Of a stretch of 38,214 nucleotides of DNA, positions 1-38,214 are shown piece after piece. This DNA is from an uncultured Bacteroidota bacterium (GTDB taxonomy: Bacteria > Bacteroidota > Bacteroidia > Bacteroidales > UBA12481), in NCBI GenBank assembly GCA_903919065.1, contig CAIXHD010000086.1:1-38214 (forward strand), in the 5' to 3' direction. Both the position numbers and the translations under genes were made by a program. The number at the start of each line of letters is the position of its first letter. Positions within the stretch are counted from its first letter, which is position 1. The notes under the pieces are model-generated. The model ran no database searches and was not told where the DNA came from. It saw only the letters and a program-made list of their open reading frames with translations.

Positions 1-711
1 ATCTGGATACCAGATGGTTCGAAGGATACCCCTGTCGATAGAAATGCACATCGGGTAATCCTGAAAAAATCCCTGGATGAAGCCTTGTCTGTAGAATATC
101 CGAAAGAGCATATGAAAGATGCCCTGGAAAGTAAGCTTTTCGGCATCGGAGCTGAATCGATGACAGTTGGATCACAAGAATTTTATCTTGGTTATGCGAT
201 CAGCAATAATAAGCTGATTTGCTTGGATAATGGGCATTTTCATCCCACTGAACAGGTTGGTGATAAGGTTTCATCCTGCCTCCTTTTTGTTGATGAGCTG
301 CTGCTTCATCTTACCCGGCCGATACGGTGGGATTCAGACCATGTGGTCACGCTGAATGAAGATATTCAACTGATAGTCTCGGAAATCATCCGGAATAATT
401 TCCTGAGCAGGGTGAATATCGGTCTCGATTTCTTTGATGCTTCCATCAACCGGCTGGGGGCATATGTTATTGGCTCCAGAACGGTTAAAAAAGCATTTAT
501 GTTTGCTTTTCTGGAACCTACATTACAATTGAAAAAATTGGAAGAAAACGGGCAGCTTTTTGAGCGTCTGGCCTTGCTGGAAGAACTCAAGTCAAAACCT
601 TTCGGCGCGGTATGGGATTATTATTGTATGAAGGCAGGTGTTCCAGTCAGTGAAGATTATGTTGCTGAAATTCAGGAGTATGAGAGAATTGTACTGAGCA
701 AAAGATCATAA
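1..711 (+). CDS. rhaA: L-rhamnose isomerase, 3' part (5' end outside window)
   Basis: This is the C-terminal 236 residues of L-rhamnose isomerase, which converts L-rhamnose to L-rhamnulose in the cytoplasm. The reading frame is open from base 1, so the gene starts before the window; an internal TTG at 85 is not a real start. Family motifs are plain: IPDGSKDTPVDR at the start, the metal-site segment LDNGHFHPTE, RPIRWDSDHVV, and GLDFFDASINR, followed by a conserved tail ending YERIVLSKRS. These include the His and Asp metal ligands expected of the family. The stop is 3 nt before the next gene, a rhamnosidase-like hydrolase, so the isomerase and the enzymes that release its substrate appear cotranscribed. 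Family assignment is secure from the motifs; the missing half and the operon promoter cannot be judged. Confidence 0.93.
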   Translation: MWIPDGSKDTPVDRNAHRVILKKSLDEALSVEYPKEHMKDALESKLFGIGAESMTVGSQEFYLGYAISNNKLICLDNGHFHPTEQVGDKVSSCLLFVDELLLHLTRPIRWDSDHVVTLNEDIQLIVSEIIRNNFLSRVNIGLDFFDASINRLGAYVIGSRTVKKAFMFAFLEPTLQLKKLEENGQLFERLALLEELKSKPFGAVWDYYCMKAGVPVSEDYVAEIQEYERIVLSKRS

Positions 712-714
712 ATT

Positions 715-2439
715 ATGAATAAAGCGGGTCGTTACTTAATTGCAGGTATTCTGTCATTTGCCTCATTGTCAATTTTATACGGTCAGTCAGGCTCCATCGT
801 CCGGGAGCCTGTATCACCGGTGAAGATTATCTGGATGTCGGATACTTCAGGAACTCGTATCAAGCATGCTGAATACCTTTTGAATCCAGGTATCGGACAG
901 GCTGTCCTTTCCGGAGTGAAATTGTGTTACCTGATTAATAAATCAGATCAGAAAGCATCAGTTATTCTTGATTTCGGGACCGAATTGCAGGGAGCAATTC
1001 AAATTGTTACCGGAATGACAGGAAGTAAAAAACCAGTTAAAGTAAGGATCAGGCTGGGGGAGTCGGTATCTGAAACCATGTCTGAAATCGACAGTACCGG
1101 CACTGCAACCAACGACCATGCCATGCGCGATTTTGAGCTGATTCTGCCCTGGCTCGGAAAAATTGAGGCAGGCAATTCAGGTTTCCGGTTTTTGAAGATT
1201 GATCTGATGGGGGAGAACAGTACCGCCTGTATTCAGGAAATACGTGCTATTTCGATTTATCGGGATATACCCTGGGAAGGGAGTTTTAAATGCAATGATG
1301 ACCTGCTGAACAAAATCTGGCAAACAGGCGCCAAAACTGCTCACCTTAATATGCAGGAGTATATGTGGGATGGCATTAAGCGCGACAGGCTGGTTTGGAT
1401 AGGAGATATGCACCCCGAAGTGAGCACCATTTTATCCGTGTTTGGAAGTAATGAGGTGATTACCAAAAGTCTGGATCTGATAAGAGATATTACGCCTGTC
1501 AGTGACTGGATGAATGGAATAAGCTCATATTCGATGTGGTGGGTATTGATACACCGGGATTATTATAATTATTCCGGTGATCTCAATTACCTGAAGGAGC
1601 AGAAATCTTACCTCAATGCATTACTCCGGAAGTTTTGTTCCATGGTTGATGAGAAGGGGAAGGAAAAACTCGACGGAAACAGGTTTCTCGACTGGCCAAG
1701 CAGTGGCGATAAAATAGCTGTGGACCAAGGTTACCATGGCCTTTTACTCATGACACTTAAAGCCGGCGCCGAGATGTGTGCTTATACCGGTGATCAGGAA
1801 TTGGAAAACCTCTGTCTATCAAAGGCTAAGCTGATGTCGAACGTTAGATTTCAGGATGTCCAATCAAAGCAGGCCGCAGCTCTTCTCAGCCTGGCCGGAC
1901 TGATGGCGCCGGAATCAGCTAATGCAGTCCTGTCAAAGGGTGGTGCAGAAAATGTATCTACTTTTTACGGCTTTTACATGCTTCAGGCAAAGTCCAAAGC
2001 GGATGATTTCGATGGCGCTTTAAATCTTATTCGCGAATACTGGGGCGGTATGGTGCAGCTTGGCGCTACTACTTTCTGGGAAGATTTTAATATCAATTGG
2101 ATGAAAAACGCTTCAAGGATTGATGAGATGCCCAACGATAATCAAATCGATGTTCATAAGACTTATGGTGATTATTGCTACAAAGGCTATCGACACAGTT
2201 TCTGTCATGGCTGGGCTTCCGGACCAACCCCCTGGCTGACGGCCAATGTTCTCGGCGTCCAGATTCTGGAGCCCGGTTGTAAAGTGGTTAAGGTTGAGCC
2301 CCATCTGGGTAATCTACAGTGGGTTGAAGGTACTTTCCCGACTCCGTTAGGTTTAATTCGGATCAGGCATGACAAACAAGCGGATGGAAAAATAAAAACC
2401 AAAATTTCAGCTCCTGATGGAATCAAAATTATTCAATAG
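715..2439 (+). CDS. Exported GH78-like alpha-L-rhamnosidase
   Basis: 574-residue exported protein with a signal peptide (about residues 1-23, ending LYGQ). After an N-terminal beta-sandwich (to about residue 180) comes an alpha/alpha six-hairpin domain typical of GH78 alpha-L-rhamnosidases, which release terminal L-rhamnose by inversion. The signature region WDGIKRDRLVWIGD lies at residues 218-231, and TTFWEDF with Glu456 fits the position of the general base. HGWASGPTPWL near the C-terminus is another family hallmark, followed by a beta-sandwich tail. It is shorter than many GH78 enzymes (often 700-1100 aa). The usual DxxxRDER string has lost one residue and its Glu, so the exact linkage cut, or even the activity, is uncertain. 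The gene starts 3 nt after rhaA and overlaps the next gene by 23 bp. Six-hairpin hydrolase is sure; rhamnosidase specificity is inferred from family and neighbours. Confidence 0.82.
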   Translation: MNKAGRYLIAGILSFASLSILYGQSGSIVREPVSPVKIIWMSDTSGTRIKHAEYLLNPGIGQAVLSGVKLCYLINKSDQKASVILDFGTELQGAIQIVTGMTGSKKPVKVRIRLGESVSETMSEIDSTGTATNDHAMRDFELILPWLGKIEAGNSGFRFLKIDLMGENSTACIQEIRAISIYRDIPWEGSFKCNDDLLNKIWQTGAKTAHLNMQEYMWDGIKRDRLVWIGDMHPEVSTILSVFGSNEVITKSLDLIRDITPVSDWMNGISSYSMWWVLIHRDYYNYSGDLNYLKEQKSYLNALLRKFCSMVDEKGKEKLDGNRFLDWPSSGDKIAVDQGYHGLLLMTLKAGAEMCAYTGDQELENLCLSKAKLMSNVRFQDVQSKQAAALLSLAGLMAPESANAVLSKGGAENVSTFYGFYMLQAKSKADDFDGALNLIREYWGGMVQLGATTFWEDFNINWMKNASRIDEMPNDNQIDVHKTYGDYCYKGYRHSFCHGWASGPTPWLTANVLGVQILEPGCKVVKVEPHLGNLQWVEGTFPTPLGLIRIRHDKQADGKIKTKISAPDGIKIIQ

Positions 2440-5400
2440 GCATTCAGGTATCCTGAATAAACTCGTAGTATCGGCTTTCATAGTAGCCTCCATAGCAGGT
2501 TGTACCAACAAATCAGGACTGACGGTGGCAGAGTATAGGAATATTAAATCCGGATTTATGACGCCGGCTGATACGAATAAGGTATGGTGCTACTGGTATT
2601 GGCTGAATGATGATATTTCAAAAGAAGGGGTAACTAAAGATCTGGAATCCATGAAAGAGGCCGGGATTGGCGGAGCTTTCATTGGCAACGTAAATCCAAA
2701 TGAAGTTAACGGCAAGGTGCCCCTCTTCTCAGACCAGTGGTGGGATATTATGGTTCATGCGGTGAACGAGGGGAAACGGCTTGGTGTTGATATCGGTGTA
2801 TTTAATTGTCCCGGCTGGAGCCAGTCTGGCGGCCCTTGGGTTAAACCGGAGATGGCCATGCGCCACCTGGTTTATTCAGAGACCAAAGTGGCGGCAGGTG
2901 GAGCTAAAATCCAGATCAGCCTTCCAAAACCAAAGGAGATTTTTCAGGATGTTTATGTTATTGCGATTCCGGATAAAGACAAAAACTATAAAACTATCAA
3001 TCCGGCAAAACTGAAGATTATTCCTGCAGCAACGCCTGAAACCTATGAAATTGAATTGGAAAGTGTTGCTGCCATTAAGGCGAATACCATTCTTCTATAC
3101 CCGGGAAAAGTGCAGCTAAAAGCTGACTGCGAGTTGTTTACAATTCAAGGTGGTCAGTATAAATCAATCCGGAGTTTTGTTTACGACCGAAGCAATAATG
3201 CATTGAATGTCGGACCTGATCCTTCCGGTCCGGTTGCCATATCGTTACCTTCTGTTGAATCAGGCAAATTCATGCTGAGACTGAAAAATCTATCAGTCAA
3301 AGAACCCAAAGATGTTTTTTCTGAAATCCGGATTACGGAGCAGGTGCTTTTGGAAAGATTTGTTGAAAAGCAACTGGGAAAAATGCATCCGACTCCTTTA
3401 CCTGATTGGGGAACCTATCTGTGGGATAACCAAGATAATGGAAACTCAATTAGCCAGGGTATCTCTGAAAGTGATGTTATCGATGTTACCCGGTTTATGG
3501 ATAAAGATGGCAGTTTGAATTGGGATGCTCCTGCTGGCAAATGGGTGGTTATGAGATTTGGGATGACTCCAACGGGTACAAAGAATTCCCCTGCAGCACC
3601 TCAGGGTAAAGGGTATGAAATAGATAAAGCCAGTAAAAAACTGATTGATTTTCACTTCAATAATTATGTTGGTGAATTGCTGAAAAGAATACCTGCAGAT
3701 AGCCGTTCAGCATTGAAGTATGTGATTGCAGACAGTTATGAAATGGGGTCTCAAAACTGGTCCGATGAATATGAAGGAAAGTTCAAGGAAAGATTTGGCT
3801 ATGATGCAAAGAAATATTTTCCTGTTTTATCCGGAAGGATTGTAGGCAGTGCGGAAGAATCAGAACGATTTCTGTGGGATCTTCGCAGGGCTGTTGCTGA
3901 CGATGTCGCCTATGAGTATGTTGGTGGACTCCGGAAAATCAGCAATGAAAACAACCTCCAGACCTGGCTGGAAAACTATGGTCATTGGGGATTTCCATCT
4001 GAATTCCTGATGTACGGAGGACAGTCAAATCTCATTGGCGGGGAATTCTGGAATGAAGGTGAATTGGGTAATATCGAGTGTAAAGCATCCTCCTCAGCGG
4101 CTCATATTTATGGTAAACCCAGAACTTCAGCGGAATCGTTTACCGCTGCAGGAAATTCCTACCTGAGATATCCGGCTCTGCTGAAACGCCGGGGCGACTG
4201 GTCCTTCACCGAGGGGATCAATCATGTTGTTGTTCATGTTTATATTCATCAGCCCGATGAAAATCGCATTCCCGGGATCAATGCCTGGTTTAGTACAGAA
4301 TTCAACCGCCATAATACCTGGTTTAAGCAGAGTAAGGTATGGTTCGATTATGAACGTCGCTGCCAGCACCTGTTGCAACAAGGAAAATACGCTGCTGATG
4401 TCTGCTATTTTATCGGGGAAGATGTGCCTAAAATGACCGGTTCAAGAAATCCGGAATTGCCAGCCGGATATTCCTATGACTATATCAATGCTGAAGTGAT
4501 CATGACCAGGCTCAGTGTTAAGGATGGCCGGTTTGTTTTGCCCGATGGGATGTCTTATCGTTTAATGGTTCTGCCACAATTGAAGACAATGCGTCCGGAA
4601 CTGCTCGAAAAAATTGCATCATTAGTAAAAGAGGGTGGGGTAATTCTCGGGCCAAAACCCGAAAAGTCACCCAGTTTGGAAGGCTATCCGACTTGTGATG
4701 ATCAAGTTAAACATATAGGTGATGAACTCTGGGGTACCAGTATTTCAGATACCCGTGCTGTTGAAAAGGGTTGGGTACTTACCTATGCAGATCTTCAGCA
4801 GGCACTGGATTTCATCAAGGTTCCGGCTGATTTTAATCCGGAAGGAAAATATCCGGTTGTATGGACTCACCGTATCGGGCCAGATATGGACATTTATTTT
4901 GTCTCGAATCAAGGAGATGAGCTGGTGAATTTCTCGCCATCATTCAGGGTAACAGGGAAGCAGCCGCAATTATGGGATGCTGTTACCGGTAAAGTAAGGC
5001 TTTTAAAGGAGTTTAAAGTTGCTGGTAATCGTACCATCGTTCCTTTAGTCATGGAGCCGGGACAGAGCTGGTTTATTATTTTTTCAGATCAAAAATCAGG
5101 CACGTCTGCAGAAAATTTTGAATCAAACTTCCCGGAAAAAGAAACAATCATTGACGTTAAAGGACCCTGGACGGTAGATTTTGCCAATAAGAAGATCGGA
5201 CCTGATCAGCCGATAGTTTTTGAAAAACTGATCGACCTGGGTAAGAGCGCCGCGGATAATATCAGGTTTTACTCCGGGACAATGGTTTATACTGCTGATT
5301 TCGATCTTGCTCAGGTGCCTGATTCAAAGCATGTATATATTGACCTGGGCGAGGTGAAAGTGATTGCGCACGTGAAAGTCAACGGTCAGGATGCGGGAGG

Positions 5401-5626
5401 AATATGGATGTCCCCCTGGACTGCTGACGTGACAGGTATGCTCAAAAAGGGAAAAAATACCGTGGAAATTGAGGTTGCCAATCTTTGGCGAAATCGGATG
5501 ATTCTTGACAGTCAATTGCCTGAAAAGGAAAGATATACCTGGAGCATAGTCTCAGATGCCAGGTCAGGAGAAACACCTCCGACTTCGGGTTTAATGGGTC
5601 CGGTAACCATCAAAGTGATCAAATAA
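2417..5626 (+). CDS. GH106 alpha-L-rhamnosidase, lipoprotein
   Basis: 1069-residue hydrolase of family GH106, known for alpha-L-rhamnosidases including those acting on rhamnogalacturonan II. A lipoprotein signal peptide ends in the lipobox IAGC with Cys29, placing it on a membrane surface. The catalytic TIM-barrel part begins with WCYWYWLNDDISKEGV and GIGGAFIGNV and continues through VIADSYEMGSQNW, FTEGINHVVVHVYIHQP and WFSTEFNRHNTWFKQSK, all hallmarks of this family. The C-terminal part (about 905-1069) is a jelly-roll resembling the GH2 sugar-binding domain, with VYIDLGEVKVIAHVKVNGQ and NTVEIEVANLWRNR. The start overlaps the GH78-like gene by 23 bp and the stop is 2 nt before the next hydrolase, so the three are translationally close. 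Family is confident; natural substrate is inferred to be a rhamnose-bearing plant or algal polysaccharide. Confidence 0.9.
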   Translation: MESKLFNRHSGILNKLVVSAFIVASIAGCTNKSGLTVAEYRNIKSGFMTPADTNKVWCYWYWLNDDISKEGVTKDLESMKEAGIGGAFIGNVNPNEVNGKVPLFSDQWWDIMVHAVNEGKRLGVDIGVFNCPGWSQSGGPWVKPEMAMRHLVYSETKVAAGGAKIQISLPKPKEIFQDVYVIAIPDKDKNYKTINPAKLKIIPAATPETYEIELESVAAIKANTILLYPGKVQLKADCELFTIQGGQYKSIRSFVYDRSNNALNVGPDPSGPVAISLPSVESGKFMLRLKNLSVKEPKDVFSEIRITEQVLLERFVEKQLGKMHPTPLPDWGTYLWDNQDNGNSISQGISESDVIDVTRFMDKDGSLNWDAPAGKWVVMRFGMTPTGTKNSPAAPQGKGYEIDKASKKLIDFHFNNYVGELLKRIPADSRSALKYVIADSYEMGSQNWSDEYEGKFKERFGYDAKKYFPVLSGRIVGSAEESERFLWDLRRAVADDVAYEYVGGLRKISNENNLQTWLENYGHWGFPSEFLMYGGQSNLIGGEFWNEGELGNIECKASSSAAHIYGKPRTSAESFTAAGNSYLRYPALLKRRGDWSFTEGINHVVVHVYIHQPDENRIPGINAWFSTEFNRHNTWFKQSKVWFDYERRCQHLLQQGKYAADVCYFIGEDVPKMTGSRNPELPAGYSYDYINAEVIMTRLSVKDGRFVLPDGMSYRLMVLPQLKTMRPELLEKIASLVKEGGVILGPKPEKSPSLEGYPTCDDQVKHIGDELWGTSISDTRAVEKGWVLTYADLQQALDFIKVPADFNPEGKYPVVWTHRIGPDMDIYFVSNQGDELVNFSPSFRVTGKQPQLWDAVTGKVRLLKEFKVAGNRTIVPLVMEPGQSWFIIFSDQKSGTSAENFESNFPEKETIIDVKGPWTVDFANKKIGPDQPIVFEKLIDLGKSAADNIRFYSGTMVYTADFDLAQVPDSKHVYIDLGEVKVIAHVKVNGQDAGGIWMSPWTADVTGMLKKGKNTVEIEVANLWRNRMILDSQLPEKERYTWSIVSDARSGETPPTSGLMGPVTIKVIK

Positions 5627-5628
5627 TC

Positions 5629-7848
5629 ATGAAAAGACTTTTAAAGGTTTGTCTGGCTTGTATGCTGATCCTCAGCCTCAGCGGATCAAGCATGGATCAA
5701 AAAAAGGTAATCCCGTTTCCTTCCGCAGTCAAAGCTGCGGGAGTAAGTCTTTCTGACCTTAAAGATGGACAGAAGCAAGGTTTAATACTGGGTAACGGCG
5801 ACCTGTACGGCATCGTTATGGAAATGGATGGAAATCTGTTCATGCGAATCACCAAAAACGATATATGGGATGCCAGGATTGATCTTTCCGAGGACGGAGC
5901 TATGCCAAAAGTGGATATCGCCGGGAATAAGATCTCCGGAACCATTGGCGGCCCCCCCAGCTACGGAAAGATATATCCTCAGCCACGCTGCGCGGCAGTT
6001 CTGGTACTTGGGCCAATGCCAGAAACAAAGTTCAGAGCCAATCTGGATATTGAAAAGGCTTCTGTTACAATCTTGCCTGAAAAAGGTATGGGTACTGTTG
6101 TCAGGATATTGAATGATCGGAATGTTGTCCTGATCAAAGGTCCTCAAAGTGTCAAACTCGAAGCGATAAAAGCTGCTTCTTTACCTGATGCTGAATTGGG
6201 TAAGACCGGTGATATATCCTGGTTGCTGATGAAAATGCCTGGCGATATGGATTATCAAGGAATGGAATATGCACTGGCAGTGGCAAATAAAGGAGACCTG
6301 ACCGCTGTTTCGCTGGTAACCTCGTTTGACATTCAGAGCAGTGATGTCCTGAACCGTGCTATTTCATTGGCCCGGACAACAATTTCAGAAAAAGAAAAAT
6401 CCCTCGTTCTGAAACATGAAAATGGGTGGGAACAATTCTGGTCGAGGAGCGGTGTTCAGCTGGAAGATACTGTGATGCAAAACTGGTGGTACCGGATGAT
6501 CTATTTTGCAGGTACAGTTTGCAAGCCCGGAACTTCACCCATGAATCTCATGGCGCCGCTGGCCACGGATGTAACCCCCTGGCATTCAGATTATCATCAT
6601 AATTATAATTCATGGCAGGTATTCTGGCCGCTGCCGGCATCAAATCACGGGGAACTTGCTGATCCATGGATTTCCTACCTGAACGACATGATTCCGAGGT
6701 TCCGCTTTCTGGCGAAGGAAACCTATGATTGTGAAGGGATATTCTGTCCGATCTCTTCTTTTCTAAATGAGCCTGATCCTGCTTTATCAAAAAGCATCAA
6801 TAAGAGGCAGATGTCTATGAATCCCTGGGGAATGACCATTGGTTCAACGGCCATGAATGTGCAGAATGCCTGGCAGATGCATTTGTGCAACCCTGATATG
6901 GCATATCTGAAGTCGAAAATTTACCCGATAATAAGGGAAAGCGCCCTCTTTTACGTTTCATTCATGGAGCAGTGCAAAAAGGACGATAAGGGCAAAGTGC
7001 TTTTAGGTCCTTCGTATAGTCCGGAACACGGTGAATTGGGTATTTTCAATTGTCCCTTTGATATTGCCTATGTTCATTATACGTTCGATGCACTGATTCG
7101 GGCTTCATCAGAATTGAGTGCAGATACAGATTTTGCTGAAAAATGCAGGAAGTACAAGTCATTACTTCCTGATTATCCGACAGCGATGAACGAAAACGGT
7201 GAACCTGTGGTGGTGGACTGGGAAGGATGCAAGTACAATGAGGTTCCGGTTCACAATATTACCGTACCTGCCGCACCGGTTTTTCCGTGTGATCAGGTCA
7301 CCTGGTTTTCACCGGAGGCAGAAAAGGAACTTTTCAAAAGGACGATAAGTATTACCCGTCATAATTTCAATAATTCTAATGTGATATTTAACATCGCGAA
7401 AGCACGCCTATCGATCCCAGAAGCCTATACTGATGCAAGAAAATGGTTTGTTTCAAGGGAACTTCCCAATGGACTATTTGAATGGCAGGGACATCAGCAT
7501 GGTACGTATATGGGTGAAATGACTGGCATCGCAGGTTTGATAAATGAATTTCTTTTGCAAAGTGTTCAGAATAAAATCCGCCTGTTTCCTTGCTGGCCAT
7601 CCGATAAGGATGCTAGTTTCAGCGGTCTGAGAGCTCAGGGAGGATTTATTGTTTCTGCAGAATTTGCCGGTGGTCATGTGGCCTCAGCAACTGTAGAAAG
7701 TAGTGCCGGCAAGGAGCTCAGTTTGCTCAGCCCCTGGAAAACTGTCTATATAAATGGTCAGAAAGCAGACATTGGTTCGGATGGTCTGGTTACTATGCAA
7801 ACAAAGGCAGGTGAGGTATATCGCTTTGCGGAAACCAAGGGAGATTAA
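5629..7848 (+). CDS. Exported GH95-like six-hairpin glycoside hydrolase
   Basis: 739-residue exported hydrolase with a hydrophobic signal at residues 1-22. An N-terminal beta-sandwich contains [14 protein letters not shown], as in GH95 enzymes (alpha-L-fucosidases, alpha-L-galactosidases). The six-hairpin domain keeps Asn325-Tyr-Asn327 in [11 protein letters not shown], matching the Asn-x-Asn pair that activates water in GH95, and Glu466 in SYSPEHG, matching the acid. The C-terminal segment [18 protein letters not shown] followed by [12 protein letters not shown] is also GH95-like. However the stretch that in classical GH95 reads IDGNFGG is replaced by [10 protein letters not shown], so the canonical Asp is not evident and the sugar specificity may differ. 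It starts 2 nt after the GH106 stop and is the last hydrolase of the operon. Fold confident, exact family moderate; alignments are from memory. Confidence 0.7.
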
Positions 7849-7892
7849 CTTTCTTGTTTTCCAAATGTTCTAATGAGTCAGGTTATTATGAT

Positions 7893-10115
7893 ATGGCATC
7901 AACAGTAAAGAAGAATTTTCCGGTCACCGGGTTAAGCTGCGCATCCTGTGCGGCTAATGTGGAAAGAAACCTCAAAAGCCAGAAGGGTGTTACTGCCGCC
8001 ACCGTAAATTATGCCAATTCAACTGCCTGGGTGGAATATGTGCCAGGTTCAGTGAAACCTCAGGATCTGAAATCAGCCATTCAATCCATCGGATATGATT
8101 TGCTGGTTGAGGATGAGGGCCAGAGCCAGCAGGAAGAGGCTCAGCAGAAACATTATACAAGACTTAAAAGCAATACCATCTGGGCATCAGTGCTTGCATT
8201 GCCAGTGGTAATCATCGCGATGTTCCTGATGCATATACCTTACGCCAACTGGATCATGCTCGTTCTTGCTGCCCCTGTAGTGGGCTGGTTTGGACGCAGT
8301 TTTTTCATAAACGCGTTTAATCAGGCGAAACATGGCAAAGCCAATATGGACACGCTGGTCGCAATGAGCACCGGGATTTCTTTTCTGTTTAGTGCTTTCA
8401 ATACTGTTTTTCCACAGATCTGGCATGCCCGCGGACTGCATCCTCCCGTCTATTTTGAGGCATCTGCAGTTGTGATCGCATTTATCATGCTTGGGAAGGT
8501 ACTTGAGGAACGTGCCAAATCAAGTACCTCATCGGCTATCCGGAAGCTGATCGGATTACAGCCAAAGATTGTACATATTATTGATGAACAGGGAATTGAA
8601 TCTGAAATTTCAGTTTCATTCGTCAGGGTGGGGGACAGGTTACTTGTTAAACCGGGGGAGAGGATACCTGTTGACGGAGAGATCGTTTCAGGTTCTTCCT
8701 TTGTTGATGAAAGCACGATTACCGGAGAATCGTTACCGGCTGAGAAGTCTGTCGGAGATAAGCTTTTTGCCGGCACGATGAATCAAAAGGGAAGTTTTGT
8801 TTTCAGCGCCCAAAAAGTCGGTGGCGATACCATTCTGGCGCAGATAATAAAAATGGTTCAGGAGGCTCAGGGAAGTAAGGCTCCCGTTCAAAAACTGGTG
8901 GATAAGATTGCTGGAATATTTGTTCCTGTGGTGATGACCATCGCCTTAATCAGCTTTGCCGTCTGGATGATTTTCGGGGGTGAAAATTCTATTACCCAGG
9001 CCTTATTGGCCATGGTATCGGTTCTGGTTATTGCGTGCCCCTGTGCACTGGGACTGGCTACTCCCACTGCCATCATGGTTGGTATGGGTAAAGGAGCCGA
9101 AAACGGTATCCTGATAAAAGATGCTGAAAGTCTGGAGGTAGCCCATAAGGTTAATGCCATCGTACTCGATAAAACCGGAACAATTACCGAAGGAATACCC
9201 GTTGTAACTGATATTGAATGGTTTATATCTGGAAATGAAAGAGCTTTGCTGGAAGAGATATTATTCAGTATTGAATCAAAGTCGGAGCATCCGCTGGCTG
9301 AAGCTGTAAGAGAATCATTGAGCATTAAGGCCGTGAATACTGTTGCTCTGGAAAAATTTGAAAGCGTTACCGGTAAAGGTGTTCTGGCTAATTTCGATGG
9401 AAAAATATATCTGGCAGGCAATAAAAAGCTTTTAGAAGATTACCGGGTTATTATTTCGGAAACCCGATTGGCCCAGATAGATGAATGGCAAAATGAAGCT
9501 AAAACTGTATTATGCTTTGTTCAGGAAGTTGAGCTGGTAGCCATAATTGGTATTGCCGATAAGCTAAAGGAAACCTCCGCTAAAGCTGTACAAATGCTGC
9601 AGGAACAGGGTATCGAGGTTTATCTGCTTACCGGTGACAACCATCAGACGGCAGCCTCGGTTGCCCGGAAGGTCGGTATTAAAAACTTCAGGGCTGAGGT
9701 CATGCCCTCTGAGAAGGCCGATTTTATAAGGCAACTGCAGGCTCAGGGGAAAATTGTTGCGATGGTTGGCGATGGTATTAATGATTCGCAGGCATTGGCC
9801 CAGGCTGATGTTAGCATAGCCATGGGCAAAGGTTCAGATATAGCGATGGATGTGGCTACCATGACCATCATTTCATCCGATTTACAGCTCATTTCAAGAG
9901 CTATGCGCCTGTCGAAGCTTACGGTAGGCACTATTCGAGAGAATCTTTTCTGGGCCTTTATTTACAATATTATTGGCATTCCCATTGCTGCCGGCATACT
10001 CTTTCCAATCTGGGGTTTCATGTTGAATCCAATGATTGCCGGAGCAGCGATGGCGTTAAGTTCAGTTTCTGTGGTCAGCAACAGTTTGCGGCTGAAAACG
10101 AAGAGGCTGAATTAG
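7893..10115 (+). CDS. copA: Copper(I)-exporting P1B-type ATPase CopA
   Basis: 740-residue inner-membrane ATPase that pumps Cu(I) out of the cytoplasm. One N-terminal heavy-metal domain carries GLSCASC (Cys16, Cys19). The actuator has TGES, the ion path has CPC at 382-384 in [12 protein letters not shown], the phosphorylated Asp426 is in DKTGTITEG, the SEHPLAEA motif binds nucleotide and [14 protein letters not shown] is the hinge. FIYNIIGIP and [15 protein letters not shown] in the last helices match the YN and MxxSS determinants of the Cu(I) class. I chose the ATG at 7893 because it sits just before the metal domain; a TTG at 7854 would add 13 unconserved residues. It follows the hydrolase operon by 44 nt with no terminator between, so some read-through is likely, though copper export has no evident link with rhamnose use. 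A terminator hairpin lies 23 nt downstream. Confidence 0.94.
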
Positions 10116-10138
10116 TTGGATTGTTGCTTACATCTTAA

Positions 10139-10162
10139 AAAACCGCACAGTTGTGTGGTTTT
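10139..10162 (+). terminator. Hairpin terminator after copA
   Basis: Ten-base-pair stem (10139-10148 with 10153-10162, one G-T pair) around an AGTT loop; the 3' arm ends in TTTT. It lies 23 nt after the copA stop. A-rich sequence on the 5' side would let it work in both directions. Confidence 0.65.
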
Positions 10163-10173
10163 GATTAATAAAA

Positions 10174-10206
10174 AAGCCCTCATCAAGTTATAGTTAATGA
10201 GGGCTT
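10174..10206 (-). terminator. Rho-independent terminator of tRNA-Lys
   Basis: Perfect 10-bp stem (AAGCCCTCAT at 10174-10183 with its complement at 10197-10206). Read on the - strand it is followed by a run of six or more T, and it begins 8 nt past the tRNA-Lys 3' end. Confidence 0.8.
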
Positions 10207-10214
10207 GCGTTTTG

Positions 10215-10291
10215 TGGTGATCCAGCTCGGGCTCGAACCGAGGACCCCATCCTTAAAAGGGATGTGCTCTACCTACTGAGCTACTGAATCA
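10215..10291 (-). tRNA. tRNA-Lys (anticodon TTT)
   Basis: On the - strand the sequence folds as a full cloverleaf: acceptor arm TGATTCA with TGGATCA (one T-G pair), D arm AGCTCAGTAGGTAGAGC, anticodon stem CATCC/GGATG with loop CTTTTAA giving anticodon TTT, and T arm with GGTTCGAGCC. The 3' CCA is encoded (10215-10217). It reads AAA and AAG lysine codons. It lies alone between convergent copA and clpC, with its own promoter and terminator. Confidence 0.95.
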
Positions 10292-10312
10292 ATACCTTGA
10301 AAAAACGTGCGG

Positions 10313-10344
10313 CAAAGATATAGCTTTCAATCCAAACTTCCAAA
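10313..10344 (-). promoter_or_regulatory. Promoter of tRNA-Lys (TTTG / TAnnTTTG type)
   Basis: On the - strand a -7 box TATCTTTG (10313-10320) matches the Bacteroidota consensus TAnnTTTG exactly, and TTTG (10341-10344) lies 20 nt upstream as the -33 box. The predicted transcript start is a few bases before the mature tRNA 5' end at 10291. Confidence 0.6.
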
Positions 10345-10411
10345 ATAAATTTCTTGATTTCTTCACTGTTTCCTTAACCTATTTATAACCTGCCTATTTA
10401 CTTCACTTATG

Positions 10412-10486
10412 CCCTGCGCCTTGTGCCTTGAGCCTTGTGCCTTGGTCCTTACCTTGTGCCTTCAGCCGTGTACCTTGAGCCTTCTA
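10412..10486. repeat. Degenerate heptanucleotide tandem repeat
   Basis: Eleven consecutive units of about 7 bp with consensus CCTTGnG: CCCTGCG, CCTTGTG, CCTTGAG, CCTTGTG, CCTTGGT, a shortened CCTTA, CCTTGTG, CCTTCAG, CCGTGTA, CCTTGAG, CCTTCTA. The units vary at the last three positions while CCTTG is mostly kept. No reading frame or known RNA is visible here. It is a short minisatellite between tRNA-Lys and the clpC terminator; function unknown. Confidence 0.8.
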
Positions 10487-10519
10487 AAAAGGTCAGGCCC
10501 TCTTTGGGGAGGGCCTGAC
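10486..10519 (-). terminator. Probable clpC transcript terminator
   Basis: Perfect 11-bp GC-rich stem (10492-10502 with 10509-10519, loop TTTGGG). On the - strand it is followed by CTTTTT, the form of an intrinsic terminator. It lies about 165 nt past the clpC stop, leaving a long structured 3' untranslated region. Confidence 0.7.
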
Positions 10520-10557
10520 TGAAACCTAAACCTAAAACTAAACCTATGAAAAAGTAC

Positions 10558-10649
10558 CTCAGACAATTGGGAATTGTCTGAGCAACGATCTTCTAAAAGA
10601 TTCGTTGCATATTAAACGTGCAAAACCTATGCCATGTTGCCCGTTTAAT
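10558..10649. other. Cluster of three stem-loops in the clpC 3' region
   Basis: Three back-to-back inverted repeats: a perfect 11-bp stem with a GGG loop (10558-10568 with 10572-10582); an 11-bp stem with one bulged base (10582-10592 with 10597-10608); and a stem ATTAAACG/CGTTTAAT (10611-10618 with 10642-10649) extended by GCAA/TTGC after one mismatch. None except the terminator further along has a T-run. On the + strand an A/C-rich stretch with AAACCTA repeats (10522-10545) leads into them. They could be a 3'-UTR-derived small RNA, stability elements, or the remnant of a leader sequence; no family was recognised. Confidence 0.6.
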
Positions 10650-10682
10650 GAAAATAATTTGCGATTAACAGATAATTAACAA

Positions 10683-13187
10683 TTAGGATTCCAGATGTGT
10701 ATGCTTGATGGTGATCTCCTCCTTCTTCTTATCAAAGCCAATGGTGAATACATCACCTTCTCTGGTCTTGGAATCAATAATCTTCTCAGCCAGCGGATCT
10801 TCAAGGTACTTCTGGATTGACCGTTTCAGAGGCCGTGCTCCAAATTTTTCATCATAGCCTTTCTCGGCAAGAAAGTCTTTCGCAGCAGTGGATATCTTGC
10901 ATTGTAACCCAAGTCTTTTCATCCTGTCGAACAGACCAAGCAATTCAATGTCGATAATCTTATGCAGGTCTTCCTTCTTGAGGTTATTGAATATGACGAC
11001 ATCATCTATCCTGTTAAGAAATTCAGGTGCAAAAGCCTTGTTCAGAGCTTTCTGGATCACATCCTTCTGATAATCACCGGTACCTTCTTCCTGAGGTCTG
11101 ATGTTGAACCCAAGGCTCTGTCCGAAGTCCTTCAACTGACGCGTACCAATGTTGGAAGTCATAATGATAATGGTATTCTTAAAATCGACCCTTCTTCCAA
11201 GGCTGTCAGTAAGCTGACCATCGTCGAGTACCTGAAGTAAAATATTAAAAATATCAGGATGGGCTTTTTCGATCTCATCCAGTAAAACCACTGAATACGG
11301 GCGTCTTCTGACTTTTTCTGTCAGTTGACCACCTTCTTCATAACCGACATATCCGGGAGGGGCTCCAACCAGTCTGGAAACGGAGAATTTTTCCATGTAT
11401 TCACTCATATCCACCCTGATAAGAGCATCATTGGAATCAAAAAGGGTATGGGCCAATACCTTGGCAAGTTGAGTCTTTCCAACCCCTGTCGGGCCAAGAA
11501 ATACAAAGCTCCCGATTGGCTTATTTGGATCTTTCAGCCCCGCACGATTTCGCTGAATCGATTTTACAATTTTCCGTATAGCCTCATTTTGACCAATTAC
11601 TTTTTGCTCGAGTTCGAGCTGAAGGTTCATTAAACGAGCACCTTCTGCCTGGGCAATTCGTTGCACCGGAACACCGGTCATCATAGCCACCACCTCTTCA
11701 ACGTTGGATTCGTCAACGGTCTGACGGTTCTCCATCAATTGTTTTTCCCAAAGATCTTTTTCCCGCTCAAGTTCAACAATCAGCTGCTTTTCCCGGTCGC
11801 GGTGCCTTGCAGCCTTTTCAAAGTCTTGATTCTTGACAGCCTCAATCTTGGTTTTACGAGTCTCCTCGATTTCACCTTCGAGTTTTAATACCCGTTCCGG
11901 TACCGAGATATTTGAAATATGTACCCTTGACCCCGTTTCATCGAGTGCATCAATTGCCTTATCGGGCAAATGCCTGTCACTAATATAGCGCTGGGTAAGA
12001 TAAACACAGGCTTTGAGTGCTTTATCGGTATAGGTTACGTGATGATGGTCTTCATACCTGTCTTTAATATTATGCAGAATCTGAAGAGTCTCTTCAGGAG
12101 AGGTTGCTTCAACAAGGACCTTTTGAAATCTTCTTTCGAGGGCTCCGTCTTTTTCGATATGCTGGCGATATTCATTTAGCGTGGTGGCACCTATGCACTG
12201 GATTTCTCCGCGCGCAAGCGCTGGTTTGAGCATGTTTGCGGCATCCAGTGATCCTGTTGCACCACCGGCACCAACTATTGTATGGATTTCATCGATAAAA
12301 AGTATCACATTATTGGTCTTTGCCAATTCATTAAGAATGGCCTTCATTCTTTCTTCAAACTGACCCCGGTATTTGGTTCCGGCAACAATTGATGCCATAT
12401 CTAAAGCAACAACCCGCTTTCCAAATAAAACACGTGAGACTTTCCTTTCCACAATTCTGAGCGCCAGCCCTTCAGCTATAGCCGATTTACCAACCCCTGG
12501 TTCACCGATCAAAACAGGATTATTCTTTTTCCTTCGACTCAAAATCTGGGCAATACGCTGTATTTCATTTTCGCGTCCAACAATTGGGTCCAAACGATTT
12601 TCTTCGGCAGCACGGGTAATATCAATACCGAAATTGTCAAGAACGGGAGTGTCGGATACAGGTTTTGATGACTTTGTCTGACCTTTTGAAGGCTCAGCGG
12701 GTCCACCCTCTGATTCGTCATCTTCCTCATGATAATCGGCCTTTGGCGAAGGTAAATCACTTTGTAGCTGATGTTTTACACTATTGTAATTAATGCTCAT
12801 ATCTTCGAGAATCTGAGTAACCATGCATGAATCGTCTTTTAAAATGGCAAGGAGAAGATGCACAGTACTCACCTTTTGAGGCTGAATATCGCGCGCTTCA
12901 AAATAGGCAAGCTTTAAAATCCGCTCAGCCGGCTTCAAGAGAGGCAATTCCTTTTGATTAAGGTTTTTATCCGGGTTATCCACCCTGATCCTCTGTTCTA
13001 TCAAACGTTTTACTTTTGGCAGGTCAGCCCCAAGGTTTACCATGACATCAATAGCGTCACTTTCACCTTCTCGCAGGATACCTAAAAAGAAATGCTCAGG
13101 CCCGATTTGATCATTGCCCAAACGTATAGCTTCCTCCTGGCTGAAAACCAGAACGTCGTGAATCTGTTTTGGAAAATTTGAATCCAT
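10683..13187 (-). CDS. clpC: ATP-dependent Clp protease ATPase subunit ClpC
   Basis: 834-residue Clp/Hsp100 unfoldase that feeds proteins to ClpP. The order is standard: double Clp-N repeat (residues 1-145), an acidic linker (about 150-175), first AAA+ domain with Walker A GEPGVGKS at 228-235 and Walker B LFIDEIH near 296, a middle domain with a UVR motif around NQDFEKAARHRDREKQL (about 452-470), which marks ClpC rather than ClpA or ClpB, and a second AAA+ domain with GPTGVGKT at 565-572 and VVLLDEIEKAHPDIFNILLQ. I start at the ATG giving MDSNFPKQIHDVLVFS; an upstream ATG at 13232 would add 15 residues not seen in the family. The gene is divergent from gyrA and has no partner genes of the mcsAB/ctsR type in view. 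Confidence 0.95.
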   Translation of the reverse strand: MDSNFPKQIHDVLVFSQEEAIRLGNDQIGPEHFFLGILREGESDAIDVMVNLGADLPKVKRLIEQRIRVDNPDKNLNQKELPLLKPAERILKLAYFEARDIQPQKVSTVHLLLAILKDDSCMVTQILEDMSINYNSVKHQLQSDLPSPKADYHEEDDESEGGPAEPSKGQTKSSKPVSDTPVLDNFGIDITRAAEENRLDPIVGRENEIQRIAQILSRRKKNNPVLIGEPGVGKSAIAEGLALRIVERKVSRVLFGKRVVALDMASIVAGTKYRGQFEERMKAILNELAKTNNVILFIDEIHTIVGAGGATGSLDAANMLKPALARGEIQCIGATTLNEYRQHIEKDGALERRFQKVLVEATSPEETLQILHNIKDRYEDHHHVTYTDKALKACVYLTQRYISDRHLPDKAIDALDETGSRVHISNISVPERVLKLEGEIEETRKTKIEAVKNQDFEKAARHRDREKQLIVELEREKDLWEKQLMENRQTVDESNVEEVVAMMTGVPVQRIAQAEGARLMNLQLELEQKVIGQNEAIRKIVKSIQRNRAGLKDPNKPIGSFVFLGPTGVGKTQLAKVLAHTLFDSNDALIRVDMSEYMEKFSVSRLVGAPPGYVGYEEGGQLTEKVRRRPYSVVLLDEIEKAHPDIFNILLQVLDDGQLTDSLGRRVDFKNTIIIMTSNIGTRQLKDFGQSLGFNIRPQEEGTGDYQKDVIQKALNKAFAPEFLNRIDDVVIFNNLKKEDLHKIIDIELLGLFDRMKRLGLQCKISTAAKDFLAEKGYDEKFGARPLKRSIQKYLEDPLAEKIIDSKTREGDVFTIGFDKKKEEITIKHTHLES

Positions 13188-13316
13188 AAAAATGCTGTTT
13201 ATCCGTTGTTGCCTGTCATAATACACTGTCATTCTGTCAAACAGAAAGTTTTAAGTTTGATATTGAATTATGCTTAATCATTAATATTCAGGCGATTTAA
13301 TAAAAAAATAAATCTA

Positions 13317-13344
13317 CAAAAATATACCGCTCAAGGAAAACAAA
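13317..13344 (-). promoter_or_regulatory. Putative clpC promoter
   Basis: On the - strand, TATTTTTG (13317-13324) matches the -7 consensus TAnnTTTG, with TTTG (13341-13344) 16 nt upstream, somewhat closer than usual. It would give a 5' leader of roughly 120 nt before the clpC ATG. No CIRCE-type inverted repeat was found. Confidence 0.4.
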
Positions 13345-13392
13345 TAGTGAGCCAATTATCAACAGTCAGAACACAGAAATTTATGATAAATG

Positions 13393-13425
13393 TATGTTCC
13401 GGAGAAGAAAAAATTGGTATTTTTG
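13393..13425 (+). promoter_or_regulatory. Putative gyrA promoter
   Basis: TATTTTTG (13418-13425) matches the TAnnTTTG -7 box, with a weak -33 candidate TATG (13393-13396) 21 nt upstream. The gyrA ATG follows about 55 nt later. The rest of the clpC-gyrA gap is AT-rich with nothing else recognised. Confidence 0.4.
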
Positions 13426-13479
13426 TCCTTCTTTGATAATTTGATTTGAATACTGTATATTGTTTATTATAAGTAATTT

Positions 13480-16011
13480 ATGTTAACAGGCGAGAGAATT
13501 GTCCGTATCAATATCGATGAGGAGATGAGGTCTTCATACATCGACTATTCGATGTCGGTTATTGTTGCTAGGGCATTGCCCGATGTACGTGATGGATTAA
13601 AGCCAGTTCATCGCAGGGTGCTTTTTGGCATGAATGAGCTGGGAATGAGTTCCAACCGCGCGTATAAGAAGTCCGCCCGTATCGTAGGGGAAGTCCTCGG
13701 TAAATTCCATCCACACGGTGATAGCAGTGTATATATGGCTATGGTCAGGATGGCTCAGGAATGGTCAATGCGCTACCCACTCATCGATGGACAGGGAAAC
13801 TTTGGATCAGTCGACGGTGACAGTCCTGCAGCAATGAGGTATACTGAAGCCAGGCTGCAGAAAATTGCTGAGGAAACGATGGCTGACCTGGAGAAGAATA
13901 CAGTTGATTTTCAACTCAATTTCGATGATACCCTGGAAGAGCCAACTGTTATGCCAACAAGGATTCCAAACCTTCTGGTCAACGGTTCATCAGGTATCGC
14001 TGTCGGTATGGCCACCAATATGCCGCCACATAACCTTACTGAGGCAGTCAATGCCATAATTGCTGTAATCGAAAATCCTGAGATTACCATCGAGGGACTG
14101 ATGAAGTACATCAAGGCGCCAGACTTCCCGACAGGAGGTATAATTTATGGTTATCAGGGGGTTAAAGATGCTTTTGAGACCGGTCGGGGTAGAATTGTTG
14201 TCCGGGGAAAGGCCCTGATCGAAACGTTGCCAAACGGCCGCGAAAGGATCGTGATTACGGAGATCCCATATATGGTTAACAAGGCTGAGATGATCATAAA
14301 AACAGCCGAATTGATCAACGACAAAAAGATCGAAGGAATCTCCAATGTTAATGATGAATCAGACAGAAATGGTATGCGCATTGTCTATGACCTTAAAAAG
14401 GAGGCAATTGCAAATGTTGTTCTGAATAATCTTTACAAATTTACTCCGCTCCAGACTTCTTTTTCTGTTAATAATATTGCTCTTGTTCATGGTCGGCCGC
14501 GTATGCTGAACCTTCGGGATATCATTGATAATTTTATCAGCCACCGTCACGAGGTTATTATTCGCCGAACCAAGTACGATTTGGAACAAGCAGAAAAGAA
14601 GGCCCATATACTGGAGGGATTGCTGATAGCTCTTGACCACCTTGATGCAGTAATTACCCTGATTCGTAATTCGAAAAATCCGGATGAAGCCAAAATTGGC
14701 CTGATAGAGAATTTTCAATTATCTGAAATACAGGCAAAAGCAATTCTTGAACTGCGCCTCCAAAGATTAACGGGTCTTGAAAGAGATAAAATTCATCAGG
14801 AATATGAAGAGCTGATGGCCCTGATCACTTATTTGCAAAGTATTTTGGCAGATGAGGGGCTACAGATGCAGATTATAAAAACAGAGCTGGGTGAAATCAA
14901 AGAGAAGTATGGCGATGAACGCCGTACAGAGATCATTTATGCCTCTGAAGATTTTAATCCGGAAGATTTTTACGCTGATGAAGATATGGTTTTGACAATC
15001 AGTCATATGGGGTATATTAAACGTACTCCGCTTACTGAATTCAGAACACAGACAAGAGGTGGGGTTGGTGCAAAAGGCAGCAATACCCGCGATGAAGATT
15101 TCATCGAACACTTATATATTGCCTCCATGCACAATACTCTGGTTCTGTTTACGGAATCCGGAAGGTGCTTCTGGCTGAAAGTTTATGAGATCCCTGAAGG
15201 AACCAGAACCTCCAAAGGCCGGGCAATTCAGAATTTACTGAATATCGAGCAGGAGGATAAAGTCAAAGCCTATCTGAGGGTTCAAGATCTTGGTGATCAG
15301 GAATATATAAACAATAATTATATTATCCTCTGTACCAAAAAAGGAGTAATCAAGAAGACGCTGCTGGAAGCTTATTCAAGACCAAGGCAAAATGGGGTCA
15401 ATGCGATTACCGTTAAGGATGGGGATCAGCTTCTGGAAGCTCGCCTGACCAATGGCAATCATGAAATTCTGATGGCTATTAAATCAGGAAAAGCAATCCG
15501 TTTCCATGAAAGCACAGTCAGACCTGTTGGTCGTACAGCATCCGGAGTCAGGGGCATTTCGCTTGCCGGCCCGAGTGATGAGGTTATCGGTATGATTTGT
15601 GTTGCAAAAGAGGAAGAGGATATTCTTGTGGTATCAGAAAATGGTTATGGAAAACGTTCCAGCATACAGGATTACCGGATAACCAACCGCGGTGGCAAAG
15701 GGGTGAAAACCATAAATGTTACCGAGAAAACCGGAAGTCTGATTGCTTTGCTTTCTGTAACTGATGAGGACGATCTGATGATTATCAACCGTTCCGGAAT
15801 TACTATCAGAATGGAGGTTTCGCAACTAAGAATTATGGGAAGGGCAACTCAGGGAGTAAGGCTCATTAATCTTAAGGATAGCGATACAATTGCTTCTGTT
15901 GCAAAGGTAGATACTGAAGGACCCGTTGTTGATGCGGAAGTGTTAACGGATGTTGATCCGGATGCTGAACCTGATGAGAATACCATATTGGACACAAATG
16001 ATTCTGAATAG
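13480..16011 (+). CDS. gyrA: DNA gyrase subunit A
   Basis: 843-residue breakage-reunion subunit of DNA gyrase, which introduces negative supercoils with GyrB. The winged-helix/tower region begins [20 protein letters not shown]; the catalytic tyrosine is Tyr121 in [29 protein letters not shown] follows. The long coiled coil (about 360-480) precedes the C-terminal six-bladed beta-pinwheel, which contains [12 protein letters not shown] in the GyrA-box position, marking gyrase rather than topoisomerase IV. The tail after the pinwheel is acidic (about 800-843). The quinolone-determining stretch reads [12 protein letters not shown]: Ser82 is kept but Met86 stands where Escherichia coli has Asp87. 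The gene is divergent from clpC and followed after 99 nt by the TPR protein. Confidence 0.96.
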
Positions 16012-16110
16012 GCTTTTTAAATTGACAATAGTGGTATTTAAATTGGTAATGTGCTTTTAAAACTGTTTGATTTATAATATTTTTAGAAAAAACTGAAAAC
16101 TAGTTCTGAC

Positions 16111-17319
16111 ATGAAAAAAGTTATTTTCCTTCTTGCATGTGTATTTAGCTTGGGAACTGCGTTTGGACAAAGCAACAAGGTGCAAACGGCTATTAACTGG
16201 ATAAAACCAGAATATATGGAGCTTGATAAAGCCAAGCAAGCTATTGATGAGGCAGCTGTACATCCAAAAACCAGTGCTGAAGCTAAAACCTGGTTCGTTC
16301 GTGGGCAGGTATACTACAAGTTATACCAGACTAAGGATGAACGGTATAAAGGATTGGATAAGAACCCATTAAAAGAATCATATATTTCATTTGCCAAGGC
16401 AAAACAATTGGATGAAGGCAAGAGATATGAAGATCAGCTGTTATTCCAATTGACACAGATCAGAGCTGACTTTTTTAACAAGGGTGGGGCAGAGTACGAA
16501 GCGAAAAAATTTGCTCAGTCCATGGAATCCTTCGAAACGGTCATTGCAATTGGTAAACTTCCATATATCAATAATTTGGATACTGGTTCGTTTTATAATA
16601 CCGCTCTTGCAGCCGAAGGTGCAGCAACGTCCAGCACTAATAAAGATACAGCCAATAAGTATTTTGCAAAAGCTGTCGATTATTACAATAAATCAATCGA
16701 ACTCAATTGGGGAGGACCGGATGTATTCCATTATCTGGCAACAATCTTCCTAAAACAAGGGGATTCAACAGCTGCTTTGAAATCTTATCAGGCTGGGATT
16801 GCCAAATATCCAAAACAGACTGCGAATCTCTATATCGCTCTGATTAACTTTTATTTAGCTAAAAAGGATATCAACACCAGCTTTGATTATATGGCAAAAG
16901 CCCTGGAGCTTGATTCATTAAATTCAAGCTTGTGGCAGGTATATGGCAATGCGCTGGAAAAACGTAATGACAGAACTAAAGCTATTGAAGCTTTTAAAAA
17001 GATGATTTCCATTGACTCGACGAATTTCATGGGATATTACAACGTTGGTTCTGTGTATTTCAATATGGGTGTTGAAGAGAATGATAAGGCAAATGCAGTT
17101 CCGTTTCCTTACAAAACGCCTGATGATGAAACTAAATTCAATGCTTTTTTAAAATCTGCCGACGATAAATTTCATCTGGCATTACCATTCTTCGAAAAAG
17201 CTTATGATATTAAAAAGGACGACAGCGATCTCCTGATCGGTCTAAAACAGATTTATTATCGTTTTAAAATGAATGATAAGCTTGCAGATGTACAGAAGCA
17301 AATTGATAAGCTGAAATAA
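16111..17319 (+). CDS. Exported tetratricopeptide-repeat protein
   Basis: 402-residue protein with a clear signal peptide (residues 1-20, ending TAFGQ), so periplasmic or outer-surface. The remainder is almost wholly helical with degenerate TPR units, for example AKTWFVRGQVYYKLYQT, AVDYYNKSIELNWGGPDVFH, and SLWQVYGNALEKRNDRTKAI followed by AFKKMISIDSTNFMGYYNVG. No enzymatic motif is seen; TPR proteins are scaffolds for protein contacts. It lies 99 nt after gyrA and is closed by its own terminator, so it is probably a separate or read-through unit. Bacteroidota genomes commonly carry such a gene, and its partner is unknown. Confidence 0.8.
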   Translation: MKKVIFLLACVFSLGTAFGQSNKVQTAINWIKPEYMELDKAKQAIDEAAVHPKTSAEAKTWFVRGQVYYKLYQTKDERYKGLDKNPLKESYISFAKAKQLDEGKRYEDQLLFQLTQIRADFFNKGGAEYEAKKFAQSMESFETVIAIGKLPYINNLDTGSFYNTALAAEGAATSSTNKDTANKYFAKAVDYYNKSIELNWGGPDVFHYLATIFLKQGDSTAALKSYQAGIAKYPKQTANLYIALINFYLAKKDINTSFDYMAKALELDSLNSSLWQVYGNALEKRNDRTKAIEAFKKMISIDSTNFMGYYNVGSVYFNMGVEENDKANAVPFPYKTPDDETKFNAFLKSADDKFHLALPFFEKAYDIKKDDSDLLIGLKQIYYRFKMNDKLADVQKQIDKLK

Positions 17320-17327
17320 TAAAAATG

Positions 17328-17350
17328 AAGGGGACCTTAACTGTCCCTTT
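17328..17350 (+). terminator. Hairpin terminator after the TPR gene
   Basis: Eight-pair stem (17328-17335 with 17343-17350, including one G-T pair) beginning 8 nt after the stop codon, ending in TTT and followed by the T-rich CTATTTG. The rest of the gap to 17455 shows nothing further. Confidence 0.5.
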
Positions 17351-17455
17351 CTATTTGTAATTACAATTTAACATAATATTAATTATAAGACAATGGTATT
17401 GTCATAAAATGGGGTAGTTTTAGGAATCTGACTCATTATGCTATAATTGGCAATA

Positions 17456-17488
17456 TTGGCTGCTGTGGGTTGAAAATATTTATATTTG
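17456..17488 (+). promoter_or_regulatory. Putative promoter of the thioredoxin-like gene
   Basis: TATATTTG (17481-17488) matches the TAnnTTTG -7 consensus, with TTGG (17456-17459) 21 nt upstream as a weak -33 element. The start codon lies 18 nt after the box, giving a short leader. Confidence 0.45.
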
Positions 17489-17506
17489 GCTATAAATATT
17501 TGAATT

Positions 17507-18034
17507 GTGAAAACGATAAAGGTTTTACTGACAGCCGGATTTATGTTGATTGGAACAAGCTTATGTGCACAAACACCTGACGACCGCGGCTATCTGGTAA
17601 AGACCGGCCAGCAGGTTCCCGAATTTGTTGTGAAATATACTGATGGGAAATCCTTCAGTATAAATGACCTGAAAGGAAAAGTTGTGATGCTGCAGTTCAC
17701 CGCCAGCTGGTGCGGAGTTTGCCGAAAGGAAATGCCATTTATCGAAAGTGATATCTGGCAGGTTTATAAGGATAAAGGTTTGGTTTTAATTGGGATTGAT
17801 CGTGGTGAGCCGGTTGAGAAAGTAGTTGATTTTGCAAAAATAATGAAGATTACCTATCCCCTTGCCCTTGATGAAAAATCTGAAATTTTCACAAAATTTG
17901 CCGATAAGGCTGCAGGAGTCACACGCAATATATTAATAGACCGTAACGGAAAGATAGTTTTCTTAACCAGACTGTATGATACAGCGGAATTTGAAGCTTT
18001 AAAGAAGAAGATCGGTGAATTGATGGCTGAATAA
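17507..18034 (+). CDS. TlpA/ResA-like thiol-disulfide oxidoreductase
   Basis: 175-residue exported thioredoxin-fold protein. Residues 1-21 form a signal peptide ending SLCA/Q; the mature part starts with an AhpC/TSA-Redoxin-type domain (KTGQQVPEFVVKYTDGKSFS) and carries the redox motif WCGVC at residues 68-72 (Cys69, Cys72). GVTRNILIDRNGKIVF holds the cis-proline-side strand of the fold, although a Thr-Arg stands where Thr-Pro is usual. Such proteins reduce disulfides in the periplasm, for instance during cytochrome c maturation. The start codon is GTG at 17507, chosen because it gives the full signal peptide. The gene stands alone between two terminators. Confidence 0.88.
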   Translation: MKTIKVLLTAGFMLIGTSLCAQTPDDRGYLVKTGQQVPEFVVKYTDGKSFSINDLKGKVVMLQFTASWCGVCRKEMPFIESDIWQVYKDKGLVLIGIDRGEPVEKVVDFAKIMKITYPLALDEKSEIFTKFADKAAGVTRNILIDRNGKIVFLTRLYDTAEFEALKKKIGELMAE

Positions 18035-18055
18035 TAGATATAACATTGATATTCA

Positions 18056-18088
18056 ATAATAAAGGCCGGAATCTCCGGCCTTTATTAT
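18056..18088. terminator. Bidirectional terminator
   Basis: Perfect 15-bp inverted repeat (18056-18070 with 18074-18088) with an ATC loop, a GGCCGGA core and A/T-rich flanks, so T-runs follow the core on both strands. It lies between the convergent thioredoxin-like gene and the T9SS-secreted protein gene and can serve both. Confidence 0.85.
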
Positions 18089-18109
18089 GATTATACTATT
18101 AAGGACTGT

Positions 18110-20044
18110 TTACCGGCTTACTGTCATTCGCTCGGTTTTGGTAAATCCCTGTCCCGTAATGGTATACAGGTAAGTGCCTGGCTGAAAAACAGATCCATCC
18201 AAAGAAACTGAATGGTCACCGGTAGTCATGTTGCTAAAATTCTGAGTGTACACTACCCTACCGGTTATATCCCGGATATCCAGCTGAATATCTGATGGTT
18301 GATTCAAAATAAATGCAATATTTGTTGTTCCGTTAAATGGATTTGGATAATTCTGCAGCAGCGTTGCTTCATTTATCTTTCCATTATCAATACCATCCAC
18401 CAAATTGCTGTGGTCATTCAAATTCATCCGGATCATAAATAGATCGCTGCCGCTCGACCACCATGCCTGAATTTCAGTTTGGTAGAACCAGCATTTTCCA
18501 CTTGGATAGTAATTGCTTCTGTCAGAACCTATTGAATACCTTGGCGAGTCGTAAGCAGTCTGAAAATCCAGGTTATTGAAAAATTCTATAGCTACCATAT
18601 AAGAATCGCCGGCTTTCAGAAATTCGCCCTCTCCATCCTTAATTAATGGCAGAGTGACCCAATGGTTCTTTAATATGGTTGAATCCATCTGCATAAACTC
18701 AGTTCCCATAAGTTCATAGGTGGCATCATCTGCAGCATTATAGCCCATAAGAACATACCGGAAGGTACTCCTGATATCAGCATTGTTGATATAGGCTGAG
18801 ATACCGTCGATTTCGATGTCATTTTTGATGGTATACCAGGTACCCATCAGATCACCCTCATGCTGATAGGTATACCAACCCCAGGTAGAAAATGAAACTT
18901 CAGGCTGGTCATCACATCTGGAAAAAATGCTGTCGGTTATATTAAAAGGTACGGAAGCATAATTATCTGCAGGTCTTTCATCGATGTTATCCATTTTCGC
19001 TGCAAAATCCATTCGGTAATGTCCAAAATCCACCGGTACAAATTGTTGTTCCACTCTGAAAGTATCCGTTAAACCCGGGTAAAAAACATACGGCTTGGTA
19101 CTCTGGTCGAAAATGGTCTGACTGTTCTTTACGACTTGAACATTAAAATGGGTGCCCCACTGCTCTGAATTGCCAAAATTTCGGATGAGTGACATCATAT
19201 TATAACCCGAAATCTGAGTTTTTGGAACAGAATAGAAGAAACCTTCTTTATCGGTTGTTCCGTTGTCATAATTAGCTTCTGTATAAAGCATCTGGAGGTC
19301 ATTATCCCAACCTTCCATGAAGGTGATATCATCGATCATCCAATAATACAGACGAGCTTTCCGCCAGGTAATCCTGAATTGAACCTCTGGCATTCCGGCT
19401 GCAACATCTGTGGTATTGAGATACAAATCGACTTTGCCACCTGGTGCTACGTGACCAACTCTTTCACTGTAAAGGGTTCCCATCTTCATGTCGAAAGATG
19501 CCCAGTGTACTCCATTATCGTTTGTGACCTCAAAAATCATATCTGCGTCTGACCAATAGCGGAAATTCTGCTCGATACGCACCAGGACTGATGAATGTCC
19601 GCTACAGTCGATTTTCGGACTGACAATCGAATTGTCAACAGCGATATACTGGTTATAATTTCCGATATCCGAATTATAGCCATCGAGGTTCAACGCGAGG
19701 AACCCATTTTGTTGGCTTGACGATTTGATTGGTGGCTCGTTTGTGTAGAATCCTTTAATAGTATCGGTTGCCCAATGCCAGTTGTATCCGATGTCAGTCG
19801 GGTCTTCCAGCTTCCAGCCGGCCGGCAGGCGCCAACCTAAGGGCATGGTGGGATCGCCCCAGTTGAATTCCTCTTTCCAGAAGACATCCCCACCTCCTTT
19901 AAGGGGAGTATTTATTGGAGGTATATTCTGTGTAAGGGAACTGCTTTCTTTTGAAGGCGGTACAATTGCCGCATTTTTAGCTTTTTGCGCCCAGCCCGCG
20001 ACGGTAAAAGCTATAAAAATCAGAGTTAATGTAAAGTGTCTCAT
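18110..20044 (-). CDS. Secreted protein with T9SS type A sorting domain
   Basis: 644-residue secreted protein. A signal peptide (MRHFTLTLIFIAFTVAGWAQ, residues 1-20) is followed by a large beta-rich part with adhesin-like or MAM-like beta-sandwich character (FWKEEFNWGDPTMPLGW, DCSGHSSVLVRIEQNFRYW, FRITWRKARLYYWMIDDI). The last 80 residues are a T9SS sorting domain: LLQNYPNPFNGTTNIAFILN, LDIRDITGRVVYTQNF and GTYLYTITGQGFTKTERMTV. It should cross the outer membrane by the type IX system and be anchored or released. No catalytic motif is visible. The frame is open upstream to 20239, but those 65 residues overlap sdaA and would hide the signal peptide, so the ATG at 20044 is taken. Function beyond secretion is unknown. 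Confidence 0.85.
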   Translation of the reverse strand: MRHFTLTLIFIAFTVAGWAQKAKNAAIVPPSKESSSLTQNIPPINTPLKGGGDVFWKEEFNWGDPTMPLGWRLPAGWKLEDPTDIGYNWHWATDTIKGFYTNEPPIKSSSQQNGFLALNLDGYNSDIGNYNQYIAVDNSIVSPKIDCSGHSSVLVRIEQNFRYWSDADMIFEVTNDNGVHWASFDMKMGTLYSERVGHVAPGGKVDLYLNTTDVAAGMPEVQFRITWRKARLYYWMIDDITFMEGWDNDLQMLYTEANYDNGTTDKEGFFYSVPKTQISGYNMMSLIRNFGNSEQWGTHFNVQVVKNSQTIFDQSTKPYVFYPGLTDTFRVEQQFVPVDFGHYRMDFAAKMDNIDERPADNYASVPFNITDSIFSRCDDQPEVSFSTWGWYTYQHEGDLMGTWYTIKNDIEIDGISAYINNADIRSTFRYVLMGYNAADDATYELMGTEFMQMDSTILKNHWVTLPLIKDGEGEFLKAGDSYMVAIEFFNNLDFQTAYDSPRYSIGSDRSNYYPSGKCWFYQTEIQAWWSSGSDLFMIRMNLNDHSNLVDGIDNGKINEATLLQNYPNPFNGTTNIAFILNQPSDIQLDIRDITGRVVYTQNFSNMTTGDHSVSLDGSVFQPGTYLYTITGQGFTKTERMTVSR

Positions 20045-20132
20045 TGCGATAATATTAAAATTCTTTGTTAAGTTACGCAAGAATAGGAATAAGGAATATA
20101 CCTTGTTCAATTGTTTCACAGATGAGTAAATT

Positions 20133-21716
20133 ATGCGAATAACTACACCAAGCATATTCAACGATGTATTAGGCCCCGTGATGCGAGGTCCTTCGAGTTC
20201 ACACACTGCAGGTGCATACCGAATTGGTTTATTACTCAAGGATCTTGCAGGTAAGCCTTTGGAATCAGCATTCTTTGAGTTTCATAATGGGGGCAGTCTG
20301 GCTACCACCCATGAAACGCAGGGATCCGATCTGGGGTTGGCAACGGGACTAACGGGTATGGATATTCTCGATCCGGATATGACAAATGCTTTGGATATTG
20401 CCAGAAAAGCTGGGATAGAGATTTCTTTCCAGGTTACGGATTATCCTGCTGATCACCCTAATACTTATAAATGCAGACTTTCAGATAACCAAGGAGGTAC
20501 CTATACAGCGATGGCTCTCTCAACAGGTGGAGGGATGATCAAGGTTATCAATCTCATGGGCTTTCCTGTCAGTTTTTTAGGTGATGATGCTATCTTCTTT
20601 GCAATCTCACGGGAGGATTCGGATTGTACTGCCCGTAAGGAAGTTGAAGATATCATGACCGCTGTTAAGGGCTATTCAGGAGGTGAATGGACGACTGATG
20701 GAACCAGCAATGCTGTCCTCTACCGTTTTTCTTCGATTCCGGAGCTGCAGGCACACTACCCCGCTTTTGAAAGTTATTTCTCTTTCTTCCGATTAATAAA
20801 ACCGGTAATGCCAATTCCCGGCCTGAAAACTTCCTTGCTGCCGTTTTCAAGCCTCCATGAATTGATGAAATCATCTGATCTGATGACCTTTCCTGCGAGT
20901 AAATTGGCTCAGATGTTTGAATCGGTACGTTCAGGATATTCTTTGGATGAGCTAAATCGCATGATGGATAATCTGATAAATATCTGGAGAAGAAGCATCC
21001 GGATTGGCCTGGATGGCACTATTTATGCCGACCGTCTTGTTGGTGCACAATCTCCTGGATTTGTCGAAAAACAAAAAAATGGAGGTTTGATCGAGGCTGG
21101 TCCTCTGAATACGATGATTGCTTACTCAACTGCACTTATGGAAGTTAAAAGCAGCATGGGAGTGATTATAGCCGCACCTACTGCAGGTGCCTGCGGAGGA
21201 TTGCCGGGATGCCTTATAGGACTTGCCGATTACCAAAATAATCACGAATTCCTTTCGCGCGGTTTCTGGTCGGCCGGCCTCGTAGGATTGTTTATTGCGA
21301 TGGATGCCACTTTTGCAGCGGAAGTTGCCGGCTGTCAAGCTGAAACAGGCGCGGGTGCTGCAATGGCTGCTGCCGGTTTGGTAGAAATGGCAGGAGGAAC
21401 TGCTCAGCAAGCTTTCGACGCTGCCTCGCTGGCCCTTCAAAATGTGATGGGTCTGGTTTGTGATCCAATTGCCAACCGTGTGGAAATCCCCTGCCTGAGC
21501 CGCAATGCCAATGCCGCTGCTAACGCACTGACCTCAGCCAACATGATATTGGGGGGAATTCAGGCAGTAATACCGCTTAATGAAACAATTAACACCATGA
21601 TAGAGGTTGGAAGGTTAATTCCATCATCTTTGCGTTGTACCGCTATTTGTGGTCTCTCTGACACTCCTACGGCCCGAAGGCTGGAGGCTGATATTAATAA
21701 TCCTGATCTAAAATAA
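20133..21716 (+). CDS. sdaA: L-serine ammonia-lyase (iron-sulfur L-serine dehydratase), single chain
   Basis: 527-residue enzyme deaminating L-serine to pyruvate and ammonia with a [4Fe-4S] cluster. The N-terminal beta domain has the signature GPSSSHTAGAYRIG (Ser21-His24). The C-terminal alpha domain has APTAGACGGLPGC, and cysteines at 401 (GCQAE), 443 (VCDP) and 454 (IPC) show the 42- and 11-residue spacing of the three cluster ligands in characterised type 2 enzymes. Alpha and beta parts are fused, as in Gram-negatives; the chain is longer than the about 455 residues of the E. coli enzymes because of a middle insertion (about 200-300). The enzyme implies oxygen-sensitive, anaerobic amino-acid fermentation. 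It is followed 11 nt later by an ornithine-cyclodeaminase-family gene in an apparent operon. Confidence 0.92.
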   Translation: MRITTPSIFNDVLGPVMRGPSSSHTAGAYRIGLLLKDLAGKPLESAFFEFHNGGSLATTHETQGSDLGLATGLTGMDILDPDMTNALDIARKAGIEISFQVTDYPADHPNTYKCRLSDNQGGTYTAMALSTGGGMIKVINLMGFPVSFLGDDAIFFAISREDSDCTARKEVEDIMTAVKGYSGGEWTTDGTSNAVLYRFSSIPELQAHYPAFESYFSFFRLIKPVMPIPGLKTSLLPFSSLHELMKSSDLMTFPASKLAQMFESVRSGYSLDELNRMMDNLINIWRRSIRIGLDGTIYADRLVGAQSPGFVEKQKNGGLIEAGPLNTMIAYSTALMEVKSSMGVIIAAPTAGACGGLPGCLIGLADYQNNHEFLSRGFWSAGLVGLFIAMDATFAAEVAGCQAETGAGAAMAAAGLVEMAGGTAQQAFDAASLALQNVMGLVCDPIANRVEIPCLSRNANAAANALTSANMILGGIQAVIPLNETINTMIEVGRLIPSSLRCTAICGLSDTPTARRLEADINNPDLK

Positions 21717-21727
21717 AAGAAAGTATT

Positions 21728-22690
21728 ATGTTAATAATAAATGAATCTGCTTTGGCACAAATGACCGATTGGAACAGGCTGATCGACCATATGATAAAAG
21801 CCATGATTGCTTATGAAGAAGGCGATTTTATTCAGCCTGACAGAATTAGTATGGGCTTTTCAAATAATACACTGCTCCTCATGCCAGCGCAAAGTGGCAA
21901 GTATTTTAGTACTAAGCTGGTCAGCATGTTCCCGGATAACCCTTCCAGAAATGAACCGGTAATTAAAGGAATCGTTGTTTTAAATAGTGGTGAAACCGGT
22001 GAACCCTTAGCGATTCTTAATGGAGCAAAACTGACGGCTATACGCACAGCTGCTGTGTCTGCTGCTGGTATCCGGTATACAACTCCGGAAAACGTAAGCA
22101 CTTTGGGGTTGATCGGTGCCGGCGTGCAGGGTATGCATCAGATTCTGGCTGCCTGCTCTGTACGCCCGATAGAAAAGGTTTATATTCTGGATAAATATGC
22201 TGAAAGAGCTAAAACCTTTATCTCCTGCCTGGTATCCTCATTGCCCGAGGTTCAGCTAATCAGGGTAAATACGAGTGAGGAGCTTATGGAGCGCTCTGAG
22301 GTGATTATTACAGCTACGAATTCAAGTAAACCTGTCCTTGCTGATGATCCGGCACTGCTCCTCAACAAACATCTGATCGCAATCGGTTCCTATAAGCCTC
22401 AAATGCGAGAGCTGCCTGATTCTTTGTTCAAACTGATTGATCAATGTTTCGTGGATGTTAGATTTGCGCTGGAGGAATCCGGGGATATTATCCATCCCAT
22501 AGAAATGGGACTTCTGAAACAAAAGCAGGTTATCCCACTTGGAGCACTTCTTGAAGGGAAAGTAACAGCAGATACAAGCAAGACTACCCTGTTTAAGCTA
22601 GTTGGGATGGGCCTTTTTGATCTTTATACTGCTCAGTGGTTCTACGAGAAGGCTTTGAGGCTGGATGCTGCAGAAAACGTCCGTTTGTAA
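21728..22690 (+). CDS. Ornithine cyclodeaminase / mu-crystallin family protein
   Basis: 320-residue NAD(P)-dependent enzyme of a family including ornithine cyclodeaminase, archaeal alanine dehydrogenase, ketimine reductases and opine-type synthases. The substrate-binding half has YFSTKLVSMFPDNPS (Lys63) and GAKLTAIRTAAVSAAG (Arg106); the Rossmann half has the nucleotide loop GLIGAGVQGMHQ (130-135) and acidic Asp at the end of the second strand (YILDKYAERA). FVDVRFALEESGDI near the C-terminus carries the conserved Asp region. The exact reaction cannot be told from sequence. Its place 11 nt after a serine dehydratase, which yields 2-aminoacrylate and pyruvate, suggests work on a small 2-imino or 2-oxo acid, for example alanine formation, rather than proline synthesis. 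The stop codon lies in the loop of a terminator hairpin. Confidence 0.85.
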   Translation: MLIINESALAQMTDWNRLIDHMIKAMIAYEEGDFIQPDRISMGFSNNTLLLMPAQSGKYFSTKLVSMFPDNPSRNEPVIKGIVVLNSGETGEPLAILNGAKLTAIRTAAVSAAGIRYTTPENVSTLGLIGAGVQGMHQILAACSVRPIEKVYILDKYAERAKTFISCLVSSLPEVQLIRVNTSEELMERSEVIITATNSSKPVLADDPALLLNKHLIAIGSYKPQMRELPDSLFKLIDQCFVDVRFALEESGDIIHPIEMGLLKQKQVIPLGALLEGKVTADTSKTTLFKLVGMGLFDLYTAQWFYEKALRLDAAENVRL

Positions 22691-22707
22691 ATTTCGGACG
22701 TATTTTT
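22677..22707 (+). terminator. Terminator of the serine dehydratase operon
   Basis: Seven-bp stem ACGTCCG/CGGACGT (22677-22683 with 22695-22701) followed by ATTTTTA. The 5' arm covers the last codons and the loop contains the stop codon of the preceding gene. Confidence 0.7.
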
Positions 22708-22828
22708 ACCCGTTTGACAGGAGAAACTACTCATTTAATCAGTTATACTGATTTAGTCGAAAAATTTATGCGTTTTGGCAAGTCATTTGCTTATGAATGG
22801 TATAAGTAATACTCAAAAATCCAAAGCC

Positions 22829-24043
22829 ATGAAAAACTTTTTAGTTTTTGCAATGATCCTGGTTACCGGCTTGACCGCTTACCCCCAGGCTACCAGGTCA
22901 GCAAAAGAAACGAAATCGGAAAGAAGCGGTACCAAAAAAGAGGCCACCCAGCGCACTTCAACAAGATCAGAAAATAAATCTGCCAACCGCTCGGCCAGTG
23001 TTGAAAAATCAAGGTCCACAAATTCCGGGGCTGCAGGAACCCGGCAGTCAGTTGAATCCCGAAGCACTCAGCGGCCCCGTACCGAGACAAAAACTACTGA
23101 TCGGCCCCGTACTGAGACAAAAACCTATCAGCGCCCACAGGAATCCCGAACCACAACCCAGAGTTCCCGTAACCGGAATGAAGGTGTACGAACCAATAAT
23201 CAAGGTTCCCGAACCAATAATCAAGGTGTTCGCACCAACACTGATGGAGCACAAAGGAGCCAGCAAACAGTAAGGCCGCAAGCAAATACCGACAAGCGTG
23301 GAGAATCGGGTAATACAATTCGCACCCAGGATCGGTCAGGTAATGATGTCAGAACAGGAAATAATTCATCTGCTACAAGAGTATTTCGTGAAGGAAAAGG
23401 AACTCTTACCCGCGGTGATGGTACTGTAATTCGCCACCAAAATGATGAGATATTTACTTCGCGCAAGTATAAGCTTGACTATGACAATTATGAAAGCCTC
23501 AGAAGATCCGACGAATTCAACCGGCATCACCATGATTATGATAACTGGTACGGGCGCAGAAGTATCCGCATTTACAACCACTATGATTATAACTACATCG
23601 CCATGCCATGGGAATGGCGCAGAAGTCTCTACTATTACCGTGCTCCGCATCACGTGAACCTTATCTGGACTCCGCTGCTTTTTCACAGGTTCATGTTCTA
23701 CTACCCGACCCAGCGTGATTGGAACATTGAATTTGGAAGTCAGATTGAAACGATTTCTGCCTATGAAGCCAAGGATTATGCCGGAACGGTAAGACAAGTT
23801 TACGGGAAAGTAGACGAGGTCTTTTATTCTCCTGAAGATGAGAACTATATACTATATATCGGAGGTGCTTTTCCCTATCATGATCTGAGTGTTGTGATTC
23901 CGAGGGATATCGCAAGAAATATCAGCATGAGTCCGAAGTGGTTCTTTGACAAGGAATTCGTATGGGTAATTGGCCTGATAAACGTATGGGAAGGAAAACC
24001 TGAAATTATTGTCCGCGATGAGGATCAGATCAGGAAGTATTAA
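22829..24043 (+). CDS. Exported repeat-rich basic protein with C-terminal OB-like domain
   Basis: 404-residue protein not assigned to a named family. The ATG at 22829 gives a clean signal peptide (MKNFLVFAMILVTGLTAYPQ); an upstream in-frame ATG at 22775 would bury it. Residues 21-200 are low-complexity and Arg/Thr/Ser/Gln/Asn-rich, with 10-residue RPRTETKT-type and 7-residue VRTNNQG-type tandem repeats, and are probably disordered. Residues 210-300 are rich in Tyr, His, Trp and Arg (for example HHHDYDNWYGRRSIRIYNHY). Residues about 308-404 look like an OB-fold: AGTVRQVYGKVDEVFYSPED, YILYIGGAFPYHDLSVVIPR, then VIGLINVWEGKPEIIVRDED, a pattern typical of small nucleic-acid-binding or envelope OB domains. 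A TonB-like gene follows after 44 nt. Role unknown; envelope location inferred. Confidence 0.7.
   Translation: MKNFLVFAMILVTGLTAYPQATRSAKETKSERSGTKKEATQRTSTRSENKSANRSASVEKSRSTNSGAAGTRQSVESRSTQRPRTETKTTDRPRTETKTYQRPQESRTTTQSSRNRNEGVRTNNQGSRTNNQGVRTNTDGAQRSQQTVRPQANTDKRGESGNTIRTQDRSGNDVRTGNNSSATRVFREGKGTLTRGDGTVIRHQNDEIFTSRKYKLDYDNYESLRRSDEFNRHHHDYDNWYGRRSIRIYNHYDYNYIAMPWEWRRSLYYYRAPHHVNLIWTPLLFHRFMFYYPTQRDWNIEFGSQIETISAYEAKDYAGTVRQVYGKVDEVFYSPEDENYILYIGGAFPYHDLSVVIPRDIARNISMSPKWFFDKEFVWVIGLINVWEGKPEIIVRDEDQIRKY
23072..23161 (+). repeat. 30-bp in-gene tandem repeat (10-residue unit)
   Basis: Three 30-bp units encode RPRTETKTTD, RPRTETKTYQ and the diverged RPQESRTTTQ at residues 82-111 of the exported protein. 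The first two units differ at only a few bases, indicating recent duplication. Confidence 0.8.
23186..23248 (+). repeat. 21-bp in-gene tandem repeat (7-residue unit)
   Basis: Three 21-bp units encode VRTNNQG, SRTNNQG and VRTNTDG at residues 120-140 of the same protein. The first two share nearly all bases, so copy number may vary between strains. Confidence 0.8.
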
Positions 24044-24087
24044 TGCTACTTTTATGCCCTATAATTTAAGATAAGGGCAGGAACAGA

Positions 24088-24840
24088 TTGGCTGATAAGT
24101 CACATATAAAATGGTTTTCAGAGAATAAGTACGGTATCTTCGGTACCGTGCTTTTTCATATGTTTTTGTTGGTAGTTATTCTCTTCATGAAGGTTAATTC
24201 TGTTCAGAAGCAACATGAAGAACTGATCTATGTTGACCTGAAGGTACTGGAAGAAATTAAAAAGATTGAAGCCGTCAAGCAGGATGCTGAAAGCAAACCA
24301 AGACCATCAGGAAGACAAGCCCGGAATATTGCAGTCAACAGATCCGAGGATAAGGTTGAAAAGTATGATGACTACAAAACCCCGCAAGCTTCAAAAAGGT
24401 CCATTGACCGTGAAGTTCAGGGGCGTGTAAACCAAGCTGTAAAGGATATAATCAGGGAGAATCATCTGAATCCGGAGGATAAGGAACTTCCTAAAGTTGA
24501 ATCCAAGCCCATCGACTTCTATCAGCCAAAAAAAATAGAAGAGGAACAGATTTACAAGGGACCGACAAATATTTACTTTAAACTGGATGACCGTAAAGTT
24601 GCTTACCTACCGATACCTGTTTATAAATGCAAGGGAGGGGCAACTGTTCAGGTGGATATTCGCGTTGGCCAGCGGGGAAAAGTTGAGTTGACAACAATCA
24701 ATAAATCTGGTACAGATACTTCGGATCCCTGCTTTCTAGATGCAGCAAAAGAAGCAGCATCCCGAACCCGGTTTAATTTCAGCACTACAGCCGCCCAACT
24801 GCAACTGGGATATATTATATACCATTTTGTAGCGCAATAG
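24088..24840 (+). CDS. TonB-like single-pass envelope protein
   Basis: 250-residue protein with TonB-like layout: short cytoplasmic N-terminus, one membrane helix (about residues 17-35, FGTVLFHMFLLVVILFM), a charged, coiled, partly Pro/Lys-rich periplasmic span (about 45-160), and a C-terminal domain with GATVQVDIRVGQRGKVELTT, DPCFLDAAKEAASRTRFNF and LGYIIYHFVAQ, which follows the strand-helix-strand pattern of TonB C-termini (xVxVxIxxdGkV ... alxxaxkxxF). Classical TonB passes proton-motive energy to outer-membrane receptors. The start codon is TTG at 24088; the next in-frame Met lies inside the membrane helix. No exbB/exbD is in view, so it may be a stand-alone paralogue. It converges on the adenosyltransferase gene with a 22-nt gap. 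Confidence 0.68.
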   Translation: MADKSHIKWFSENKYGIFGTVLFHMFLLVVILFMKVNSVQKQHEELIYVDLKVLEEIKKIEAVKQDAESKPRPSGRQARNIAVNRSEDKVEKYDDYKTPQASKRSIDREVQGRVNQAVKDIIRENHLNPEDKELPKVESKPIDFYQPKKIEEEQIYKGPTNIYFKLDDRKVAYLPIPVYKCKGGATVQVDIRVGQRGKVELTTINKSGTDTSDPCFLDAAKEAASRTRFNFSTTAAQLQLGYIIYHFVAQ

Positions 24841-24862
24841 CCTCTGCATCAAAGGTCATTAC

Positions 24863-25423
24863 CTATTCTTTTTCCCTGAAATCCTTGGTCCAGATTACCT
24901 CACCAACCGAAAGATCATACGCCGTTTTTCGGGCTAACACAAATAGATAATCCGACAACCTGTTGATATATTTAATCAGCAATGGATCAATGGTATTCTC
25001 TCTCGAAAGAGATATCATGCGCCTTTCGGCACGACGGCATACTGTCCTTGCTATGTGGCAATAAGCAACAGAGGGATGTCCTGCTGGTAAAATGAAATTT
25101 GTCAACTCAGGAATCTGATCAAGCAGAAAATCCATTGCCTTTTCGAGATCAGTTATGTCATCTTCTTGAATATGAGGAAGCTTCATTAATAATTCGTCCT
25201 TGTCTACAGCAAGGTTGGAGGTAACGACAAATACCCGGTTTTGAATTGCTGTTAACCTGGTTTTTTCAACCAGATCAGGGATAATCGACTGCACCAGGCC
25301 CAAATGCGAATTCAATTCATCCACTGTACCATAAGCTTCCAGTCTTGGATGATCTTTTTGTACTCGCGTACCCCCTGAAAGGGATGTTTCTCCCTTATCG
25401 CCTGTTCTGGTATAGACTCTCAT
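24863..25423 (-). CDS. Cob(I)yrinic acid a,c-diamide adenosyltransferase, PduO type
   Basis: 186-residue cytoplasmic enzyme transferring adenosyl from ATP to cob(I)alamin to make coenzyme B12. The ATP-binding N-terminal motif TRTGDKGETSLSGGTRVQKD and AYGTVDELNSHLGL are diagnostic of the PduO/MMAB family; RTVCRRAERRMISLS and YINRLSDYLFVLAR complete the conserved helices. Length is normal for the family. It is the last gene of a three-gene - strand unit, 19 nt after a secreted deacetylase, which gives no metabolic link. Its product would serve adenosylcobalamin enzymes such as methylmalonyl-CoA mutase in propionate formation, none of which is in this window. Confidence 0.93.
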   Translation of the reverse strand: MRVYTRTGDKGETSLSGGTRVQKDHPRLEAYGTVDELNSHLGLVQSIIPDLVEKTRLTAIQNRVFVVTSNLAVDKDELLMKLPHIQEDDITDLEKAMDFLLDQIPELTNFILPAGHPSVAYCHIARTVCRRAERRMISLSRENTIDPLLIKYINRLSDYLFVLARKTAYDLSVGEVIWTKDFREKE

Positions 25424-25442
25424 GATGTTCTGTTTTAGCTGA

Positions 25443-26888
25443 TCAGAAATTAAGAATTATTTTCGAAAATCCAATACATTTATCCCCAGACCACAATCCA
25501 ATCAGGTAAATGCCCGGAGTGACGGCGCTCTTTTTTAAGTCGATGGACAGGATTCCGTTGCTTATGGAAAAGGCAGGTACTGGCAAGAGCTGTGACTTCA
25601 TATCTGAAATGAGTATTGAAGGATCAGTCATACCATCCGGAATCTTTAAATTGATTGTTCCATTGGTTGGATTGGGATAGGCAAAGATCAAAGCTGCCGG
25701 TGCCGTAACAATTTCATCAATGCCGGAATAAAATGAATCAGGTACATTTATATTGATCAACAGTCCATTGGCTGTTTTCGCATGGGTGAAGACCAGTGGA
25801 CTGGCTGAAGTGACAGACTGGATGTTTCCAGCATTCTTCAGGAGCAGACTCAAATCAAAATGCCGCAATGTTTCCGGAACATTGGTGTAATCAAGATGTA
25901 TTCTCAAAGTGGAACCTTCAATTTCGTTATGAAAAGCAACTTTATCACGAACAAGAAGATAATCCAAAACCTCACCCGATCCGGCAAACCATCCGTTGTC
26001 CTTTCCCGGGCGACCATATTTCTGTTCCATATATTCGAAATACTCCCTGAATACAGGAAATTCCAGACTGCTGGCATAGTGTTCATATTGCACCCGGTGT
26101 GTATACTCATTCCACCATTTCTGCTTTCCTATTCCAGCAGTGGCGACCCATTGATCAAAATTTGATTTCAGTGAGGTTAATGTATAATCATCGCTGTTCA
26201 AATCACGCCGCCAATAAACAGGTTCCGGGGGTACAGGAATAGTAACATCCACGACGAAATCCTTGCCGATTTCAGCACCATTTGAGGTTATACATGCCAG
26301 TAATCCCTGCTCGAAAGCCGCACTCTTGTAACCCTCATCACCATTGGGAGGGACACAAATATTAAATTTTATGCCGGTGTTAGCCTTAAAAATCCTGCTA
26401 TTTTCAGATAATTGCCATTCGTATTCAGCATTTGTCAGATCTGAGGCATGATTATAGCTATGGTTGAAAAAGTCCCAACCTGCTGAAAATAAAACTTTGG
26501 CATTATCGTATGTCAAAGTACCTGGAGTCACAAAGTGTAAGTCAACTGATTCATCATTTGCTGTGTACCATGATATTCCAGCCCGGAAAGGCAAAAGATT
26601 TCCGCAGCCATCGGTATAAAAAAGACCCGGATATGTGTTGTTATCAACAATGCCTAATCCTCCATTCAACAGTCTAAAACCCAGGTTATAAGCATCTTTT
26701 GAGGCATCGTCGAAGGTAAAGCTATAAGCAAATTCCTTGTTATACTTCAATGTTGCAGGGGTAACCAGGACATTTGAAGATAGTTGCGTATCAAATTGAA
26801 TATTAACTATCAATTCCCTTGATTGGGCTATAGTCAGGCAGGGAAAGGCTGCCAAAAGACACAGGATTAAACAGATTCTTAAACTCAT
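25443..26888 (-). CDS. T9SS-secreted NodB-like polysaccharide deacetylase (CE4)
   Basis: 481-residue secreted protein with a signal peptide (about residues 1-21, ending TIAQ). The NodB-homology part has FAYSFTFDDASKD with Asp60/Asp61 and the zinc-binding FFNHSYNH with His143 and His147, the Asp-His-His triad of CE4 deacetylases that remove acetyl groups from chitin, peptidoglycan or xylan. Residues 330-395 form a beta-rich linker domain and the last about 80 residues a T9SS sorting domain (FAYPNPTNGTINLKIPDG, GIYLIGLWSGDKCIGFSKII). It should be exported to the cell surface. Its gene lies 18 nt after the duplicated beta-barrel protein and 19 nt before the adenosyltransferase. Metal-site motifs are clear; substrate cannot be inferred. 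Confidence 0.8.
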   Translation of the reverse strand: MSLRICLILCLLAAFPCLTIAQSRELIVNIQFDTQLSSNVLVTPATLKYNKEFAYSFTFDDASKDAYNLGFRLLNGGLGIVDNNTYPGLFYTDGCGNLLPFRAGISWYTANDESVDLHFVTPGTLTYDNAKVLFSAGWDFFNHSYNHASDLTNAEYEWQLSENSRIFKANTGIKFNICVPPNGDEGYKSAAFEQGLLACITSNGAEIGKDFVVDVTIPVPPEPVYWRRDLNSDDYTLTSLKSNFDQWVATAGIGKQKWWNEYTHRVQYEHYASSLEFPVFREYFEYMEQKYGRPGKDNGWFAGSGEVLDYLLVRDKVAFHNEIEGSTLRIHLDYTNVPETLRHFDLSLLLKNAGNIQSVTSASPLVFTHAKTANGLLININVPDSFYSGIDEIVTAPAALIFAYPNPTNGTINLKIPDGMTDPSILISDMKSQLLPVPAFSISNGILSIDLKKSAVTPGIYLIGLWSGDKCIGFSKIILNF

Positions 26889-26906
26889 GATTTTTGACTA
26901 ACCTGG

Positions 26907-27848
26907 TCAGGATTGCGCCTTGATTTCCTCGATATTGATAAGAACGGGCCGGCCTTTTCGGAAATTCTGAACCAGACAGTTTATTGTTTCAGGATTGTAA
27001 AGATCAAGCTCGGTTTGCCATGTCTGGGGCTTGACTTTTATCTCCTGTCCAAACATATCAACCACTGTAATTACGGCTTCCAGTCGACCAAAAAGGTCAA
27101 TGGTTTTATGCAAGCCGGAATACTTAAACTGGTAGCTTTCGCCAATTTTATAGAATGGATGAATGGGCTCAATCAGGCATTCGCCGTTGGGTTTATATTT
27201 AACCACCATGGCCTCCAGGTTCTGTCCGGGCTTAAATCCGTAATGGATATAATGCATTAAAGGAAGTCGGTGGAAATTTCCAATAGTATCTTTTAGTACA
27301 TAGAATTCCTCGTTTTCGAATGTTTTGACATCCAATAGCTTGAATGAGTAAATCAAGCCGGCTTTGAGCGATGTGAACCTGCTTGTCATTGCCGGCAAGG
27401 ATAAAATTAGTTCACCCTTTTTTATCCTTTCAACTCGACACGCGAGGTAGCTGTATCCAGGTTCAATATCTTCAGATTTATCAATGGGGCATGACCATTC
27501 AAGTCCATGAAGATCACGAACCCAGGCGATCAATTGCGTTCGGCCCAGAAAGTTTTCTTGCTCTGCAAGCCTGAGAACAAGGAAATCATATCGCTCGCCG
27601 ATTTTATAGTAAGGATGATCGGGCTCAAGAAAGATCTTTCCGGAGCAATTTACCTTGTCAATGGTACAGGTAATGGTTTGCCCAACTTTAAGGTGGTAAT
27701 TCTCATAATATTGCTCTGGAAGAAGATATTTTTTCTTGTCGGGTCCAAGTAGAATGAAGTTTGCTTCATCAGTTCCAGGAAGCACCAACTTATTGGTAAT
27801 CTGGAATTGAAACCGTTGTCCCTCTTTATAGATTATTTCATCAGGCAT
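26907..27848 (-). CDS. Duplicated four-module beta-barrel protein of unknown function
   Basis: 313-residue cytoplasmic protein without signal peptide or membrane segment; I do not recognise a family. It is an internal duplication: LEPDHPYYKIGERYDF (about 73-89) recurs as IEPIHPFYKIGESYQF (about 229-244), and the preceding segments (KKKYLLPEQYYENYHLKVGQ and NFHRLPLMHYIHYGFKPGQ) align too. Each half seems to have two small beta-barrels: one ending EPxHPxYKIGE, then one with LFGR/FLGRxxxxxxVxDxxG and a closing strand (GELILSLP; GRPVLINIEE). The pattern of GQxxxxxVxxxxxxGxxxLEP resembles S1/OB-fold RNA-binding repeats, so nucleic-acid binding is a guess. It heads an apparent operon with the CE4 deacetylase and adenosyltransferase and is divergent from an Lrp-type regulator, 77 nt away. 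Confidence 0.7.
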   Translation of the reverse strand: MPDEIIYKEGQRFQFQITNKLVLPGTDEANFILLGPDKKKYLLPEQYYENYHLKVGQTITCTIDKVNCSGKIFLEPDHPYYKIGERYDFLVLRLAEQENFLGRTQLIAWVRDLHGLEWSCPIDKSEDIEPGYSYLACRVERIKKGELILSLPAMTSRFTSLKAGLIYSFKLLDVKTFENEEFYVLKDTIGNFHRLPLMHYIHYGFKPGQNLEAMVVKYKPNGECLIEPIHPFYKIGESYQFKYSGLHKTIDLFGRLEAVITVVDMFGQEIKVKPQTWQTELDLYNPETINCLVQNFRKGRPVLINIEEIKAQS

Positions 27849-27882
27849 ATAGCAATCACCACTCTTGCGGGCTGTAAAGATG

Positions 27883-27890
27883 CAAAATTA
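27883..27890 (-). promoter_or_regulatory. Putative -7 box of the duplicated-protein operon
   Basis: On the - strand TAATTTTG matches TAnnTTTG, 35 nt before the ATG. No good -33 TTTG is found at the usual distance. The same 77-bp gap must hold the promoter of the divergent Lrp-type gene. Confidence 0.35.
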
Positions 27891-27925
27891 TTTATCTTTA
27901 GTCCAATTGATTTAAATGCCTTAAG

Positions 27926-28387
27926 ATGTCGGAGAGTATTAAAATTGACAGTATTGATCGTCGGATAATGAAATTGCTTTCCGAGAAAGGCAGGATTTCA
28001 TTTCTTGAAGTTGCACGCGAATGCGGTATGTCAGGAGCCGCCATACATCAGCGGGTTGCCAAATTGGAACAACAGGGAATAATAACCGGTTACAGCGTTA
28101 AGCTTTCACCAGAAAATCTTGGATTCAGCACATGCGCTTATGTTGGTGTATTTCTTGAGAAGGCGGTCATGTACCACTCTGTTGTAAAAGACCTCGAGAA
28201 GATCAGTGAGATTGTGGAATGTCATTATACCACAGGTAATTATGCTATTTTTCTTAAGGTTTATTGTAGAAATAACCAGCACCTCATGGAAGTACTGAAT
28301 GGGCGTATACAAGGGATTCCAGGGGTGGCCAGCACAGAAACCTTTATCAGTCTGGAGCACGGCATTATGCGTGATGTTCAGCCCTAA
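27926..28387 (+). CDS. Lrp/AsnC-family transcriptional regulator
   Basis: 153-residue regulator with the standard two-part layout. The N-terminal winged helix (residues 8-65) reads IDRRIMKLLSEKGRISFLEV, then MSGAAIHQRVAKLEQQGIITGY, in which the recognition helix SGAAIHQRVAKLE replaces the commoner S-x-x-T-V-x-x-R-I. The C-terminal ligand and oligomerisation domain (70-150) has the alternating strands and the VECHYTTGNYAIFLKVYC segment common to RAM/AsnC domains. Such proteins sense amino acids and regulate nearby or global metabolic genes. It is divergent from the duplicated beta-barrel operon, a plausible target, and its stop overlaps the convergent lipoprotein gene by 4 bp. Confidence 0.9.
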   Translation: MSESIKIDSIDRRIMKLLSEKGRISFLEVARECGMSGAAIHQRVAKLEQQGIITGYSVKLSPENLGFSTCAYVGVFLEKAVMYHSVVKDLEKISEIVECHYTTGNYAIFLKVYCRNNQHLMEVLNGRIQGIPGVASTETFISLEHGIMRDVQP

Positions 28388-29871
28388 TTCTTTTCATCGG
28401 CTGAATCAAACCTGAATCCTCTGATTTTATAGTCTTCGTTTTTGTCGAAGAAAATTTGGATAAAGGCTTCCTTATTGTTGTTCAGCTGAAATACCTCAAT
28501 ATTCATCTGCTGATTATCAGTGATCATGATCTGCCTGATTTTCAATGGTCCTGTACGTTTTTGAAGGTCTCTGAGGTTGTTGACCAGCGTATCGTTTCCG
28601 AATTTCTCCATCATACGGCTGGAGATACATTTTGTAGTAAAATCCTTAAAATCTTTTTCGGCCCCGTTAGCCAGGAGAGTCAGAAATCTTCCACCAAGCT
28701 TTCCTAACCGGTTATTGGGCAGTGAGTCGAGGCATTGAGTCAGGCTGCCGGCTAACTGTGGCTGGTAATTCTTCCAGAAAATACACTTGGCAATTTCATA
28801 AGGTATGCTCTGGTTTCCTCTGCGATATTTATTGGAAAGGAGAATAATGGTTACTTTTTCGTCCAGATATCGCATAAAATCTGAGTAAAACCGGCCGTTC
28901 CAGCCATTATGTGCTATGACAGTTGTTTGTCGGGTTGTCTTGATTATTCTCCAACCGTATCCTGACGACTGAACGTCATCTATTTTGACAGGATTTGGCG
29001 GAAAATAGTATTTGGATTTTGCAGTTGCATCCAGAATGTCATTTCCCAAAAGTGCTTCATGCCAAGCATATAAATCAATGACGGTACTTAACATTCCACC
29101 GCTTGCACGCCGATTCCATGACGGACCATCTTCAAGCCAGCCAGCATCCATTGGACTGCCCCAATCATTGCAGAACCTGTAACCATGAGCAATAACAGTA
29201 GAATTCCAATCCGGAAGACGGTATCCTGTGTATTTCATCCTGGCCGGTTTGAACAGATTTAGCTGTAAGAAGTTTTCATAATCTGTGCCGGATATTTCTT
29301 CAATCAACAAGCCCAATAAATTATATCCCGCATGTGAATAATGGTATATCGTACCGGGAGGCGTTAAAAGAGGAGTCTCATTTAGTCGCTTCAGCAGTAC
29401 ATCCCTGGTGATCACTTCTGCATCAGATCCGAAATCGGTTGGCAAACCCGATGTATGTGTGAGCAACTGATGGAACGTAATCATTCTCTTATCTGCAGCC
29501 AATGATGGTAAATATTTCCCAATACTGTCATTGACAGATAGTTTTCCATCCATTTCCAATTTTAGAATGGCAGCGCCAGTAAATTGCTTTGTAATAGAAC
29601 CAATATCAAATAAAGTTTCTTGTGAATTGGGGATCAGCTGTTCCTTGTTTGAATAGCCAAAAGATTTGATCATGGGATCATTACCAGCTATTTTAACCAG
29701 CACAACCCCATCAAACCCATTTTCACTTTCTCTGTCAAGATAACGGGTAATTAACTGTAAGCTTGAATTTTGCTCAGCCTTCATCGGTTTATTAACCCTT
29801 GTGCAGTTTGCGAACAGACAAAGTACTAATAAAGGCAATAAGGCAAATATGTATAGCTGCTTCAGTTTCAC
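28384..29871 (-). CDS. Serine beta-lactamase/D-Ala-D-Ala carboxypeptidase-like hydrolase
   Basis: 495-residue exported serine hydrolase of the class C beta-lactamase/PBP4-like superfamily. Residues 1-22 are a signal; Cys23 (LFANC) may be lipidated although Asn at -1 is unusual. The nucleophile motif is Ser92-x-x-Lys95 (GSITKQFTGAAI), then LLTHTSGLP, and the second motif YSHAGYN at 178-184 has His where the classical Tyr-x-Asn has Asn. The third motif is AHNGWNGRF, the HxG variant of KTG. A C-terminal domain (about 385-495) resembles the lipocalin-like or DUF tail of many such esterases. Targets may be peptidoglycan peptides, D-peptides or esters; antibiotic hydrolysis cannot be inferred. It is the last gene after the XRE regulator and pyrD, 66 nt or more apart. 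Confidence 0.82.
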   Translation of the reverse strand: MKLKQLYIFALLPLLVLCLFANCTRVNKPMKAEQNSSLQLITRYLDRESENGFDGVVLVKIAGNDPMIKSFGYSNKEQLIPNSQETLFDIGSITKQFTGAAILKLEMDGKLSVNDSIGKYLPSLAADKRMITFHQLLTHTSGLPTDFGSDAEVITRDVLLKRLNETPLLTPPGTIYHYSHAGYNLLGLLIEEISGTDYENFLQLNLFKPARMKYTGYRLPDWNSTVIAHGYRFCNDWGSPMDAGWLEDGPSWNRRASGGMLSTVIDLYAWHEALLGNDILDATAKSKYYFPPNPVKIDDVQSSGYGWRIIKTTRQTTVIAHNGWNGRFYSDFMRYLDEKVTIILLSNKYRRGNQSIPYEIAKCIFWKNYQPQLAGSLTQCLDSLPNNRLGKLGGRFLTLLANGAEKDFKDFTTKCISSRMMEKFGNDTLVNNLRDLQKRTGPLKIRQIMITDNQQMNIEVFQLNNNKEAFIQIFFDKNEDYKIRGFRFDSADEKN

Positions 29872-29937
29872 GCAGTAAAAATAGTTGGATGGAATTTAAC
29901 GACGGGTATAAATGTTGTCCGAAAAACTTAAAAGATG

Positions 29938-30981
29938 TTAAACACCTCTTTGATTCAAATGTATAGCTTTCAGGATATTAGCCAAAAGTCCAGGACCTTC
30001 GTAAATAAATCCGGTATACAATTGGATCAGTTTAGCACCCGCATTGATTTTTTCGACAGCATCGTCGGGGGACATAATCCCGCCTGATCCAATTATTGGA
30101 TAGTTCTCTCCAAGTTTATCCCTGAGGTAGGCAATCACTGCAGTGGAAGTGGCTGAGAGGGGCTTTCCACTTAATCCTCCATTGCCTATTTCTTTAAGTC
30201 GTTCGTCCGAACAATCCAATCCAGTCCTTTTTATGCTTGTATTTGTTGCAACCAATCCATCAATTCCAGTTTCGGTCACGACTTCTATCACTTCATCCAA
30301 CTGAATAAAGGAAAGATCTGGTGATATCTTAAGCAGAATCGGCCTTTTTTCAGGCATTCCAGCACGAAAATCTATCAGGTTAACTAGAATTCTTTTTAAT
30401 TCATCGCGGTTCTGGAGCTTGCTTAAATCCTTAATATTAGGGCAGCTGACATTGACAATAAAGAAGTCAACACTATCATATAAGCCTTTAAAGCAAGTTA
30501 GATAATCTTTCCAGGCATCGTCATTTGAGGTTTGCGTATTCTTGCCGATATTCCCTCCGATGATGAAGTCCTTTGGTCGATTTCGCAGCCTTAATTCAAT
30601 TTTTTCGAGACCTGCATTATTGAATCCCATGCGGTTGATGAATGCCTGGTCCTTCTTCAAACGAAACAATCTTGGTCGCGGATTGCCAATCTGAGGCAGG
30701 GGGGTAACTGTTCCAATCTCCATGAAGGAAAAACCAAGATTTTTAAGAAACCGAAGAGCAACCGCATTTTTATCCAATCCACCGGCAATACCTACCGGAT
30801 GACGAAGCTTTAATCCAAGAAAGGAATTATTGGCCGGGAGTTCGAATTGCTTTCTGCTAATTCTGTTTCTGAGGAATAAACCTAAAAAAGGAAATATGCG
30901 GAAGAAGAAAAAAGTAAAACTATGGATAGACTCTGCATCGAAAAGGAAGAGAATTGGCCGGAGGATTTTTTTATAAAACAT
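29938..30981 (-). CDS. pyrD: Dihydroorotate dehydrogenase (quinone), class 2
   Basis: 347-residue FMN enzyme oxidising dihydroorotate to orotate in pyrimidine synthesis, membrane-associated and quinone-linked. The N-terminal helices before the barrel (about residues 1-50, with ILRPILFLFDAESIHSFTF) are the class 2 hallmark. FMN and substrate motifs follow: VGIAGGLDKNAVALRFLKNL, GTVTPLPQIGNPRPRLFRL, NRMGFNNAG, IGGNIGKN, VNVSCPN, LLKISPDL and PIIGSGGIMSPDDA. At the active base the motif is NVSCPN with Cys180, whereas the E. coli class 2 enzyme has Ser at this place and class 1 enzymes have Cys. I start at the ATG at 30981; an upstream ATG at 31005 would add eight residues. It lies 47 nt after the XRE gene. 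Confidence 0.93.
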   Translation of the reverse strand: MFYKKILRPILFLFDAESIHSFTFFFFRIFPFLGLFLRNRISRKQFELPANNSFLGLKLRHPVGIAGGLDKNAVALRFLKNLGFSFMEIGTVTPLPQIGNPRPRLFRLKKDQAFINRMGFNNAGLEKIELRLRNRPKDFIIGGNIGKNTQTSNDDAWKDYLTCFKGLYDSVDFFIVNVSCPNIKDLSKLQNRDELKRILVNLIDFRAGMPEKRPILLKISPDLSFIQLDEVIEVVTETGIDGLVATNTSIKRTGLDCSDERLKEIGNGGLSGKPLSATSTAVIAYLRDKLGENYPIIGSGGIMSPDDAVEKINAGAKLIQLYTGFIYEGPGLLANILKAIHLNQRGV

Positions 30982-31028
30982 GCATACCAGATTATACTGC
31001 TGCAAATTTACTCAAATCGATGAAATTC

Positions 31029-31466
31029 TCAGGATTCAGGTTTCTGAGTCTTTAAAAACTCATCATAGGTACGATCGGAATAAAATATCAAAACCTTATC
31101 GACATACTTTTCCCTAATTATTACCGGATCTACCTGTTTTTCAATAGGTTTAGGCTCTGGAGCCTGTGTTGGCTTTGCCACTGGTTGTGGAGTGGAATCG
31201 AATATTGATAGCTCTCTGACAGGAGGAACTGGCTTTTCGACCATTTCTGCCCCTTCTGACCTATACATTGACCCAGTTCCGTTGAGTAACCACTCCGGAT
31301 TAATCTTTGGGAAGCGTTCAATGGTTTTAACAATGAAATCCAGACTCGGGTTATTACGTCCGTTAATGATATGTGACATACTGCTTCGTTGTACACCGAT
31401 CATGTCGGCAAACGATCCGGATGTTAATCCCTCCTGTAATATGATTTCCTTAATGCGGTCTACCAT
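31029..31466 (-). CDS. XRE-family helix-turn-helix regulator
   Basis: 145-residue DNA-binding protein. The start MVDRIKEIILQEGLTSGSFA (ATG at 31466) is chosen because an extended frame to 31508 adds 14 residues lying in the promoter. Residues 1-62 form a Cro/CI-type helix-turn-helix: SFADMIGVQRSSMSHIINGRNNPSLDFIVKTIERFP, written here across two helices, then INPEWLLNGTG, a frequent ending of this domain. A Pro-rich linker (about 85-118) leads to a short C-terminal segment (REKYVDKVLIFYSDRTYDEF) that may mediate pairing. Upstream lies a perfect inverted repeat overlapping a -7 box, which suggests autoregulation. pyrD and a serine hydrolase follow on the same strand. Confidence 0.85.
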   Translation of the reverse strand: MVDRIKEIILQEGLTSGSFADMIGVQRSSMSHIINGRNNPSLDFIVKTIERFPKINPEWLLNGTGSMYRSEGAEMVEKPVPPVRELSIFDSTPQPVAKPTQAPEPKPIEKQVDPVIIREKYVDKVLIFYSDRTYDEFLKTQKPES

Positions 31467-31508
31467 ATAACAAATGTAAATATTGTATTCGAATTTACAA
31501 AATAACAA

Positions 31509-31538
31509 TTGTCAAATGTATCTAATCACATTTGACAA
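31509..31538 (-). promoter_or_regulatory. Perfect inverted repeat overlapping the XRE promoter (candidate operator)
   Basis: Arms TTGTCAAATGT (31509-31519) and ACATTTGACAA (31528-31538) are exact complements separated by 8 bp. On the - strand the left arm contains TACATTTG (31513-31520), an exact TAnnTTTG -7 box about 45 nt before the XRE start codon; the right arm supplies GTTG near the -33 place. A second, weaker dyad, TGTAAAT (31475-31481) with ATTTACA (31493-31499), lies between this and the start codon. This is the layout expected of an autorepressed regulator. Confidence 0.6.
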
Positions 31539-32254
31539 CTGGAGGTTACCTATGTAAACCACAACTATTCACAAATAGCAATTCGACCGAAAATTTACAA
31601 ATGGTTACTGAATACTTTAAGAAACCAATCAGAAATGAAATAGATTGATGCGAAGTCATATCATAAGATTAGAACAAGATACTATTCGCAATTGCTATTG
31701 AATTAAATATCATCTAAATAGTAGATATATATAGAATTTAGTTCAGATAGTGTTCAAATTGGCTGTTTCGTGAATTTTTACTTAAACAGAACATTGATTA
31801 TTGCATGAAGTAATCGACATAATAGGTTAGTAATCAGGTACTAATATATATATTTCGACTGATATCATCATCAATGACCGAAATTAGTGGATTTCGTGAT
31901 ATTTATATATAGTAAAACTATAGTTAACGCAACGTAACTAACTGGTTATTTGTTCACTATGTATATTTATATTTTCGACATCTACCCTACTCTATCGATT
32001 TACATATATATAATACAAATGTTGCAACACAGTGGAAAGGTGTTACAAAGATGAACATTGGTGTTTTAATCATTATTGTTAATTGTAAATTGGTTGTCGG
32101 TTGGAAATTTGGAAATGTTAATTGATGCAGAGGAATGTGAAAACATACCGACAGATGTTAATTGTTATCCTCATTTCTCTTTAAAAATTGAGTCAATTGC
32201 ATCTATGATAACAAATGTGCTTCTCAGAGAAACGTCGTTGAGGTATAAGCAAAA
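31539..32254. other. AT-rich stretch without a recognisable gene
   Basis: About 700 bp, visibly richer in A and T than either flank, with many TATATA runs. I find no convincing coding frame on either strand. Small structures are present: an inverted pair AATAGCAATT (31574-31583) and AATTGCTATT (31690-31699), and a TATAGT/ACTATA hairpin (31908-31922). It could hold a small RNA or regulatory region upstream of the XRE gene, or be degraded or acquired DNA. Nothing specific is identified. Confidence 0.6.
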
Positions 32255-32280
32255 AAAAACAGGCGTAAGTGCCTGTTTTT
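32255..32280 (-). terminator. Terminator of tRNA-Gly
   Basis: Ten-bp stem AAAAACAGGC/GCCTGTTTTT (32255-32264 with 32271-32280), loop GTAAGT. On the - strand it is followed by a long T-run and starts 9 nt after the tRNA 3' end. It also closes any transcript reading through from buk. Confidence 0.85.
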
Positions 32281-32289
32281 CTGTTACTG

Positions 32290-32361
32290 AGCGGGAAACG
32301 GGATTCGAACCCGCGACCCTCAGCTTGGGAAGCTGATGCTCTACCCCTGAGCTACTCCCGC
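32290..32361 (-). tRNA. tRNA-Gly (anticodon CCC)
   Basis: On the - strand: acceptor GCGGGAG with TTCCCGC, D arm AGCTCAGGGGTAGAGC, anticodon stem TCAGC/GCTGA with loop TTCCCAA giving anticodon CCC, and T arm with GGGTTCGAATCCC. It decodes GGG. The CCA end is not encoded (the genome continues TCAG), unlike the tRNA-Lys of this window. It lies 22 nt after the buk stop. Confidence 0.93.
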
Positions 32362-32372
32362 CTGATTTCCTG

Positions 32373-32380
32373 CAAAAATA
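32373..32380 (-). promoter_or_regulatory. Putative -7 box of tRNA-Gly
   Basis: On the - strand TATTTTTG matches TAnnTTTG and lies 11 nt before the tRNA 5' end, a fitting distance for a near-leaderless tRNA transcript. It sits between the buk stop codon and the tRNA. No clear -33 TTTG is seen. Confidence 0.45.
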
Positions 32381-32383
32381 GAA

Positions 32384-33460
32384 TTATTTGTAGATTTTGG
32401 GCTCTAATTCGCCATTTATCACCATAAGGACATTTAGTGCCAGTGCGCGCATCTCATCTTCACCCGGAAAAACCCTGATTTGAGAAATCCAGGCAATGCG
32501 GTAAGTAAGCAGCTGGATGAACAGTTCATTGAAAGCAATACCGCCGGTTACCAGGATCGCATCGACCTGTCCCTTCAAGACGACACTGCAAGCCCCTATT
32601 TCTTTTGCCACCTGATAGGCCATTGCCTCATAAACAATCTTTGCATATGCATCGCCTTGATGAATTCTTTCCTCGATCTGGTTTGCGGCACTTGTTCCCA
32701 GGTAGGCCACAAGACCACCCTGCCCGACTACCATCTTACGAATCTCTTCCTCAGAATATTTATTTGAGAAACACATTGTGATCAATTGTCCGACGGGTAA
32801 GGTTCCGCTCCTTTCAGGCGAAAAAGGTCCTTCTCCATCCAGTCCCTGATTAACATCGATTACACGGCCTTTTTCGTGGGCTCCAACTGAAATCCCACCG
32901 CCCAGGTGAGCCACGATGAGGTTTAAATCAGTGTACTTTCTTCCGATAGAATGAGCATAGGTGCGTGCAACGGCTTTCTGATTCAATGCGTGAAAGATGG
33001 AAACTCTGCTGAAGTTCGGGTGACCGGCGAACCTGGCAATATCATTCAGCTCATCCACAACAATCGGATCCGCAATGAATGCCCTTGCTCCGGGTATTTT
33101 GGATGCCAGATCATGAGCGATTAATCCACCGAGGTTACTGGCATGCTCCATAGTCATATTTGACTTTAAATCATCTACCATTGCCTGATTAACCTCATAA
33201 ACTCCTGATTCAATCGGCTTGACTAAACCACCCCTTCCAACAATGATTGAAATCTTTGAAATCTCGATTTCTGCTTCAATCAGTTCCTTTAAAATAATTT
33301 CTTTACGAAATTCATATTGATCTGTAACCCGCTTGAAAGGTTTTAGCTCATCTGAAGAATGCTTAATGCTTTTTTGAAACACCGGACGATTGTTCTGGAA
33401 TACAGCAATCTTTGTTGATGTTGAACCAGGGTTCAGGACGAGTATTTCTAACGGTGTCAT
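32384..33460 (-). CDS. buk: Butyrate kinase
   Basis: 358-residue acyl-phosphate kinase of the ASKHA fold that makes butyrate and ATP from butyryl phosphate and ADP. The phosphate-binding start LEILVLNPGSTSTKIAVF, the catalytic-region motifs RGGLVKPIESGVYEVN and FIADPIVVDEL, HLGGGISVGAHEKGRVIDVN, GPFSPERSGTLP and AILVTGGIAFNE identify butyrate kinase and separate it from acetate kinase. Related enzymes also use isobutyryl- or isovaleryl-phosphate. It starts 4 nt after the ptb stop, so the pair is translationally linked, and tRNA-Gly follows 22 nt after its stop. Function in acid-forming fermentation is inferred from the pair. Confidence 0.95.
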   Translation of the reverse strand: MTPLEILVLNPGSTSTKIAVFQNNRPVFQKSIKHSSDELKPFKRVTDQYEFRKEIILKELIEAEIEISKISIIVGRGGLVKPIESGVYEVNQAMVDDLKSNMTMEHASNLGGLIAHDLASKIPGARAFIADPIVVDELNDIARFAGHPNFSRVSIFHALNQKAVARTYAHSIGRKYTDLNLIVAHLGGGISVGAHEKGRVIDVNQGLDGEGPFSPERSGTLPVGQLITMCFSNKYSEEEIRKMVVGQGGLVAYLGTSAANQIEERIHQGDAYAKIVYEAMAYQVAKEIGACSVVLKGQVDAILVTGGIAFNELFIQLLTYRIAWISQIRVFPGEDEMRALALNVLMVINGELEPKIYK

Positions 33461-33464
33461 TACT

Positions 33465-34385
33465 TCAGTGAGTCTCTTGATTATTACCTACAACTGCTGC
33501 TGCCAGCAGAATACTGTTCAGTTTTGCCTCTTCAGAGTCGGATCTTGATGTCAGAACAACAGGGGCACTAGCCCCTAAAATCACTGAAGCCACTTTGGAA
33601 TCAGCGAAATAAGCAAGGGCTTTATACAATACATTGCCTGCCTCAATATCCGGCATAACCAGAAGGTCGGAATTGCCGGCAACCTCGCTGATCAGGTTTT
33701 TATGGTCTGCGCTTTCCTTGCTGATTGCTGTATCAAATGCAAGAGGGCCTTCAATCAGGCAATCTCTGATTATACTTTCCCGGTTCATCATTGTCAGCTT
33801 TGCAGCATCAACTGTTGCCGACATCTGTTCGTTTACTGTTTCTACTGCCGCTATCAACGCAACTTTCGGAAAGGTTATCCCCAATCGGCCAAGGAACTCC
33901 ACTGCATTGTTAATTATTGAAACCTTATCCTCCAATGTTGGAGCGATATTTATGGCAACATCCGTGATTGCAAGCAACTTGTGATATGCCGGGATTTCAA
34001 ACAAGGCGAAATGAGAAAGTAATGCTCCTTTTCTGAGCCCCCATTCCCTGTTTAGAACCCCTTTAAGTAATTGAGCAGTGCTGCAGCCTCCTTTCATTAA
34101 AACATCAGCTGAGCCTTCATGTACCAACCTTACAGCGATCTCTACAGCTTTAAGAATATCTGGTTCATCTATGATTTTCCAGTTGTTGAGAGAAATTTCT
34201 GCTTCGAGTGCAAGCTTCTTTATCAGTGACTGATCTCCCACAAGGACGGGTTCAATAAAACCCTTTAAAGATGCTTTAGAAACTGCATCAAGGGCATAAG
34301 AATCCTGAGCAACGGCAAGGACAAGCCTGACAGGGCCTGCTTGCCGTTTCAGCATTTTTTCGAGATCTGATATTCTGGTCAGCAT
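33465..34385 (-). CDS. ptb: Phosphate butyryltransferase
   Basis: 306-residue phosphotransacylase exchanging CoA for phosphate on butyryl-CoA or related short branched acyl-CoAs. Recognisable parts include RLVLAVAQDSYALDAVSKAS, VLMKGGCSTAQLLKGVLNRE, LAITDVAINIAPTLEDKVSI, VALIAAVETVNEQMSATVDA and LLVMPDIEAGNVLYKALAYF, followed by ILGASAPVVLTSRSDS, all typical of the Pta/Ptb family in its Ptb form. Its ATG shares one base with the ackA stop (TAATG), and buk follows after 4 nt. With buk it forms the classical two-step route from acyl-CoA to acid with substrate-level ATP formation. Confidence 0.92.
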   Translation of the reverse strand: MLTRISDLEKMLKRQAGPVRLVLAVAQDSYALDAVSKASLKGFIEPVLVGDQSLIKKLALEAEISLNNWKIIDEPDILKAVEIAVRLVHEGSADVLMKGGCSTAQLLKGVLNREWGLRKGALLSHFALFEIPAYHKLLAITDVAINIAPTLEDKVSIINNAVEFLGRLGITFPKVALIAAVETVNEQMSATVDAAKLTMMNRESIIRDCLIEGPLAFDTAISKESADHKNLISEVAGNSDLLVMPDIEAGNVLYKALAYFADSKVASVILGASAPVVLTSRSDSEEAKLNSILLAAAVVGNNQETH

Positions 34386-35590
34386 TACCTCTTAGAAACT
34401 ATTCTTTCAGTGTCTTCAGCGATTACCAGTTCTTCATTTGTAGTGACCACCATCACCTTGACTTTCGAATTTTCACGGGTAAGAAGCACATCTTTACCAC
34501 GTTTCCCTTCGTTTAAAGCCTGGTCAAAATCTACTCCCAGGTAAGTCAGATTTTCACAAACAGCATGTCTTGATTCAGGTCCGTTTTCTCCAATTCCACC
34601 AGTGAAAATAATCAAATCCACACCATTCATAGCAGCGGCATAAGCGCCTATATACTTGATTACCCGGTAATGGTACATGTTAAGTGCTAGCTGTGCACGT
34701 TTATTTCCCATTTCCCAGGCTTCAGTTTCAATTTCCCTCATATCAGAAGATACCCCCGAAACCCCTAACATTCCACTATGCTTATTTATCAGGGTATTGG
34801 CTGTTTGCTGGTCGATCTCTTCCTTATCCATGATGAAGGTAAGAACTCCAAGATCAAGATCACCTGTGCGCGTTCCCATAATCAATCCTTCAACCGGAGT
34901 AAATCCCATGGAAGTATCCACTGATTTTCCGTTGGAGATTGCGGTTATGGAAGCTCCGTTGCCCAAGTGGCAGGTAATTATTTTAATGTCATTAAAATCC
35001 ACTCCAAGAATGCCACAGGCTTTCTTAGCCACATATTTGTGAGAGGTTCCATGGAAGCCGTATCGGCGGATCTTATACTTTGAATATAATGAATAAGGGA
35101 TACCATACATGAATGCGTAATCCGGAATGGTCTGATGGTAGCTGGTATCAAAAACAGCAACCTGAGGAATTCCGGGAATCAGCTGTGACATGGCATCAAT
35201 ACCCTTCATGTTGGCGGGATTATGTAAAGGTGCCAATTCAAATAATTTGGCTATTTCATTACGCACATGAGGATCAATGAAGGCGCTGTCAGCGAAATTT
35301 TCTCCTCCGTGAGCAACACGGTGGCCGGCAGCATCAATCTCCTCCAATCCTTTCAAACAACCGTGGTTCTTGCTGGTAAGCACTCCTAGAATATATTCAA
35401 TACCACTCTGATGATCAAGTATTTCACCCTCAAGAGTAACCTTTTGACCATCCTGCTTATAATGCTTCAAAAAGGATCCCTTCAGACCAATTTTCTCGAC
35501 TACACCCTTTGCCATAACGGCTTTTTCCATCATGTTCCAAAGTTGATATTTGATGGATGAACTACCGCAGTTCAATACTAAAATCTTCAT
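34385..35590 (-). CDS. ackA: Acetate kinase
   Basis: 401-residue kinase making acetate and ATP from acetyl phosphate. Diagnostic segments: MKILVLNCGSSSIKYQLW at the N-terminus, GHRVAHGGENF, FDTSYHQTIPDYAFMYGIP, RRYGFHGTSHKYV, ITCHLGNGASITAISNGKSV, DTSMGFTPVEGLIMGTRTGD, IFTGGIGENGPESR and VVTTNEELVIAEDT. Length is standard. It lies 11 nt after the dehydrogenase gene and overlaps ptb by one base, in the middle of a five-gene - strand operon that also contains pta, its usual partner. Confidence 0.97.
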   Translation of the reverse strand: MKILVLNCGSSSIKYQLWNMMEKAVMAKGVVEKIGLKGSFLKHYKQDGQKVTLEGEILDHQSGIEYILGVLTSKNHGCLKGLEEIDAAGHRVAHGGENFADSAFIDPHVRNEIAKLFELAPLHNPANMKGIDAMSQLIPGIPQVAVFDTSYHQTIPDYAFMYGIPYSLYSKYKIRRYGFHGTSHKYVAKKACGILGVDFNDIKIITCHLGNGASITAISNGKSVDTSMGFTPVEGLIMGTRTGDLDLGVLTFIMDKEEIDQQTANTLINKHSGMLGVSGVSSDMREIETEAWEMGNKRAQLALNMYHYRVIKYIGAYAAAMNGVDLIIFTGGIGENGPESRHAVCENLTYLGVDFDQALNEGKRGKDVLLTRENSKVKVMVVTTNEELVIAEDTERIVSKR

Positions 35591-35601
35591 GGTCTAAGTG
35601 A

Positions 35602-36561
35602 TTAAAAAGTTGATTTTTCGATTCGCTGTCCATTATCATCGTACTTGTAGAATCCCTGGTTTGTGATTCTGCCGAGCTGATTAGCCCGGACCATTCTTTT
35701 GAGGATTGGTGAAGCCTTGTATTTCATATCCCCAAATTCATTGTACAGGTTATCCAGCCAGCGAAGTACCTTGTCGAGTCCGATTTTATCAGCCAGCTCA
35801 AAGGGGCCCATACCCAGTCCAAGTCCGGTTTTTACTGACAGATCGATATCCTCCATTGTACCAACACCTTCCATGTAAATCTCACAAGCCTCATTGATCA
35901 GGGTTGAGAAGAGCCGCACTGACATCAAACCCGGACTTTCGACCACCGGAATCATCTTTTTATCAATCAGCTTAACGAACTTCTTAACATTATCATACGA
36001 TTCCTGAGAGGTATATAAACCCCGGGCAACTTCGATAATATTTGCGGCAGGATTAGCAGTCGAAAAATGCAAGCTTACGCAACGATCCTTATGCTTCAAT
36101 TCTGATGACAACTCAGTAGTTACAATCGTAGTAGAGTTGGTGGCAATAATGGTGGTTGGATCGACATACTCTTCAATTCGCTTGAAAATCTCTTTTCTAA
36201 GGCTGACACGTTCTTCTCTCGACTTACTTTTAATAGCCTCTATAACAAGATCACAACCAGCGAGATCGCTGCATCTCATAGTTCCTTTAATACGACTCAG
36301 GACTCCTCTTTTCTCCCCTGCCGTCATCCCCCAATGGTTGATCATATTATCAAGTTCCGCCCCGATGCCAGCAATTGCAGCCTCGATTTTTTCCTCATCC
36401 AATTCAACAAAGGTGACTTCTATACCTTGTGATGCTATCATACGGGTAATGGTTTGCCCGACTGATCCGCAACCCACTACCCCAACTTTTGCGAATTGTG
36501 TTTTTGCACGATTCTTTTTACTTAAAGCATATTGTTCAATGCTTTCAACTATATCAGCCAT
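35602..36561 (-). CDS. 3-hydroxyacyl-CoA dehydrogenase-like protein (divergent)
   Basis: 319-residue NAD-dependent protein of the 3-hydroxybutyryl-CoA dehydrogenase family. The Rossmann part has VGVVGCGSVGQTITRMIA and the acidic VELDEEKI; the C-terminal helical part has GLGLGMGPFELADKIGLDKV and NQLGRITNQGFYKYDDNG. The catalytic His165 and Glu177 pair is kept (SLHFSTANPAANIIEV), but FFNP next to the His reads FSTA, and the active-site Asn of the usual PGFVVNR is Val215 (PGLMSVR). It may therefore use another substrate. I start at the ATG at 36561, 22 nt after pta; an upstream ATG at 36597 would overlap pta. The position between pta and ackA suggests a redox step in acid-forming fermentation. 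Confidence 0.8.
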   Translation of the reverse strand: MADIVESIEQYALSKKNRAKTQFAKVGVVGCGSVGQTITRMIASQGIEVTFVELDEEKIEAAIAGIGAELDNMINHWGMTAGEKRGVLSRIKGTMRCSDLAGCDLVIEAIKSKSREERVSLRKEIFKRIEEYVDPTTIIATNSTTIVTTELSSELKHKDRCVSLHFSTANPAANIIEVARGLYTSQESYDNVKKFVKLIDKKMIPVVESPGLMSVRLFSTLINEACEIYMEGVGTMEDIDLSVKTGLGLGMGPFELADKIGLDKVLRWLDNLYNEFGDMKYKASPILKRMVRANQLGRITNQGFYKYDDNGQRIEKSTF

Positions 36562-36583
36562 AATATTTTGTAATTTAAAATAA

Positions 36584-37588
36584 TCAATAACTGCCACCAG
36601 CCTGATTCGCTGTAATGGCTACAAGATTTACGATATCACTGACCGAACAGCCTCTGGAAAGATCATTGATTGGAGCTGCCAGCCCTTGTAACACTGGTCC
36701 GATAGCTTCAGCATTGGCCAGCCTTTGAACCAGTTTGTAAGCGATATTTCCAGATTCCAAAGTTGGAAAAACCAGAACATTTGCCTGTCCTGCGATTGGA
36801 CTATCCGGACATTTTAGTTTCCCGATTGAGGCAACGATTGCGGCATCTGCCTGCAGTTCACCATCGAATTGAAACTGAGGAGCCATCTCTTGTGCAAGTT
36901 TGGTCGCCAGAACTACTTTGTCCACCATCTCATGTTTTGCACTTCCTTTGGTGGAAAAGCTTAACATTGCTACTTTCGGGGTTATCTCTGCAATGGCTTT
37001 TGCAGTCTGAGCGGTACAAACAGCAATTTCGGCTAATTCCTGAGCTGTAGGATTCGGATGTACAGCACAATCAGCAAAAACCATCATTCCACCTTCTCCC
37101 CATTTGGTATCTGGCATAATCATGATAAATGCTCCGGAAACAACCGAAATGCCAGGTAAGGTCTTAACATATTGAAATGCTGGTCTTAATACATCACCTG
37201 TAGCATTGTTGGCTCCTGCTACTTCACCATCAGCATCACCAGCCTTGATCATTAAAGTTGCAAGGTATAATGGATTTTCAATCAGCTTCATAGCCTCTTC
37301 TTTCGTCAGGCCTTTGCTCTTTCTGATTTCTACCATCAAATCAGCATATGCCTCTTTCTTCTCATGATTAGCCGGATCTATAATGGTCGCTTTGTCGATA
37401 TTCTTCAATCCGAATTTCAATGCCTCGCGATGAACTACCTCTGGATTCTCAAGCAGGATAATTTGTGCAATCCCCTCTTCCAGCAAAATATCAGCTGCCC
37501 TCAGTGTTCTCTCTTCCCAAGCCTCAGGTAAAACGATCCTTTTATTGAATTTCTTGGCATTCGTTTTAATTTTCTCCATTAATTCCAT
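36584..37588 (-). CDS. pta: Phosphate acetyltransferase
   Basis: 334-residue short-type phosphotransacetylase converting acetyl-CoA and phosphate to acetyl phosphate. Motifs: KRIVLPEAWEERTLRAADIL, GEVAGANNATGDVLRPAFQY, VSGAFIMIMPDTKWGEGGM and FADCAVHPNPTAQELAEIA, then MLSFSTKGSAKHEMVDKV, FPTLESGNIAYKLVQRLANA and IGPVLQGLAAPINDLSRGCS. There is no extra N-terminal regulatory domain. The ATG at 37588 is chosen over a TTG at 37597. It is the first gene of the operon pta, dehydrogenase, ackA, ptb, buk and is divergent from aconitase across a 186-bp gap. Confidence 0.95.
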   Translation of the reverse strand: MELMEKIKTNAKKFNKRIVLPEAWEERTLRAADILLEEGIAQIILLENPEVVHREALKFGLKNIDKATIIDPANHEKKEAYADLMVEIRKSKGLTKEEAMKLIENPLYLATLMIKAGDADGEVAGANNATGDVLRPAFQYVKTLPGISVVSGAFIMIMPDTKWGEGGMMVFADCAVHPNPTAQELAEIAVCTAQTAKAIAEITPKVAMLSFSTKGSAKHEMVDKVVLATKLAQEMAPQFQFDGELQADAAIVASIGKLKCPDSPIAGQANVLVFPTLESGNIAYKLVQRLANAEAIGPVLQGLAAPINDLSRGCSVSDIVNLVAITANQAGGSY

Positions 37589-37624
37589 GCTAATCAATAT
37601 TTTAGGTGACGAATTTCGAATCTA

Positions 37625-37632
37625 CAAATATA
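37625..37632 (-). promoter_or_regulatory. Putative -7 box of the pta operon
   Basis: On the - strand TATATTTG matches TAnnTTTG, about 37 nt before the pta ATG. A TTTG at 37657-37660 is 24 nt upstream, slightly far for a -33 box. Nothing else was recognised in the gap to aconitase, apart from a T-run at 37717-37726. Confidence 0.4.
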
Positions 37633-37774
37633 TCCAAAAAAGAAACCCTGAATTAGCAAAAACCCATGATTTTTGTCAGTTTCCAGACTTTTCTGCATAC
37701 ACATGATGATTTGCTTTTTTTTTCGTGGATTGTTGTGTTAATTTACCCTTAATAAAATCCAAAAATTATTCAAC

Positions 37775-38214
37775 ATGGTTTTCGACATAGAGATGATCCG
37801 TGGCATTTATAATTCCTATCCTGAAAGAATTAAGCAGACCAGGCAATTGCTAAACCGTCCTTTAACTTTGATTGATAAAATATTGTACTCCCATCTTTAT
37901 CAGGGTTTTCCTAAGGCGCAGTTTACCAGGGGACATGACTATACGGAATTTTCACCGGATCGGGTTGCCATGCAGGATGCTACTGCCCAAATGGCTCTTC
38001 TTCAATTTATGCAGGCTGGCAAAAACAAAACAGCCGTACCGACAACTGTCCATTGTGATCACCTCATACTAGCCAAGACAGGTGCCGTTGCCGATTTAAA
38101 AATTGCACAGGAAATAAATCTGGAAGTATTTGATTTTCTGTCTACCGTGTCCAACAAATATGGAATTGGATTCTGGAAGCCTGGTGCCGGGATTATCCAT
38201 CAGGTAATTCTGGA
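37775..38214 (+). CDS. acn: Aconitate hydratase, 5' part (3' end outside window)
   Basis: First 146 residues of aconitase, the [4Fe-4S] enzyme interconverting citrate and isocitrate. The ATG at 37775 opens [20 protein letters not shown]. Family landmarks are [38 protein letters not shown] and [16 protein letters not shown], where Gln, His and Asp contact substrate or cluster; [19 protein letters not shown] follows. The pattern is that of the mitochondrial-type aconitase found in Bacteroidota rather than AcnB. The cluster cysteines lie beyond the window end. It is divergent from the pta operon. Confidence 0.95.

Follow-up and report, generated by a model that had tools for sequence, protein, structure and literature searches.

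A predicted four-barrel, S1/OB-like protein family of Bacteroidales and its genomic linkage to RelA/SpoT genes

The window, the whole stretch of 38,214 nucleotides from an uncultured member of the Bacteroidales that was analysed here, raises the question of which kind of protein is encoded on its minus strand at positions 26907-27848 and in which cellular process it might take part. This open reading frame starts with ATG and yields a product of 313 amino acids; its reading as the gene of a four-barrel protein draws on the ORF list, family searches and the fold predicted by AlphaFold. Inspection of the 313-residue protein by eye revealed no evident signal peptide. A search of its own genome returned one copy of the gene, and a weak further match (E 0.52) with two internal stops was dismissed as chance. 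The gene is under purifying selection as judged from the comparison with the relative L001 (dN 0.038, dS 1.74, dN/dS 0.022), with dS near saturation for this pair and not computable for the remaining five of the six pairs. An earlier note on this DNA, made from the sequence alone, had assigned the protein to no known family, and this still holds: no Pfam or NCBIfam family scored above its cut-off, solved structures contained no sequence relative, and none of the PADLOC anti-phage models matched the window protein or two single-unit relatives. Individual scans of 27 single-unit relatives gave scattered weak matches and nothing more. The titles and abstract openings covered by a literature search outside subscription papers and preprints held no description of the family.

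Repeat hierarchy and predicted fold

The motif (L/I)EPxHPxYKIGExYxF is present twice in the protein, as LEPDHPYYKIGERYDF at residues 74-89 (27582-27629, minus strand) and as IEPIHPFYKIGESYQF at residues 226-241 (27126-27173, minus strand). The earlier note had placed the two copies about 155 residues apart; both were found, but their exact spacing is 152. Its observation that the flanking segments align as well was confirmed. The BLOSUM62 local score of one half against the other was 141; 2000 shuffles averaged 29.6, peaked at 58 and never reached 141. HHalign aligned the first-half and second-half profiles of 38 two-unit proteins (doubles) end to end with a probability of 100 and an E-value of 1.7e-44. 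Barrel profiles, obtained by cutting each half at the linker, revealed a second level of homology. Barrel A matched B (probability 97.7, E 1.5e-12), A' matched B' (97.7, E 2e-12) and, within single-unit relatives, A again matched B (97.5, E 7.9e-12); the values for A against A' and for B against B' were 99.8 (E 1.3e-29) and 99.6 (E 3.4e-24). Seven reversed decoys in the barrel-against-barrel comparisons stayed at or below 3.9%, and all these E-values are pairwise ones, not from database searches. Since A and B are themselves homologous, the protein represents one barrel doubled twice, and the simplest history suggested by the sequences would lead through two successive doublings from one OB/S1-like barrel to an A-B unit and on to A-B-A'-B'.

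On the minus strand of the window, barrel A comprises residues 4-79 (27612-27839), its homologue B residues 80-156 (27381-27611), A', the copy of A, residues 158-232 (27153-27377) and B', the copy of B, residues 233-309 (26922-27152). All four are delimited by the predicted fold and HHalign, and for A by the alignment of residues 1-78 to S1 domains; the two motif copies are read as the A-B and A'-B' linkers. AlphaFold2, run on the window protein with a shallow alignment of seven close sequences, predicted four five-stranded barrels with a mean pLDDT of 81.7 and a pTM of 0.45, so that the individual barrels are modelled with confidence and their mutual arrangement is uncertain. In the model, barrel A is composed of strands at residues 12-22, 29-34 and 40-44, a helix at 45-51 and strands at 58-66 and 72-76. 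It would display the S1/OB trait of five strands, the third and fourth of which are connected by a helix; this helix was not assigned in B. Unit 1 modelled alone (seven rows) reached a pLDDT of 64.2 and was excluded from the fold search.

The earlier note had read the protein as an A-B-A'-B' array of small barrels resembling S1/OB arrays and had named profile-profile search and structure prediction as checks. Both were carried out, and the homologous halves together with the four predicted five-stranded barrels bear this reading out. Further support comes from a second look with VIA-align: among the matches listed, S1 domains and EF-P prevailed with Z values of 6-8 (best 7.9), middling values that are common for small barrels. 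The S1 matches listed include bS1, RNase II/R, exosome subunits and NusA, which have in common with the four-barrel protein the five-stranded barrel, the helix between strands 3 and 4 of A and the tandem array. The protein differs from them in lacking a Pfam S1 match, in its own DKINCxG...EPxHPxYxxG signature and in a nearly invariant A-B link. EF-P, itself composed of tandem small barrels, aligned with residues 163-307 at Z 7.2-7.3 and an rmsd of 6.5-6.9 (5.9-6.9 at Z about 7), which is high across the barrel pair, and without a sequence match. Foldseek placed HIN-200, telomere-end proteins and LEF-3 in its top rows, with E-values from 1.6e-6 to 4e-4; they share tandem OB folds but are eukaryotic or viral DNA-binding proteins with TM-scores below 0.3 and 7-14% identity. 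In profile comparisons with S1 domains from four Bacteroidales genomes, HHalign probabilities were 39 for A, 50 for A', 12 for B and 1.6 for B', a weak similarity, and neither SSB nor reversed decoys exceeded 0.9%. No similarity to SSB (PF00436) emerged in any of the four barrels (probability 0.1-0.7). Neither the window protein nor the 27 singles matched PF00575 (S1) above the Pfam cut-off, and the best S1-type match was S1_RRP5, whose E-value was 0.045 with the window protein and 5.4e-4 with one of the singles. Overall, the protein is S1/OB-like by its predicted fold and lies outside the Pfam S1 family by sequence.

Conserved signatures, spread and history of the family

Relatives with a single unit of about 155 amino acids exist, and conservation was therefore computed separately over 33 singles, 38 first units and 38 second units; three contig-end members (L107, L110, L113) were omitted from the unit analyses. 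Positions E75, P76, H78, P79, Y81, Y87 and F89 are conserved at 0.79-1.00 in all three sets. Positions D64, K65, N67 and C68 reach 0.76-1.00 in singles and first units and at most 0.39 in second units, in which another residue can be the most frequent one. DKINCxG is thus retained in unit 1 and singles and lost from unit 2, and EPxHPxYxxG is retained in both units. In the window protein, the former signature reads DKVNC (residues 64-68; 27645-27659, minus strand) and, from alignments and the model, occupies the β4-β5 turn of barrel A; its invariant Cys68 sits between strands 58-66 and 72-76 of the AlphaFold model. In OB folds, the turn between these strands often lines the ligand cleft. Based on its restriction to singles and first units and on the position of Cys68 in this turn, DKINCxG is probably the working site and EPxHPxYxxG probably a linker. 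EPxHPxYKIGE, the motif singled out in the earlier note, is kept in every unit and is best read as the connection between barrels, with the adjacent DKINCxG as the likely functional signature. Three loci (L087:5701-6249, L092:5380-5910 and L102:5992-6543) make up a diverged second paralogue group from two taxonomic families; RIDC and RLDC replace KINC in L087 and L092.

The earlier note had suggested to determine the phylogenetic spread. Of 295 genomes sampled from the order, 73 matched the protein query, and the single-unit profile gave an equal count (73/295); in a phylum sample of 395 genomes the own genome matched and none of the 394 others did. As far as sampled, the family is so far limited to one order. 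The 73 carriers contain 76 loci, namely 40 doubles from 22 taxonomic families and 36 singles from 19 (contig ends truncate three of the singles), and both forms were found in three taxonomic families. The isoelectric point is not decisive: it is 6.3 in the window protein, and the medians of doubles and singles are 7.6 and 8.8. In a tree of the units, from which two doubles with a poorly resolved second unit (L068, L104) were omitted, the second units fell nearly together with two label changes; first units (11 changes) and singles (10 changes) were intermixed in a part of the tree that is poorly resolved. This fits either one old duplication after which unit 2 was lost repeatedly, or an origin from singles with one duplication. 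A viral or mobile origin was considered and rejected, as neither alignment confirmed a relative among viral contigs, tblastn gave no match in plasmids or phages, and PADLOC matched nothing.

Gene neighbourhood and linkage to RSH genes

At the window locus, the four-barrel gene stands between a divergent Lrp/AsnC-type regulator gene (27926-28387, plus strand; identified from the ORF and domain scans) and, downstream, a gene for a polysaccharide deacetylase-like protein whose C-terminus carries a T9SS sorting tail (25443-26888), followed by a PduO-type cobalamin adenosyltransferase gene. In some relatives the deacetylase gene is likewise located between the four-barrel and adenosyltransferase genes, in others it is absent. 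The earlier note had considered this context unusual. Both neighbours are real, but they are confined to the window's taxonomic family and near relatives: the deacetylase gene occurs at five loci, all in or near that family, and the Lrp-type gene is a neighbour in that family only and is not counted as a component of the system. A deacetylase/Lrp operon was consequently rejected as general functional context. Upstream of the four-barrel gene, an intergenic alignment of five loci revealed the conserved sequence TTTTGCATCTTTACA (27873-27887, minus strand; the conserved block is also delimited as 27873-27890), which together with preceding bases reads TAATTTTG. The Bacteroidetes -7 promoter box has the consensus TAnnTTTG; the block resembles it and is probably the promoter of the four-barrel gene. 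Elsewhere in the window, two adjoining plus-strand ORFs at 22775-24840 encode 422 and 250 amino acids without a Pfam match, the 422-residue one being rich in Ser/Arg/Thr repeats.

The recurrent neighbour across the family is a RelA/SpoT (RSH) gene. A same-strand RSH gene lies within 2 kb of the family gene in 19 of 73 carrier genomes from 10 of 37 taxonomic families. In 14 of these genomes it is upstream, in 5 it is downstream, and it shares the strand of the family gene in 19/19. These RSH genes are long; 17 of the 19 are located within 205 bp, with three overlapping. At operon spacing (-60 to 100 bp), RSH genes were found at 16 loci in nine taxonomic families, compared with two for the next commonest neighbour. 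The linkage is absent from 54 of the 73 carrier genomes including the window's own, with some unlinked loci cut by contig ends.

Two RSHs per genome are usual in the order, and the linkage is specific for one of them in the 11 linked cases tested. In a tree of 29 rows (32 matches minus two without locus and one short ORF, L142), 14 RSHs with HDVVED formed a clade with a support of 100 that contains none of the linked RSHs. Outside this clade fell the 11 linked RSHs (11/11) and four unlinked ones, each with a degenerate hydrolase motif. Synthetase, TGS and ACT domains were present in the four hydrolase-degenerate RSHs scanned. The linked enzymes resemble Bacteroidetes RshB, a lineage-specific RSH duplicate with a diverged HD domain according to Atkinson et al. 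2011 (PMC3153485). In Porphyromonas, the copy without key hydrolase residues has been called Rel, and both enzymes are reported to contribute to ppGpp (PMC6994654); the two papers use RSH names differently. The likeness to RshB and to the Rel/BT0700 type (PMC6994654) concerns the neighbour, and neither is a homologue of the four-barrel protein.

An obligate partnership with the RelA-like RSH is not supported. Among carriers with one RSH, 13/14 keep only the HD-intact enzyme, and the 93% complete genome G246 carries the family without a match to the RelA/SpoT synthetase domain; the family therefore does not need a RelA-like RSH. By hand count, 15/73 carriers and 55/222 non-carriers have at most one RSH, so that presence of the family does not go with a low number of RSHs. 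A diverged copy beside RSH was not found at 20 RSH loci from 11 non-carrier genomes, where the best same-strand neighbour had an E-value of 5.2. In three non-carriers (L164, L170, L178), the gene immediately upstream of the RSH with the degenerate hydrolase is FloA-like, a name given by sequence likeness, and part of the RSH synteny may hence be inherited. Downstream of HD-intact RSH, a gene judged by eye to encode a Fur-family-like regulator was noted at six loci (L161, L165, L169, L176, L177, L179). A tree of poor resolution shows about 11 changes of the linkage label and so allows neither one ancient pairing nor multiple new pairings to be demonstrated.

Possible functions

The frequent adjacency to the gene of a ppGpp-making enzyme suggests a role in the starvation response, although this tie is statistical and not obligatory. 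We tentatively favour a nucleic-acid-binding, S1-like protein that assists translation or the stringent response, for which we estimate a probability of roughly 40% and in which we infer both the binding of RNA or ribosomes and the functional tie to ppGpp. The protein would most likely reside in the cytosol, bind RNA or ribosomes and act as an accessory factor with the translation or stringent-response machinery. Because unit 2 keeps EPxHPxYxxG and loses DKINCxG, unit 1 would carry the working site; unit 2 may provide added surface or affinity, and singles may serve the same function by themselves or as dimers. In many genomes it would be co-expressed with the RelA-like, hydrolase-degenerate RSH, and it could sense or present the state of RNA or the ribosome or tune the output of the RSH. 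That it is the first dedicated partner of this Bacteroidales RSH, with RNA or ribosome state relayed through DKINCxG of unit 1 to ppGpp synthesis, appears doubtful to us.

A general RNA-binding or ribosome-associated factor of S1- or EF-P-like kind, without a dedicated ppGpp tie and with an inherited or opportunistic RSH adjacency, has a real if minority chance of being correct. It would agree with the carriers that lack a RelA-like RSH, with the many unlinked carriers, with the FloA-RSH synteny of non-carriers and with other gene contexts of the family, which comprise AIR-synthase-family (SelD-like), isochorismatase-family and beta-CASP nuclease genes. It does not account well for operon-spaced RSH genes in so many more taxonomic families than any other neighbour, nor for an RSH that is upstream in some genomes and downstream in others, shares the strand in every case and is one paralogue in 11 of 11 cases tested. 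A ligand, metal or redox sensor is improbable, in which Cys68, the near-invariant Cys61 and His78 would form a site in barrel A whose state is relayed to a partner: Cys68 is present in all singles and first units, and conservation in these two sets is 0.79 and 0.97 for Cys61 and 0.97 and 0.82 for His78, but some singles lack Cys61 and the Pfam and NCBIfam scans of the window protein and 27 singles matched no sensor family. Least probable is a DNA-binding OB array for single-stranded or duplex DNA, to which the top Foldseek rows point, since VIA-align ranks S1/RNA proteins first, an SSB-like profile signal is absent and the recurrent neighbour is RSH and not DNA repair.

Taken as an RNA- or ribosome-binding accessory factor or otherwise, the protein belongs to a well-conserved family that is unnamed in the libraries searched and whose repeat history is readable from sequence. 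Its architecture is as the earlier note saw it and more regular, to which we add the homology of A and B, and with it the double doubling, and the existence of single-unit relatives. If the tie to the RelA-like RSH is true, the family would show how a second ppGpp synthetase is controlled in Bacteroidales, which are abundant anaerobes.
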